A DNA stretch of 64,000 nucleotides from contig NZ_CP077683.1 in the NCBI RefSeq assembly GCF_019063845.1, positions 2,542,001 through 2,606,000 on the forward strand. The letters are read 5' to 3'. Positions 1 through 64,000 of the stretch are shown here, one piece after another; position 1 is the stretch's first letter, and every line of letters starts with the position of its first letter. This DNA comes from Geomonas subterranea. GTDB taxonomy: Bacteria > Desulfobacterota > Desulfuromonadia > Geobacterales > Geobacteraceae. The position numbers and the translations under genes are program-made. Below the pieces are notes generated by a model. It had not been told where the DNA came from. It ran no database searches and was given only the letters and a program-made list of their open reading frames with translations.

Positions 1-170
1 AGGGGGGGGGACGGGAACGGTTGCTGCACGTGCTGGCGGCGCGCCGGGCCGGCCTCTTCGCCGTGTTCGCGCAGACCCGCCGTGACCAGCCGCTCGAGCC
101 GCTGACCCGCCGGATCAGCGAGGAGCTTCGGCTTCCCCGCAGACCAGGCCCAGCAGGAATCCCGCCGTAG
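1..170 (+). CDS. C-terminal fragment of an unidentified protein (runs in from the left edge)
   Basis: A plus-strand frame is open from the window edge to a TAG at 168-170, giving about 55 residues that start inside the protein. The piece is rich in Arg and Leu and its codons carry G or C in third position, as in the real genes nearby. It overlaps the 3' end of the convergent peptidase gene by 56 bases, which is long but possible. The minus strand here is also open, so the call is weak. No family was recognised. Confidence 0.3.
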   Translation, partial: GGGRERLLHVLAARRAGLFAVFAQTRRDQPLEPLTRRISEELRLPRRPGPAGIPP

Positions 171-1053
171 CCTCGCAGACGCGGACCGCGAAGCCGAGGT
201 TCAGGGTATCGAAGGTGTCGCTTCTTTGGTGGTAGTGGGGGTTACGGAAGTTGGTGGTGTCGGTGAGCATGATGGCGGGGTAGCCGGCATCCCAGAAGGG
301 AGCGTGGTCGGATCTGCGGGTGTCGGGGATGAGCTCACCGTTACCGGGAACGACCAGGGGAACCACCGGAAGGGGGATGTCGAAACTCTCCACCGCGAGT
401 GCAAACCGCATCGCCAGCCCCTGTGAAAGCTGGTTCGCAATGACGGCAAGGAAATCACCGGTATCCGGCACCTGGAGCGGCAGGCCCGGGGGAGCGCCCT
501 GGCGCACCGAGCCCCCCGCGAAGGCGACCGATTCCAGGACCAGCACGCCCTCCATCTCCCACCCCTGTAAAGCCGCGAATCCTGCGAGGGCGCGGCTTCC
601 CCTGAGCCCTGTCCCGGAAGGTCCCTCCTCGGAGTTCTCCTCGAGGTTCACCCCCACGAACTGCAAGGTCTTTTCCGGCCGCCACTGGCTGAAGAGGGTG
701 GCGAGTTCCAGCAGCAGCGCGACGCCGCTTGCGTTGTCATCCGCCCCGGGAGAACCGGCGACGGTGTCGAAGTGGGCGAGCACCAGGACCCGTTTGTCCG
801 GCAGCCGCGTTCCCAGCCTGGTGGCGACGACGTTGTGGTATTCCCGGCCGCCATCGGCGAAGCCGTGCAGGTCGACGGCGTACCCAAGGGCGCGCAGGGT
901 GTCCCCGATGTAGGAGCAGGCGCGCTCCAGGGCGGCGGGTGCCGCCACCGGATGCCTGACCCCCTCGAGGTACTTAAGGTGCCGCTCAATCCGGTCCCTG
1001 GAGACCGCGGGGAGCGCCCTCCCCTTCCCCGCCGCTTCGGGCGGGCGGTTCAT
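115..1053 (-). CDS. M28 family zinc metallopeptidase (aminopeptidase-like)
   Basis: 312 residues. Visible M28 features in order are an HFDTV segment followed by GADDNASG (the His and bridging Asp zinc ligands), an NLEENSEEG segment carrying the Glu-Glu pair (catalytic base and ligand), and a late SDHAPFWDAGYPAIM segment followed by HYH, supplying the last Asp/His ligands. The family removes N-terminal residues from peptides with two zinc ions. No signal peptide is evident, so the enzyme is probably cytoplasmic. The ATG overlaps the stop of the upstream DUF4124 gene by 4 bases (ATGA), so the two are probably translationally coupled. The exact substrate cannot be told from sequence. Confidence 0.85.
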   Translation of the reverse strand: MNRPPEAAGKGRALPAVSRDRIERHLKYLEGVRHPVAAPAALERACSYIGDTLRALGYAVDLHGFADGGREYHNVVATRLGTRLPDKRVLVLAHFDTVAGSPGADDNASGVALLLELATLFSQWRPEKTLQFVGVNLEENSEEGPSGTGLRGSRALAGFAALQGWEMEGVLVLESVAFAGGSVRQGAPPGLPLQVPDTGDFLAVIANQLSQGLAMRFALAVESFDIPLPVVPLVVPGNGELIPDTRRSDHAPFWDAGYPAIMLTDTTNFRNPHYHQRSDTFDTLNLGFAVRVCEATAGFLLGLVCGEAEAPR

Positions 1054-1643
1054 TTGAGAGCCTCAAGTTCCTGCTCCAGCTGTTGCGCCCGCGCCTTGTC
1101 CTCGCGCAGCTCGGCCAGCTTCTTGTAGTACGCGGCACGAGCGGCACCCGCGAAAGAAAAGGCGCTGTTCTTATTGACGTACGGGTTCTGCGCGTCGCTG
1201 GTCTTCCCCTCGGCGAGCTCTTTCTGGAATTGCCTCGCCTCTTCCACCGTCGGGGTGCGCCCCTTGGCCACCATCCATTTGTGGTGCAGCCTCTGCAGCT
1301 CCTTCTTTTTCCCCTCCAGCTCGCCACGGATCTGGGCGAGTTCGGTGGCTAACCGGGAGCGACGCGCGCTCTTGGCTTCGGGCTCCACCGGTGCGGCGGC
1401 AGCTTCCTTCGCCGCTGGGGGGGCAGCCGCGGCACCGTTTTTTCGCTCCGTTGCCGCAGGCTCTTTCGCCGCGCTTGCCGGATCCACCTCCTGGGCGCGC
1501 TTCAAGTACTTGTCCGGGATACGGTCCGAGTCGTCGGTGAAGTGGACAGTTCCGGCGTCGTCGCGCCACTGGTAGGTGCCGCCCAAGACGAGCGCGGGTG
1601 CGGCAAGGAGAAAAACCGTGGCAACCATCGTCGTACGTCGCAT
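1050..1643 (-). CDS. DUF4124 domain-containing periplasmic protein
   Basis: 197 residues from the ATG at 1643, chosen because a GGAGGG ribosome-binding site lies just upstream and the protein then begins with a clean signal peptide (MRRTTMVATVFLLAAPALVLGG). A longer frame upstream would place unrelated residues before the signal. The mature start reads YQWRDDAGTVHFTDD, the hallmark of DUF4124. A central Ala/Glu/Lys-rich stretch is followed by a Leu/Glu-rich C-terminal region likely to form coiled coil (LAQIRGELEGKKKELQRL and LEQELEALK). Function is unknown; it is likely an exported envelope protein. It is transcribed with the M28 peptidase that overlaps its end. Confidence 0.75.
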   Translation of the reverse strand: MRRTTMVATVFLLAAPALVLGGTYQWRDDAGTVHFTDDSDRIPDKYLKRAQEVDPASAAKEPAATERKNGAAAAPPAAKEAAAAPVEPEAKSARRSRLATELAQIRGELEGKKKELQRLHHKWMVAKGRTPTVEEARQFQKELAEGKTSDAQNPYVNKNSAFSFAGAARAAYYKKLAELREDKARAQQLEQELEALK

Positions 1644-1684
1644 GTGCCCTCCGGAAGGCAAGATCGTGCAGTGCAAGGCTGAAG

Positions 1685-1712
1685 ATAATATGCATGTTGC
1701 GGCATTTGTCAA
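1685..1712 (-). promoter_or_regulatory. Sigma-70 promoter for the DUF4124-peptidase pair
   Basis: Read on the minus strand, TTGACA (1712-1707) is followed after 16 bases by TATTAT (1690-1685). The expected start site lies about 35 bases before the DUF4124 ATG at 1643. Confidence 0.65.
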
Positions 1713-1791
1713 TTTTCTTTTGCCGCGTCTCATCTTCTCCGTCTCCCTGCGCCCTCCTTACCCGCTGCGGCGCAGGCGCCGGAACGAGAAA

Positions 1792-1815
1792 GGGCCGGGG
1801 AACTTCCCCCGGCCC
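1792..1815 (-). terminator. Hairpin downstream of the pyruvate:ferredoxin oxidoreductase gene
   Basis: GGGCCGGGG (1792-1800) pairs with CCCCGGCCC (1807-1815) around a short loop. On the minus strand the stem is followed by TTTCTC, a weak T tract. It lies 214 bases past the stop of the oxidoreductase gene. Confidence 0.5.
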
Positions 1816-1858
1816 ATTTGGTTGTCTTGTCCTGTAATCTGTGAAGGATTGCCCTTGT

Positions 1859-1972
1859 CTCCCCTCCCCCCTTGCGTGCGGGGATTAGTGGGAGGGGGAG
1901 CGCGCGTCATCGCCGTACTTGCGGCTTCGCCCACCCCGGCCCCCTCCCGTCAAGGGAGGGGGGGGACGCGGG
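1859..1972. repeat. GC-rich palindromic intergenic repeat, copy 1
   Basis: Contains CCCCTCCCCC...GGGAGGGGGAG and CCCCCTCCCGTCAAGGGAGG blocks. The second block recurs almost unchanged near 10910. It is one of seven such sites in the window, all intergenic. Confidence 0.6.
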
Positions 1973-2028
1973 GACTGCTTTCGTCCGAGGTTCCGGGACG
2001 CCTATCTTTCCCAGCCGGCCGGTTGCCG

Positions 2029-5000
2029 CTACTTTTTCCCTTCCTCACCGAAGCTGAGCGCCGCGAGTTTCGTGTAGTAGTCGAAACGGTCCGCGGCCCA
2101 GGCGCTCGCCTTCTGCATCAACTGGTCGGCCGCCTCGGGGTTCATCTTCCTGAGCACCTTGTAGCGGTTCTCCCCCCCCGCGTACTCCTCGAAGCTGGTG
2201 GTGGGCGCCTTGCTGTCCAACTGCAGCGGGTTTTTGCCTTGTGCGGAGAGTGCCGGGTTGTAGCGGTACAGCGGCCAATAGCCCGAGGAGACCGCCTTTT
2301 TCTGCTCGTCCACGCCGCGGGTCATGTCGATGCCGTGGGCGATGCAGTGTGAGTAGGCGATGATCAGCGAGGGACCGTCGTGGGCCTCGGCCTCGATGAA
2401 GGCCTTGACCACCTGTCCCGGGTTGGCAAGGGAAACCGACGCGACGTAGACGTGACCGTAGGCCATCGCCATCATCCCGAGGTCCTTCTTGGCCATGGAC
2501 TTGCCGCCGGCGGCGAACTGTGCCACCGCGCCGATCGGGGTCGATTTGGATGCCTGCCCGCCGGTGTTGGAATAGACCTCGGTGTCGAGCACCAGGATGT
2601 TCACGTTCTTCCCCGAGGCGATGACGTGGTCCAGGCCGCCGTAGCCGATGTCGTAGGCCCAGCCGTCGCCCCCCACGCACCAGACCGATTTCTGCACCAG
2701 GTAATCCGCGATGGGGAGAAGCTGCGCCGCGGCCTCCTCGTCGCAGTTGGCGAGCGCATCCTTGAGCCTGGCCACCCGGGCGCGCTGCGCTTCAATGGCG
2801 GCCTGACCGGACTGACCGGCGTCGAGGATCTCCCGCATCAGCGGGGCGATGGCGACACAGCTGCCGCAGCCGCTGCCGATGAGCTGCTCCAGGAGCTCCC
2901 GTGCCGCCTGGTTGAACTTGTCCACCGCGAGCCTCATGCCGTAGCCGAACTCAGCGTTGTCCTCGAAGAGCGAGTTGGACCAGGCCGGGCCGCGCCCGTC
3001 GGCACGTTTCGCCCACGGTGTTGTGGGGAGGTTGCCGCCGTAGATCGAGGTGCAGCCGGTGGCGTTGGCGATGAGCGCCCGGTCCCCGAAGAGCTGGGAG
3101 AGAAGCTTCAGGTACGGTGTCTCGCCGCAGCCAGCGCAGGCGCCGGAGTACTCGAACAGGGGGCGCACCAGCTGGCTGCCGCGCAGGGTGTCCAGCTTCA
3201 CCAGCGCCGGATCGAGGTCGGGAAGCCCCAGGAAGAAGTGGTAGTTGGCGGCCTCGGCGGCACGCAAGGGGGGCTGGAACCGCATGTCCAGCGCCTTGTG
3301 CCCCGGGTTCTCCTTGTCCTTCGCCGGGCAGTTGTGGGCGCAGGCACCGCAGCCGGTGCAATCCTCCGGGGCGACCTGGAAGGTCACCTTGTGCTCCTTC
3401 AGCTCCGCCATCTTGGAGTCGGCGCACTTGAACCCCGCGGGTGCCCCGGAAAGCGCCTCGGCCGGGTAGGCCTTGACCCGGATGGCGGCGTGCGGGCAGA
3501 CGAAGGAGCAGATGGCGCACTGGATGCAGAGCTTCTCGTCCCAGACCGGGATCTCCACCGCGATGTTGCGCTTCTCGTACTGCGAGGTCGCGGTCGGGAA
3601 GGTGCCGTCGATGGGCATGGCGGAGACCGGAAGGTCGTCGCCGAAGCCGGCGATGATGCGGCCGGTGACCTCCTTCACGAAGTGCGGCGCGCCCGCCCCG
3701 ACCGGCGGCGGCATAGTGATGCCGCTGGACGGTGACGCCGGGACGGCCACCTCGTGGATGTTCAAAAGCGCCTGGTCGACGGCGGCGTTGTTCATGGCCA
3801 CCACCTTCTCCCCCGCCTTGCCGTAGCTCTTCTTGATGGCCCCCTTGATCTCGGCGATGGCACTCTCGAGCGGGATGATCCCGGAGATCTTGAAGAAGGC
3901 GGTCTGCATGATCACGTTGATGCGGGCGCCAAGGCCAAGCTCCTCGGCGAGCTTGATGGCGTTTATGGTGTAGACCTTGAGCTTCTTGTCGATGATCTGC
4001 TTTTGCACCTCGACCGGCATCTTGTCCCAGACCTCTTCGTGGTCGAACGGGGAGCAGAGCAGGAAGGTCGCACCCGGCTTCGCCTTGCCCAGCATGTCGT
4101 ACTTCTCCAGGAAGGTGAAGTTGTGGCAGGCGACGAAGTCGGCGTTGTCGATCAGGTACGGCGCGTTGATCGGCTTCTTGCCGAAGCGCAGGTGGGAGGT
4201 GGTGATGGTCCCCGCCTTCTTGGAGTCGTAGACGAAGTAGGCCTGGGCGTAGTTGTCGGTCGCCTCGCCGATGATCTTGATGGAGTTCTTGTTGGCCCCC
4301 ACGGTGCCGTCCGAGCCCAGGCCGAAGAACATCGCCTCGTAGGTCCCTTCCATCGCGGTCCTGAAGGAGCTGTCGTAGTCGAGGCTTGCGCCGGTCACGT
4401 CGTCGTTGATGCCGACCACGAAGTTGCTTTTCGGCTGGTTCTCCTTCAGGTTGTCAAACACCGCCTTGGCCATGGCCGGGGTGAACTCCTTGGAGCCCAG
4501 ACCGTAGCGCCCGCCGACGATGACCGGGTAGCCGACGAAGTTGCTGAGGCCGGCCGCCATCCCCTCGCCGATCGCGGTGCGCACGTCAAGGTAGAGCGGC
4601 TCGCCCAAGGCGCCGGGCTCCTTGGTGCGGTCCAGCACCGCGATGCGGCGCACCGATGCGGGGAGCGCCTTGACGAAGGCCTCAAGTGGAAAGGGACGGT
4701 ACAGGTGGATTTTCACCACCCCCACCTTCTCCCCCCGCGCGTTCAGGGCCACCACGCTCTCCTGCACCGTGTCGGCGCCCGAGCCCATGATGACGATGAC
4801 CCGCTCGGCGTCCGGCGCACCGGCATACTCCACCACGCCATACCTGCGCCCGGTGAGTGCCGCGAACTTCTCCATCTCCTTTTCCACGATCTCGATCGTC
4901 GCCGGGTAGAACCGGTTGACCGTCTCGCGCCCCTGGAAGTAGACGTCCGGGTTTTGGGCACTACCGCGCAAGACCGGCCGGTCCGGGGTGAGGCAGCGGG

Positions 5001-5613
5001 CGCGGTGCGCGTTGACCAGCTCGTTGTCGATCATGGCGCGCATGTCGTCGCGGGAGAGCGCCTCCACCTTCTGCACCTCGTGGGAGGTGCGGAAGCCGTC
5101 GAAAAAGTGCAGGAACGGGATGCGGGAGCGCAGGGTGGCCGCCTGGGCGATCAGGGCGAAGTCCATCACCTCCTGCACGTTGTTGGAACAGAGCATGGCC
5201 CAGCCGGTGGCGCGGCAGGACATGACGTCGGAATGGTCGCCGAAGATGGACAGCGCCTGGGTGGCGATGGCCCGCGCCGAGACGTGGAACACGGTGGAGG
5301 TGAGCTCGCCGGCGATCTTGTACATGTTGGGGATCATCAGCAAAAGCCCCTGGCTCGCGGTGAAGGTCGTGGTGAGCGCCCCCGCCTGCAGCGCGCCGTG
5401 CACCGCCCCGGCCGCGCCACCCTCGGACTGCAGCTCGGAGACCAGCGGCACCGTCCCCCAGATGTTCTTCTCCCCCGCCGCGCTCTTCGCGTCGGAGATC
5501 TCCCCCATCACCGAGGACGGGGTGATCGGGTAGATCGCGATCACCTCGTTGGTGGCGTGGGCCACGTGGGCGGCCGCGGTGTTGCCGTCTATGGTTACCA
5601 TTTTTCTGCTCAT
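2029..5613 (-). CDS. nifJ: Pyruvate:ferredoxin (flavodoxin) oxidoreductase, single-chain
   Basis: 1194 residues, the usual length of the one-chain homodimeric enzyme. It interconverts pyruvate plus CoA with acetyl-CoA plus CO2, passing electrons to ferredoxin or flavodoxin. It starts with the pyrimidine-binding domain (IAIYPITPSSVMGE). Around residues 680-780 are two 4Fe-4S motifs, CIQCAICSFVCP and CTGCGACAHNCP. Then come the third cluster cysteines (GACAGCGETPY) and the thiamine diphosphate site (GGDGWAYDIGYGGLDH and YSNTGGQASKSTP). A ribosome-binding site AGGAG precedes the ATG. It lies downstream of sucCD, maeB and dctA on the same strand, which suggests malate or succinate carbon reaching acetyl-CoA, or pyruvate synthesis from acetate in reverse. 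Confidence 0.95.
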   Translation of the reverse strand: MSRKMVTIDGNTAAAHVAHATNEVIAIYPITPSSVMGEISDAKSAAGEKNIWGTVPLVSELQSEGGAAGAVHGALQAGALTTTFTASQGLLLMIPNMYKIAGELTSTVFHVSARAIATQALSIFGDHSDVMSCRATGWAMLCSNNVQEVMDFALIAQAATLRSRIPFLHFFDGFRTSHEVQKVEALSRDDMRAMIDNELVNAHRARCLTPDRPVLRGSAQNPDVYFQGRETVNRFYPATIEIVEKEMEKFAALTGRRYGVVEYAGAPDAERVIVIMGSGADTVQESVVALNARGEKVGVVKIHLYRPFPLEAFVKALPASVRRIAVLDRTKEPGALGEPLYLDVRTAIGEGMAAGLSNFVGYPVIVGGRYGLGSKEFTPAMAKAVFDNLKENQPKSNFVVGINDDVTGASLDYDSSFRTAMEGTYEAMFFGLGSDGTVGANKNSIKIIGEATDNYAQAYFVYDSKKAGTITTSHLRFGKKPINAPYLIDNADFVACHNFTFLEKYDMLGKAKPGATFLLCSPFDHEEVWDKMPVEVQKQIIDKKLKVYTINAIKLAEELGLGARINVIMQTAFFKISGIIPLESAIAEIKGAIKKSYGKAGEKVVAMNNAAVDQALLNIHEVAVPASPSSGITMPPPVGAGAPHFVKEVTGRIIAGFGDDLPVSAMPIDGTFPTATSQYEKRNIAVEIPVWDEKLCIQCAICSFVCPHAAIRVKAYPAEALSGAPAGFKCADSKMAELKEHKVTFQVAPEDCTGCGACAHNCPAKDKENPGHKALDMRFQPPLRAAEAANYHFFLGLPDLDPALVKLDTLRGSQLVRPLFEYSGACAGCGETPYLKLLSQLFGDRALIANATGCTSIYGGNLPTTPWAKRADGRGPAWSNSLFEDNAEFGYGMRLAVDKFNQAARELLEQLIGSGCGSCVAIAPLMREILDAGQSGQAAIEAQRARVARLKDALANCDEEAAAQLLPIADYLVQKSVWCVGGDGWAYDIGYGGLDHVIASGKNVNILVLDTEVYSNTGGQASKSTPIGAVAQFAAGGKSMAKKDLGMMAMAYGHVYVASVSLANPGQVVKAFIEAEAHDGPSLIIAYSHCIAHGIDMTRGVDEQKKAVSSGYWPLYRYNPALSAQGKNPLQLDSKAPTTSFEEYAGGENRYKVLRKMNPEAADQLMQKASAWAADRFDYYTKLAALSFGEEGKK

Positions 5614-5664
5614 GCTCTCGCTCCTCTTGACTTACATACGTGAATTCTGGTGCACCCCGCCGGG

Positions 5665-5826
5665 CTACGACGCGCTCTGCCAGGGGACCATGTCCTGCAG
5701 GGCCTCCCGCATCAGGTCGGACACCTTCATGTTGACCTCTTTGGATATCTTCTCGATGGTCTCGCGCTCCTCGCGGCTCACCCGCACCGAGAGTACGTGA
5801 TAGCGTGCGTTATCTTTCTTTTTCAT
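5665..5826 (-). CDS. Small ribbon-helix-helix (CopG/Arc-like) DNA-binding protein
   Basis: 53 residues, encoded between sucD and the pyruvate oxidoreductase gene. GGAGGCCCCG stands just before the ATG at 5826. After a basic start (MKKKDNARYH) comes a short beta strand VLSVRVSREE, then two helices (RETIEKISKEVN and KVSDLMREALQDMV), the pattern of ribbon-helix-helix repressors. These bind DNA as dimers through the paired strands. No toxin partner lies beside it, and the flanking genes are metabolic, so it is more likely a local regulator than an antitoxin. Its target is unknown; direct repeats upstream of sucC are candidates. Confidence 0.75.
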   Translation of the reverse strand: MKKKDNARYHVLSVRVSREERETIEKISKEVNMKVSDLMREALQDMVPWQSAS

Positions 5827-5866
5827 CGGGGCCTCCGCCGCCACATCCCCGTGGCGCTCTTTATCT

Positions 5867-6742
<876 letters not shown>

Positions 6743-6753
6743 GGCGTCCCTCC

Positions 6754-7923
<1,170 letters not shown>

Positions 7924-8030
7924 TTTCCCTCCTTAAAGCCTTTGTTTTAGTAAAGCCGCCAAGTGCACAACATTAACCTTTTCTTGTTTTATTTTGGCCG
8001 GATTTCAGGGGTCAACGCCGCACAACACTC

Positions 8031-8117
8031 ATATACTCCCATGATACATTTTTGGCAAACACTTTTATAATCTCCGCATAAAAAAATTGGTAAGACCGAA
8101 TATACTCCACGATACAA
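8031..8117. repeat. Pair of 17-18-base direct repeats upstream of sucC
   Basis: ATATACTCCCATGATACA at 8031-8048 and ATATACTCCACGATACA at 8100-8116 differ by one inserted base and one substitution. They start 69 bases apart, and a further TGATAC lies near 8148. The position suggests an operator, which is inference. Confidence 0.5.
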
Positions 8118-8260
8118 GCCGATCATAAATTCACTGACGCACGAAAATGATACCGAACGAATGTTTGAATTATCGACATTTACACCGGGAAACCGGAAGA
8201 CGAGGCGGGTAGGAAAGTGGGAAGCCGCTGCAGTAGAACACCGCAGGCAACGTTATTTGG

Positions 8261-8271
8261 TTACATTGTAA
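8261..8271. promoter_or_regulatory. Perfect palindrome TTACATTGTAA upstream of sucC
   Basis: Arms TTACA and TGTAA flank one central T. This could be a binding site for a dimeric regulator, but a single short palindrome in AT-rich DNA is weak evidence. Confidence 0.25.
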
Positions 8272-8356
8272 TACAGCCATATCCGGATGCACGACAACCG
8301 CCAAACATCAAAAACTCAAAATAGAACACACTGTAAACGAACCGCCGCTTCGGCGC

Positions 8357-8396
8357 AAAAAAATTCCCCGCCCCTCCTCGGCGGAGGGGACGGGGG
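8357..8396 (-). terminator. Rho-independent terminator of maeB
   Basis: On the minus strand a GC-rich stem (8366-8377 against 8383-8395, one bulged base) is followed by AATTTTTTT. It lies 22 bases beyond the maeB stop. Confidence 0.85.
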
Positions 8397-8417
8397 ATCG
8401 GTTAGGCGAAACGACTG

Positions 8418-10667
<2,250 letters not shown>

Positions 10668-10704
10668 CTATGTGCTCCTCCTCTTTGCTGCCGATTTTTG
10701 GTTC

Positions 10705-10743
10705 AAAAAAAGAGGGCAGCAGCAACGGCGGTGCTAGCCCTCT
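10705..10743 (-). terminator. Rho-independent terminator between dctA and maeB
   Basis: On the minus strand AGAGGGC (10743-10737) pairs with GCCCTCT (10717-10711), followed by a run of seven T. It would end transcripts coming from dctA just ahead of maeB. Confidence 0.75.
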
Positions 10744-10800
10744 CTCGAAAAGCCCCTCGCGGGGCAAAGATGTTAGATGCCGCTGTTCGCGCCAAGCCGC

Positions 10801-10936
10801 TCCCCCCTCCCCTTGCGGGAGGGGCATCCGGTGCCCCCCTCCCCTTGCGGAGGGGAAGGGGGTGGGGAAGGTGCCATCATCTCTGCACTTTGCGGCTTCA
10901 CCCCCCCCCGGCCCCCTCCCGTCAAGGGAGGGGAGC
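10801..10936. repeat. GC-rich palindromic intergenic repeat, copy 2
   Basis: Contains two CCCCTCCCCTTGCGG-type blocks and a CCCCCTCCCGTCAAGGGAGG block. The last is shared, together with the preceding TTGCGGCTTC, with the copy near 1920. Confidence 0.6.
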
Positions 10937-10981
10937 AAACAGATCCGGATTGGGCGGGCATCTTGCGCAACCCCCTGCGCC

Positions 10982-12298
10982 TTACGCCTCTTCCGGCTCC
11001 GGCTCCAGTAGCCCCATTTCGGGTTCCTCTTCCTCGACATTCTGGTTGTTCAACACGCGGTGCATGCGTTCCATGTCGAGCTCGTTCTCCCAGCGGGACA
11101 CGACCACGGTGGCGACCCCGTTGCCGACCAGGTTGGTGAGGGCGCGCGCTTCCGACATGAAGCGATCGATCCCGAGGATCAGTGCGAGCCCCGCGACCGG
11201 GATGGTGGGGATGGCGGCGAAGGTCGCGGCGAGCGTGACGAAACCGCTGCCGGTGACGCCGGCGGCACCCTTGGAGGTGAGCATGAGAACCCCCAGGATG
11301 GTGATGGTCTGGGTCATGGTGAGCGGCGTGTTGGTGGCCTGCGCCACGAAGATGGCCGCCATGGTCAGGTAGATGGAGGTGCCGTCCAGGTTGAAGGAGT
11401 AGCCGGTCGGGATAACCATGCCGACCACCGACTTGGTGCAGCCCAGGTTTTCAAGCTTGGCCATCATGCGCGGCAGCGCCGATTCGGAGGAGGAAGTCCC
11501 GAGAACGATGAGGAGCTCTTCCTTGATGTACGAGATGAACTTGAAGATGTTGAAGCCGCAGATCTTGCAGATGGTGCCGAGGACAACGAATATGAAGATC
11601 AGGCAGGTGAGGTAGAAGCTGCCCATGAGCATGCCGAGCTTGGCAAGCGACCCCAGCCCGAACTTGCCGATGGTGAAGGCCATGGCGCCGAAGGCGCCGA
11701 TCGGTGCGAACTTCATGATCAGGTTGACCACCCCGAACAGGGCGTGGGAGACGTCGTCGATGAACTTGTAGACCGGCTTTCCCTTCTCGCCCAGCGCGGA
11801 AAGGGCCAGGCCGAAGAGGATGGCGAAGAAGAGCACCTGCAGGATCTCCCCCTTGGCGAACGCGTCGACGACGCTGGACGGGATGATGCTCAGGGCGAAG
11901 TCGGCGAAGCTGTGGGACTTGGCCGCGGTCGCGGTGTAGGTGGCGAGCCCCTTGGTATCGAGCTTGGTCACATCCGCGTTCATGCCGACGCCGGGCTGGA
12001 TCACGTTGATGACCAACAGGCCGATCCCCAGGGCCAGGGTGGATACCAGTTCGAAGTAGAGCAGCGCCTTGCCGCCGACGCGGCCGACCTTCTTCATATC
12101 GTCCATGCCGGCGATGCCGGTAACCACGGTACAGAAGATCACCGGGGTGATGATCATCTTGATCATCTTGATGAAGCCATCGCCCAACGGCTTCATGGCG
12201 GCTCCGGTGTCGGGCAGGTAGTAACCCAGCGCGACGCCGATAGAAATCGCCAGCAGCACCTGGAAGTACAGAACCTGGTAGAACTTCTTGCTTTTCAT
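10982..12298 (-). CDS. dctA: C4-dicarboxylate:cation symporter, DAACS family
   Basis: 438 residues with about eight membrane-spanning or re-entrant segments, first at [19 protein letters not shown]. The Ser-rich re-entrant loop ([13 protein letters not shown]) and the substrate/cation motif [18 protein letters not shown] place it in the glutamate/dicarboxylate carrier family. The Geobacter context and the neighbouring malic enzyme favour succinate, fumarate and malate as substrates. The C-terminus is acidic. GGAGAGACC precedes the ATG. It lies downstream of a two-component system, with a candidate sigma-54 promoter and twin palindromes in between. A glutamate or aspartate carrier is the main alternative. 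Confidence 0.88.
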
Positions 12299-12343
12299 GG
12301 TCTCTCCTTTTACGTGGCTCGTGTGAACCTGGAATATAGATCC

Positions 12344-12361
12344 GGCAAGGCATTAGCCGAT
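12344..12361 (-). promoter_or_regulatory. Candidate sigma-54 (-24/-12) promoter of dctA
   Basis: The minus strand reads TCGGCTAATGCCTTGCC: GGC and TTGC are present with the required ten bases between GG and GC. The -24 element deviates from TGGCAC at three places, so the match is moderate. The start site would fall about 35 bases ahead of the dctA ATG. Confidence 0.5.
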
Positions 12362-12484
12362 AACACTGTTTGACACCTCATATCAGCAAGACGAATACCA
12401 ACTGTCTGTATACGGATGTAAGTGGCTGTAAATAGGGTTAAAAATGTTGTTTTACGACGAAGAGGAGCATCCAAAGGTATTAAC

Positions 12485-12501
12485 CAAAGGAAACACCTTT
12501 G
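12485..12501. repeat. Inverted repeat CAAAGG-N5-CCTTTG
   Basis: Perfect six-base arms around AAACA. Another CCAAAGG lies 13 bases to the left (12471-12477). It sits between the palindrome pair and the putative dctA promoter; its role is unknown. Confidence 0.35.
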
Positions 12502-12546
12502 TTGTTGCAATCGGGAAAGCGGCTTGTTTACGGCAGGATGGAGGGC

Positions 12547-12578
12547 TTAACCATGGTTAAGGAGTTAACCCAGGTTAA
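12547..12578. promoter_or_regulatory. Twin palindromes, candidate enhancer site for the NtrC-type regulator
   Basis: TTAACCATGGTTAA (12547-12560) and TTAACCCAGGTTAA (12565-12578) share arms TTAACC/GGTTAA, and their centres are 18 bases apart. They lie about 220-240 bases upstream of the putative dctA start site, a usual distance for sigma-54 activator sites. Confidence 0.6.
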
Positions 12579-12660
12579 GACCATTGCCATTCCGGAGGAG
12601 GATCGGCGCGGCCGGGATTGGGGTTGGGGGGCAAAAGGAGTAAAAAAATTTCCCGGGTCT

Positions 12661-12686
12661 GGGCGGGAAGAGTGGCCTTCCCGCCC
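12661..12686 (-). terminator. Terminator-like hairpin after the response regulator gene
   Basis: Perfect ten-base stem GGGCGGGAAG / CTTCCCGCCC with a six-base loop, 8 bases past the regulator stop at 12694. On the minus strand an AAATTTTTTT run follows about 14 bases later. Confidence 0.6.
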
Positions 12687-12693
12687 GCCGGAA

Positions 12694-14099
12694 CTACTTG
12701 CGCGACATCTTGAGACGCTTGTTGAGCGCCGGCGCGGAGATGCCCAAAAGTCGTGCCGCGATGGCCTGGACACCGTTGGCGCGGGCGATCGCCTCTTCCA
12801 CCAGGAGTTCGGCGGCCTCGACAAAGGTGGGGAGGCGCTCGAAGGTCGCAAACGGGTTTTGACTTTTGGAGGGAAGCGGTGCCGCATCACGGCTTTGCCC
12901 TATCGCCTTCAAAAAGCTTTCCATGGAAAGGATGCGCTCCTTGTGCAGGCTGACCGCGTTGTAGACCATGCCGCGCAGCTCGCGCACGTTGCCGGGGAAG
13001 CTGTAGGTGGCCAGCACCTGGGCCAGTTCCTTGGGCGGGGTCGGCTTCTTCTTCCCCAGCGACTTGGCGGCCTCGTTCAGGAAGTAGTCGAGCAGCAGGG
13101 GGATATCCCCGTCCTGTCCCTGAGCGGCGGTATGTTGATCCGGTGGGTGCAGAGACGGTAGTAGAGGTCGCGCCGGAACTGCCCCGCCGCCTCCCTGGCC
13201 GCCAGGTCGCGGTGCGTCGCCACCACGATGCGCGCGTTCATCCGCTTGGGGCGGTCCCCGCCCAGCGGGAAGTACTCACCCTCCTGCAGCAGGCGCAGCA
13301 GCTTCACCTGCGACGCGATGCTGAGGTCCCCGATCTCGTCCAGAAACAGCGTCCCGTTCCCTGCCTGCTCGATCATGCCCGGCCGCGCCTGGTCAGCGCC
13401 GGTGTAGGCGCCGCGCACGTGGCCAAAGAGCGTGTCGGCGAACACGGTATCGTCCAGTCCCGCCACGTTCACGGCCACCAGCGGCCCCGAACAGCCGCTC
13501 AGCGCGTGCACGGCGCGGGCCACCAGTTCCTTCCCCACACCGCTCTCCCCGGTGATCAATAACGGCTGGTGGCTCGGAGAGACAGCCTCCACGTAGTTGA
13601 ACAGATCGTGCATGCGCGGATCGGCGGTGACGATGTCAACGAACGCCTCCGGGTGCTTCAACTCCCGCGACAGCATCCGGTCCGACATGGTGCGGAACTC
13701 CTGCTGCAGCTCGAGAATCCGGACCGCCCTCAGCACGCCACCCACCAGGCGGTCCTCCTCGTCGGTCTTGACGATGTAGTCGAAGGCCCCAAGCTTCATG
13801 CAGCGCACCGCCGTCTCCAGCTGGTTCAGACCGCTCACGATGATGGTCATGATGCCGGGGTGGCTTTCGCCGATCTGCTGCAACAGCGTTTCGCCGCACG
13901 GCTGCGGCATGGTGAGGTCCAAGAGCACGAGGCCGATCCCCCCCTGGTCCAGCATCCCCATCACCTCGCGGCTTTCCTGACAGGTGACGATGTTGTTGAT
14001 CCCGGCGCAGCTCTTCAGGGTGAGCGCGAACGACTTGAGCCAGGCGGGCTCGTCATCGACCAGCAGGATGCTGAAGGCGGGGTAGAGACTTTTTTTCAT
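12694..14099 (-). pseudogene. NtrC-type sigma-54 response regulator, split by a frameshift
   Basis: The 5' frame (14099-13077) encodes a receiver (SILLVDDEPAW, phosphoacceptor in VLLDLTMP, Lys in DYIVKTDE) and most of the AAA+ domain: Walker A GESGVGKE, GAYTGA in place of GAFTGA, Walker B TLFLDEIGD. After NIPPLRDR it shifts frame and stops. The other frame carries on with DIPLLLDYFLNEAA, SFPGNVRELRG and a C-terminal Fis-type helix-turn-helix (AARLLGISAPALNKRLK), ending at 12694. One base is missing near 13107-13115 beside a GGGG run. Restored, the protein would have about 467 residues, normal for the family. The cause may be a real mutation or a sequencing error in the G run. Its ATG overlaps the kinase stop by 4 bases. 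Likely target: dctA. Confidence 0.85.
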
Positions 14100-15907
14100 G
14101 ATGCCGAACTCCTGTCGGGGACGGGAAAGGAAAGGGTCACCGTGGTGCCCGCCCCCGGGGTGGACTGGAACTGCAGGGTTCCGCCGTGTTCCTTGACGAT
14201 CCCCGCCGACACGGAGAGGCCGAGGCCGGTGCCCCCGCTCTCCCGCTTGGTGGTGAAGAAGGGGTCGAGCAGGTAGGGGAGGTGCTCCTCGGCCACTCCC
14301 ACCCCCTGGTCGGTGACTTGAAGCAGCACCTGCCCGAGGACGGCGTCGTGACTGGTCCGGACCAACACCCCACGGTCGCGGTCGGGGAGCGCCTGGCAGG
14401 CGTTCAGGACCAGGTTGACGATGACCTGCTCGATGCGCTGACCGTTGCCCAGGATCTTTGGCAGCGAGCCGTGGAAGACGGCCTCGAAGTGGTTGGTACA
14501 GGAACGGATGGTCGGATCCACCAGGCGCAGCGCGGTCCTCGTCACCGCGTCCAGGTCGATGAGCGACTTGTTCCCCATGTCCTTGCGGGCGAAATCCTTG
14601 AGGTCGTTCACGATGCGCTTGATGCGCTGGGCGCCGTCCTGCATCTCGTCCAGGATGCGCGGGATCTCGTCCCTCATCTCCGAGTAGGGCACCCCGCCGA
14701 GCATGAAGTCGCCGTGCTCGTGGTAATGCGCCTCCAGTATCTCCTCCGCGTCGTCATGCACCCTTTTGAGCACCGGGATGTCCAAAAGGAGCAGGCCGTT
14801 GGGGTTGTTGATCTCGTGCGCCACGCCGGACACCAGGGTTCCCAGCGAGGTCATCTTGTCGGCCTGGATCAGCTTGTCCTGGTGACGCTTCAGCGCCTCC
14901 AGCGCCTTGTTGCGCTCGGCCACCTCCTGCGCCAGCGCCGTGGTCCGCTCCGCCACCCGCTTGTGCAGCGTCTTCGACCAGAGCGCGAACACGGCCAGCA
15001 CGATCAAAAGGGGAACCAGGATCATGGCCCCGTACTTGAGCGCGAGTTCCCTGGTGACCCTGGGGGGATCGTTCACCCCGAGCCAGCGGTTGTAGATCTG
15101 GGCGTACTGGCCGGTCTTGATGACGATGGCGAGCCCCTCGTTGAAGCGGGACAGCAGTTCCTTGTCGCCGCGTTGCACCGCGTAGCAGTACTGCTCGCTC
15201 ACCACGGCCTTGGCCACAGGAACCAGGTTGGAGAGGCGCAGCTCCCGGATCAGGTAGATGCCGGGGAGCTGCGCCACCACCGCATAGTCCCCCTGCCCCG
15301 AGGCGAGCAGGCGGAGCGCCTCGGCCGGCGTCGGGGTGAGCACCAGGTCCTTGGCGAACCCCAGCTGCTTCAGGCGCTCGTGCATGATGCCGTCCTGGAA
15401 AACGAGCACCTTCTTGCCGCGCAGCTCCTCCAGGCTCTTGACCGGTCTGGCGTCGCGCCGTGCGAAGATGGCATGATGCACGATGGTGTGCGGAGGCGAG
15501 AACTCGACCGAGTTCAGGCGCTGCGCCGAATAGGAGAGCCCCTGCAGGATGTCGATGCTGCCGTCCTGGAGCCCGGCGCGCACCTCGGACCAGTTGCCAA
15601 ACCGGAAGCGGACCTTCATCCCCATCACCTCGGCGATGGCACGGGTCAGGTCCACGTTGTAGCCGGCGGGGTTGCCGTCCTTGTCGATGAATTCGTAGGG
15701 GGGATAGGCGCGGTCCCCTCCCACCACGACGGTGGCGGGTGGCCCCTGGTGCGCAGGCTCCGGTATGAAGTCGGCCGATGCAGCAAGGCACAGGGGGACC
15801 AGCAGCAGGAACAGGGCCAGGAGGGTGATGCCGGGGAGAGCCTGGGTAAGGCGAAGAAACCTTATGCCGAAGGATTGCGTTTTGCCTGTCAAGGCGCGCT
15901 GGACCAC
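14096..15907 (-). CDS. Sensor histidine kinase with periplasmic solute-binding (SBP family 3) domain
   Basis: 603 residues from the GTG at 15907, preferred because AAGGACGGAG precedes it; a GTG at 15940 is possible but has no ribosome-binding site. A first membrane segment (ITLLALFLLLVPLCLAAS) leads to a domain like the amino-acid-binding proteins of ABC importers (VVVGGDRAYPPYEFIDKDGNPAGY to YAQIYNRWLG). A second membrane segment (AMILVPLLIVLAVFALW) follows, then a coiled linker, the HisKA box VAHEINNPNG and the ATPase motifs DQGVGV, FFTTK and GTGLGLS. It should sense a small solute outside the cytoplasmic membrane and phosphorylate the regulator it overlaps (ATGA). The ligand may be a dicarboxylate or amino acid carried by the downstream DctA; this is inference. 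Confidence 0.88.
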   Translation of the reverse strand: MVQRALTGKTQSFGIRFLRLTQALPGITLLALFLLLVPLCLAASADFIPEPAHQGPPATVVVGGDRAYPPYEFIDKDGNPAGYNVDLTRAIAEVMGMKVRFRFGNWSEVRAGLQDGSIDILQGLSYSAQRLNSVEFSPPHTIVHHAIFARRDARPVKSLEELRGKKVLVFQDGIMHERLKQLGFAKDLVLTPTPAEALRLLASGQGDYAVVAQLPGIYLIRELRLSNLVPVAKAVVSEQYCYAVQRGDKELLSRFNEGLAIVIKTGQYAQIYNRWLGVNDPPRVTRELALKYGAMILVPLLIVLAVFALWSKTLHKRVAERTTALAQEVAERNKALEALKRHQDKLIQADKMTSLGTLVSGVAHEINNPNGLLLLDIPVLKRVHDDAEEILEAHYHEHGDFMLGGVPYSEMRDEIPRILDEMQDGAQRIKRIVNDLKDFARKDMGNKSLIDLDAVTRTALRLVDPTIRSCTNHFEAVFHGSLPKILGNGQRIEQVIVNLVLNACQALPDRDRGVLVRTSHDAVLGQVLLQVTDQGVGVAEEHLPYLLDPFFTTKRESGGTGLGLSVSAGIVKEHGGTLQFQSTPGAGTTVTLSFPVPDRSSAS

Positions 15908-16106
15908 TGCTCCGTCCTTAAAGCTGGGATGCGGGCTCACCGCTGCCGGTCGGCTAAAGGGAGGCCCATCACACTATCGCACGCATGAAGCACTCAAGTC
16001 AATGAAGCTCATGAGAAACGGGGCAAAGGGGGAGGCACCTGCGGGGTAAAAAGGGGCGCAAAGGGGAGAGGCACCTGCGGAGCCAGTCCCCTTTAGCACG
16101 TTACGG

Positions 16107-18110
16107 CTACGCTTCGGCGCTGCTCCGCGGGAGCCGCGCGGCCACCAGCTCGGCCAGGTCGCGCGCGGCGAGGTTCCCTTCCAGGCCGCCGGTCTTGATG
16201 CCGTCCTCGAACATGGTAAGGCAGAACGGGCAGTTGGAAACCAGCATGGGGGCGCGGGTTTCGCCGGCCATCTGCACGCGGGCAGTGCTGATGCGGGTCC
16301 CCACCTTTTCCTCGGCGAGGATGCGCCCCCCTCCCCCGCCGCAGCAGAAGCTCTCCAGACGGTTTCTATCCATCTCGGCGATGTTGCCGCCCAGACGCTG
16401 CAGCATCTCGCGCGGCGGCTCGAAGATGTCGGCATAGCGGCCGATGTAGCAGGAGTCGTGGTAGGTGCAGTCGAAGCTCTCGCCCGGTTCAAGCTGCAGC
16501 CCCCCCTGCTGCACCAGGTCCGCCAGGAAGGTGGTGTAGTGGCGCACCGGGACCTCCAGGCCGAGTTCCTTGTAGTCGCGGGCCAGGGCGTTGAAGCAGT
16601 GGGGACAGGTGGTGACGATCTCCTTAACGCCGTACCCCTTGATCCTTTCGATGTTCTCCTGCGCCATGGTCTGGTACAGGTACTCGTTGCCCAGCTTCCT
16701 CGGCGGCTCCCCGCAGCACTTCTCCTCCTTGCCCAAGATGCCGAGCCTGATACCCGCCGCGGAGCAGATTTTCGCGAAGGCCCTGGCCACCTCCTTGTTG
16801 CGGCGGTCGAATGAGGCGTAGCACCCCACGAAGTACATCACGTCGAAGGGCTCGCCGCTCTCCAGGGTCACCACGTCGAGCCCTTCGGCCCAGGCGCCGC
16901 GCTCGGCCCAGGCCAGTCCGAAGGGGTTGCCGTTCACCTCGTAGTTGCCCATGGCGGTCTGCACCTCGTCACCGGGAAACTTCCCCTCCATGAGCGCCAG
17001 GTTCCTGCGCATCTCGAGGATCTTGTTGACGTGCTCTATGTCCACCGGGCAGATCTCCTGGCAGGCGCGGCAGGTGGTGCAGTCCCAGAGCACCTCCTCG
17101 GTGACGTAGCGGCACAGGTCCCCCTGCGGGTCGTTGAGCGCCATCTCCCCCACCTGCTGCACCACCCGCATCGGGGAGAGCGGCTTTTCGGTGTACCAGG
17201 CGGGGCAGCGGTCCTGGCAGCGCTTGCACAGGGTGCAGGCGTCGGCGTCGTAGATGTCCTTCCAGGCGAGATCGGTGACCTTGGCGGCGCCGAACTGCTC
17301 CGCGGTCTCGTCTTCGAGGTTGATGGTGGCGATGGCCCCCTTGGGACGCAGGTCGGTGAACAGGTAGTTGGCCGGATCGGTGAACAGGTGCCTCAGCTTC
17401 GTGAAGGGGATGGCGACGATGAAGGCCATGGCCAGGAAGAAGTGCAGCCACCACATGGCCTTGTGGGTAACCGAGATGGTGGCGGGGTTCATTGCGGCGA
17501 ACAGGGGGGTCAGCAGCAGCCCGCCGGGGGAGAGCCGGGCCAGCTCCGGGTTCTGGTGCACCTCGGTGGCGGCCATCCGGAGCGCCTCCACCACGAATCC
17601 GGTGACCAGGATGGTGAAGAGGAGCGCGTGGGCCAGGTAGTCGTCACCCTTGGTAGGGAGGGCTTTGGGCCGGACCAGGAAGCGCCGCACGAAGAGCCCC
17701 GCCAGCATGAGGATGGCGATGATGCCGGCCAGGTCGAGGACGAGGGAATACCCCTTGTAGAAGGTCCCCTTCAGGAAGGTCCACCCCGCCAGCGGCGCGG
17801 TGAAGTCGGCCTGCAGCATGATGAGCAGCGTGCCGATGAACAGGAGCAGAAAACCCCAGAAGAAGAAGGCATGCAGCGTCCCCGGCACCTGGACCCGAAG
17901 CACCTTGGCCTGGGTCAGGGCGCCCCGCACCATGAGCTTCAGGCGCAGCGAGAGCCGGTCCAGCCGGTCCAGGGGCTTCCCCTGCCGGTACATCGGCAGC
18001 CGGGACCGGAACCCCCAGGCGCAACCTCCCAGGGCCAGGAAGGCGAACAGGTACATGACCCAGATCAGGGCATGGTTGACGTTCCAGTAGATCTCGCGTG
18101 TCGCTTCCAT
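16107..18110 (-). CDS. Membrane-bound Fe-S oxidoreductase (NarI-like membrane part fused to 4Fe-4S and CCG domains)
   Basis: 667 residues from the ATG at 18110, preceded by AGAGGTG; an ATG at 18140 lacks a good site. About five membrane helices occupy residues 1-240, with His residues that could bind haem b. Two clusters follow (CTLCKRCQDRCP and CTTCRACQEICPVD), then two CCG domains (EKCCGEPPRKLG with CPHCFNAL, and SFCCGGGGG with CPFCLTMF), as in HdrD, GlpC and the membrane partners of electron-transfer flavoprotein. Likely role: moving electrons between a soluble donor and the menaquinone pool. In relatives such genes often stand beside etfAB, but none is present here. It starts about 105 bases after the DUF523/DUF1722 stop. 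Confidence 0.85.
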   Translation of the reverse strand: MEATREIYWNVNHALIWVMYLFAFLALGGCAWGFRSRLPMYRQGKPLDRLDRLSLRLKLMVRGALTQAKVLRVQVPGTLHAFFFWGFLLLFIGTLLIMLQADFTAPLAGWTFLKGTFYKGYSLVLDLAGIIAILMLAGLFVRRFLVRPKALPTKGDDYLAHALLFTILVTGFVVEALRMAATEVHQNPELARLSPGGLLLTPLFAAMNPATISVTHKAMWWLHFFLAMAFIVAIPFTKLRHLFTDPANYLFTDLRPKGAIATINLEDETAEQFGAAKVTDLAWKDIYDADACTLCKRCQDRCPAWYTEKPLSPMRVVQQVGEMALNDPQGDLCRYVTEEVLWDCTTCRACQEICPVDIEHVNKILEMRRNLALMEGKFPGDEVQTAMGNYEVNGNPFGLAWAERGAWAEGLDVVTLESGEPFDVMYFVGCYASFDRRNKEVARAFAKICSAAGIRLGILGKEEKCCGEPPRKLGNEYLYQTMAQENIERIKGYGVKEIVTTCPHCFNALARDYKELGLEVPVRHYTTFLADLVQQGGLQLEPGESFDCTYHDSCYIGRYADIFEPPREMLQRLGGNIAEMDRNRLESFCCGGGGGRILAEEKVGTRISTARVQMAGETRAPMLVSNCPFCLTMFEDGIKTGGLEGNLAARDLAELVAARLPRSSAEA

Positions 18111-18215
18111 ACGGCACCTCTGAGGTTGCGGAATTGGCAAACTATAGCCGAAGAGGGCGCTTCAGGATAGAGAAAATCTAATAGGCGGGTTTGGGGATGA
18201 GCAGCCGGAGACGGG

Positions 18216-19172
18216 CTAGACGTGGTTGCGCAGCATGAGCTCCGCCGGGTGGGGGGAGAGGTAGACCTGCTGCCGCAGGTACTCCTGCCGGTACTTGGCG
18301 ACGTAATGTTTGAGCATGGTGAGGGGCACCACCAGGGGCACCACCCCGTCGTGATACTGCGCGATCAGCTGCGAAAGCTCCTGCTTCTCCTCGGTGCAGA
18401 GGTTCTTTTTAAAGTACCCCATGATGTGCATCAGCACGTTGGTCTGCTTCTTCACCGTCGCGTGCAGCTCCAGGGCCTTCATGTAGAGCTCCTGGTAGCG
18501 CTCCAGCAGTTGCGGGAACGGAAGCTCCTTCCCCCGGGCCACCAGCGCCCCGAGCTCGCGGTAGAGCTGGGTGCTGTGCGACATGACCAGCAGTTTCTGG
18601 CAGGTGTGGAACTGGACCAGCTTGCCGAGGTCGGGTTCATCCGCGAGAAAATCCTTCCAGCGCCGGAAGGCGAACACCCGCTCGATGAAGTTTTCCCGCA
18701 GCACCGGGTCGTTCAGCCTCCCCTCCTCTTCCATGGGAAGCTGCGGGAAGCGCCGCGCCACCGCGGCGGCGAAGAGGCCACGCCCGGCGACCGGCGGCAT
18801 CCCCTCCCGGTACACCTTGACCCGGAACAGTCCCGAGGAAGGGGATCCCTTCTTGAAGACAAAACCGCACAGCTCCTCGTGCGCCAACTGCTCCACCTTG
18901 TTCCGGCAGAACTCCAGCATCTGGCCGGTCTTGTCGATGCGCGTCCGGTGGGTCATGAGCCGCGGCTTTTCCGGGTCGCCCTCCAGGCGCATCGCCTCGC
19001 GCGGCGTGCCCATGCCGCACTCCACCTCGGGGCAGACCGGCACGAAGCTGAAGAACCTCCCGAGGACCCCGGTGAGGTAAGGGTCGTGCTTATGGCCGCC
19101 GTCGTAGCGTACCTTCTCCCCCAGAAGGCAGGAGCTGACGCCTATCTTTATGGATGCGCCGGATCCGGACAT
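18216..19172 (-). CDS. DUF523 / DUF1722 (YbgA-like) protein
   Basis: 318 residues from the ATG at 19172, which follows GGAGG; a longer frame adds 12 unlikely residues. The first half is DUF523 (IGVSSCLLGEKVRYDGGHK, PVCPEVECGMGTPRE, then KKGSPSSGLF), with conserved Cys residues suggesting a metal or cluster site. The second half is DUF1722 (LVQFHTCQKLLVMSHS and HATVKKQTNVLMHIMGYFKK), the domain of E. coli YbgA. This fusion is common in bacteria and its biochemical role is not established. The gene lies upstream of the Fe-S oxidoreductase on the same strand. Confidence 0.85.
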   Translation of the reverse strand: MSGSGASIKIGVSSCLLGEKVRYDGGHKHDPYLTGVLGRFFSFVPVCPEVECGMGTPREAMRLEGDPEKPRLMTHRTRIDKTGQMLEFCRNKVEQLAHEELCGFVFKKGSPSSGLFRVKVYREGMPPVAGRGLFAAAVARRFPQLPMEEEGRLNDPVLRENFIERVFAFRRWKDFLADEPDLGKLVQFHTCQKLLVMSHSTQLYRELGALVARGKELPFPQLLERYQELYMKALELHATVKKQTNVLMHIMGYFKKNLCTEEKQELSQLIAQYHDGVVPLVVPLTMLKHYVAKYRQEYLRQQVYLSPHPAELMLRNHV

Positions 19173-19215
19173 GAGAAACCTCCGTCCCCGTGGTGGGGCG
19201 GGAGACATTGTGGCA

Positions 19216-19252
19216 GAAAAAGTCCCCCCGCGCCAGCGCCAAGGGGCGTTTT
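19216..19252 (-). terminator. Probable terminator after the small gene at 19254
   Basis: On the minus strand CCCC, a GCGC-TG-GCGC core and GGGG can form a nested stem, followed by ACTTTTT. It starts at the stop codon of the small gene. Confidence 0.45.
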
Positions 19253-19253
19253 T

Positions 19254-19472
19254 TCACAACAGCGGTGCGTCCTGCGGGGAGAAAAGCCCCTCGCCCATGA
19301 AGAGCCGCACCTGCCTGGGAAGCTGCGGCATCCTCAGGTCGTGCCGGGGGATCACGGTGGCACTGCGGTCCAGCAAAGCTTGCTTTTGGGGGCGGTTCTC
19401 CCTGCGGTGAGGCGTCGGCTTGGCGATCAAGATCAAGAGGGTGCTCCTTTTTGGACAGTATCTGCAGATCAT
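19254..19472 (-). CDS. Small hypothetical protein
   Basis: 72 residues starting MICRYCPKRSTLLILIAKP and ending LFSPQDAPLL. The protein is basic with no recognised domain. It is supported by strong G/C third-position codon use, unlike the overlapping alternative frame, and by a terminator-like hairpin right after its stop. Against it, no good ribosome-binding site precedes the ATG, so the true start may be an internal codon. The Cys pair near the start is the only notable motif. Confidence 0.4.
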   Translation of the reverse strand: MICRYCPKRSTLLILIAKPTPHRRENRPQKQALLDRSATVIPRHDLRMPQLPRQVRLFMGEGLFSPQDAPLL

Positions 19473-19743
19473 TTTCCATATGCAATAATTAAACCCATGA
19501 CATAAACTCCCGATTTATCGTGGGCCTCTCTGTGTGAGGGGTGCGAAAATGATGACAATGATTCAAGATTTATTCACACTGAGCCAGGAAGTTGACAGCG
19601 GCTAATCCCACTCTGACAATCGTGACAGGCAAGTCTTCCCCGCAAAGAGGACACAGCCTCAATTGAACAATCATCTTTATCTGATATAAACACTCTCAGT
19701 GTCATTCACCATACACCCAGCATCGAAGAAGCGGAGATACTTG

Positions 19744-22542
19744 ATGTTCGACTCGCTGGAACAATGCCGTGTCCTGTTCAACGAACTGCCTCTGGGGATG
19801 TTCATCCAGCGACCGGACGGCACGCCGTTGGACGTTAACGCCGCCGCTTTGGAGATGTTCGGGATGGAGCGGGACCAGTTCCTGCTTCACAGCACCGAAC
19901 ACCCCCAGTGGCACCTCTGCACACCGGACGGCGCCCCTCTCCTACCCGAGCAGCATCCAGCCCTGTCCGCCTTGCGTCTGGGGCAGGCGGCCCGCGACAT
20001 CAGCCTCGCCATCCACAACCCCCGCAAGGGGAGCCCGGTGCCGGTCTGCATGGATGCCCTGCCGCTCAAGGTGGACGACGAGACCGTCCCCTCACACGTA
20101 TGCGTCGTCTTCAGGGAGGCCAGGGAGGCGGAAAGGGCGCTGCACGAGAGCGAATCCCGCTACCGGGCCATGGTGCAGACCCAGGCCGAGTTCGTGGTCC
20201 GCTACCGGCGCGGCGGCTTGCTCACCTTCGCCAACGACACCTATTGCCGCTACCTGCAAAAGGAGCGGGAAGAACTGCTGGGGCAGAATTTCTACACCTT
20301 CTTTTTCCTGCAGGACCGCGAGGCACTGATCCGCGGCGTGGAGTCGATGGACGGCGAACACCAGGGGCAGGCGCTTGAGGTGAGGGCCTGGCTTCCCGAC
20401 GGGCGCCTGGTGTGGCAGAAGTGGAACAGCGGCGCCATCGTCGACGGCGACGGGCAGGTGGTGGAATACCAAGCCACGGGGATGGACATCACCCGGGGCA
20501 AGCAGGCCGAGGAAGGCCTCAAGAAAAGCGAGGAACGCTACCGCTCCCTGTTCGACAACATGCTGAACGGCTTCGCCTACTGCAGGATGATCCTCGACTC
20601 CTCGCACCCCCAGGATTTCGTCTTCCTGGAGGTGAACCAGAGCTTCGAGCGGCTCACCGGGCTCAGAGGTGCGAGCGGGAAGAGGATGAGCGATGTGCTT
20701 CCGGGTGTGTGGAAGTCGGATCCCGAACTGCTCGCATCGTTCAGGCGGGTGGCCCTGAGCGGGAAACCGGAGCAGATGGAGTATTACGTCAACGCCATCA
20801 GCGAGTGGCTCTCCGTGTCGGTCTACAGTCCGGAGCCGGGGTGCTTCGTCATCGTCTTCGACGTGATCACCAAGCGCAAACGGACCGAGGAATGCCTCGC
20901 CTTCCTGGCCCAATCCAACGCGACCGCCGCCCCCGACGAACAGTTCTTCCACCGCCTGGCCCGCTACCTGGCAGGCACCCTGAACATGGACTTCATCTGC
21001 ATCGACCAGCTGGAGGAAGGAAACCTCTGGGCCCGCACCGTCGCGGTCTACTACAAGGGGATCTTCGAGGAGAACGTCCGCTACGCCCTCAAGGACACCC
21101 CCTGCGGAGAGGTGGTGGGACGCAACATCTGCTGCTACCGTGAGGGGGTCCGGCAGTTGTTCCCCAACGACCAGGTCCTGCAGGACCTGAAGGCGGAGAG
21201 CTACCTCGGCGTGGTCCTCTGGGGTTCCACCGGGGTTCCCATCGGGCTGATAGCGGTCATCGGTTGCAACCCGCTGCTGAACCGGGAACTGGCGGAAGAG
21301 ATCCTGCAGATGGTGAGCGGCCGGGCCGCGGCAGAGCTGGAGCGGCGCCTCCACGAGGAGGAGCGCCTGAGGCTTGAGCAGCAGCTGCTGCACGCTCAGA
21401 AGCTGGAAAGCCTGGGGATCCTCGCCGGGGGGATCGCCCACGACTTCAACAACATCCTGACCGGGATCCTCGGCAACTCGAGCCTGGGGCTCATGCGCAT
21501 CGCCCCGGACTCGCCGGCGGTGGAGAACCTGCAAAACATCGAGAAGGGGGCCATCAGGGCCGCCGACCTGGCCCGGCAGATGCTCGCCTACTCAGGCAAG
21601 GGGATGTTCGTCGTCGAGCCGGTCAGCCTGAACAGCCTCCTTACCGAGATGGTCCACCTGCTCGAGGTCTCCGTCTCCAAGAAGTGCCGGCTGGTGCTGG
21701 AACTGGCTGAGGAACTCCCGCCGGTGCAGGCGGACTCGACCCAGCTGCGCCAGATCGTGATGAACCTGGTGATCAACGCATCCGAGGCGATCGGCGACCG
21801 GGGGGGGACCATCACCATTCGCAGCGGCTACCGGCATTTCGACCATCAGTTCCTGAAAAGCGCCTGGTCCGAGAGGGAACTCGCGGAGGGGGACTTCCTG
21901 TTCCTGCAGGTGGAGGACGACGGCTGCGGCATGGACGAAGCCACGCTGGCGCGCATCTTCGATCCCTTCTTCACCACCAAGTTCACCGGCCGGGGGCTCG
22001 GGATGTCCGCGGTCCTCGGGATCATCAGGGGACATAGGGGCGCCATCAAGGTGGAGAGCAGGCCCGGCCACGGGACCACCTTCACCGTGGTCCTCCCCGC
22101 CAGCGAACTTCCGGTCCAGGACCAGGTGGCGCTGCAACAGCCTGAGGAAGCCTGGCAGGGGAGCGGAACGGTGCTGCTGGTCGACGACGAGGAGATCATC
22201 TGCGAGGTGGGCGCTTCCATGCTGGAGCAGCTGGGGTACGAGGTGGTGACGGCGCTCAGCGGCAGCAGGGCCGTGGAACTGTACCGGGAGAGGGGCGACG
22301 TGCGCTTCGTGATCCTGGACCTGACCATGCCGCAGATGGACGGCGAACAGACCTTCCAGGAGCTGAGGCGGTTCGATCCGGAGGTGAAGGTTATCATCTC
22401 CAGCGGCTACAGCGAGCAGGAGGTGACCCGGAAACTCTCGGGGACCGGATACCTCGCCTTCATCCAGAAACCCTACAGCATCCAGGCGTTATCCGACGTG
22501 ATGAAGCGCAGCGACACCCGGCGCAGGGGGCCCAAGCGCTGA
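19744..22542 (+). CDS. Hybrid sensor histidine kinase with PAS, GAF and receiver domains
   Basis: 932 residues from the ATG at 19744 (GGAG nine bases upstream); a GTG at 19699 lacks a site. There is no membrane segment, so it is cytoplasmic. In order: three PAS-type domains (starting near RVLFNELPLGMFIQ, RYRAMVQTQAEFVV and RYRSLFDNMLNGFAY), a GAF domain (FHRLARYLAGTLNMDFICID), HisKA with AHDFNNILTGILG, the ATPase domain (DDGCGMD, FFTTKFTGRGLGMS) and a C-terminal receiver (VLLVDDEE, FVILDLTMPQMDG, FIQKPYS). The AHDFNN box and terminal receiver are typical of soluble hybrid kinases. No partner regulator is adjacent. The ligand is unknown. Confidence 0.9.
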   Translation: MFDSLEQCRVLFNELPLGMFIQRPDGTPLDVNAAALEMFGMERDQFLLHSTEHPQWHLCTPDGAPLLPEQHPALSALRLGQAARDISLAIHNPRKGSPVPVCMDALPLKVDDETVPSHVCVVFREAREAERALHESESRYRAMVQTQAEFVVRYRRGGLLTFANDTYCRYLQKEREELLGQNFYTFFFLQDREALIRGVESMDGEHQGQALEVRAWLPDGRLVWQKWNSGAIVDGDGQVVEYQATGMDITRGKQAEEGLKKSEERYRSLFDNMLNGFAYCRMILDSSHPQDFVFLEVNQSFERLTGLRGASGKRMSDVLPGVWKSDPELLASFRRVALSGKPEQMEYYVNAISEWLSVSVYSPEPGCFVIVFDVITKRKRTEECLAFLAQSNATAAPDEQFFHRLARYLAGTLNMDFICIDQLEEGNLWARTVAVYYKGIFEENVRYALKDTPCGEVVGRNICCYREGVRQLFPNDQVLQDLKAESYLGVVLWGSTGVPIGLIAVIGCNPLLNRELAEEILQMVSGRAAAELERRLHEEERLRLEQQLLHAQKLESLGILAGGIAHDFNNILTGILGNSSLGLMRIAPDSPAVENLQNIEKGAIRAADLARQMLAYSGKGMFVVEPVSLNSLLTEMVHLLEVSVSKKCRLVLELAEELPPVQADSTQLRQIVMNLVINASEAIGDRGGTITIRSGYRHFDHQFLKSAWSERELAEGDFLFLQVEDDGCGMDEATLARIFDPFFTTKFTGRGLGMSAVLGIIRGHRGAIKVESRPGHGTTFTVVLPASELPVQDQVALQQPEEAWQGSGTVLLVDDEEIICEVGASMLEQLGYEVVTALSGSRAVELYRERGDVRFVILDLTMPQMDGEQTFQELRRFDPEVKVIISSGYSEQEVTRKLSGTGYLAFIQKPYSIQALSDVMKRSDTRRRGPKR

Positions 22543-22555
22543 GACCAACGGTCCT

Positions 22556-24646
22556 TTAGCGCAGCCCGAAGCGCTCCTGCACCTCCGCCGGGGCCTCCTC
22601 GAACCCCTGGAACTCCATGGTGTAGCTCCCCCGCCCCTTGGTCGCGCTGCGCAGTTCCGTCATGTAGCCGAACATCTCCGCCAGGGGAACGGTGGCCTTC
22701 ACCAGCTCGAGCTCCCCGCGCCGGTCCAGCCCCTCCACCCTTCCTCTTTTCTGCTGCAGCCCCCCCAGAACCTTCCCCAGGTGCTCCGCCGGGGTTTCCA
22801 GTTCCAGCTTCATTATCGGCTCCAGCAACAGGGGAGCCCCCTCCCGGGCCGCCAGGACCACCCCGCGCTGGGCCGCCCCGCGCAGCGCCAGTTCCGAGGG
22901 GGCCGGCGCTCCCGGCTCCACCGGGACCTCCAGCACCCGCACCTCCAGGTCGGTCAGGGCGTACCCGGTCAGGCACCCGCCGCTGACGGCCTCCAGCAGG
23001 CTCTCCCGCACCGCCGCCAGGAGTTCCGCGGTCACCGGCGCCACCGGGGCCGGAAGCACCGCCCGGACTCCGCTCCCCCGGGGTAGCGGTGCCAGCCGCA
23101 GCACGAGTTCGGCGGGTTCCGGACGCTTGTCCCCCAGGGCCTGGAAAACCTCCCGCCGCGTCACCTCGCGCCGCAGCGCCTCGCGGTACACCACCCTCGG
23201 CCGCCCCGTCTTCACCTGCACGCCGTACTCCCGGCGCAGGCGGTCGACGATGATCTCCAGGTGCAGCTCCCCCATCCCCGTGAGGATGGTCTGCCCGGTC
23301 TCCTTGTCCTCGTGCACCCGGAAGGTCGGGTCTTCCCACTGGAAGAACTCCAGCGTCCCCAGAAGGTGCGCCCGGTCCTCCCCCCCCTTCGCTTCGACGG
23401 CCAGTGAAACCACCGGCTCCGGCACGCTCACCCCTTCCAGGAGCAGCGGATGCCCCGGGTCGCACAGCGTGTCGCCGGTGAGGGTGGACTGGCAGCCGGT
23501 CACCGCCACGATATCCCCCGCGACCGCCTCGGCGACTTCCTCACGCCGGTGGGAATGCATCCGGAACAGGTGCCTGATGCGCTCGTTGCCGCCGCGGCTT
23601 GCGTTGAGCAGGGTCGCCCCGGTCCTCACCCTGCCGGAATAGATGCGCAGGTAGGTGAGGCGTCTTCCCTCCTCCGCCATCACCTTGAATGCCAGTGCGC
23701 GCAGCGGCTGGTCCGGGTCGCAGCTGAAACTCTCCGCTTCCCCGCTGCCAGGCTGCCTACCCACCATGGCGGGAAGGTCCAGCGGCGACGGCAGGTAGAG
23801 ACAGACTGCGTCGAGTACCGGCTGGACCCCCTTGTTGCGCAGGGCCGATCCCAAAAGCACCGGGAAGATCTGGCAGGAGACGGTCCCCTTGCGCAGCGCC
23901 CGGTGCAGGGCCTCCGCCGCCACCTTGCGCCCCTCAAGGAAGTCCGCCATCACCTGGTCGTCGAAGTCCGCGGCCGCCTCTGTCAGCTGCAGGCGTGCCT
24001 GCTGGACCTGCTCCAGGTACTCGGCCGGAACAGGTCCGCGCAGCACCGTCCGCCCCAGGTCCTGATCGGAAAACGAGAGCGCCTCCTCCCCGATCAGGTC
24101 TATCACGCCGGAAAATGCCCCTTCGTTCCCGATGGGGAGCTGGAGCAAGACGGCGCGGGCATCCAGGCGTTCGGCCATGTGCTCCAGCACGTGACCGTGG
24201 TCGGAACCGAGCCGGTCCATCTTGTTGATCAGGCATACTCTCGGTACCCGGTAGCGGTCCGCCTGGCGCCACACCAGTTCGCTCTGGGGCTGCACCCCTT
24301 CGACGGCGCTGAAGATGGCCACGGCCCCGTCCAGCACCCTGACGCTCCGCTCCACCTCGATGGTGAAATCTATGTGCCCCGGGGTGTCGATGAGGTTGAT
24401 CCGGTGTCCCCCCCAACGGCAGGAAGTGGCGCTGGCCGTGATGGTGATACCCCGCTCCTGCTCCTGCGGCATCCAGTCCATGACCGCCTGACCGTCATGC
24501 ACCTCCCCCATCTTGTGCGTCTCTCCGCTGTAGAAGAGCATACGCTCAGTGACAGTAGTCTTCCCCGCATCGATATGGGAGATGATGCCGATATTGCGGA
24601 TATGTGAAACGTCGGTTGCGGAAATGGTCGTTCTCCTTCGGCTCAT
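22556..24646 (-). CDS. fusA: Elongation factor G paralogue
   Basis: 696 residues, full length for EF-G, a GTPase that drives ribosome translocation or recycling. G1 is [10 protein letters not shown]3 DTPGHIDF, G4 NKMDRLGSD, and the switch region [10 protein letters not shown] is intact. The C-terminal domains are present ([52 protein letters not shown]). It stands alone, convergent with the hybrid kinase, and not in a str operon (rpsL-rpsG-fusA-tuf). Geobacteraceae usually carry more than one EF-G; this divergent chain is probably the second copy (EF-G2 type). No strong ribosome-binding site is seen before the ATG. Confidence 0.85.
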
Positions 24647-24845
24647 GGTTGTGAAACTGGTCGGAAAAGTCCAATGATATCCGACGAGCTGCAGAAGTCA
24701 AAAACAAGGGGGCAGGTACTGGCAACATCGCTTCCGGTTTCTTTCTGAGGCCGCGCTATTGACATCCCCCTTGTTGTATATTAGCTTTTGCTAATTCAAA
24801 AAGGGGTTTCCCCTTCACACCACTATCAAGGAGGTAGTATCTACG

Positions 24846-25286
24846 ATGAAAAAGATCACAATGCTCGTTGCCGTAACACTGTCAGCCGCCGTCGCCTTCG
24901 GCGCCCCCCCCATGGTACAGGCCGCTCAGGACACCACCAGGGCGGACAACACCAGGAAGAACAAGGAAGAGAACAAGGGCTTGACCGCCGAGCAGCAAAA
25001 GGAGAACAAGTCCGACCGCGAAATCACCCGCGAGATCCGGCGCGCGGTGGTAAAGGACAAGACCCTCTCCATCAAGGCGCACAACGTGAAGATCATCACC
25101 CGGGACGGACATGTCACCCTGAAAGGGCCGGTGAAGAGTGAAGACGAGAAGATGACGGTGGAAAAGGCCGCTGCAGCCGTGGCCGGCAAGGGGAAGGTGA
25201 CCAACGAACTGGAAGTCGCGCCCCCCAAGGAGAAGAGTGAGAAAAGGGATAAGAGGGAAAAGCAGGACCAGAAAGAGCAGAAATAG
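24846..25286 (+). CDS. BON domain periplasmic protein
   Basis: 146 residues. AAGGAGG precedes the ATG. A signal peptide (MKKITMLVAVTLSAAVAFG, cleavage near VQAAQ) is followed by a charged linker and one BON domain (DREITREIRRAVVKDKTLS to GHVTLKGPVKSEDE). The tail is a Lys/Glu-rich low-complexity stretch. BON proteins such as OsmY are envelope proteins that bind phospholipid and respond to osmotic or other stress. A TTGACA at 24759-24764 lies about 80 bases upstream, with TATATTAG following, though the spacing to a clear -10 is poor. A stem-loop follows the gene. Confidence 0.85.
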   Translation: MKKITMLVAVTLSAAVAFGAPPMVQAAQDTTRADNTRKNKEENKGLTAEQQKENKSDREITREIRRAVVKDKTLSIKAHNVKIITRDGHVTLKGPVKSEDEKMTVEKAAAAVAGKGKVTNELEVAPPKEKSEKRDKREKQDQKEQK

Positions 25287-25320
25287 CAGGCCAGCGCAGG
25301 CGTCCGCGAAGACAGGACAA

Positions 25321-25346
25321 GGCCAGGCTGCCCCGGCAGCCTGGCC
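25321..25346. terminator. Perfect 12-base stem-loop between convergent genes
   Basis: GGCCAGGCTGCC (25321-25332) and GGCAGCCTGGCC (25335-25346) are exact complements around CC. No T tract follows on either strand, so it may protect 3' ends or act as a bidirectional block. Confidence 0.55.
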
Positions 25347-25373
25347 TATGTCGTTGCCGGCGCCGTCTCCGCT

Positions 25374-25547
25374 TTAACGGTTGCGGCGCTCCTGCTTGCG
25401 CGCCAGCAGCGCTTCCCACTGCCGCTGCACTTCCTCCGGCGCGTAACGCTTGAAAAAGCGCGGGAAAAACCTGGCGATAAGCCGGTCCTCCCAGGTGAAG
25501 GTGGCAATCCAGCGTTCCGCCTGATCCGTATCGCGTTCTTCTTTCAT
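25374..25547 (-). CDS. Small hypothetical protein, charged
   Basis: 57 residues from the ATG at 25547, chosen because GAGGTG stands just upstream; a GTG at 25556 is the alternative. The sequence (WIATFTWEDRLIARFFPRFFKRY) contains an amphipathic, aromatic-rich helix and a basic C-terminus. No domain was recognised. It begins 16 bases after the stop of the next gene on the same strand, so the two are probably co-transcribed. Confidence 0.55.
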   Translation of the reverse strand: MKEERDTDQAERWIATFTWEDRLIARFFPRFFKRYAPEEVQRQWEALLARKQERRNR

Positions 25548-25563
25548 CGTTCTCACCTCGCCA

Positions 25564-25923
25564 TCACCAGCGCCCGATCAGTTGCACCTGGCGCGGGGAA
25601 GCCTTCACCCAGAGCCGTCCGTTGATGAGCTCACCGGCCAACATGCCGGTCGCCGAACCCAGGCCGTCTGCAAGAAGATCGTACCAGCTGAAGTGTGTTC
25701 CCGTAAACTCGTCCCCCACTTCGATGGCGAAGCCGGGGATCATGGCAAGCCCCGTGGCGGCTATCATCCGCGCTGGCCTTTCCAGGTCCGTTGCGTGATA
25801 CAAGACCGTGTCCGAGGCCAGGCCCAAGATGGCGCCGCCGCCGAAATGAGAGATCTTGTCCTTGTCCAGGGCGTGAGCCGGCAGAGCAAACAGTAATGCA
25901 AGGAGCGCGATGGCTGTTTTCAT
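25564..25923 (-). CDS. Exported YfiM-like protein
   Basis: 119 residues with a signal peptide (MKTAIALLALLFALPAHA). The mature part starts LDKDKISHFGGGAILG and later has GDEFTGTHFSWYDLLADGLGSATGM, the D-K-x-x-H-F and W-Y-D-x-L-A-D-x-x-G pattern of YfiM-type envelope proteins. Two Gly/Ala-rich hydrophobic stretches could sit in a membrane. The Cys of a lipobox is absent, so it is not a lipoprotein. Function is unknown. Confidence 0.6.
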   Translation of the reverse strand: MKTAIALLALLFALPAHALDKDKISHFGGGAILGLASDTVLYHATDLERPARMIAATGLAMIPGFAIEVGDEFTGTHFSWYDLLADGLGSATGMLAGELINGRLWVKASPRQVQLIGRW

Positions 25924-26079
25924 TGCGGTAACCTCCTGTAACCGTGTGCTGCGGTCGATTGCACCATGTGCCTACAGGAAAGCCGATACAGGCCACCATT
26001 TTACCGGATTGCCGCTTCCTGACTACCACCCTCCGACTTTTTTATTGGGACACGCTCATCGTTATAATAAACCCCGGTC

Positions 26080-26106
26080 TTGCAGCATCCTTGATTGTTG
26101 TATAAT
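26080..26106 (+). promoter_or_regulatory. Sigma-70 promoter for the PPOX-fold gene
   Basis: TTGCAG (26080-26085), 15 bases, then TATAAT (26101-26106). The spacing is short but the -10 is perfect. The ATG follows 50 bases later. Confidence 0.55.
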
Positions 26107-26155
26107 ATCCGTTGTCTCAGGGATCGACACCACCGGGCATAGAAGGAGCTGCTAT

Positions 26156-26578
26156 ATGAACAAGCAAGAGATCATGGAATTTTTGAACTCAAATCCGATA
26201 TTCCACATGGCGACGGCCGACGGCGACACGCCGCACGTGCGAGGCATGCTGTTATACAGGGCCGATGAGAACGGCATCGTCTTCAACACCGGCAAGATCA
26301 AGGATCTTTACCACCAGTTGACCAAGAACCCGAAGGTCGAACTCTGCTTCAGCAACGGCATCTTCGAGAACCTGATCCAGGTCCGGATCGCCGGCACCGT
26401 TGAAGCCTTGGAGGACCTGGAGCTGAAAAAGGAGATCGTAGCCAAACGCGACTTCCTGAAGCCGTGGATCGACAAGGTGGGCTACGAGCAGCTGGCCGTG
26501 TACGTGCTGAAGAAGGGAACGGCCACCGTCTGGACCATGGCGACCAACACCGACCCCAAAGAGTTCATTCAGCTCTAG
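26156..26578 (+). CDS. Pyridoxamine 5'-phosphate oxidase-fold (FMN-binding) protein
   Basis: 140 residues from the ATG at 26156, which follows AGAAGGAG. The chain has the split-barrel flavin-binding pattern: MEFLNSNPIFHMATADGDTPHVRGM, IVFNTGKIKDLYHQL, NPKVELCFSN and a late VYVLKKGTATVWTM. Members bind FMN or related cofactors and reduce or oxidise small molecules; the small size and lack of the pyridoxamine-site residues suggest a general flavin reductase type. It is a single-gene unit with its own promoter and terminator. Confidence 0.85.
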   Translation: MNKQEIMEFLNSNPIFHMATADGDTPHVRGMLLYRADENGIVFNTGKIKDLYHQLTKNPKVELCFSNGIFENLIQVRIAGTVEALEDLELKKEIVAKRDFLKPWIDKVGYEQLAVYVLKKGTATVWTMATNTDPKEFIQL

Positions 26579-26603
26579 AGCCAGCCCCCCCCTGAAAGTA
26601 TGA

Positions 26604-26637
26604 AAGGCGTCTCCCCGTGAGGGAAGACGCCTTTTTT
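26604..26637 (+). terminator. Rho-independent terminator of the PPOX-fold gene
   Basis: AGGCGTCT (26605-26612) pairs with AGACGCCT (26625-26632), followed by TTTTTT. Confidence 0.9.
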
Positions 26638-26701
26638 CGTGGTGCAAAACCTGTCCTGCCGTGGGCACGAAACCGGATCAACCCGGCTCGACACCTCCCG
26701 G

Positions 26702-26992
26702 TCACCCCATTTCAGTCATGCGGTGCACGGTCTTGTCGGCGATCTTGTCGCTGAGGGCGGCGACGTAGGCCTTGAAATGCGCGGAGTCCATGTGCTGCTC
26801 GAAAGCGGCCTGGTCCTTCCAGTTCTCGTAGAAAACGAAGACTGCGGGGTCGGTGCTGTCCTGGTGCAGGCGGTACTCGATGCACCCCTGCTCCTGGCGG
26901 GTCGGGGCGAGCATCTTGATCACTTCCGCTTTTACCGCCTCGATGCAGTCATTCTTTGCCGTCAGTTTTGCCACAATGGTTACTTTTGACAT
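26702..26992 (-). CDS. Antibiotic biosynthesis monooxygenase (ABM) domain protein, YgiN-like
   Basis: 96 residues, one ABM domain: VTIVAKLTAKNDCIEAVKAE, then ARTR-like TRQEQGCIEYRLHQDSTDP and FVFYENWKDQAAFEQHMDSAHF. The ENW and H-x-x-S/T-x-H-F signatures are typical. Family members form dimeric ferredoxin-like barrels and include quinol monooxygenase YgiN. AAAGGGGAC precedes the ATG. The substrate is unknown. It lies between a terminator and the Cys-cluster protein, on the same strand as the latter. Confidence 0.85.
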   Translation of the reverse strand: MSKVTIVAKLTAKNDCIEAVKAEVIKMLAPTRQEQGCIEYRLHQDSTDPAVFVFYENWKDQAAFEQHMDSAHFKAYVAALSDKIADKTVHRMTEMG

Positions 26993-27040
26993 GTTGTCCC
27001 CTTTATGTACGGATATAGGTCCCCCGGCGGGCCGGAGCGG

Positions 27041-27658
27041 TCATACTCTGGCACGTTCGATGATCTCCACCAGCGACAGCCCGCGGTTGGCCCAGAGGGG
27101 GAGTTGGTCGACGGTGTCGAAAAAAGAAATCTCCTCGGCGAACGCTTCGTCCCAGGGGGTACCGTCGGGGGCGAACTTCCCGCACGGCACGAAGGTGACG
27201 TAGCCGGGATAGGAGTCGTCGACGTAATCGGGATCGGGCTCGCCGGGCAGTGGAGGGGGAGCGAGGTCCCCCTCCTTGATGGTCAAAGGGAAGAGCCAGC
27301 ACGCGGTCGGCTTGAAGGTCCATTTGTGTACGCCCAGTACGCCGGCAAGTGACTGGAGAAGGCACATGTGGTCGCTGGTGGCGAAGACGCACCTGGTGTG
27401 GTTGAAGTGAGGAGGGAACTCTTCCGTGGTGAAGGTAAAGGGCGTGGTCGCGGTCTTCACCCCGTTGGTTCCGTCGGGCCACGTGCCGTCCACGATGTAA
27501 CCGGCGGGGAGAGCCGCGAAATGCTCCGGGTAGCTTCGCACCACGCCCCGGATCAGCTCGTCTTCCCCCGGCAGCAGGTAGACGCCGTCGTAGCAACATA
27601 GTCCCTGGCATCCCGCCGGATCGCACCCTTTGACACGCATCGCCGCTGCATTCTCCAT
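27041..27658 (-). CDS. Cysteine-cluster protein (DUF3109 / YkgJ-like)
   Basis: 205 residues with conserved Cys positions: GCDPAGCQGLCCYDG at the start, TRCVFATSDHMCLLQ in the middle, TACWLFPLTIKEG and a late VPCGKFAP. This arrangement fits YkgJ/DUF3109 proteins, thought to bind zinc or an Fe-S cluster. No signal peptide is seen. The ATG at 27658 lies only 15 bases past the tRNA terminator and has no clear ribosome-binding site; the ATG at 27640 is an alternative. Function is unknown. Confidence 0.7.
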   Translation of the reverse strand: MENAAAMRVKGCDPAGCQGLCCYDGVYLLPGEDELIRGVVRSYPEHFAALPAGYIVDGTWPDGTNGVKTATTPFTFTTEEFPPHFNHTRCVFATSDHMCLLQSLAGVLGVHKWTFKPTACWLFPLTIKEGDLAPPPLPGEPDPDYVDDSYPGYVTFVPCGKFAPDGTPWDEAFAEEISFFDTVDQLPLWANRGLSLVEIIERARV

Positions 27659-27670
27659 AAGCTTGAAAGG

Positions 27671-27700
27671 AAAAAGGGCTATGCGGTCAGCATAGCCCTT
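27671..27700 (-). terminator. Rho-independent terminator after tRNA-Leu
   Basis: On the minus strand an exact 11-base stem AAGGGCTATGC / GCATAGCCCTT with a five-base loop is followed by TTTTT. It ends the rpsA-ihfB-tRNA transcript. Confidence 0.88.
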
Positions 27701-27714
27701 CTTGTTGGTTACCG

Positions 27715-27801
27715 TGGTGCCCGGAGCCGGGGTCGAACCGGCACGGCTGTGAGGCCGACGGATTTTAAGTCCGTTGCGTCTACCAATTCCGCCATCCGGG
27801 C
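27715..27801 (-). tRNA. tRNA-Leu (anticodon TAA)
   Basis: 87 bases including an encoded CCA end (27715-27717). The acceptor stem GCCCGGA pairs with TCCGGGC, the T arm carries GGTTCGACCCC, and the anticodon arm reads GGACTTAAAATCC, giving UAA. The long variable arm expected of a class II tRNA is present. Only 21 bases separate it from ihfB, so it is probably processed from the rpsA-ihfB transcript. Confidence 0.95.
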
Positions 27802-27822
27802 CGATCCCGTCGTTTGCTGCTG

Positions 27823-28104
27823 CTAGAGGTTGTTCACGCGCTCCCGCAGGTCCTTACCGGTCTTGAAGAACGGGGTCTTCTTGCTCGGGATGCTGACGAT
27901 CTCGCCGCTCTTCGGATTCCTCGCCTCACGCGGCTCGCGGTCGCGGATGGTGAAGCTGCCAAAGCCGCGGATCTCCACCTTGTCGCCGTTGGTGAGGGCC
28001 TCGCTCATGGCGTCGAACACCATGGAGACTACTGCCTCGGAGTCCTTGCGGGTCAGAGCACCGCGTACTTCCACCAGTTTGTCGATCAGTTCGCTCTTAG
28101 TCAT
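27823..28104 (-). CDS. ihfB: Integration host factor, beta subunit
   Basis: 93 residues of the HU/IHF family. MTKSELIDKLVE at the start, GDKVEIRGFGSFTIRDREPREARNPKSGE in the middle (the DNA-intercalating Pro arm ARNPKSGE) and IPSKKTPFFKTGKDLRERVN at the end match IHF-beta. With IHF-alpha it bends DNA by about 160 degrees and helps sigma-54 activators reach their promoters. GAGGTG precedes the ATG. Its place right after rpsA is the classical rpsA-ihfB arrangement. Confidence 0.92.
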   Translation of the reverse strand: MTKSELIDKLVEVRGALTRKDSEAVVSMVFDAMSEALTNGDKVEIRGFGSFTIRDREPREARNPKSGEIVSIPSKKTPFFKTGKDLRERVNNL

Positions 28105-28158
28105 TTAAACACCTCAAATATGAATCTATAAGATTATTCAGTCGGCGAAGTGACTGGT

Positions 28159-29913
28159 CTATTCTTCAGTGCTCTTCTTCAGCTTCTCCTTGAGGAGGTC
28201 GCCAAAGCTGGAGGTTGCCTCGCCCTGGCTCCCCATGTAGGACGCCATTTCGGCTTTCTCCATGGCGGTCTGCAGCGCCTTGATGGAAAGGGCGATCTTC
28301 TTCTCGACCATGTCCACGTTCAGCACTACCGCCTCGAGCTCGTCGCCGACATTGGCGAAGTCTTTCGGGGAGGCGACTTTCTCGTAGGAGATCTCGGAGA
28401 CGTGGATCAGGCCCTCGATCCCTTCCTCGATCTCGACGAAGATGCCGAAGTCGGTCACGGAGGTCACTTTACCGTTGACCTTGGAGCCCGGCTTGTACTT
28501 CCTGGGGATCTCTTCCCACGGATCGGGAACCAGCTGCTTGATGCCCAGGGAGAGACGCTCGTTCTCGACGTCGATGTTGAGAACCACGGCCTGCACGGTC
28601 TGCCCCTTGCCGAACAGTTCGCCCGGGTGCTTCACGCGACGGGTCCAGGAGATGTCGGAGACGTGAACCAGGCCGTCGATGCCGTCCTCGATGCCGATGA
28701 AGACGCCGAAGTCGGTGATGTTCTTGATCTGGCCTTCGATCTTGGTGCCGACCGGGTAACGCTCGCCGATCACGGTCCAGGGGTTCACCTCGGTCTGCTT
28801 GAGACCCAGGGAGATCCTGCGGTTGCCCGGATCGACGCCCAGGATCACCGCCTCGACTTCCTCACCTACCTTGAGGATTTCGGACGGATGACGCACGCGG
28901 CGGGTCCAGGACATCTCGGAGACGTGCACCAGGCCTTCGATGCCGTCCTCGAGGGAGATGAATGCGCCGTAGTCGGTGAGGCTCACGACCTTGCCGCGTA
29001 CGCGCTCGCCTTCCTGGTAGCGGTCGGCCACGTTGAGCCACGGATCGGGCACGGTCTGCTTGAGGCCCAGGGAGATCTTCCCTTTCTCGCGGTCGTACTT
29101 GAGGACCATCACCTTCAGGGTGTCGCCGACCTTGACCATCTCGGACGGGTGACCCAAACGGCCCCAGGACATGTCGGTGACGTGCAGCAGGCCGTCGACG
29201 CCGCCCAGATCCACGAACGCGCCGTACTCGGCGATGTTCTTCACCACGCCGTCGACGATGTCGCCTTCCTTGAGGGTCGCCAGGGTTTCGGTCCTTGCCT
29301 TGTCGCGCTCCTCTTCGAGCAGCACGCGGCGGGACAGCACGAGGTTGCCGCGCTTCCTGTTCAGCTTGAGGATGCGGAACTCGTAGGTCTGGCCGATGAA
29401 ACGGTCCATGTTGCCGCCGGGACGCAGGTCAACCTGCGAAGCCGGGAGGAACGCCTCGACGCCCACATCGACGGTCATGCCGCCTTTCACCTTGCCGGTG
29501 ATCTTGCCTTCGATGGTGCCGCCTTCGCCGGCAGCGGCGATGGCTTCCCAGGCTACCTGGGAATCGGCCTTCTTCTTGGAAAGGACCATGTGGCCGCGGA
29601 TGTTCTCGCCGCGCTCGAAGTAGACGTTCACTTCGTCGCCGACTTTGACGGTCAGATCGCCGTTCTCGTCGATGAACTCGGCGATGCGGATGGCACCCTC
29701 CGACTTGTAGCCGACGTCAACCAGCACCACGTCCTGCTCGATCTGAACAACGACGGCCTTGACGACTTCGCCGCTCTGCGGCTGCCTCAGACTGTCCTGG
29801 AAAAGGTCAGCGAACTCGCCACCCATTTCTGCCTGGTCCATCTCCTCGTCATTATCGTGTAACCGCCTGATCGGCATATCTTTTTTCTTGAACGTACGTT
29901 TTTCATCACCCAT
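28159..29913 (-). CDS. rpsA: 30S ribosomal protein S1
   Basis: 584 residues with six S1 RNA-binding repeats. The later ones share GLVHVSE/D-(M/I)SW-T-RRV(R/K)HP blocks, for example near 350, 437 and 520 of the chain. S1 docks mRNA on the small ribosomal subunit. The N-terminus is an acidic leader (MDQAEMGGEFADLFQDSL). GAGGGGG lies upstream of the ATG. It has its own promoter overlapping the ispH stop, yet may also be read from the aro operon upstream. Confidence 0.95.
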   Translation of the reverse strand: MGDEKRTFKKKDMPIRRLHDNDEEMDQAEMGGEFADLFQDSLRQPQSGEVVKAVVVQIEQDVVLVDVGYKSEGAIRIAEFIDENGDLTVKVGDEVNVYFERGENIRGHMVLSKKKADSQVAWEAIAAAGEGGTIEGKITGKVKGGMTVDVGVEAFLPASQVDLRPGGNMDRFIGQTYEFRILKLNRKRGNLVLSRRVLLEEERDKARTETLATLKEGDIVDGVVKNIAEYGAFVDLGGVDGLLHVTDMSWGRLGHPSEMVKVGDTLKVMVLKYDREKGKISLGLKQTVPDPWLNVADRYQEGERVRGKVVSLTDYGAFISLEDGIEGLVHVSEMSWTRRVRHPSEILKVGEEVEAVILGVDPGNRRISLGLKQTEVNPWTVIGERYPVGTKIEGQIKNITDFGVFIGIEDGIDGLVHVSDISWTRRVKHPGELFGKGQTVQAVVLNIDVENERLSLGIKQLVPDPWEEIPRKYKPGSKVNGKVTSVTDFGIFVEIEEGIEGLIHVSEISYEKVASPKDFANVGDELEAVVLNVDMVEKKIALSIKALQTAMEKAEMASYMGSQGEATSSFGDLLKEKLKKSTEE

Positions 29914-29957
29914 TGAAACTGTTACCCCCTCGTGTAATCTCCATATAAAATCGAGCT

Positions 29958-29985
29958 AATTTAGCACATCGGACAAAAATATCAA
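29958..29985 (-). promoter_or_regulatory. Sigma-70 promoter of rpsA
   Basis: The minus strand has TTGATA (29985-29980), 16 bases, then TAAATT (29963-29958). The -35 overlaps the ispH stop codon. It gives rpsA independent expression inside a longer operon. Confidence 0.6.
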
Positions 29986-30833
29986 CCTATTTTATCTCTA
30001 TCGATGGCCGAAATTCTTTCCGTCACTTCGTCAATCAACCACTTGGGTGTCGACGCCCCGGCCGTCACCCCCACCCGTTGCACCCCGTCGAACCAGGCGG
30101 GATCGATCTGTCCTGCGGTTTCGATGTGGTGGGTGCGCGGCAAAAGCTCCCGGCAGATCTGGGCCAGGCGCCTCGTGTTGGCGCTGTTGAAGCCGCCGAT
30201 CACGATCATGCAGTCCACCTCGCCGGCGAGCTTCTTGGTCTCTTCCTGGCGCACGGCGGTGGCGTCGCAGATGGTGTTGTAGACCCGGGTCTCGCCGCCG
30301 CGGGCGAGGCAGGCGGCCACCACCTCGTTCAAGTGCTCGAACGATTGCGTGGTCTGCGCCACCACCCCCATCTTGGCCATCCGCGGCAGCCGCTCCACGT
30401 CCTTGCCGGAGCTGACCACGTAGACCCGACCGGTGGCATAGGAAACGATCCCCTGCACCTCCGGATGCACGGCGTCCCCCACCACGACCACGTCGTACCC
30501 TTCCCTGGAGAGTGTCGCCACGTGTTCCTGCGCCTTCTTCACGAACGGGCAGGTGGCGTCGACTATGGCCAGGTCGGCGCGGACCGCGGCTTCCAGTTCC
30601 TCGGCGGCGACGCCGTGGGAGCGGATGATCACGGTACTGCCGTTTTTGATCTCGGCCACGTCTTCGACCGACTTCACCCCCATCTCCTCGAGCCGCTGCA
30701 CCACCTGCGGCGAATGGATGATCGGGCCCAGGGTGTAGGTGTCCCCCCCCTTGTCGGCCGCGTCGAAGGCGAGATGGGTGGCCCTTTTGACGCCGAAGCA
30801 AAAACCTGCGTGTTTGGCCAGTATCACTTCCAT
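29982..30833 (-). CDS. ispH: 4-hydroxy-3-methylbut-2-enyl diphosphate reductase
   Basis: 283 residues from the ATG at 30833; the frame stays open upstream only over cmk. IspH makes IPP and DMAPP in the last step of the MEP isoprenoid pathway with a 4Fe-4S cluster. The three cluster Cys are in HAGFCFGVKRA, DATCPFVKKA and NTICDATAVRQ; the active-site region TQSFEHLNEVV and the final GASTPKWLIDEV are present. It starts 2 bases after the cmk stop. Confidence 0.95.
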   Translation of the reverse strand: MEVILAKHAGFCFGVKRATHLAFDAADKGGDTYTLGPIIHSPQVVQRLEEMGVKSVEDVAEIKNGSTVIIRSHGVAAEELEAAVRADLAIVDATCPFVKKAQEHVATLSREGYDVVVVGDAVHPEVQGIVSYATGRVYVVSSGKDVERLPRMAKMGVVAQTTQSFEHLNEVVAACLARGGETRVYNTICDATAVRQEETKKLAGEVDCMIVIGGFNSANTRRLAQICRELLPRTHHIETAGQIDPAWFDGVQRVGVTAGASTPKWLIDEVTERISAIDRDKIG

Positions 30834-30835
30834 GG

Positions 30836-31537
30836 TTACCCCTTGGCGCCCTGCACCAGGCGCTCGCGCACGGTGTTCTCCATTACCGTCAGCACCTCGT
30901 CGATGGAGAGGTTGGTGGAGTCGATCGGGAGCGCGTCCTCGGCCTGCCTGAGCGGCGCGTGCTCGCGTCCCTCGTCCTGCCGGTCGCGCTGGATCACCTT
31001 GGCGATGGTTTCCTCGAGCGTCGCTGCATCGCCGCGCGCGGCGAGTTCGAGATAGCGGCGCCGGCCGCGCTCCTCGGCGCTGGCGGAGAGGAAGAACTTC
31101 ACCTCGGCGTCCGGGAAGACCACGGTGCCGATGTCGCGTCCCTCGAGGATGACGCCCCCCTTGGCCCCCATCGCGCGCTGCATGGTCAAAAGCGCTTCGC
31201 GCACCGGTTTTCTGGCCGAGATGGCGGAGGTAAGGAGGCCGATCTCCTCGCTGCGGATCTCGGTGGAGACGTCCTCGCCGTTGGCCAGCACCCGGCAGGT
31301 CTCGCCGTCCCTCACGAAGGTGATTTCCAGCTCCCGGCACAGTTCGGCCAGTCCGGCGTCGTCATCGCTAGCGATGCCGGCACGCCGGGACATGAGGGCG
31401 ACGGCGCGGAACATGGCGCCGGTATCGATGTGAATGTAACCGAGGCGCCGGGCCAAAAGCTTGGTGAGGCTGCTTTTACCCGCCCCGGATGGACCGTCGA
31501 TCGCTACGATTACTCCGTTTTGCCTGACTGCACTCAA
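30836..31537 (-). CDS. cmk: Cytidylate kinase
   Basis: 233 residues. The P-loop is DGPSGAGKSS and the CMP-binding region reads HIDTGAMFRAVAL; later GRDIGTVVFPDAEVKFFLSAS and the lid region RDRQDEGREHAPL are typical. It phosphorylates CMP and dCMP. The start is TTG at 31537, overlapping the aroA stop (TTGA), with a G-rich ribosome-binding site inside aroA. Coupling to aroA and ispH is a conserved arrangement. Confidence 0.95.
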   Translation of the reverse strand: MSAVRQNGVIVAIDGPSGAGKSSLTKLLARRLGYIHIDTGAMFRAVALMSRRAGIASDDDAGLAELCRELEITFVRDGETCRVLANGEDVSTEIRSEEIGLLTSAISARKPVREALLTMQRAMGAKGGVILEGRDIGTVVFPDAEVKFFLSASAEERGRRRYLELAARGDAATLEETIAKVIQRDRQDEGREHAPLRQAEDALPIDSTNLSIDEVLTVMENTVRERLVQGAKG

Positions 31538-32823
31538 CGCTGTACTACCCCCTCGAGAAGTTCACGGAAGCCGGGGAACGAGGTGGCGATGCAGTCGACG
31601 TCGGAGATCGTGGTCTCTCCCTGCGCGACCAGCCCTGCCACCATCATGGACATGGCGATCCGGTGATCGCCGAAGCTGTCGGCGGCGCACGCCTTGAGGG
31701 CGGGGACGCCGGTGATTTCCATGCCGTCCGGAGTCTCCACAACGGTGACCCCGGCTCGTCTTAAATTGTCCGCCATGGCGGTTATGCGGTCGGTCTCCTT
31801 GACCCGCAATTCCTCCGCGCCGCTCACCACGGTAGTCCCCTCGGCAAGGGCCGCCGCAACGCAGATGGCCGGGAACTCGTCGATGGCGCGCGGCACCACT
31901 TCGCCGGAGATCGCCATGGCCTTCAACTGCGCGTGACGCACCCGTATGTCCGCCACCGGCTCGCCGGTCTCGTCCCGCTCGTTCAAAAGCTCGAGGTCCG
32001 CCCCCATCCCCTTCAGGATGTCGATGATGCCGGTGCGGGTCGGGTTGACGCCGACTCCCTTGATGAGAAGCTCCGCACCCGGAACGATGGATGCCGCCAC
32101 CATGAAGAAGGCAGCCGAGGAGATGTCGCCGGGGACCACGATGTCGCGTCCGGTCAGCTCGGCGCCGCCGCGAACCTTGACGCCGCCCGGAAAGGTTTCC
32201 ACGTTGGCGCCGAAGGCGCGCAGCATCCGCTCCGAGTGGTCGCGGGAGAGGTGCGGCTCGCGCACCACGGTCTCGCCCTCGGCGTAGAGCCCGGCCAGCA
32301 TGATGGCCGACTTCACCTGGGCGCTGGAGACCGGGGAGTCGTACTCGATCCCCTTCAGCTGGGAGCCCTGGATGGCGAGCGGCGCCTTTTCGCCGCCGGC
32401 ACGGCCGCCGATGCGCGCGCCCATCCTGGAGAGCGGCCCGACCACGCGCTTCATGGGGCGGGCGCGCAGGTACTTGTCGCCGGAGAGGACCGAGAAGAAG
32501 CTCTGGCCGGCGAGAAGCCCGGTGAGGAGCCTCATCGAGGTGCCGGAGTTGCCGCAGTCGAGGACGTCGGTCGGCTCCTCCAGTCCGTGCAGCCCCTTGC
32601 CCACGATGGTGACCGTCTCGCCGTCATCGTCGATCTGCACCCCCATGGCGCGGAAGGCCTCCAGGGTAGCGAGGGCGTCCTCACCGCGCAGGAAGCCGGA
32701 GACCTTGGTCACGCCGTTGGCGATGGAGCCGAACATGATGGAGCGGTGCGATATGGACTTGTCGCCGGGGACGCGGATCTCGCCGCGCACGCTCCTGGCG
32801 GGTTGTACGGTGTAGCTTTGCAT
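31534..32823 (-). CDS. aroA: 5-enolpyruvylshikimate-3-phosphate synthase
   Basis: 429 residues from the ATG at 32823, which follows GAGGTG; a start 24 bases upstream lacks a site. Substrate motifs are GDKSISHRSIM near the start, CGNSGTSMRLLTG in the middle and KETDRITAMADNLRRAG late. The Ala residue in GNSGTSMRLL and the overall sequence resemble the class II (Bacillus-like) group more than the E. coli type. It joins shikimate 3-phosphate to phosphoenolpyruvate in the chorismate pathway. Confidence 0.95.
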   Translation of the reverse strand: MQSYTVQPARSVRGEIRVPGDKSISHRSIMFGSIANGVTKVSGFLRGEDALATLEAFRAMGVQIDDDGETVTIVGKGLHGLEEPTDVLDCGNSGTSMRLLTGLLAGQSFFSVLSGDKYLRARPMKRVVGPLSRMGARIGGRAGGEKAPLAIQGSQLKGIEYDSPVSSAQVKSAIMLAGLYAEGETVVREPHLSRDHSERMLRAFGANVETFPGGVKVRGGAELTGRDIVVPGDISSAAFFMVAASIVPGAELLIKGVGVNPTRTGIIDILKGMGADLELLNERDETGEPVADIRVRHAQLKAMAISGEVVPRAIDEFPAICVAAALAEGTTVVSGAEELRVKETDRITAMADNLRRAGVTVVETPDGMEITGVPALKACAADSFGDHRIAMSMMVAGLVAQGETTISDVDCIATSFPGFRELLEGVVQR

Positions 32824-32852
32824 GAAGCACCTCGCTGCCGCTTTCAAATTTT

Positions 32853-32884
32853 TCTGTCGGACCTGTCGGACTGGTCAGACTGGG
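32853..32884. repeat. Short tandem repeat, unit about 9 bases
   Basis: CTGTCGGAC occurs twice in a row, followed by TGGTCAGAC and TGGG, between tyrA and aroA. It is imperfect and only about 3.5 units long. Confidence 0.45.
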
Positions 32885-32905
32885 TTTGCCCCCTGCGGTT
32901 CGCTG

Positions 32906-33766
32906 TTAGAGAATGGCATCCCGCTTCTGCTTCGAGTTCAGGAAGAAGGCCTGCAGGCCGCCGGCATCCCCCTCCGCCACCAGGGTGCGCAGTTTCTCCA
33001 GGTACACGGAAAAGAAGTCCATCATCTCGAGGATCGCCTCGCGGTTGGTAAGCGCGATGTCGCGCCACATGACCGGGTCGGAAGATGCAATCCGGGTAAA
33101 GTCCCTGAAACCGCCGGCGGAAAAGGAAAGCAGATCGCCGCCGAAGCGGTCGTAGCCGTCCACGGCATTCACCAGCGAGTAGGCCACCATGTGCGGCAGG
33201 TGCGAGATGGCGGCCACCACCAGGTCGTGCTGCACGGGGTCCATGAGCGGCACGTTCGAACCGGCCACCTTCCAGAGCCCGACCACCTTCTCCAGCGCCG
33301 CCGGATCGGTGTTGGCGGTCGGGGTGACGATGCAGCGCCTCCCCACGTACAGGGTGGAGAAGGATGCCTCGACGCCCGAATGTTCGGTCCCGGCGATCGG
33401 GTGCCCTCCGACGAAGAAGGTTCCTTCCGGCATGAGCGGCTCGCACGCCGTCACCACGGTCTCCTTGACGGAGCCGCCGTCGGTGACGATGCACCCAGGC
33501 GCCAGGTACGGCGCTATCTCCGCGACCACCTTCGGTATGGTGCAGACCGGCGTCGCCACGAAAACGAGATCGGCTCCGGCCACCCCTTCCCTGGCATCGG
33601 TGGTGTAGCTGTCCAAAACGCCCAGCTCGACGCCGCGCTTCAGGTTCGCTTCGCCGCGGCCGACGCCGACCACCTCGTCCACGGCCCCCTTCTCGCGCAG
33701 GACCCGCGCCAGGGAACCGCCGATCAGCCCGACGCCGATCACGGCCATTTTCTTGAAGTGGACCAT
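32906..33766 (-). CDS. tyrA: Prephenate dehydrogenase
   Basis: 286 residues. A Rossmann nucleotide site opens the chain (MAVIGVGLIGGSLARVL). DLVFVATPV, VTDGGSVKE and FVGGHPIAGTEHSGVEAS are family signatures; the His in GGHPIAG is the catalytic one. It converts prephenate to 4-hydroxyphenylpyruvate for tyrosine. There is no fused chorismate mutase, as that domain is in pheA. GAGGGGG precedes the ATG, 12 bases after the pheA stop. Confidence 0.93.
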   Translation of the reverse strand: MVHFKKMAVIGVGLIGGSLARVLREKGAVDEVVGVGRGEANLKRGVELGVLDSYTTDAREGVAGADLVFVATPVCTIPKVVAEIAPYLAPGCIVTDGGSVKETVVTACEPLMPEGTFFVGGHPIAGTEHSGVEASFSTLYVGRRCIVTPTANTDPAALEKVVGLWKVAGSNVPLMDPVQHDLVVAAISHLPHMVAYSLVNAVDGYDRFGGDLLSFSAGGFRDFTRIASSDPVMWRDIALTNREAILEMMDFFSVYLEKLRTLVAEGDAGGLQAFFLNSKQKRDAIL

Positions 33767-33778
33767 GCTAGTTCCCCC

Positions 33779-34858
33779 TCACTGACGTGCCCGGGGGTAC
33801 GAGCCCAGCACCTTCACGAACTGGCAGCAGGTGGAGAGATCCTGCACCGCCTCGCCGACGGCGGGATCGGAGATGTGCCCGGAGAGGTCGAGGTAGAAGA
33901 TGTATTCCCACGCCTTCTTCTTGAGCGGGCGGGACTCGATCTTGGAGAGGTTGATGCCGCGCTTGGCAAAGGGCTCCAGCATCCGGTGCAGGATCCCCGG
34001 CTCGTCGCGCACCGAGAACATGAGCGAGGTCTTGTCGTCGCCGCTGCGGTCGGCCATCTTCCGGCCGACGACCAGGAACCTGGTGAAGTTGTTCACCTGG
34101 TCCTCGATGCGGGCCTTGACGATCTTCAGGTTGTAAATGGAAGAGGCGTACTCGCTGGCGATGGCCGCCGCCGTGTAGTCCTCGGCCACGATCTGGGCGG
34201 CGAGCGTCGTGGAGGCGACGTCGACCAGGGGGACGTTGGGGAGGTTCTCGGCGAGCCACTTGCGGCACTGGGCCAGGGGCTGCGGATGCGAGTAGACCTT
34301 CTTGATGTCTTCGAAGCGTCCGGTCCTCGAAAGCAGGAAGTGGGACACCTCCAAAAGGACCTCCGCGTTGATCTTCAGTTCGCTCTCCATGAACATGTCG
34401 AGCGTGTGGGAGATCATACCCTCGGTGGTGTTCTCGACCGGCACCACGCCGTAGTACGCCTCGCCCTTTTCCACCGCCTCGAAGACGGCGGGAATGGAGC
34501 GCTCCGGCGAGAGCGAGGCCGACAGGCCGAAGTGCTGCATGGCGGCCAGGTGGCTGAAGGTGGCGTTGGGCCCCAGGAAGGCGACCTTCAAAGGCTTTTC
34601 CAGCGCCAGCGACGCCGAGATGATCTCGCGGAACACGCCGCGCACCGCCTCGGCCGGGAACGGCCCGGGGTTTGCCGCGGCGAGCCGCTCGTAGATCTCC
34701 CTCTCGCGGTTGGGCACGTGGAAGTCGCTGCGGTTTTCCGTCTTAACCGCGCCAACCTGCATCACGAGCTTGGCCCGTTCGTTGAGAAGTTCCAGGATGC
34801 GATCGTCCACCGCATCTATTTCCTGACGGAGTTTTGCCAGAGTCTGCTTTTCTTTCAA
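33779..34858 (-). CDS. pheA: Bifunctional chorismate mutase / prephenate dehydratase
   Basis: 359 residues. The first 85 or so form an AroQ-type chorismate mutase (LRQEIDAVDDRILELLNERAKL). Then comes the dehydratase domain (AFLGPNATFSHLAAM, VPVENTTEGMI, and NNFTRFLVVG with the catalytic Thr-Arg-Phe) and a C-terminal ACT domain (EPGILHRMLEPFAKRGINLS, then ESRPLKKKAWEY), which usually binds phenylalanine for feedback control. The start is TTG at 34858: the frame is closed by a TGA three codons upstream, and AGGTGA lies before it. It is first in the pheA-tyrA-aroA-cmk-ispH-rpsA-ihfB run. Confidence 0.95.
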   Translation of the reverse strand: MKEKQTLAKLRQEIDAVDDRILELLNERAKLVMQVGAVKTENRSDFHVPNREREIYERLAAANPGPFPAEAVRGVFREIISASLALEKPLKVAFLGPNATFSHLAAMQHFGLSASLSPERSIPAVFEAVEKGEAYYGVVPVENTTEGMISHTLDMFMESELKINAEVLLEVSHFLLSRTGRFEDIKKVYSHPQPLAQCRKWLAENLPNVPLVDVASTTLAAQIVAEDYTAAAIASEYASSIYNLKIVKARIEDQVNNFTRFLVVGRKMADRSGDDKTSLMFSVRDEPGILHRMLEPFAKRGINLSKIESRPLKKKAWEYIFYLDLSGHISDPAVGEAVQDLSTCCQFVKVLGSYPRARQ

Positions 34859-34908
34859 AGCTTTCGGTCACCTTTCAGGAGGGATAGTGGCTTTTTGCGG
34901 AGCTGCTA

Positions 34909-34937
34909 TTTATAAGGCACCCGCCGCAAATATGCAA
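34909..34937 (-). promoter_or_regulatory. Sigma-70 promoter of the pheA operon
   Basis: On the minus strand TTGCAT (34937-34932), 17 bases, then TATAAA (34914-34909). The start site would be about 44 bases before the pheA TTG. No leader peptide or attenuator was recognised. Confidence 0.65.
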
Positions 34938-34952
34938 CTTTTTTTCTATTTC

Positions 34953-35696
34953 TCAGGTCACCTCGGGGTGCGCCTCCGGGTTCATCGGGTTCATGCGGAC
35001 CGCGAGCGAGAAGAGGTAGGGGTAGTCCTTCTGCAGGTGCGCCATGTAGGAGAGCCACTCCATGAGGAGGTAGGTATGCGCGCGTTTCATGTCGCCGCTC
35101 AGGTGCTCCATGTCGCTTGCGGGGAGTCCGGCAAGGGAGCGGCGGGCCTGAAGCTCCTCGATCAGGTGGAACACGGCCCAGAGGAGGTCGGTGAAGGAGT
35201 CGTGCTCCAAGAGGTTCGGGTTCTCCATGAGCGACAGCATCACCCCTTTCTTCTCGGCCAGAAAGGCCCTCAGGGCGGCGAGGTCGCCGGAGCGGGAATC
35301 GGGGCGGATTTCGTGCTCCTTGAGGAATGCCCGCGCCGCGCGGTAATCCTCCTCGCGCCAGCGCACCGTGACCCTGAGCCTCGTGGAGAGCTCCTCGCCG
35401 TCGGGATAGAAGTCGTGCAGGTCCCGAAGCAGCGGCGAGCCGACCTCGCTGAAGAAGATCCCGATGACCATGTTCAGCTTCTTGATCATAGCCTCGCGCT
35501 CGCGCTCCTTGAGCACGCGTTCGATCATCAGGGTGACGAAGAGGACGTAGACCGGGAGGAAGGCCACGTTGGACATGAAGTTGAAGCCGATCTCCTCCGC
35601 GCGGGGGAACAGGAAATAGTCGGCGAGGTACAGGATCAGGGAGATGAGCAGCAGCAGCCAGACGATGCGGTCCTTGGGCAGACGAAGAAATCTCAA
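34953..35696 (-). CDS. Hypothetical membrane protein
   Basis: 247 residues from the TTG at 35696, chosen because GGAGG stands five bases upstream; the longer frame to 35807 reads through a dispersed repeat and is unlikely to be coding. Two membrane helices open the chain (IVWLLLLISLILYLADYFLF and FLPVYVLFVTLMIERVL). The rest is a soluble, mainly helical domain with many charged residues (EREREAMIKKLNMVIGIF; DLLWAVFHLIEELQARR). No family was recognised. It follows the ABC exporter genes on the same strand, separated by the CGCAAAG repeat. Confidence 0.65.
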   Translation of the reverse strand: MRFLRLPKDRIVWLLLLISLILYLADYFLFPRAEEIGFNFMSNVAFLPVYVLFVTLMIERVLKEREREAMIKKLNMVIGIFFSEVGSPLLRDLHDFYPDGEELSTRLRVTVRWREEDYRAARAFLKEHEIRPDSRSGDLAALRAFLAEKKGVMLSLMENPNLLEHDSFTDLLWAVFHLIEELQARRSLAGLPASDMEHLSGDMKRAHTYLLMEWLSYMAHLQKDYPYLFSLAVRMNPMNPEAHPEVT

Positions 35697-35715
35697 AGAA
35701 GCCTCCAAGCAAAGC

Positions 35716-35855
35716 GCCTCACGCAAAGCCGCAAAGACGCAAAGAAAGTCAAAGACAAAAGAGGTAAAACGGGGTGGCAATCTTATATGCTTTACGGCAA
35801 AAGGCAAAGATGAAATTAAAAGCTGTCCTTTGCGCCTTTGCGGCTTTGCGTGACC
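35716..35855. repeat. CGCAAAG-octamer inverted-repeat element
   Basis: The left arm (35716-35744) contains ACGCAAAG-CCGCAAAG-ACGCAAAG; the right arm (35828-35854) is its near-exact complement, ending CGGCTTTGCGTGA. About 85 bases lie between. No coding capacity. Confidence 0.7.
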
Positions 35856-35873
35856 CGGTTTGCGTGAGAGGGG

Positions 35874-37031
35874 TTACCCGATCCGTTTCAGGCCGTCGGC
35901 GATGCGGATGGTGGCGCCGCGCCAGGTGGGGAAAATGCCCGAAACGACACCGACCGAGAGGGCAGCCAGCAATTCGAGCAGCAGCGTCTCGCTGGAAACG
36001 CTGAAGTAGGGGAAAAACTGGGCGAGCTCGGTCTCGATCCAAGCCGCGGCCGGGAAGGTGGCGACGACGCCGAGGACGCCACCAAGAAAGGAGATGGCGA
36101 CGGATTCCCCGAAGATCAGCCCCGCCAGGTGCCCCCCCTTGAAGCCGAGGGTCTTCAGGGTGGCGTACTCGCCGATCCGCTCGCGCGCCGTCATGGCCAT
36201 GGTGTTGGCCGCCACCACCATGATGATGGCGATCACCATGTACGACACGATCTGGATGGCGATCATGATCGCCTCGGTCATGGACACGAAGCTCATGTGG
36301 AAGGCCTTCTCGGTTTCCGTCAGGGTCTCCGCCAGCGAGTTCTTGAAAAGCGAGTCGATGGCGAGGGCCACATCCGGGGCGAGTTCTGGCTTTTTCACCC
36401 CGACGACGAAGTAGCCGACCTGGTCGGCGCGCCGGGGAACGGTCTGGCGCATGGTCTCGTTCAGGTAGTTCCAGTGGAAGAGGAGGATGCGCTCCTCGGT
36501 CGCTTTCTCCTTGCCGTGGTAGATGCCGCGCAGCACGAACTCCCATTGCCCCGGGTAGATGGTCCCCTTCAGGGTGATCAGGTCGCCGACCTTCCAGCCG
36601 TAGGTGCGGGCCAGGCGTTCCCCGACGATGCACCCCTTGCGGTCCAGGAGGAAATCGTTCTTCTCCTTGGGAGAGAGGATGAACTCCGGGTAGAGCTCCA
36701 TGTAGCCGCGGGGCTCGATGGCGTAGTTGGCGAAGAAGTTCTTGGGCTCCTTGTAGTAGGCGCCGAACCAGTTGCCGTAGGAGACCGTGGTGACCCCGGA
36801 TACGCCCCGGATCCGTTCGAGGTAGGAGATGGGGAGCGGGAAGACGAGGGAGATGGCGTTACGGGTGACGAGCCGCGTGTCCGAGGCGTGCTCGGCGCCG
36901 GAGTACCAAAGGCCGACCAGGGTACGCAGTAGGCCGAAGGCGAGCACCGCCACGGCCACACCCACGACGGTGAGGACGGAACGGAGCCGGTGCCGGAAGA
37001 GATTCCTGAGGATGTATTTCAGGATGAACAT
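35874..37031 (-). CDS. ABC transporter permease, MacB/FtsX type (second permease)
   Basis: 385 residues from the ATG at 37031 (AGGGG upstream). The topology is of MacB type: one N-terminal helix (LTVVGVAVAVLAFGLL), a periplasmic domain of about 230 residues, and three helices at the end (IAIQIVSYMVIAIIMVVAANT, SVAISFLGGVLGVVATFPAA, LLELLAALSVGVVSGIFPTW). The FtsX signature ERIGEYATLKTLGFKGGHL is present. With the other permease and the ATPase it should form an exporter or lipoprotein-releasing pump. A palindromic element separates it from the first permease. Confidence 0.88.
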   Translation of the reverse strand: MFILKYILRNLFRHRLRSVLTVVGVAVAVLAFGLLRTLVGLWYSGAEHASDTRLVTRNAISLVFPLPISYLERIRGVSGVTTVSYGNWFGAYYKEPKNFFANYAIEPRGYMELYPEFILSPKEKNDFLLDRKGCIVGERLARTYGWKVGDLITLKGTIYPGQWEFVLRGIYHGKEKATEERILLFHWNYLNETMRQTVPRRADQVGYFVVGVKKPELAPDVALAIDSLFKNSLAETLTETEKAFHMSFVSMTEAIMIAIQIVSYMVIAIIMVVAANTMAMTARERIGEYATLKTLGFKGGHLAGLIFGESVAISFLGGVLGVVATFPAAAWIETELAQFFPYFSVSSETLLLELLAALSVGVVSGIFPTWRGATIRIADGLKRIG

Positions 37032-37041
37032 CAAAACCCCT

Positions 37042-37167
37042 AAACCATTGGCCACGGAGAAAATCTGAGGAAATCTGAGAAACGCGAAAACCCAAAAGGC
37101 TTTGAGGGATAACCCAAAAGACTTCAGGTCTTCTCCGAAGTTCTCAGATTTTCTCCGGGGCTAACGG
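37042..37167. repeat. Palindromic dispersed element, copy 1
   Basis: Arms beginning ACCATTGGCCACGGAGAAAA and, in complement, a matching CGGAGAAAATCTGAGAA sequence at the right end. The same arms occur at 43343-43474. This copy separates the two ABC permease genes. Confidence 0.75.
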
Positions 37168-37169
37168 TT

Positions 37170-38336
37170 TTACGTGGCCCGCAGCGCCTCCACTATCTTC
37201 ATCCGCGAGGCCCGGAAGGCGGGCAACACCCCGCCCACCAATCCCATGACGGCTGAAAACAACAGCGACTTCCAGACTATGCTGACGTTGAGCGTGAAGG
37301 AAAAGGCCAACTCGGAAAAAGAGGCCCAGTTCATGGTGGAAATGGTTATGAGCTGCATGAAGGAGGCGGCAAACAACCCCAGCAACCCTCCGCACAACCC
37401 GAGCAGGAGCGCCTCGACGATGAACGCGGAGAGGATGCTCTTTCTCTGAAAGCCCAGGGCCCGCAGGGTCCCGATCTCGGTGACCCGGTTGGCGACGGCG
37501 GCGTACATGGTGATGGTCGCCCCGATCACAGCGCCTATGGAGAAGACGACGGTGAGCACGAGCCCCAGGATGCGCAGAAACTTCGCCATGGCCTCGGACT
37601 GGTCCAGGTAGTAGCGGGTCTCCCGCTTCGCCTCGACGGTGAGCCGCGGGTCCGACTCTATCCGCGCCTTGTAGGCGTCAAAGGCGGTGGTGTCGCGCAA
37701 CCGGAATATGATCGAGGAATACACCGGCCGCCTGAACGCCTGCATCATCTGGTCGCGGTCCCCCCAGATCTCGGAGGAGAACCCGGTGGCCCCGGCATCG
37801 AAGACGCCGACGACACGCCAGTCGCGCATCCCGAAACGAAGCGTCTCACCAAGACCGCACCCCTTGAAGCGACGCGACACGCTCTCCCCGGCGATGACCT
37901 CGGCGGAACCGGGCCGCGGCATACGCCCCTCCTTCAGGCGGACGGCAGGGCGCAACTTCAAAGAGGCCGGGTCAATGCCGCGGATGATCACGTTGGAAGG
38001 CTTGTCCCCCACCCGCTTTTTCAGGTTGATCAGGACCACCAGCTCCTTGGCCAGCAGCGGCTCCCCGTCAGCCCCCACGGCGATCTCGGGCTGGCTCTCC
38101 AGCAGGGAAGCCTGGTCCCTCTCCACCGCGCTTTGCACCTCGGAGTTGGAGGATTTCCTGAGCAGCACCACGTTGTCGCTGGATCCGGTCTGCACCAGGG
38201 TCTTTTGCAGCCCCTCGGTCAGCATGAGGGTCGCGGCAAAGACGAAGACGACGAGCCCCATGCCGCTCGCGGTGAGGACGGTGGTGAGGCGCCTGGTCCA
38301 GAGATTGCGGAAGCTGTAGGAGTAGGGAATACCCAT
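37170..38336 (-). CDS. ABC transporter permease, MacB/FtsX type (first permease)
   Basis: 388 residues with the same layout as its neighbour: an N-terminal helix (VLTASGMGLVVFVFAATLML), a large periplasmic domain (residues about 45-260), and three C-terminal helices (LGLVLTVVFSIGAVIGATITMYA, AFIVEALLLGLCGGLLGLFA, SLLFSAVMGLVGGVLPAF). The FtsX motif NRVTEIGTLRALGFQRKSIL is seen. Its ATG is directly next to the stop of the ATPase gene. Two different permeases imply a heterodimeric exporter. Confidence 0.9.
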   Translation of the reverse strand: MGIPYSYSFRNLWTRRLTTVLTASGMGLVVFVFAATLMLTEGLQKTLVQTGSSDNVVLLRKSSNSEVQSAVERDQASLLESQPEIAVGADGEPLLAKELVVLINLKKRVGDKPSNVIIRGIDPASLKLRPAVRLKEGRMPRPGSAEVIAGESVSRRFKGCGLGETLRFGMRDWRVVGVFDAGATGFSSEIWGDRDQMMQAFRRPVYSSIIFRLRDTTAFDAYKARIESDPRLTVEAKRETRYYLDQSEAMAKFLRILGLVLTVVFSIGAVIGATITMYAAVANRVTEIGTLRALGFQRKSILSAFIVEALLLGLCGGLLGLFAASFMQLITISTMNWASFSELAFSFTLNVSIVWKSLLFSAVMGLVGGVLPAFRASRMKIVEALRAT

Positions 38337-39026
38337 CTAGGTCACGCTCAGTTCGCCCTTCTCCAGGTGACGGATGATGTGGGCTTTCTCGGCGGCGCGG
38401 GGGTCGTGGGTCACCATGACCACGGTCTTGCCGAACTCCCGCACCAGGCGGTCCATGAGCTGAAGGATTTCCTCGGCTGAGACACGGTCCAGGTCGCCGG
38501 TGGGCTCGTCCGCCACCAGGATCTCGGGATCGGTGACGATGGCACGGGCGATGGCGACCCGCTGCTGTTGGCCGCCGGAAAGCTGGGATGGGTAGTGGTC
38601 CATCCGGTCGGTGAGCCCGACCACGTCCAGCACCGCCTCGACGTGCTCGCGCCGCTCGCGCCGGTCCAGGTGGGTCAACAAAAGGGGAAGCTCCACGTTC
38701 TCGAAGGCGGTCAGCACCGGGATCAGGTTGTAGAACTGGAAGATGAAGCCGACGCTCCCGGCGCGCCAGCGGGCGAGATCGCTTTCACCAAGCGTCGTTA
38801 TTTCGACGTCGGCAATCTGGATGGAGCCCTCATCGGCGCTGTCGATGCCGGCTATCAGGTTGAGGAGCGTGCTCTTGCCGGAGCCGGAAGGGCCCATGAG
38901 GGCGACGAATTCGCCCCGGGCGATGTCGAAGTTGATACCGGTGAGCACGGGGATGATCTGGGCGCCCCGGCGGTAGGCCTTGGAGAGGTTCCTGATACGG
39001 ACGATCGGCTCGCTCGCTTCGGCCAT
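38337..39026 (-). CDS. ABC transporter ATP-binding protein, LolD/MacB type
   Basis: 229 residues with Walker [14 protein letters not shown] loop [21 protein letters not shown], signature [15 protein letters not shown], Walker [13 protein letters not shown] and the H loop [13 protein letters not shown]. The QFYNLIP stretch and the size are typical of ATPases that drive MacB/LolCDE-type mechanotransmission rather than import. It starts 2 bases after the membrane fusion protein stop. Confidence 0.93.
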
Positions 39027-39028
39027 GG

Positions 39029-40246
39029 CTACTTTTCCGCCGTCTTGACGCGGCTGCCGTCACGCAGCTTGTCCAGGGGCTTCGTGGCGATGCGCTCTCC
39101 GGCCTTGACGCCGGAGGCGACCTGCACCAGGTCGCCCATCTTCCCCCCAAGGACCACCGGGGTCAGCTGCACCCGGTCCTGCACCACCTTGAAGACGTAA
39201 TCCCTGCCGTCGCGGCGGACCACGGCCGTCGGGGACACGGCGACGCGCGGGGTCCCCTCCCCTTGCTTCATCTCGCGCTCCAGGAAGGCGACCTTCGCGC
39301 TCATCTCGGGGAGGATGCGCGTGTCCTTGTCCAGGAAGCGGACTTTCACCATGACGCTCCCCTTGCTGCGGTCGGCCGTGGGGACGATGGTGTAGAGCGC
39401 GCCGCGGAACCGTACGTCCGGCAGGGCATCGAGGAGGATCTCGCACGGCTGCCCCACCTTGACCTTGGCCAGGTTGGTCTCGGATACGTCGGCCTCCACC
39501 TGCAGCGACCCCATGTCGGCCATGGTGACGACGGCAGCCTTGGCGTTGGCAGAGGCGGCAAGCGGCGAGACGATGTCGCCGACATCGGCGTTCTTGGTGA
39601 GCACCACGCCGTCGAAGGGGGCGCGGATCAGCGTGTAGTCAAGGGACGCCTCGGCACCCCGCAGGGCGCTCTGCGCTCCGCTGATGTTGGCCTGGGCCGC
39701 GGCGACTGCGGCGACCGCGCGCTGGTAGCGGGCCTCGGCGGTATCGTAATCCGCCTGGGCGATGATCCCCTGGCCGATCAGCTCCTTCGCCCGTGAGAGA
39801 GCCCGGGCGGCATCCTTTTGCTCCACCCTGGCCTGATCGAGGTTGTCCCGCGCAGCCGAAAGCGTCGCCGAGGCCTGCCCCTTTTCGGCAGCCACATCAC
39901 GGTTTTCGAGCCGAGCCAGAAGTTGCCCCGCCCGCACAACGCTCCCCTCCTCCACCCCGAGCCATTCCAGCCGGCCGGTCGCCTTGGAGGCCACCGCCGC
40001 CTTTCTCTGGGCCACCACGTAGCCGCTCGCGTTCAAAAGGGAGATGGTCTGCGAGGGATAGATGAGGGACACGGTGGCCACTTCCACCTCGACGCTGCGC
40101 CTCGCCGCCACGGTCCAGATCGCCAGCACCAGGGCCAAAAGCACCAGCGCCGTCACGACCTGGGTGCGCCGCTTCTTGCCGGCGCCTCCGGCGGGGGTAT
40201 GGCGTTGCTTGTCGATGGTCAGTCTGTTCAGGTCATCTTGTGCCAT
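39029..40246 (-). CDS. Periplasmic adaptor (membrane fusion protein, HlyD/MacA family)
   Basis: 405 residues. One N-terminal membrane helix (VVTALVLLALVLAIWTVAA) anchors it in the inner membrane. A lipoyl/barrel-sandwich half (SGYVVAQRKAAVASKATGRLEWLGVEEGS) is followed by a coiled-coil hairpin (residues about 115-195), the second lipoyl half (LIRAPFDGVVLTKNADVGDIV), a beta-barrel and a membrane-proximal domain. It links the inner-membrane exporter to an outer-membrane channel, though no TolC-like gene lies nearby. First of the four-gene ABC operon. Confidence 0.9.
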   Translation of the reverse strand: MAQDDLNRLTIDKQRHTPAGGAGKKRRTQVVTALVLLALVLAIWTVAARRSVEVEVATVSLIYPSQTISLLNASGYVVAQRKAAVASKATGRLEWLGVEEGSVVRAGQLLARLENRDVAAEKGQASATLSAARDNLDQARVEQKDAARALSRAKELIGQGIIAQADYDTAEARYQRAVAAVAAAQANISGAQSALRGAEASLDYTLIRAPFDGVVLTKNADVGDIVSPLAASANAKAAVVTMADMGSLQVEADVSETNLAKVKVGQPCEILLDALPDVRFRGALYTIVPTADRSKGSVMVKVRFLDKDTRILPEMSAKVAFLEREMKQGEGTPRVAVSPTAVVRRDGRDYVFKVVQDRVQLTPVVLGGKMGDLVQVASGVKAGERIATKPLDKLRDGSRVKTAEK

Positions 40247-40323
40247 GCACGGTCACCCCGATTAGCGATTTCATAGAAGCGGAAGCTAACACATTTTCGG
40301 ATGGGTGGGAAGTCACAATGAGG

Positions 40324-40605
40324 CTACAGCTCTTCCACCAGCAGGTCGACGATCTGCAGGTCCGGCCGCTCCGACACCAGCCAGTACTCCAGTTCCTGCA
40401 GCAGCTGCCGGGCGCGGGTGGCGCTTGGGGCTACCGTGACGAAGCAGATCTCCGCGTCGGCGGGCTGATCGTTTAGTGCGCTCTCGGAACAGGCGACATT
40501 GAACCTGTTGCGCGCCCGCGCCAGCACGCTCTTCACGATCGCCCTTTTCTCTTTGAGCGTGCGACTGGGCAGTAAAAGTCTCATCTGCAGCAATGCCACG
40601 TGCAT
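40324..40605 (-). CDS. DUF503 family protein (YlxP-like)
   Basis: 93 residues from the ATG at 40605, which follows GGAGGGG; a longer frame is unlikely. It begins MHVALLQMRLLLPSRTLKEKRAIVKSV, the family signature, and continues with ARNRFNVACSESALNDQPADAEICFVTV. DUF503 proteins are small ferredoxin-like-fold proteins often encoded beside ribosome-biogenesis genes (rbfA), which are absent here. Function is not known. Confidence 0.8.
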   Translation of the reverse strand: MHVALLQMRLLLPSRTLKEKRAIVKSVLARARNRFNVACSESALNDQPADAEICFVTVAPSATRARQLLQELEYWLVSERPDLQIVDLLVEEL

Positions 40606-40930
40606 GTTGCCCCTCCTTTGACAAAGACAATGCAGCGATTCTACCACATCGACTTGACACAGAGCACGCCATCCCGCCGCTGACGAACGCCTCCCCCCTC
40701 CCTACCCACCCCCTCCGGGGGCGGGATTCGCTCTCGGGGGCGGGATTCACTCTCGGGGGCGGGAAGTCACTCCCTCCTCTCCGCAGGGCGGGAAGCCATA
40801 AGCCCCTCCCCCCGGAGGGGGAAGTCGGGAGGGGGGAACCGGTATACGACTGACAGGGTGACACAGCGGTGTTGCATATTGTTTTGGCGCGGCAAATTGA
40901 GTACACTGACGCCGCTAAAACGGAGGTGAC
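40606..40930. other. Intergenic region between divergent genes, repeat-filled
   Basis: 325 bases without a gene. The middle holds a GC-rich repeat copy; promoters for the two divergent units are expected near each end, but none matches consensus well. Confidence 0.6.
40690..40845. repeat. GC-rich repeat, copy 3, with a 20-base tandem repeat
   Basis: CCCCCTCC/GGAGGGGG blocks at both ends form an inverted pair. In between, GCGGGATTCGCTCTCGGGGG (40721-40740) is repeated at once with one change and then partially a third time. Confidence 0.6.
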
Positions 40931-42058
40931 ATGAAAAATTTGGTGCTGACTCTACTTGCCGTCCTTGTCCTCGGCGCCCTGACCGGCTGCGCCACCACCT
41001 TGCCTGCCCAGCTCCCCGCGGGGTTCCAGGTGAAACCAGTCGCCCGCGCCGATGCGGGGACCCCGTTCGATGCCTCCCGTAACGGCACCTTCGCCACCGT
41101 GAGCAACGGAAAGGTGGCGCTTACCGATACGCAGGGAAACAGCGTCAACGCGGCCGACGGCGGCGCCAGCGCGCTCAGTTTCTCCCCCGGCGGCGAAAAG
41201 CTCGCCATCGCCCTCCCCGCCGCAGACGCCACGCTGCTGCGCATCGTCAACCGTAGCGGCGGCACCCTGGGTGAAACCAGGATACCGGGGAGGGTCATCT
41301 CCGTCGCCTGGCGTTCCGACCAGGAGGTGCTGGCAGGCGTGCTCAACGTCAGAAAATTCAGCTTCGGCACACAGATGGTCTCGCGGCTCTTCCAGTGGGA
41401 CGGCAGCGCCGCACCCGTCGTCAGCACATTGAACGACGTAACGCTGCGCCCGCAGGTGGCGAAACTGCCGGAACAGCTTCTGTACAACCAGCTCTTCATC
41501 GCCGTCTCCCCCTTCCGTGACGAGATCGCCTTCACCTCGTTGAAGGATCCCCCCCTCTTCATTCCCTATTTGAAGGTTCTGGTCCGCAACCTGGAAACCG
41601 GCGGCGGAAAGGAGGTGGGGCAGGCTCAGCTCGGTGCGGGAAAACTCCTCTACACCCCTGACGGCGAATCGCTGGTGATCGGCGACAAAGAGAACGTCTC
41701 GCACCGAATATCGCTGCCGGATGGAAAGGAATTGGAAAGCTTCCCGGGCGCCGCCATCAACCCCGCCCTCTCCCCGTCCGGAGAGTATCTGCTTCTGGAC
41801 GGCCACCTCTACCGGAAGGGGAAGGAGATCGCCACCTTCCCTGCCGGCTCCAGGGGGAGCTTCCTCCCCGACGGCTCCGGCATCGCGGTGAGTTACCAGG
41901 GACAACTGTTCCTGGTTTCCGGGCTTCACGACGGACCCGCCCCCCCCCTTCCCGCCGACCTGGACCGGGTGCTCAAGCTGCGCCGGCTCCGCAGCCAGGG
42001 GCTGATCACGGACGAGGAATACCGCAAACAACTGGAGCGCAAGGAGCCGACACCATGA
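40931..42058 (+). CDS. Lipoprotein with beta-propeller-like domain and SHOCT-like tail
   Basis: 375 residues. A lipoprotein signal (LLAVLVLGALTGC, Cys at about residue 20) marks an envelope-anchored protein. The body has repeated beta segments such as ALSFSPGGEKLAIALP, KLLYTPDGESLVIGD and INPALSPSGEYLLLDG, the pattern of WD40/TolB-like propeller blades. The end, LKLRRLRSQGLITDEEYRKQ, is a SHOCT-like short helical tail. GGAGGTGAC precedes the ATG. The stop overlaps the start of the cytochrome gene by 4 bases, so the two products are probably made together and may form a complex. Confidence 0.75.
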   Translation: MKNLVLTLLAVLVLGALTGCATTLPAQLPAGFQVKPVARADAGTPFDASRNGTFATVSNGKVALTDTQGNSVNAADGGASALSFSPGGEKLAIALPAADATLLRIVNRSGGTLGETRIPGRVISVAWRSDQEVLAGVLNVRKFSFGTQMVSRLFQWDGSAAPVVSTLNDVTLRPQVAKLPEQLLYNQLFIAVSPFRDEIAFTSLKDPPLFIPYLKVLVRNLETGGGKEVGQAQLGAGKLLYTPDGESLVIGDKENVSHRISLPDGKELESFPGAAINPALSPSGEYLLLDGHLYRKGKEIATFPAGSRGSFLPDGSGIAVSYQGQLFLVSGLHDGPAPPLPADLDRVLKLRRLRSQGLITDEEYRKQLERKEPTP

Positions 42059-43329
42059 TGAAGTCATTGCTCGCCGCGGCGCTCTTGTTGTCTGCGCCGG
42101 TCGCCGCCGGCGCCTCGGAGCCGTGTCTCCCCTGTCATGCCGAAAAAACGCCCGCCGCGGTGGCCCAGTGGCAGGGGAGCGCCCACGCCAGGGCCGGAGT
42201 CGGCTGTGAGAAGTGCCACGGCACCGACCACGACAAGATCGTGAAGGGGGAGGCCAAGGTTGGGATGAAGGTCTGCGCCCCTTGCCACCAGAAAGCGTAC
42301 CAGGAGCATCGCGCCAGCCGTCACGGCATGGGGCTGCACTCCGGGTGGGGGTGCACCAGGAACTTGCCCGCCCGCAAGCCCGGCGAGTGCCGTTTCTGCC
42401 ACCAGGAGGGGGACGAGATGCCGCGCTCGGACGTGCAGTGCGCCCGTTTCCTGAAGCAGTCGCCCGAGATGGGGGAGATCGGCTGCAATTACTGCCACAG
42501 CGTCGAGGACGCCTGCGACTCCTGCCACTCGAAGCACATGACCGATCTGAAGATCGTGCGCGATCCGAACTCCTGCGCCAAGTGCCATATGGGGCCGGAC
42601 CACCCGCAGTGGGAGATGTGGCAGACCTCGCTGCACGGCACGCTGAACGCGAGCAGCGGCAGGAAGAGCGGGCCGGACTGCCAGACCTGCCACATGCCCA
42701 AGGGGACCCATAACGTCTCCATCGGCATCACCATGAATTCCGGCGGCGTCCCCTACCCCGCGGCAAAGGCGGAGACGGCCCGCACCGACATGATCGGCAT
42801 CTGCAGCGACTGCCACGCCCCCGCCTTCGCCAGGCGGGAGCTGGAGCGCGGCGACCTGGTGCGCAGTCAGAGTCTCTCCATCCTGAAGGAGGCGGAGCAC
42901 GTCATCTGGGACCTGAACGACCGGGGACTGCTCGACCCCATGCCGGAGAACCGTCCACCGCACCCCTTGAGCGGGCAGCGCCTGGTGACCGACAGCCAGA
43001 TGCTCTACGAGGACACCTCGCACATCGAGCGGCTCTTCTTCAAGATGAAGAAGTACGACTACGCCCGGACGGTGAAGGGGGCGTACCACCAGAACCCGGC
43101 CTACACCCACTGGTACGGCAACGCCGAGCTGAAGATGGACCTCGTGGACATAAAGAGCGAGGCGAGCCGGTTGAAGGAGCGGGGTGGGAAGAAGGGAGAG
43201 AGTAGACAGGATGCGCAGCCGGGCGCCGAGGCCGAACTGAAGGCGCTGAAGAACAAGTTCGAAAGAGGCGCGCTGAGCGAAGAGGAATACGCGAAGGCGA
43301 AGGGGAAGGTCCTGGAGAAGATGAGATAA
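42055..43329 (+). CDS. Periplasmic multihaem c-type cytochrome, resembling the hydroxylamine oxidoreductase family
   Basis: 424 residues. A signal peptide (MKSLLAAALLLSAPVAAGA) is followed by nine CxxCH haem sites: CLPCH, CEKCH, CAPCH, CRFCH, CNYCH, CDSCH, CAKCH, CQTCH and CSDCH. After the haem part comes a helical region with AYHQNPAYTHWYGNAELK, which resembles the segment of octahaem hydroxylamine oxidoreductases holding the crosslinking Tyr. Family membership is inferred from this motif and the haem spacing; nine sites rather than eight is unusual. The C-terminus (LKNKFERGALSEEEYAKAKGKV) is a SHOCT-like tail, as in the overlapping lipoprotein gene. Possible roles are nitrogen-oxide reduction or general electron transfer. 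Confidence 0.75.
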   Translation: MMKSLLAAALLLSAPVAAGASEPCLPCHAEKTPAAVAQWQGSAHARAGVGCEKCHGTDHDKIVKGEAKVGMKVCAPCHQKAYQEHRASRHGMGLHSGWGCTRNLPARKPGECRFCHQEGDEMPRSDVQCARFLKQSPEMGEIGCNYCHSVEDACDSCHSKHMTDLKIVRDPNSCAKCHMGPDHPQWEMWQTSLHGTLNASSGRKSGPDCQTCHMPKGTHNVSIGITMNSGGVPYPAAKAETARTDMIGICSDCHAPAFARRELERGDLVRSQSLSILKEAEHVIWDLNDRGLLDPMPENRPPHPLSGQRLVTDSQMLYEDTSHIERLFFKMKKYDYARTVKGAYHQNPAYTHWYGNAELKMDLVDIKSEASRLKERGGKKGESRQDAQPGAEAELKALKNKFERGALSEEEYAKAKGKVLEKMR

Positions 43330-43342
43330 AAACCAAACCATT

Positions 43343-43474
43343 GGCCACGGAGAAAATCTGAGGAGTTCTGAGAGAAGCAAAGCGAAAGTGAATCAAAAGA
43401 CTTTGGGGTAACCTTCAAAAGTCTTTACGGTGTTCTCCGATTTTCTCAGATTTTCTCCGTGGCCAATGGGTTTG
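43343..43474. repeat. Palindromic dispersed element, copy 2
   Basis: Starts CCATTGGCCACGGAG and ends CTCCGTGGCCAATGG, with arms extending over about 35 bases (CGGAGAAAATCTGAG and its complement). It lies between the cytochrome gene and rdgC. Confidence 0.8.
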
Positions 43475-43572
43475 CTTTTGGCCTTTTTAACTTGCCCCTC
43501 ACGGGCAAAAGGTGTATCCATGCTGTCCCCACTCTCACGGGGAAAGAAACGCAAAACGAAGGAGAAACATCG

Positions 43573-44766
43573 ATGGGCATCCTCGCCAACACAGTAAGCG
43601 TCTGCCACTTCAAGGTCCAGGGGGATCTCCCGCAGCAGGAAGAACTCCACGCCTGGGTCACCAAACAACTGGCGGCGAACAGGTTCAACCCGATCGACCA
43701 GGGTTCCGAGGAAACGTCGGTCGGCTGGGTGCACCTGGACGACCCCAGGATCGCCGATTTCGACTCACCCGCGGCCTGCTGCCGCGAACACTACTTCATG
43801 TTCACGCTGCGCCGCGACAAACGCGCTGTCCCTTCGGCAGTGCTGAAGGCGCACCTCGAGAAGGCCAAGGAGGAGTTCCTGGCGGAAAACCCGAACTTCA
43901 CCAAGGTCCCCAAACAAAAGCGTGAGGACCTGAAGGAGGCGGTGCATGCCATGCTCCTCTCCCAGACGCTCCCCACCCCGGCCACCTACGACGCGGTATG
44001 GGACACCAAGAGCGGCATCCTCACCTTCAGCTCGCTCTCCCCGAAGGTCATCGAGCTCTTCGAGGAGATGTTCAAGAAGACCTTCGAGGGACTCAGGGTC
44101 TCCGCCTTCCATCCCTACGCCCGCGCGGAGAGCGTGCTGGACGAGGGGAACAAGGTGCTGCTCGCGCAGGCCAACAAGGCCGGCGGCGACAACTACCTGG
44201 AGCTGATCAAGGAAAACCAGTGGCTGGGGACCGATTTCATGCTCTGGCTCATGTACCAGACCATGAACGAGTCCTCCGAGTACAGCGTGAACCAGCCGGG
44301 CGTGCTGCTCGCGCAGGAACCGTTCGTCTCCTACCTGGACGACCGGGTGGTGCTCCTTGGCTCCGGCGAGAACGGCGCGCAGAAGATCACCGTGGCCGGC
44401 CCGCAGGATCACTTCAACGAGGTGAGAAGCGCCCTTTTGAACAAGAAGCAGATCACCGAGGCGACGCTGCACCTGGAGAACGGTGACGACCACTTCAAGC
44501 TGACGCTGAAGGGGGAGCTGTTCCACTTCGCGTCCTTCAAGTCTCCGGCGGTCAAGCTGGAGAAGGACAGCACGGTGGACGAGGCGATGGAGAGGGAGGC
44601 GGTCTTCTTCGAGAGGATGCTGCTGCTTGAGAAAGGGACCCAGCTCTTCGACTCGGTGTTCGCCACCTTCCTGAAGCTGAGGCTGGGGAACCAGTGGGCA
44701 GACGAATCGGCAGCCATCCAGAAATGGCTCAACGTCTGCAGCTTCTGCAACAGCCAACTGGCCTAA
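43573..44766 (+). CDS. rdgC: Recombination-associated protein RdgC
   Basis: 397 residues from the ATG at 43573, which follows AAGGAG; earlier in-frame codons fall in the palindromic repeat. The chain resembles RdgC: MGILANTVSVCHFKVQGD, an early VGWVHLDDPRI segment, the basic VPKQKREDLKEAVHAMLLSQ and TYDAVWDTKSGILTFSS. RdgC forms a ring-shaped dimer that binds DNA and limits RecA action. It is somewhat longer than the E. coli protein (about 300 residues). It stands alone with a terminator behind it. Confidence 0.75.
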   Translation: MGILANTVSVCHFKVQGDLPQQEELHAWVTKQLAANRFNPIDQGSEETSVGWVHLDDPRIADFDSPAACCREHYFMFTLRRDKRAVPSAVLKAHLEKAKEEFLAENPNFTKVPKQKREDLKEAVHAMLLSQTLPTPATYDAVWDTKSGILTFSSLSPKVIELFEEMFKKTFEGLRVSAFHPYARAESVLDEGNKVLLAQANKAGGDNYLELIKENQWLGTDFMLWLMYQTMNESSEYSVNQPGVLLAQEPFVSYLDDRVVLLGSGENGAQKITVAGPQDHFNEVRSALLNKKQITEATLHLENGDDHFKLTLKGELFHFASFKSPAVKLEKDSTVDEAMEREAVFFERMLLLEKGTQLFDSVFATFLKLRLGNQWADESAAIQKWLNVCSFCNSQLA

Positions 44767-44800
44767 CCGCTGCGGCGGAATGGCATCACGGGTAAAGCAA

Positions 44801-44831
44801 AAGGGCGCCGGGGAATCTCCCCTGCGCCCTT
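44801..44831. terminator. Bidirectional terminator between rdgC and mnmA
   Basis: AAGGGCGC-GGGG pairs with CCCC-GCGCCCTT with one internal mismatch. On the minus strand it is followed by TTTTGCTTT; on the plus strand no T run follows. Confidence 0.65.
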
Positions 44832-44928
44832 CGTGCATCCGGAGCGGTAGCCATGGTGCAAATCTGCGGGGCAGCGCAGGGCGAATGATTATTCGCCCCT
44901 ACAGTCCCCAGATACCTGCCGAGGTCGA

Positions 44929-46008
44929 CTACTCCCCTACACGCAGCGCTTTGACGATGCGGCCGCCGCCCACCAACTCGTCTCCCTGGTAGAACACCAC
45001 CGACTGCCCCGGGGTGACCGACTTCTGCGGCTCGACAAAGAAGACCTCGCCCATCCCGTCCCCCAGGATCTTGACGCGGCACTCGATGGGCTGCTGCCGG
45101 TAGCGGATCTTGCAGGTGGTCTCCACGGTTTCCCCCGCGACGGGCACCACCCAGTTCAGATCGCAGGCCAGCAACCCGGGAGCGAACAGCCCGCCGACCT
45201 CGCCGACCACGACCCGGGCCTCGGCCGCATCGATGGCAACCACGTACAGCGGCTCCTTCCACGCGATTCCCAAGCCCCTTCTCTGCCCGATGGTGTAGCG
45301 ATGGGTGCCGTTGTGGCGCCCGAGCACGGTGCCGTTCACATGAACGATCTCGCCGCTTCTCCCGTCCAGCCCGCCCCCCTTTTCCAGGAAGGCGACGTAA
45401 TCGTCGCCGGGGACGAAGCAGATCTCCTGACTGTCGCTTTTTTGCGCCACGGGGATGCCGAAGCCGGCGGCGAGCCTTCTGACCTCGTCCTTGCTCGGCA
45501 TCTCCCCGAGTGGGAATACCACGCGGGACAGTTGCCGCTGGGTGAGGGTGTAGAGGAAGTACGACTGGTCCTTGGCCAGGTAGGCGGCCTTGAGCAGGTG
45601 CCAGGTCCCGCTTCCGTCGACGGCGGTCCGCACATAGTGGCCGGTGGCGAGATAATCGGCGCCCAGTTCCAGCGCCTTGTCCAGCAACAGCCCGAACTTC
45701 ACGTACCTGTTGCAGCGCACGCACGGGTTGGGGGTCTGCCCCGCCACGTACTGGCCCCGGAAATCCTCCATGATGAGGCGGCCGAACTCCTCCTCCAGGT
45801 GAACCTGGTGAAACTCGATGCCGAGATATTCGGCGACGATCTGGGCGTCCCCCTTGGCCTGCGGGTCTTCCCCCTCGCGCCGGAACAGTTTCATGTTGAT
45901 GCCGATGACCTCAGCCCCCTGCTCTTTCAGGAGCGCCGCGACCGTCGATGAGTCCACGCCGCCGCTCATGGCGACGGCTATCTTCTTGCCTTTGTACTCT
46001 GCTGACAT
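44929..46008 (-). CDS. mnmA: tRNA-specific 2-thiouridylase
   Basis: 359 residues from the ATG at 46008, preceded by GGAG; an ATG at 46023 has no site. The PP-loop AMSGGVDSS binds ATP. The two catalytic Cys are in NPCVRCNRYVKFG and SQEICFVPGDDYVAF, and HRYTIGQRRGLGI is a family signature. MnmA puts sulfur at position 2 of the wobble uridine of tRNA-Lys, -Glu and -Gln, taking it from IscS or similar. No IscS gene is adjacent. Confidence 0.95.
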   Translation of the reverse strand: MSAEYKGKKIAVAMSGGVDSSTVAALLKEQGAEVIGINMKLFRREGEDPQAKGDAQIVAEYLGIEFHQVHLEEEFGRLIMEDFRGQYVAGQTPNPCVRCNRYVKFGLLLDKALELGADYLATGHYVRTAVDGSGTWHLLKAAYLAKDQSYFLYTLTQRQLSRVVFPLGEMPSKDEVRRLAAGFGIPVAQKSDSQEICFVPGDDYVAFLEKGGGLDGRSGEIVHVNGTVLGRHNGTHRYTIGQRRGLGIAWKEPLYVVAIDAAEARVVVGEVGGLFAPGLLACDLNWVVPVAGETVETTCKIRYRQQPIECRVKILGDGMGEVFFVEPQKSVTPGQSVVFYQGDELVGGGRIVKALRVGE

Positions 46009-46218
46009 ATCTGCTCCGTTCATGTTGCCGTTCGCTGCGCATCCATAGTTGACCGAATGGCCCGTTCAAGGCAACCTTTTTCTCCTGTCCCCGCGTCCCT
46101 CCATCTGCGCTCTGGATCAACACTTAAGTTCCACGGCCGCCAGCCGATTTCTATTGTTATGGCTTGGCTGCGTAGATTAAACTGTCTCCTGGCCAGAGCC
46201 CGTTAAAGGAGAATCGCC

Positions 46219-47049
46219 ATGCCTTTGTCTCTCACCATCAGGCGCCTGCTGACTACCCAGCCGATCGACCTCCCGGTTTTCCACCCTATCGCGGTGAGGA
46301 TCCTGCACCTGCTGCAGACACCCGACTTCACCATGACGCAGATCACCGACCTCGCCAACGAGGACCAGTCCCTGGCCGGCCAGATCCTGAAGATCGCCAA
46401 CTCCCCCATGTACATCGGCCGGGTCCGGACCGAGACCATCAAGGAGGCGGTGGTCAGGCTGGGAGGGCAGGAGATCGCCAACCTCGCCATGGCGGCGTCG
46501 CAGGCAAGCCTGCACGCTTCGGACAACAAGACCATCAACCGGTTCATGCAGTCGCTTTGGCTGCACAGCCACGCCTGCGCCCTGGGGAGCCGGTGGCTGG
46601 CACGCCGGGCGGGATATCCGCAGCACGGCGACCAGGCCTACATGGCGGGCCTGCTGCACGACATCGGCAAACTCTACCTTTTGAAGGCGCTGGAGCGGCT
46701 GAACCAGATGGGGGTGGCGCACGCGGCGCTCGAGGAGGACCTGCTGCTGGAGATCTTCGCGGAGTTGCACGTCGAGCAGGGATGCCGGCTCATGGAACAC
46801 TGGAACATGCCCAAGGTCTACTACAACGTGGTCGCCAACCACCATGACGAGAATTTCGACACCCAGGACATCGTGCTGACGGTGGTGAGGCTGGTGAACA
46901 TGGCCTGCAAGATGAAGGGGATCGGGCTTTTGCACGACCCGGAGATCGACCTCGCCGAGCAGGCCGAGACGGCCATGCTGCAGCTAAGCCAGGAGGAGAT
47001 CGACGACCTTTCCGACGTCCTGGAGGACTCGCAGGACCTGATGCTGTAA
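46219..47049 (+). CDS. HDOD domain signalling protein
   Basis: 276 residues. The HDOD domain starts at LPVFHPIAVRILHLLQTPDFTM and includes ITDLANEDQSLAGQILKIANSP, the most conserved part. The later AGLLHDIGKLYLL keeps an HD pair, and NHHDENF follows. HDOD proteins usually lack the phosphohydrolase activity of true HD domains and act in signal transduction; here both HD and HH remain, so activity is not excluded. AAAGGAG precedes the ATG. Geobacteraceae carry many such proteins. No regulator is adjacent. Confidence 0.85.
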   Translation: MPLSLTIRRLLTTQPIDLPVFHPIAVRILHLLQTPDFTMTQITDLANEDQSLAGQILKIANSPMYIGRVRTETIKEAVVRLGGQEIANLAMAASQASLHASDNKTINRFMQSLWLHSHACALGSRWLARRAGYPQHGDQAYMAGLLHDIGKLYLLKALERLNQMGVAHAALEEDLLLEIFAELHVEQGCRLMEHWNMPKVYYNVVANHHDENFDTQDIVLTVVRLVNMACKMKGIGLLHDPEIDLAEQAETAMLQLSQEEIDDLSDVLEDSQDLML

Positions 47050-47066
47050 GACAGGCGCCAGGCCTT

Positions 47067-47492
47067 TCACTCCCCAGCCCCGTGCCCCTCCCTTTGGTAC
47101 TCGAGGATGATGGGGAGGTCGGCGTCCGCCCATTCCAGCTCCAGCATCCTCCCGGGGGGGAGCCAGGTCATGGCGGAGTGCTCGTGCAGGGTGATCTCGC
47201 CGGACACGATGCTGCAGACGTAAGGGTAGAGGGTCACGTCGAAGCCGGGATACCGGTGGGTGGTCGGCGTGAGCGGGCGCCCCACCGCTATCTCCACCCC
47301 CATCTCCTCCACAAGCTCACGCTTCAGGCACTCCTCGCGCCCCTCTCCGGGCTCTATCTTCCCACCGGGAAATTCCCACCTCAAAGGGAGGTTCATGGAT
47401 GCGCTGCGCCGCGCCGACAGCACCAGCCCGTCGCGCTCGATGATGGCGCAGGCTACGTGGACGTGTTTTCTGGAATCTATCGTCTGTGTCAT
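47067..47492 (-). CDS. Nudix hydrolase, MutT-like
   Basis: 141 residues. The Nudix box is complete: GGKIEPGEGREECLKRELVEEMGV fits G-x5-E-x7-R-E-x-x-E-E-x-G. The start VHVACAIIERDGLVLSARR and late HSAMTWLPPGRMLELEWADAD match 8-oxo-dGTP diphosphatases, which clear oxidised nucleotides. The substrate cannot be proven from sequence; other nucleoside triphosphate Nudix enzymes look alike. Convergent with the HDOD gene, 17 bases apart. Confidence 0.88.
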   Translation of the reverse strand: MTQTIDSRKHVHVACAIIERDGLVLSARRSASMNLPLRWEFPGGKIEPGEGREECLKRELVEEMGVEIAVGRPLTPTTHRYPGFDVTLYPYVCSIVSGEITLHEHSAMTWLPPGRMLELEWADADLPIILEYQREGHGAGE

Positions 47493-47821
47493 TGTAGTGA
47501 GTCCACCCCCGGAGGATCTTTACCGTCCGTTCCGCTTCCAGGACGTGGCAGACCACCCGGGTGTTGCAGATTTTTCCTTCGGGAGCAAGCGCCGAAGAGG
47601 TCACCGGGCAGCGTTTCATGCGGCGGAGGTTTTTGAAAGGATCTTGTTCTCTAACAGCAAGGAGGGGACCTGGCCTTCGGCTTCAGCCTTGACGCTTTGA
47701 GCTTCCGGGCGTCCTTCTGCGCCATGGGGTGCTTGCACAGAAACCACTTTCATTTCCGTCACCGCCCGCAAAAGCGTACGCGACCGGGGCGATCAGGTCA
47801 AGGGATTTAGGAGCCGTCGGC
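47493..47821. other. Intergenic region without recognised features
   Basis: 329 bases between the Nudix gene and the response regulator-kinase gene. A minus-strand frame here has fair codon use for about 45 residues but lacks a ribosome-binding site and runs into the Nudix gene. Nothing else was seen. Confidence 0.5.
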
Positions 47822-48958
47822 TCATGAGCCACAGACGGAGTCTGACGCGTCGTCCTGGGGGAGCACCAGCGGGATCTGCAGCTGGAAAACCGAGCCGCCG
47901 CCGGGGAGGTTCTCGGCCCAGATGCCGCCGTCCATCAACTCGGTCATGCGCCGCGCCAGGGTGAGCCCGAGCCCGAGCCCGGGATACGAGCGGGTGATCG
48001 AGCCGTCGGACTGGGTGAAGTCGCTGAAGATGCGCTCGAGGTCGGCCTCGTCGATCCCGACGCCGGTATCGGTAACGGAAAACTGCAGCATCTGCTCCCC
48101 GGCGACCTCCTGCAGGCGCGCCTCCAGCCCCACCGCGCCCGAGGGGGTGAATTTGACCGCGTTGCCCAAAAGCATGGTCAGCACCTTGTGCAGCATCCCC
48201 TGGTCAGTAACCACCACTTCCGGCAGCATCGGGTCGATGCGCACGTTGAGATCGAGCCCCTTGCCATCAGCCAGGGCCCGGGCCTCCATGAGCACCATGT
48301 CCAGGAAGGTTTTCAGGTGAAACGCGGCGTTCTCCGGAGCGCCCCCCTCCCCTTCAAGCCGGCTGGTCTCGATGAGATCCTCCACGATCCCCAGCAATCT
48401 CACGGCTGATTTCTGCACCATTCCCAGGTATTTGCGCTTGTTGTCATCCTCCTCCTGGTTGAGCACGAAGTCGGTCATGCCGATGATCGGGGTGAGCGGC
48501 GTGCGCAGTTCGTGGCTTACGCTGCGCAGGAATTCCTTCTTGGCGCGGTCGGCCGCGCTCGCCAGCGTCTCCAGGAGATCGCGGTAGCGCTTCAGCTCGA
48601 GGTGGTTCTTCACCCTCGCCCGGACGATGTGCGGGCTGATCGGCTTGGTGAGGTAGTCGATCGCCCCCAGCTCGAGCCCCTTGATCTCCTGCTCCTCCTC
48701 GATCATCGCGGTGACGAAGATGATGGGGATGTCGCGCGTGGAGGGATCTCCCTTCAATATCCCGCACAGCTCGAACCCGTCCATGCCCGGCATCATGATG
48801 TCCAGCAGGATCAGGTCGGGCTTGTCGGCGCGGATCAGTTCCAGCGCGTCCAGCCCGCTGGTGGCGAAGAAGAGTTCGTAGTCGTCCCCAAGGCTTTCGC
48901 TCAGGATCTCGATGTTGGCGGGGGTGTCGTCGACTATCATAACCGTCTGGCGTTTCAT
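47822..48958 (-). CDS. Receiver-histidine kinase protein
   Basis: 378 residues in an inverted order: an N-terminal receiver (VMIVDDTPAN, phosphoacceptor Asp in LILLDIMMPGMDG, DYLTKPIS) followed by HisKA (LRSVSHELRTPLTPIIG) and the ATPase domain (SVTDTGVGIDEADL, GLGLGLTLARRM). Such proteins are switched by phosphorelay from another kinase. The ATG follows the stop of the PAS kinase gene by 2 bases with GGGAG inside it, so the two are an operon and probably a relay pair. Confidence 0.92.
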   Translation of the reverse strand: MKRQTVMIVDDTPANIEILSESLGDDYELFFATSGLDALELIRADKPDLILLDIMMPGMDGFELCGILKGDPSTRDIPIIFVTAMIEEEQEIKGLELGAIDYLTKPISPHIVRARVKNHLELKRYRDLLETLASAADRAKKEFLRSVSHELRTPLTPIIGMTDFVLNQEEDDNKRKYLGMVQKSAVRLLGIVEDLIETSRLEGEGGAPENAAFHLKTFLDMVLMEARALADGKGLDLNVRIDPMLPEVVVTDQGMLHKVLTMLLGNAVKFTPSGAVGLEARLQEVAGEQMLQFSVTDTGVGIDEADLERIFSDFTQSDGSITRSYPGLGLGLTLARRMTELMDGGIWAENLPGGGSVFQLQIPLVLPQDDASDSVCGS

Positions 48959-48960
48959 GG

Positions 48961-51765
<2,805 letters not shown>

Positions 51766-52160
51766 GGAACTCCTTTGGCTGCCTGGGGGGACCTGATCAC
51801 GCTGCCGCCACGTTTTTACATGGGAGATGCAGCGGTCACCCCGCCCTTTGCGGGGGCATAGCGAGATTATCGGCTCCCTGCCGAAAAACATTAATGAAAT
51901 TGACGAAAAACTGCCGGAAACTATGCACAGCCCCTCTCCCCCCGGGAGGGGGCCCAACGGGCGGGTGAGGGCTCTGCCAGCTGCAGTTATTTTGGCCTTG
52001 GCAACGCCCTCACCCTGGCCCTCTCCCGGAGGGAGAGGGGATTTGGACAGATGTGGCAGAAGATCATGCCTGGTCAGGACGTTTTTGGAACGCTCTGTGC
52101 TTTTTACCTGTCAAACTGTCCGTCCGGGCAGTTCCAATCGTCGTAAAGGGGGTGAAATTC
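51766..52160. other. Intergenic region between divergent signalling genes
   Basis: 395 bases without a gene. It contains a GC-rich repeat copy (51930-52042). The rest should hold the two divergent promoters; a GGACA-rich stretch near 52110 has no consensus match. Confidence 0.55.
51930..52042. repeat. GC-rich palindromic repeat, copy 4
   Basis: Two head-to-head blocks: CCCCTCTCCCCCCGGGAGG...GGGTGAGGG at the left and CCCTCACCCTGGCCCTCTCC with GGAGGGAGAGGGG at the right. Together they can form one long hairpin. Confidence 0.7.
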
Positions 52161-52736
52161 ATGGGAAAAGCGGTCCTGTACATTCGCGACGAGGAGCTCC
52201 TTCAGAGCCTAAAAAACAGGCTGAGGGAGCGTGGTTTTGCTGAAATATTAGCGTACGGGAGTTCGGGCGAGCTGTTGAGCGAGTCTCTGGCCAACCATCC
52301 GGAGGTGGCTGTGATCGAATTCCGCGGCGGCGACCAGGAGATCGTCGGTACGGTCAAAAAACTCTGGAACAAGCTGAGCCTCCCGATCGTCGTGATCGCG
52401 GAAAGCCGCGACCTGGAGGATGTGCAGACCTGGGGAGAGTCGGAGGTCTCCACCGTCCTGGCCAAACCGGTCCGGGAGGAGGAGCTGGTCGCGGCCCTGG
52501 TCCTTTCCATCTCCGCGGCGCGGCGGGTGGAACGGCTCAAGGAGGAAGTCTGCTCGCTCAAGGAGAGTATCGAAAGCAGGAAGGTGATCGAGAAGGCAAA
52601 GGGGCGGCTCATGGAGCGCGACAAGCTCTCCGAGGCCGAGGCTTTCCGCAGGATGCAGCGGCTCGCCATGGACCGCAGGATCTCGATGCGGCAGCTGGCC
52701 GACGCGATCCTGCTCACCGAGAGCATCGCCGGTTGA
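52161..52736 (+). CDS. ANTAR domain RNA-binding antiterminator with degenerate receiver
   Basis: 191 residues from the ATG at 52161, preceded by AAAGGGGGTGA; a longer frame is not supported. The first 120 residues have a receiver-like fold (AVLYIRDEELLQSLKNRLRERGF to VLAKPVREEELVAAL), but the phosphoacceptor strand reads AVIEFRGGD with Glu where Asp is normal. A coiled coil leads to the ANTAR domain (RKVIEKAKGRLMERDKLSEAEAFRRMQRLAMD), which binds paired RNA hairpins to prevent transcription termination. With Glu in place of Asp it may be constantly active or controlled otherwise. No ANTAR target hairpins were found in the flanks. Confidence 0.85.
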   Translation: MGKAVLYIRDEELLQSLKNRLRERGFAEILAYGSSGELLSESLANHPEVAVIEFRGGDQEIVGTVKKLWNKLSLPIVVIAESRDLEDVQTWGESEVSTVLAKPVREEELVAALVLSISAARRVERLKEEVCSLKESIESRKVIEKAKGRLMERDKLSEAEAFRRMQRLAMDRRISMRQLADAILLTESIAG

Positions 52737-52773
52737 GACTCGTCCCCCCCGCCCCGGGAGGGAAAAGAAACGG

Positions 52774-52802
52774 TTGACACCGGTGTCTTCGTTACCTATA
52801 TT
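52774..52802 (+). promoter_or_regulatory. Near-consensus sigma-70 promoter of the riboswitch-htpX-terC unit
   Basis: TTGACA (52774-52779), exactly 17 bases, then TATATT (52797-52802). The start site is expected near 52809, just ahead of the aptamer. Confidence 0.85.
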
Positions 52803-52810
52803 TCACGTTG

Positions 52811-52922
52811 GTAAAGGGGAGTAGCCAACGGTTGGCACCGCAACCGACCCGTGTTCGTCAAGACGGCCGACGAGGCCCGGACATGGGGCATGACAATCCT
52901 GTCAGAGCAGGCAAGACCTTTA
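52811..52922 (+). ncRNA. yybP-ykoY (manganese-sensing) riboswitch aptamer
   Basis: The family signature is clear: TAAAGGGGAGTAGC at the 5' end (52812-52825), TTCGTCAAGACGG in the middle (around 52855-52866) and GCAAGACCTTTA at the 3' end (52911-52922). TAAAGG (52812-52817) and CCTTTA (52917-52922) close stem P1. In studied members the two conserved loops dock and hold Mn2+ at their interface, raising expression of Mn exporters. The downstream TerC-family gene fits that role. The 3' strand of P1 is shared with the terminator that follows. Confidence 0.9.
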
Positions 52923-52960
52923 TCCAGTGCACGTGCGCCTGGGTAAAGGTCTTTTTATTT
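52913..52960 (+). terminator. Riboswitch-controlled intrinsic terminator
   Basis: AAGACCTTTA (52913-52922) pairs exactly with TAAAGGTCTT (52944-52953), followed by TTTATTT. The left arm is also the 3' strand of aptamer stem P1, so the two folds exclude each other: Mn2+-bound aptamer would let transcription continue. Confidence 0.9.
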
Positions 52961-52989
52961 GACCACGCGACCGGGCAAGGAGGTACGTC

Positions 52990-53829
52990 ATGAACCGATT
53001 CAAAACAGCGGTCCTGCTCACCACGCTCACGCTGATCATGGTGGCTCTTGGAGGCGCCATCGGCGGCCGGGGCGGCATGTACTTCGCCTTCTTCATGGCC
53101 TGCGCCATGAACCTCTTCTCCTACTGGTTCTCCGACAAAATCGTGCTGCGCATGTACGGGGCCCAGGAGATCACCGAGGCGGAGAACCCCGCCTTCTACG
53201 GCATGATCAGAAGGCTCGCCGTCCAAGGGGGGCTGCCGATGCCCAGGGTCTACATCATCCCGTCGGAGAGCCCCAACGCCTTCGCCACCGGCAGAAACCC
53301 CGATCACGCGGCAGTCGCAGCGACGGAAGGGATCCTGCGCATACTCACCCCGGAGGAGATGGAGGGGGTGATGGCGCACGAGTTAAGCCATGTCGCCAAC
53401 CGGGACATCCTCATTTCCACCATCGCCGCCACCATCGCCGGCGCAATCTCGATGCTGGCGAACATGGTGCAGTGGGCCGCCATCTTCGGCAGCCGCAGCG
53501 ACGACGAGGAAGGGGGGGGCTGGGGCGGCCTGGCGCTCGCCATCATCGCGCCCATCGCAGCCATGCTGATCCAGCTCGCCGTCTCCAGGAGCCGCGAGTA
53601 CCTGGCCGACGAAAGCGGCGCGAGGCTGTGCGGCAAGCCGCTCTCCCTGGCCAACGCGCTAAGGAAGCTGGACCAGGCGTCCCGGGCCCTCCCCATGTAT
53701 GAGGCGAGGCCGGCGACGGCGCACATGTTCATCGTGAACCCGCTCAGCGCGGGGATGCTGATGAAGCTTTTTTCCACGCACCCCCCGATGGAGGAGCGTA
53801 TCGCCCGGCTTGAGCAGATGGGGCATTGA
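52990..53829 (+). CDS. htpX: Membrane zinc metalloprotease HtpX
   Basis: 279 residues, family M48B. Two N-terminal helices ([19 protein letters not shown] and [18 protein letters not shown]) precede the zinc site HELSH, with the third ligand in [11 protein letters not shown]; two further hydrophobic stretches lie between ([19 protein letters not shown] and [18 protein letters not shown]). HtpX degrades misfolded membrane proteins from the cytoplasmic side. AAGGAGG precedes the ATG. It is the first gene after the Mn riboswitch and stands 12 bases before the terC gene, so manganese should raise its synthesis. Confidence 0.95.
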
Positions 53830-53841
53830 CTGGAGGTAGTT

Positions 53842-54759
53842 TTGACCAATAGAGAGATGATGTGGATCGCCTTCGCGGGGATCATCGCCGTGATGTTCAT
53901 CCTGGACCTCTTCGTGTTCAACAGGAAGAGCCACGAGATACGGTTCCGTGAGGCGCTGGCCTGGACCTTGGTGTGGGTCGGGCTGGCCATGGCGTTCAAC
54001 GTCGGTGTCTGGTATTTCCTTGGTTCCGCCAAGGCGCTGGAATTCTTCACCGGTTACATCATCGAGGAGTCGCTTTCCGTCGACAACCTGTTCGTCTTCA
54101 TCATGATCTTCTCGTACTTCAAGGTGGCCCGGGCGCACCAGCCCAAGATACTGAAGTGGGGGATCATCGGGGCGCTGGTGCTGCGCGGCATCTTCATCGT
54201 GGTGGGGATAGAGCTGATCGAGCGTTTCCACTGGATGGTGTACGTCTTCGGGGCGGTGCTGATCTACACGGGGTACAAGATGGCCTTCGGAGGGGACGAG
54301 GAGATACAGCCGGAGCATAACCCGCTGGTGCGGCTGGCCCGCCGCTTCATCCCCATCACCAAGAGGGCGCGCGGCGACCACTTCTTCATCAAGAGGCGCG
54401 GTATCTGGGCCGCGACCCCCCTTTTCCTGACCCTCATCGTGGTCGAATCGAGCGACCTCATCTTCGCGGTCGATTCCATTCCCGCAGTGCTCGCCGTCAC
54501 CCACGACCCGTTCATCGTGTACAGCTCCAACGTCTTCGCCATCATGGGGCTGCGGTCGCTGTACTACCTGCTGGCCCACGTCATGGAGATGTTCGTCCAC
54601 CTGAAGCTGGGCGTGTCGGTGATCCTCGTGTTCGTCGGCGGCAAGATGCTCCTGTCGAACCTGGTGGAGATACCGCTGCAGCTTTCCCTGGGCGTGATCC
54701 TGGGCGCGCTGACCATCTCCATCCTCACCTCGATCTTCGTGGCCGGGAAGCACAGGTGA
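53842..54759 (+). CDS. TerC family membrane protein, probable manganese exporter
   Basis: 305 residues from a TTG at 53842, supported by GGAGG six bases upstream. About eight or nine membrane helices; acidic motifs inside them include FILDLFVF near the start, EESLSVDNLFVFIMIF and VESSDLIFAVDSIPAVLA, with Asp and Glu residues suited to metal passage. TerC proteins such as Alx and YkoY are tied to Mn2+ efflux and are the usual genes behind yybP-ykoY riboswitches. The riboswitch upstream of htpX gives strong context. Tellurite resistance is the historic family name only. Confidence 0.92.
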   Translation: MTNREMMWIAFAGIIAVMFILDLFVFNRKSHEIRFREALAWTLVWVGLAMAFNVGVWYFLGSAKALEFFTGYIIEESLSVDNLFVFIMIFSYFKVARAHQPKILKWGIIGALVLRGIFIVVGIELIERFHWMVYVFGAVLIYTGYKMAFGGDEEIQPEHNPLVRLARRFIPITKRARGDHFFIKRRGIWAATPLFLTLIVVESSDLIFAVDSIPAVLAVTHDPFIVYSSNVFAIMGLRSLYYLLAHVMEMFVHLKLGVSVILVFVGGKMLLSNLVEIPLQLSLGVILGALTISILTSIFVAGKHR

Positions 54760-54807
54760 GGCAGGCGACATCAGGACCTCATGCGGCATGATCTCCGGCC
54801 GGATACG

Positions 54808-54922
54808 CCCTCACCTCCCGGGGGAGTGGGCGGAGTGAAGGAATGGCCAGGGCTGCGTGACAGCCACTGGCAGAGTCCTACCCCCCCGTCGGGCACCCTC
54901 TCCGGGAGGGAGAGGGAAACTG
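54808..54922. repeat. GC-rich palindromic repeat, copy 5
   Basis: GCCCTCACCTCCCGGGGGAG on the left and GGGCACCCTCTCCGGGAGG with GAGAGGG on the right, between the convergent terC and CNNM-type genes. Confidence 0.65.
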
Positions 54923-54953
54923 GCGGAAGGTTCCATCCGTGTCTTGATCTCTC

Positions 54954-56270
54954 TTAAGCCTTGTCTCGCTCGTCCTCTCTCTTCACGATCCGCACCTGCG
55001 TGATGCCGGTGCGGGTCACTTCCTCGCAGGTAAGCTGGTACTCGCCCAACTCAACCGTCTCCCCCTGCTCCGGAAAGCGCCCGATCCGGTTCAGGATGAG
55101 CCCCGCCAGCGTGTCATAGGGAAGATCCTCCCCCAGGTCCAACTCCAGCAGGTCCTCGAGGTCCGAGATGGAAATCAGGGCGTCGACCAGGAAACTCCCG
55201 TCCGCCAGCACCTGCACCCGGCTCGGTTCCCCGACGTCATGCTCGTCCTCTATCTCGCCCACCAGCTCCTCGAGCAGGTCCTCCGTGGTCACGATGCCGC
55301 TGATGCTGCCGTACTCGTCCACGACGAACGCCATGTGCACCCTGGTCTTCTGCATCTCCTTCAAAAGCTCGCTCACCTTTTTCCCCTCGGGTACGAAAAC
55401 CGGCGGGCGCACGATGGAACGGATGTCGAAGTCGGGCTCACGCACCATGCGCCCCAACAGGTCTTTGCCGTGGATGAATCCGACGGTCTCCTCGATGCTC
55501 CCCAGGTAGACCGGGTAGCGGGAGTACATGTTGTCCAGCACCCCGTTCAGGATCTCCTCGTTGGAGAGGTTGAGGTCGAAGGCGACCACGCGGGTGCGCG
55601 GCACCATCACCTCGCGCACCGCCGTGTGGGTGAAGTCGAAGAGGTTGTCGATGAAGGTATGCTCGGTTTCGCTGAAGATGCCGCTCTCATGCCCCTCGGC
55701 CACGATGTGCTGCACCTCCTCGCGGGTCATGAAGGCCTTCCCCTCACCCTTCAATCCGAACAGGGCCAGGGTGAACTTTGTGGAGAAGCTGAGAAACGAC
55801 ACCAGCACCCCCGCCACCCGGGCCAGGAAGGTGATGGCCTTCACCACCCGCAGTGCGACCGGTTCGGCGTACTGTAAACCCGCCGTCTTCGGAACCAGCT
55901 CGCCGAGGATCAGTTGCAGGTAGGAGATGGCGCTGACCACGATGCCGATGGCGAGCGGTTCGGCGGCGTTGCGGATCATGGCGATGGAGGAGACCTGCAG
56001 CACGGGGCGGATGTAGTCCACGGCGATGACACCGCCCACCGCCGAGGCGGTCGAGCCGACTACCGTGACCCCGATCTGCACGATGGCCAAGAGGCGGTGC
56101 GGGTCGTTTTGCAGCGACTCCACCAGCGCGGCCCGTTGGTCGCCCATGGCCACCAGTTGGGCGACCCTGCTTTTGCGAATGGAAATGATGGCGAATTCGG
56201 CGCAGGAAAAAAATCCGTTCAGCAGAATGAGGACGGCGATGACCAGCAGTTCGACAAAGACGGTGTCCAA
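54954..56270 (-). CDS. CNNM/CorC-type transporter-associated protein (DUF21 + CBS pair + CorC_HlyC)
   Basis: 438 residues from a TTG at 56270, supported by GGAGGGTAA. The DUF21 membrane domain (residues 1-190: VELLVIAVLILLNGFFSCAEFAIISIRKSRV, and ILGELVPKTAGLQYAEP) is followed by two CBS domains (VMVPRTRVVAFDLNLSNEE; MQKTRVHMAFVVDEYGSISGIVTTEDLLEELVGEI) and a CorC_HlyC domain (DLGEDLPYDTLAGLILNRIG). Relatives bind ATP in the CBS pair and act in Mg2+ or Co2+ export; the name hemolysin is historic. It converges with the terC gene. Confidence 0.9.
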   Translation of the reverse strand: MDTVFVELLVIAVLILLNGFFSCAEFAIISIRKSRVAQLVAMGDQRAALVESLQNDPHRLLAIVQIGVTVVGSTASAVGGVIAVDYIRPVLQVSSIAMIRNAAEPLAIGIVVSAISYLQLILGELVPKTAGLQYAEPVALRVVKAITFLARVAGVLVSFLSFSTKFTLALFGLKGEGKAFMTREEVQHIVAEGHESGIFSETEHTFIDNLFDFTHTAVREVMVPRTRVVAFDLNLSNEEILNGVLDNMYSRYPVYLGSIEETVGFIHGKDLLGRMVREPDFDIRSIVRPPVFVPEGKKVSELLKEMQKTRVHMAFVVDEYGSISGIVTTEDLLEELVGEIEDEHDVGEPSRVQVLADGSFLVDALISISDLEDLLELDLGEDLPYDTLAGLILNRIGRFPEQGETVELGEYQLTCEEVTRTGITQVRIVKREDERDKA

Positions 56271-56425
56271 TTACCCTCCGGTTAGTACATGGCCGCCCGC
56301 AGTCGCTCCACGGGCGCCAAAGTTCAACAGTTGCTCATTTTCAACGCTAACCGGCATCTTGTCAACCTTTTGTGTCGACTAAACCTGCACAATCACGTGC
56401 GGTCCGGCTGCAAAACGGGAGCAAC

Positions 56426-56455
56426 AAAAAAGCGGCCACCGCTGAGGTGGCCGCC
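56426..56455 (-). terminator. Rho-independent terminator after the CheX gene
   Basis: On the minus strand GCGGCCACC (56454-56446) pairs with GGTGGCCGC (56440-56432), followed by TTTTTTG. It lies 29 bases past the stop. Confidence 0.88.
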
Positions 56456-56483
56456 GACAGGGGGAAAGCTTCGGAGAAGGGAG

Positions 56484-56984
56484 CTACTTGCCGATTTTGA
56501 ACGAGAGCAGGAAACGCTCCTCGCCGCAAACAAAGGGCATCACCAGGGATTCCGCGCTGGAGATGCTCTCCAGGGCGTAGTCGTTGCCGTAGATGACGGT
56601 GGGAATGGAGAGGTTGATGTCGGCACCCTTGGGGGAGAAGATGTGCTTCACGTCCCCTCCCACCATGTTGGCGATCTCGCCCATGGCATCGTTGACATCA
56701 TCGTCGACCTCGGTGACGTCCATCCCCAGCATGTTGGAGGTGACCAGGAGCGCCAGTTTCTTGGGGCAATGGATGGCGAGGATGCCGGAGTGGCTCCCGG
56801 CCAGACCGACCATGCTGGTCACCGTTTCGTGGAAGTTCAAGACCGGCTCCTCCAGGGGGGGCTCGTCGACCACGTCCAGCATCACCATGGTGGAAAAGAC
56901 CCCCTTGGTGATGTCGGCAATGGTTTTTCTCACCTCTTCCTCGGTGGTGTTGGCCTCGCTGAGCACCGCTGCATCAAGCCCCAT
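56484..56984 (-). CDS. cheX: CheX-type chemotaxis phosphatase
   Basis: 166 residues of the CheX/CheC family. The key DAMGEIANMVGGDVK segment carries the E-x-x-N pair that removes phosphate from CheY-like receivers. The N-terminal KTIADITKGVFSTMVMLDVV and the SIPTVIYGNDY strand complete the fold. GAGGAGG precedes the ATG. No che cluster is adjacent, so its partner receiver is unknown. Single-gene unit with its own terminator. Confidence 0.85.
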   Translation of the reverse strand: MGLDAAVLSEANTTEEEVRKTIADITKGVFSTMVMLDVVDEPPLEEPVLNFHETVTSMVGLAGSHSGILAIHCPKKLALLVTSNMLGMDVTEVDDDVNDAMGEIANMVGGDVKHIFSPKGADINLSIPTVIYGNDYALESISSAESLVMPFVCGEERFLLSFKIGK

Positions 56985-57104
56985 GTTCCGTCCTCCTCGC
57001 GCGCATCGATTAGGTAGCGTGGTCCAGCCCCTGACAAGAAAAGCAGGTCGATAAAGATGCGTATAAATGCATTCGGCACGAAGGTGCCGCTCCTTTAGCG
57101 ATTT

Positions 57105-58310
57105 TCAACAAACCTGGTAGGCGCCCCGGGCGAGATCGAGGCAGAACCCGGCAATTGCGGAGAATTGCCGTTGCATGACCTCCCGCACCTCTGCCTCCAC
57201 CTCGGCGACGCTGCGCCCGGGGTCCATGACGAGCTGGGCGTAGGCCATCTGTGGCCGGTCCACCGGGTCGCCGATGCGGCTCAGGAGCATGACGTACGCC
57301 CCCTGCACGCCCGCCACCGATTTGCAGATCTCCCGCGCCATCCGGTGCGACAGCACGTTGTAGATCTTTCCGACATGGCTTACGGGGTTCTTTCCGGCGG
57401 CGGCCTCGGTACCGATGGCGCGGGCGATGGGGATGAGGCCGTTGACCCGGTTGCCCCGCCCGACCTGGCCGGAATCGGCGTCCTCGGCGGAGGTGCCAAG
57501 GAGCGAGAGGTACACCCCGGACAGGCCGCACCCCGCCTCGTCCAGCGTGTTGTAGTGCACCCGGGCGCGCTCGAAGCCGCGGCAGCCCCTTTCCAGGAAG
57601 TGCCGCATCTCGGTCTCGATGGCGTGCTTTCTCTCGAAGTACTCCCGCTCGGAGCGGATCCGTTCCGCGAGAAGGGGCATGGCCACGGTGAGGTCCAGCT
57701 GAGCGCCGTTTCTCAGCCCCATGACCTTCACGTCCTCGCCGGTCTCCGGGAAGAGGGTCTTGAAGCGTTCGCTGTTCAGCTCCCGTTCCAGGGTGAGCAC
57801 CGCCCGCTCGGTCGGGCTCAGGGGGTAATAGCCGACGGCGGCGGAGGTATCGTTGGCCCCCCTGACCGCACCGGGACGGGAGAAGATACCGGTAAGTTCC
57901 TGCGATCCGGGTGCGAGCTTGAGGCGGTAGCTCACGTGGCGCTCCGGGTCCACGTGGCGCAGGTTGCCGGAGATCCACTTTTTGGCCGCGCCGACCACGA
58001 TGTCGTGCACCGGGATCTCCTTACCCGCGAGGTTGAAGGTGGCCCGGTCGCCTATGGTGAGCTCCATCGGCTCGAGCACCTCGCCGCCGCCGAAGCGCCT
58101 CTCGACGCGGCCGGCGGCAAGGAGTCCCTTGTCGATGTTGTGATGGAGGATGGTGCCGAACTCGGAGAGGTAGGCCTGGGAGAGAGCGACGGAGATGGAG
58201 TCCATGATGCAGTCGCAGATCTGGTCCGGGTGGCCGGTCCCCTTGCGCTCCACCATCTCGACCCGCTGTTTCGTTACCTGGTTGCCGTTAAACTCTTCCA
58301 CTACCAGCAT
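57105..58310 (-). CDS. mat: S-adenosylmethionine synthetase, archaeal type
   Basis: 401 residues from the ATG at 58310 (AAGGGGAAGACG upstream); the longer frame reads through a GC-rich repeat. The chain follows the archaeal MAT family rather than MetK: MVERKGTGHPDQICDCIMDSIS, an HHNIDKGLLAAGR segment, SYRLKLAPGSQEL, ANDTSAAVGYYPLS and GRGNRVNGLIPIARAIGTEAAAGKNPVSHVGKIYN. It makes S-adenosylmethionine from methionine and ATP. A bacterial MetK may exist elsewhere in the genome. The nearby MetY-like gene hints at methionine metabolism, although the two are not in one operon. Confidence 0.93.
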   Translation of the reverse strand: MLVVEEFNGNQVTKQRVEMVERKGTGHPDQICDCIMDSISVALSQAYLSEFGTILHHNIDKGLLAAGRVERRFGGGEVLEPMELTIGDRATFNLAGKEIPVHDIVVGAAKKWISGNLRHVDPERHVSYRLKLAPGSQELTGIFSRPGAVRGANDTSAAVGYYPLSPTERAVLTLERELNSERFKTLFPETGEDVKVMGLRNGAQLDLTVAMPLLAERIRSEREYFERKHAIETEMRHFLERGCRGFERARVHYNTLDEAGCGLSGVYLSLLGTSAEDADSGQVGRGNRVNGLIPIARAIGTEAAAGKNPVSHVGKIYNVLSHRMAREICKSVAGVQGAYVMLLSRIGDPVDRPQMAYAQLVMDPGRSVAEVEAEVREVMQRQFSAIAGFCLDLARGAYQVC

Positions 58311-58429
58311 CGTCTTCCCCTTTCCCCGCGACGGGCCCGCAGGACGCGGCCGCGCGGCACCGGAAAATAGTAGCCGAAAAAGGTGGAGGCGCAATTGGAG
58401 CGGGCAGTAGTCCGTTACCGCATCAGCAC

Positions 58430-58548
58430 TCCCTCTCCCCTTGGGAGAGGGGTAGGGGTGAGGGCGCAGCAATTGGCACCGCTCTCACTACGTGGCAGCT
58501 CCCTCACCCGCCCTGCGGGCACCCTCTCCCGGAGGGTGAGGGGGGTAG
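58430..58548. repeat. GC-rich palindromic repeat, copy 6
   Basis: CCTCTCCCCTTGGGAGAGG-TAGGGGTGAGGG on the left faces CCCTCACCCGCCCTGCGGGC-ACCCTCTCC on the right. The clearest head-to-head pair in the window. Confidence 0.75.
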
Positions 58549-58601
58549 TTGGAAAGGGTTCTATTGTGAGCGGGATGGGAACGGATGTTGGCGTAACGGG
58601 G

Positions 58602-58997
58602 TTAGAAGTGGCGGCGCACCATGAAGCCGCCGCGGGAGATTTTGTTCTGCAGCCACAGGCCGAGCCAGAGCTTGATAAAGCGCCTGGTGGCCGGAACCAG
58701 GAAGAAGATGCCGAGGAAATCGGTGAAGAAGCCGGGGGTGGTGAGGAGGACGCCCCCCACGAAGATGAGGGCGCCGTCCAGAAGCTGCGCGGCGGGGAGC
58801 CTCCCCTGGGAGAGTTCGCCGCGGATCTGGGTAAGCACCCTCCCCCCCTGATGGCGGATCAGCCAGGCGCCCGAAAGGCTCATCAGCAGCAGGATGGATA
58901 CCGTGGCCACCCCGCCGATCACCTGCCCGACCTTGATGATCAGGTAGATCTCGATGACCGGCACGATCAGTAAGATGAGGAACAGTCTGAAGAACAT
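58602..58997 (-). CDS. fxsA: FxsA family membrane protein
   Basis: 131 residues. Three or four hydrophobic helices (LFLILLIVPVIEIYLIIKV, VATVSILLLMSLSGAWLI, GALIFVGGVLLTTPGFFTDFLGIFFLV). The P-G-F-x-T-D segment and RHQGGRVLTQIRGELSQGRLPA are family hallmarks. FxsA of E. coli affects exclusion of phage T7 by F plasmid; its normal role is not known. The C-terminus is basic. It lies 9 bases after the sigma-54 regulator stop. Confidence 0.88.
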   Translation of the reverse strand: MFFRLFLILLIVPVIEIYLIIKVGQVIGGVATVSILLLMSLSGAWLIRHQGGRVLTQIRGELSQGRLPAAQLLDGALIFVGGVLLTTPGFFTDFLGIFFLVPATRRFIKLWLGLWLQNKISRGGFMVRRHF

Positions 58998-59006
58998 GGC
59001 GCCCCG

Positions 59007-60380
<1,374 letters not shown>

Positions 60381-60391
60381 GGTGGTCCCTT

Positions 60392-61585
60392 CTATCCGGG
60401 CAGCCCCGCCTCTTTGGCCAGCTCGCGCCAGGCCGGAATGCTCCTCTCGATCATCCCCTGGTCGACGCAGTAGGCGATGCGGAAGAAGCCGGGGGCGCCG
60501 AAACCGGCGCCCGGCACCAGGAGGATGCGGTGCTTCTGCGCCATCTTCACGAACTCCACGTCGTCGGCAAGCGGCGATTTCGGGAAGAGGTAGAAGGCGC
60601 CGTCAGGCTTCACCATGGAAAAGCCCATGGCGGTGAGGGAATCGTAGAGCAGGTCGCGCTTGACGCGGTAGGCCTCGATATCGACCGAGACGTGCTGCAG
60701 CCCGGCCACCAGGCGCTGCATCAGGGCCGGCGCGTTCACGAAACCGAGCACGCGGTTGGAGAACACCGCCCCCTCCATGAACTGGTCCACGTTCTTCATC
60801 CTGGGGCTCGCCGCCAGGTAGCCGATGCGCTCGCCGGGAAGCGCCAGGTCCTTGGAATGGGAGGTCACGATCACCGAGTTCTGGACGTAGCGGAAGATGT
60901 TGGGGACGCTCTTGCCGTCGTAGGCGATGCGGGCGTACGGCTCGTCGGAGATGACCAGGATCTGCCTCCCCAGGTCCTCTTCCTTCGCGGCGATCATGTC
61001 ACCCAGGGCCTTGAGGCTTTCGGCCGGGTAGATGACGCCGGTCGGGTTGTTGGGGGAGCAGATGATGATGGCGCGGGTCTTCGCGGTGACGGCCGCCGCG
61101 ATGGCCGGAATGTCGAGCTGGAAGGTCTCGCGGTCGGTCCAGACCTCGACGGGGACGCCGCCGTGGTTGTCGATGTAAAAACGGTACTCCACGAAGAACG
61201 GGGTCAGGAGGATCACCTCGTCGCCCGCATTGAGAATGGTCTTCAGCACCACGTTGAGGGCCCCGCCGGCGCCGCAGGTCATCACCACCTGGCTTCCCTG
61301 CACCGGGAGATCGGAGGCGGCGGAGAGCATGCGCGCCACGGCGTTCCTGGTCTCCTGGTAGCCGGCGTTGTTCATGTAGCGGTGCATCCCCGGGACCGGT
61401 TGCTTGGCGAGCTTCAGGAACTCGTCCTGGAACGCGGCAGGAGGCTCGACGTCGGGGTTCCCCAGGGTGAAGTCGTAGACCTTGTCGGCGCCGAACTCCT
61501 TCCTGAGCTTCTCCCCCTCCTCGAACATCTTCCTGATCCACGACGATTTCGCAATAAATCCGGCGATCTTATCTGCGACGGGCAT
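60392..61585 (-). CDS. Pyridoxal phosphate-dependent aminotransferase (class I/II)
   Basis: 397 residues. Substrate and cofactor motifs in order: FTLGNPDVEPP, TCGAGGALNVVLKTIL (cofactor phosphate), ICSPNNPTGVIYP, ISDEPYARIAYD and SHSKDLALPGERIGYLA, whose Lys would hold PLP. AAGGAGGGG precedes the ATG. The family includes aspartate and aromatic aminotransferases; the substrate is not certain. It lies first in a run with the sigma-54 regulator and fxsA. Confidence 0.88.
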   Translation of the reverse strand: MPVADKIAGFIAKSSWIRKMFEEGEKLRKEFGADKVYDFTLGNPDVEPPAAFQDEFLKLAKQPVPGMHRYMNNAGYQETRNAVARMLSAASDLPVQGSQVVMTCGAGGALNVVLKTILNAGDEVILLTPFFVEYRFYIDNHGGVPVEVWTDRETFQLDIPAIAAAVTAKTRAIIICSPNNPTGVIYPAESLKALGDMIAAKEEDLGRQILVISDEPYARIAYDGKSVPNIFRYVQNSVIVTSHSKDLALPGERIGYLAASPRMKNVDQFMEGAVFSNRVLGFVNAPALMQRLVAGLQHVSVDIEAYRVKRDLLYDSLTAMGFSMVKPDGAFYLFPKSPLADDVEFVKMAQKHRILLVPGAGFGAPGFFRIAYCVDQGMIERSIPAWRELAKEAGLPG

Positions 61586-61765
61586 GCATCCCCTCCTTGG
61601 TTTTGGTGACCAGTTTTATTAGCACATTACCGGAAGCGGGGCAAGGCGTATTCCCCCCCCGGATCAGGCTACCGGAGCGCCATTCTAATATTTCCCTGCA
61701 AGAGCCGAGACAATCTGCTATAGTACGCGCCTTACCTTGCTATACGACTCACGAAGGAGGGAACC

Positions 61766-63049
61766 ATGAAGAAGAATTGGCGCATCGAAACCCAGGCGAT
61801 CCAGGAGGGCTTCACCCCCAAGGACGGAGACCCGCGCATCCTGCCCATCTATCAAAGCACGACCTTCAAGTTTTCCAGCGCGGAGCACGTGGCCAAGCTG
61901 TTCGACCTCGAGGTCGGGGGGCATTTCTACACCCGGCTTTCCAACCCGACGGCGGAAGGATTCGAAATGAAGATCGCCGCCATGGAGGGGGGAATCGCGG
62001 CCATGGCGACCTCCAGCGGCCAGGCGGCCTCCACCCTCGCCGTCATGAACATCTGCCGAGCGGGACAGCACGTGGTCGCCGCCAGCACCCTGTACGGCGG
62101 CACCTACTCGCTGTTCGCCAACACCTTCCCTAAAATGGGGATCGAAGTGACGTTCGTGGACCCCGAGGCGGACGATGCGACCATCGTCGCGGCCTTCCGT
62201 CCCGAGACCCGCTGCCTCTTCGGCGAGACCATCGGCAACCCCGGGCTCAACATCCTCGATTTCGACAAGTTCTCCCGCATCGCGAAGAAGATGCAGGTGC
62301 CCCTCATCATAGACAACACCTTCCCGACCCCGTACCTGTGCCGCCCGCTCGAGCACGGCGCCGACATCGTGATCCACTCGGCGACGAAGTACATCGACGG
62401 GCACGCGACCAGCGTGGGGGGCGTCATCGTCGACAGCGGCAACTTCGACTGGGGCAACGGGAAGTACCCGGAGATGACCGAGCCTGATGAAAGCTACCAC
62501 GGGCTGCAGTACCTGAAGACCTTCGGGAAGCTCGCCTACATCGTCAAGGCGCGCGTGCAGCTCATGCGCGACATCGGCCCCTGCCCGGCGCCCATGAACG
62601 CCTTCCTGTTCAACCTGGGGCTGGAGACGCTGCCGCTTCGGATGCAGCGCCACTCGGAGAACGCCCTCGCCATGGCGAAGTTCCTCGAGAAGCACGAGGC
62701 GGTCTCCTGGGTGAGCTACCCGGGGCTTGAGAGCCACAAGAGCTACGCGCGGGCGCAGAAGTACCTCCCCAAGGGGGCGAGCGGCGTGCTCACCTTCGGC
62801 ATCAAGGGGGGCGCCGAGGCGGGCAAGAAGTTCATGGAGAGCTGCCAGCTGGTAGCGCTCGTCGTGCACGTGGGCGACGCCAGGAGCTGCGTGCTGCACC
62901 CGGCCAGCACCACGCACCGCCAGCTTTCCGAGGAGCAGCAGATCGCTTCCGGCGTGTCGCCGGACCTGATCCGGCTCTCGGTGGGGATCGAACATATCGA
63001 CGACCTGATCGAGGACGTGAACCAGGCGCTTTTGGCCAGCCAGAAGTAG
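61766..63049 (+). CDS. metY: O-acetylhomoserine sulfhydrylase / cystathionine gamma-synthase family enzyme
   Basis: 427 residues of the Cys/Met metabolism PLP family. YQSTTFKFSS and HFYTRLSNPTAEGFEMKIAAMEGG are N-terminal signatures; ATSSGQAAS and ASTLYGGTYSL bind PLP phosphate; the PLP Lys is in IHSATKYIDGHATSVGG; the C-terminal SVGIEHIDDLIEDVNQAL is typical. Length and VGDARSCVLHPASTTHRQL fit the MetY group, making homocysteine from O-acetylhomoserine and sulfide. AAGGAGG precedes the ATG. A TATAGT -10 lies about 45 bases upstream. No SAM riboswitch was seen in the 180-base leader. Confidence 0.88.
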   Translation: MKKNWRIETQAIQEGFTPKDGDPRILPIYQSTTFKFSSAEHVAKLFDLEVGGHFYTRLSNPTAEGFEMKIAAMEGGIAAMATSSGQAASTLAVMNICRAGQHVVAASTLYGGTYSLFANTFPKMGIEVTFVDPEADDATIVAAFRPETRCLFGETIGNPGLNILDFDKFSRIAKKMQVPLIIDNTFPTPYLCRPLEHGADIVIHSATKYIDGHATSVGGVIVDSGNFDWGNGKYPEMTEPDESYHGLQYLKTFGKLAYIVKARVQLMRDIGPCPAPMNAFLFNLGLETLPLRMQRHSENALAMAKFLEKHEAVSWVSYPGLESHKSYARAQKYLPKGASGVLTFGIKGGAEAGKKFMESCQLVALVVHVGDARSCVLHPASTTHRQLSEEQQIASGVSPDLIRLSVGIEHIDDLIEDVNQALLASQK

Positions 63050-63063
63050 GGGGAAGGTGAAAG

Positions 63064-63164
63064 GCCCTCACCCGGCCTGCGGCCACCCTCTCCCGGAGGG
63101 CGAGGGTATTGGCTGCCCTTCTCCCACCGGGAGAAGGTGCCCCGAAGGGGCGGATGAGGGCGCC
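63064..63164. repeat. GC-rich palindromic repeat, copy 7
   Basis: CCCTCACCCGGCCTGCGGCC-ACCCTCTCCCGGAGGG followed by CTTCTCCCACCGGGAGAAGG and GGATGAGGG. Immediately after the metY gene. Confidence 0.7.
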
Positions 63165-63189
63165 GGCACAAGCGGTCAGTAGCAAAAAG

Positions 63190-63223
63190 AAGGGGCGAGT
63201 GGATTTTTCCACTCGCCCCTTTC
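63190..63223. terminator. Bidirectional terminator between metY and ychJ
   Basis: GGGGCGAGTGG (63192-63202) pairs exactly with CCACTCGCCCC (63209-63219); TTTCC follows on the plus strand and TTCTTTTTG on the minus strand. Confidence 0.85.
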
Positions 63224-63269
63224 CTATTCCCGCCTCAGCGATTCTTGCCGCTGCGGTTTTCTACCTGCT

Positions 63270-63758
63270 TTACTTGCCGCAACACTTCTTGTACTTCATG
63301 CCGCTGCCGCAGCTGCAGGGATCGTTGCGCCCGATCTTCGGAGAGGTCCTCATGATCGGCTGCTGGGTCACCGGCTTGCCGTCGGTGAACAGCCACTTCT
63401 CCTTCTCCTTCTTGAACAGGGCGCGCTCGTGGTGCACACGGTCCTGCCCCTGCTCCTTCCAGCGGGCGATGAACTCCACCTCACCGGTGGTGTCATCCTT
63501 GCCGCCATCCTTGGTGGAGACGATCTCCAGTCCCTGCCAGTCGGACTTCTCGGCCCACTCGCGGGTCCCCTCGGCGTCGTACCCCTCGCGGTGCTTGGGG
63601 TGGGTACTCTCCAGTATGAACTCGGTCTCGACGTTGGCGTACGCGGCGTAACGCGCGCGCATCAGCGCCTCGGCCGTCTCAGCGCGGCGCTCCCCTTTGA
63701 TGACGGGGCGGCAGCATTCGGCGTAAGCCACGCCGCTGCCACAGGCACACAGCTCCAT
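63270..63758 (-). CDS. ychJ: YchJ family protein with two SEC-C zinc motifs
   Basis: 162 residues. SEC-C motifs stand at both ends ([13 protein letters not shown] and [13 protein letters not shown]), each able to hold one zinc ion. Between them lies the NTF2-like YchJ domain ([37 protein letters not shown]). GAGGAGGAG precedes the ATG. The role is not established; SEC-C motifs often bind other proteins or the ribosome. Its stop lies near the metY terminator. Confidence 0.9.
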
Positions 63759-63796
63759 CAGTTACTCCTCCTCTTGCTCAATGTATGTTGCTTGGA

Positions 63797-64000
63797 TCAG
63801 ACTTCGTAATCCGCGGCGACCACCGAAGCGCATACGCTCCTCATGTAGGCGGCCACTTCGTTGGCGTGGTACGGGTGCACCTGGTAGGCCTGCAGGTCCT
63901 CCAGGGAGTCGAACTTGGTGTACAGCGCGATGTCCGCGGAGCGCTCGGAACGGATCAGGTCAACCCCGACCTCGAGATGGCGCAGCAACTCGACCTTGCC
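63797..64000 (-). CDS. Stress-responsive A/B barrel (Dabb) protein, 3' part
   Basis: The reading frame is open to the right edge, so the start lies beyond the window; an internal ATG-like codon at 63988 is probably not the true start. Visible residues include GKVELLRHLEVGVDLIRSER, then ADIALYTKFDSLEDLQAYQVHPYH and a final VCASVVAADYEV, the pattern of Dabb-domain dimers. Function is unknown; some relatives respond to stress. Confidence 0.85.
   Translation of the reverse strand, partial: GKVELLRHLEVGVDLIRSERSADIALYTKFDSLEDLQAYQVHPYHANEVAAYMRSVCASVVAADYEV

Follow-up and report, generated by a model that had tools for sequence, protein, structure and literature searches.

A broken reading frame in the sigma-54-dependent regulator gene of dctA in Geomonas subterranea: most likely a recent null mutation or a sequencing error

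The window analysed here is a stretch of 64,000 nucleotides (C1:2542001-2606000) of the complete, 4.99-Mb genome of Geomonas subterranea. On its minus strand lie, in this order, the gene of a histidine kinase with an SBP_bac_3 sensor, the gene of a sigma-54 response regulator, which is present in single copy in the genome, and dctA. The features of the locus, all on the minus strand, are the following.

14096-15940, minus strand: partner sensor histidine kinase with SBP_bac_3 periplasmic sensor, HisKA and HATPase_c domains; open frame, with a 4-bp overlap with the regulator start.
13077-14099, minus strand: 5' open frame of the regulator gene, receiver and AAA+ core (ORF and Pfam); 340 aa including a short out-of-frame tail.
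About 13107-13113, minus strand: missing-base site, AGG AC- GGG GAT ATC; a single 1-nt gap against 10 orthologs, whose exact position is ambiguous within this stretch.
12694-13106, minus strand: 3' frame of the regulator gene, AAA+ lid (NVREL/sensor II) and Fis-type helix-turn-helix (translation; Pfam AAA_lid_14 and HTH_8).
12662-12685, minus strand: terminator-like hairpin GGCGGGAAG...CTTCCCGCC located 3' of the regulator gene (from sequence), with a T-run about 10 nt further.
12547-12578, minus strand: two palindromic operators in tandem, TTAACCTGGGTTAA at 12565-12578 and TTAACCATGGTTAA at 12547-12560, together the predicted enhancer on which the regulator would act.
12385-12401, minus strand: predicted sigma-54 (-24/-12) promoter of dctA, TTGGTATTCGTCTTGCT, conserved in all of the 12 loci aligned.
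10982-12298, minus strand: dctA, intact, encoding a C4-dicarboxylate transporter of 438 aa (707 bits for the NCBIfam DctA subfamily as compared to a cut-off of 513; Pfam SDF).
8418-10667, minus strand: malic enzyme/phosphate acetyltransferase-like fusion (maeB-like), intact (ORF and Pfam).

The malic enzyme fusion, which carries a phosphate acetyl/butyryltransferase-like domain, lies directly downstream of dctA and has a weak sigma-54-like site, TAGCACCGCCGTTGCT, upstream. A transcriptome paper on a related Geomonas does not mention dctA.

The regulator gene spans 1406 bp (from 14099 to 12694, minus strand) and its frame is broken. The first frame contains a receiver domain (Response_reg, PF00072, residues 11-119, E 1.3e-19) and a complete AAA+ sigma-54 domain (Sigma54_activat, PF00158, residues 156-321, E 1.1e-54) with the Walker A motif GESGVGKE; it ends with ...NIPPLRDRTGISPCCSTTS* at the stop at 13077. 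The -1 frame encodes DIPLLLDYFLNEAAKSLGKKKPTPP...NVRELRG...HTH and reaches a TAG stop at 12694-12696. These results confirm the single-base frameshift of the preliminary description, in which the 5' frame closed at 13077 and DIPLLLDYF, the NVREL block and the helix-turn-helix followed one frame over down to 12694. When one base was restored, translation gave a product of 468 aa, within one residue of the length of about 467 that had been predicted for the full-length protein. Judging by sequence, the ancestral gene is a member of the NtrC family, whereas the product of the deposited allele is only a part of such a protein. Among solved structures, NtrC-family regulators are the nearest, 1ny5 and 4l4u being examples. 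The sigma-54 contact loop, encoded within 13077-14099, reads GAYTGA instead of the usual GAFTGA, a variant common to 41 of the 109 homologs. A 12-bp palindrome, GGGGATATCCCC, adjoins the missing-base site. The GGGG run, which was evaluated as a cause of the lesion, proved to be non-specific, with 784 G/C runs of at least 4 bases in the 64-kb window and 18 in the regulator gene itself.

The gene was aligned at the DNA level with its ten closest orthologs, each of which is a 1407-bp open frame. One gap of a single nucleotide was sufficient across the 1407 columns, and it left a codon 'AC-' between AGG and GGG. No compensating indel was found elsewhere in the regulator gene, this being the only gap in the alignment with the 10 orthologs. 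At the site the sequence reads AGG AC- GGG GAT ATC, as compared to GTN or CCC followed by GGN, GAY and ATH in the relatives. When the comparison was extended to 109 homolog loci, collected from a broad search and from the genus, the frame through the site was intact in all of the 108 complete homologs, while the remaining locus ends at a contig end. In all of the complete homologs the lid and the Fis-type helix-turn-helix are fused to the receiver and AAA+ domains; here they are not in one polypeptide with them. The relatives of this genome include named species of Geomonas and Citrifermentans. The best match was an unbroken open frame in each of the 18 other genomes of the genus, although in the three most distant of these it was only 72-76% identical to the regulator. 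The preliminary description had considered that relatives might share the split and carry two separate conserved proteins; the relatives showed neither, but one intact frame in each. The disruption is confined to one lineage and the frame is intact in its relatives, which is the pattern of a recent pseudogene.

The sequences between the regulator gene and dctA bear on what the regulator controls. Palindromes of the form TTAACCNNGGTTAA occur twice in the whole genome, both upstream of dctA, and these operators are conserved upstream of dctA in relatives. The combined operator pattern was found in 13 of 19 genus genomes, always on the 3' side of the regulator gene and within a few hundred bases of it, and dctA was the next gene wherever the neighbourhood was looked at. 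Likewise, the promoter string TTGGTATTCGTCTTGCT has a single exact match genome-wide. Since both operators and promoter string are found only at dctA, the intact regulator is probably an NtrC/DctD-type activator dedicated to dctA, which would be its principal or sole target, and the conserved sites predict that it would activate the -24/-12 promoter from the upstream operators. The tie between regulator and dctA made in the preliminary description is therefore strengthened by the conserved sigma-54 promoter and by the dctA-specific operators.

This arrangement can be compared with known systems. In rhizobia, DctB and DctD exert two-component, NtrC-type control of dctA through upstream sites and a -24/-12 promoter, and the same traits are predicted for Geomonas; the sensor of the kinase differs, being SBP_bac_3 in Geomonas and of another type in rhizobial DctB. 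In G. bemidjiensis (Geobacter/Citrifermentans), where three parallel systems are known, Gbem_3227/Gbem_3228 lie beside dctA (Gbem_3225) with the same order of kinase, regulator and dctA (PMC2996986). The conserved sigma-54 promoter and the TTAACC..GGTTAA operators are also shared, whereas the regulator frame is intact in G. bemidjiensis and broken in the Geomonas sequence. A second system is linked to dcuB, which is RpoN-dependent in G. sulfurreducens (PMC2725144). The corresponding RpoN system (GSU2751/Gbem_2921) has an intact paralog in the present genome, at G000:C1:2173112-2174527; its regulator is 68-69% identical, its kinase is of the same type and it adjoins a dcuB-like gene. The intergenic region of this paralog lacks TTAACCNNGGTTAA, and the palindrome that it contains, ATAACCTGCGGTTAT, is a different one. 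In the stretch upstream of the dcuB-like gene (G000:C1:2172693-2173111), this related palindrome is followed by ATAACTCAACGTTAT at a different spacing, and the two may possibly represent a diverged operator of the sister regulator.

The age of the lesion was estimated from the changes on the branch of this genome, which were assigned by comparison with its nearest relative plus five outgroups. Before the site we counted 35 synonymous and 6 nonsynonymous changes and after it 14 and 1, respectively, from which we conclude that decay has not begun. Under drift, the 15 changes in the 3' frame would be expected to divide into about 4 synonymous and 11 nonsynonymous, as compared to the 14 synonymous observed (p<1e-6, which holds at transition biases from 1 to 6). 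This excess indicates that selection maintained the normal frame of the 3' part up to the very recent past, and such intact constraint rules against an old pseudogene. The own-branch changes are mostly synonymous also in the kinase gene (55:23) and in dctA (49:8), both of which have open frames. Three explanations agree with this pattern of substitutions: a mutation that arose very recently, an error made in sequencing or assembly, and productive slippage.

We lean towards the first of these, a very recent strain-specific null mutation, which would place the lesion in the cell's own DNA. An error of assembly or consensus, with an ordinary intact regulator gene in the living strain, is a possible but less probable explanation; the two give an identical signature. 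An error would account for a frameshift that is unique to one assembly, for a coding signature that is fully intact on both sides of the site and for operators, promoter, kinase and dctA that are all intact, and the adjoining palindrome GGGGATATCCCC may trouble base calling. On the other hand, unambiguous internal indels are rare. The lesion is the only internal frameshift common to all five comparisons of the window with five relatives, and no other unambiguous one was found over the 264 kb that were set against a single relative, where 187 genes were matched, 162 of them at full length. The census used a codon-position GC filter, as in this GC-rich genome unfiltered long ORFs were swamped by antisense ORFs; it also flagged N-terminal frame differences from the relative outside the window (G000:C1:2672026-2672298, 2484493-2484639 and about 2685133), and these remaining flags are probably due to 5' over-extended starts of the query ORFs. 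Since the other sigma-54 regulators of this genome, among the matches listed, also have open frames, an assembly riddled with indels is unlikely. The affected codon, moreover, differs by substitution from that of all close relatives, so that adding a G would not simply restore their sequence. The type strain of the species, RG2T, was sequenced with PromethION and NovaSeq (Nanopore and Illumina reads) and assembled with Unicycler (PMC8859169). If the present strain is RG2T, indel errors should be uncommon in single-copy DNA of such a hybrid assembly. The same paper reports malate, succinate and fumarate as electron donors for its strains (PMC8859169), and, under the same proviso, this growth on C4-dicarboxylates would count in favour of an error; it is a weak hint that C4-dicarboxylate uptake works, and other transporters may serve. 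Within the group, genuine lesions of this sort are common, considering that the finished genome of G. bemidjiensis contains 27 pseudogenes with homopolymer frameshifts, of which 7 are polymorphic (PMC2996986). There, too, single-base indels break otherwise conserved genes and some are polymorphic within the population; those lesions lie in runs of at least 5 bases, whereas the run beside the Geomonas site is of four.

Readings in which the broken gene still yields a working activator carry much less weight. Programmed slippage, the third option of the preliminary description, turned out to be poorly supported. Either -1 re-pairing of the GGG codon or insertion of a G by RNA polymerase would produce some full-length activator, with the truncated form possibly as a second product, and we regard this as improbable. 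It is true that a P-site GGG re-pairs perfectly one base back to give ...RDR-TG-DIPLLL, that a T at the shift position is natural in other homologs (LRERTGDIP) and that constraint on the -1 frame has been strong. Nevertheless, the shift is neither used nor needed in any relative and its site is not conserved among orthologs. ACG GGG A does not match the X XXY YYZ heptamer, so that only single P-site re-pairing of GGG would be possible, and four Gs are a short run for polymerase slippage. No stimulatory RNA structure was found around the site, as the fold there was equalled or bettered by 127 of 200 shuffled sequences (z = 0.44). Furthermore, NNG GGG occurs in frame 1214 times in 180 genes, about 7 per gene, and the codon that follows, ATA, is not particularly rare (4.3 per 1000); efficient slipping there would therefore damage most genes. 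Even less probable is a real but leaky allele, in which -1 slippage at GGG would supply a little full-length activator and a low basal expression of dctA. Least credible of all is a stable functional split, in which the shortened receiver-AAA+ protein would cooperate with a lid-HTH protein made separately from a start near 13017: a 107-aa ORF with a GTG start does span NVREL and the helix-turn-helix, but the two-gene form occurs in no relative, and an AAA+ core separated from its lid should lose activity in ATPases of this type.

If the frameshift is a recent mutation, as we favour, a base would have been deleted from the codon preceding GGG-GAT in the regulator gene of the sigma-54-dependent dctA two-component system. 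The resulting 340-aa product would keep the receiver and the AAA+ core and would be without the AAA+ lid (sensor II) and the DNA-binding domain. From what is known of the family, we infer that such a protein is unable to bind DNA and, lacking the lid, is probably without ATPase function; it should neither bind the two TTAACCNNGGTTAA operators nor drive open-complex formation. As a consequence, dctA would not be induced and would be uncoupled from its sensor, as the preliminary description had suggested for a real lesion, unless a paralogous regulator substitutes. Rescue by the dcuB-linked paralog is uncertain, because the palindrome in the intergenic region of that paralog is a different one.

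Rather than pointing to a new mechanism, the lesion most likely goes back to a loss of function that arose very recently or to a mistake made in sequencing. In the latter case, the genome record needs correction. The more useful by-product of the analysis is the predicted single-target regulon, in which dctA alone has the two TTAACCNNGGTTAA sites and the -24/-12 promoter. Should the lesion be real, the strain would be a naturally occurring knockout of a regulator dedicated to C4-dicarboxylates, with the other parts (kinase, operators, promoter and dctA) undamaged, and it would offer a handy test of the pairing between operators and regulator and of cross-talk with the dcuB-linked paralog.
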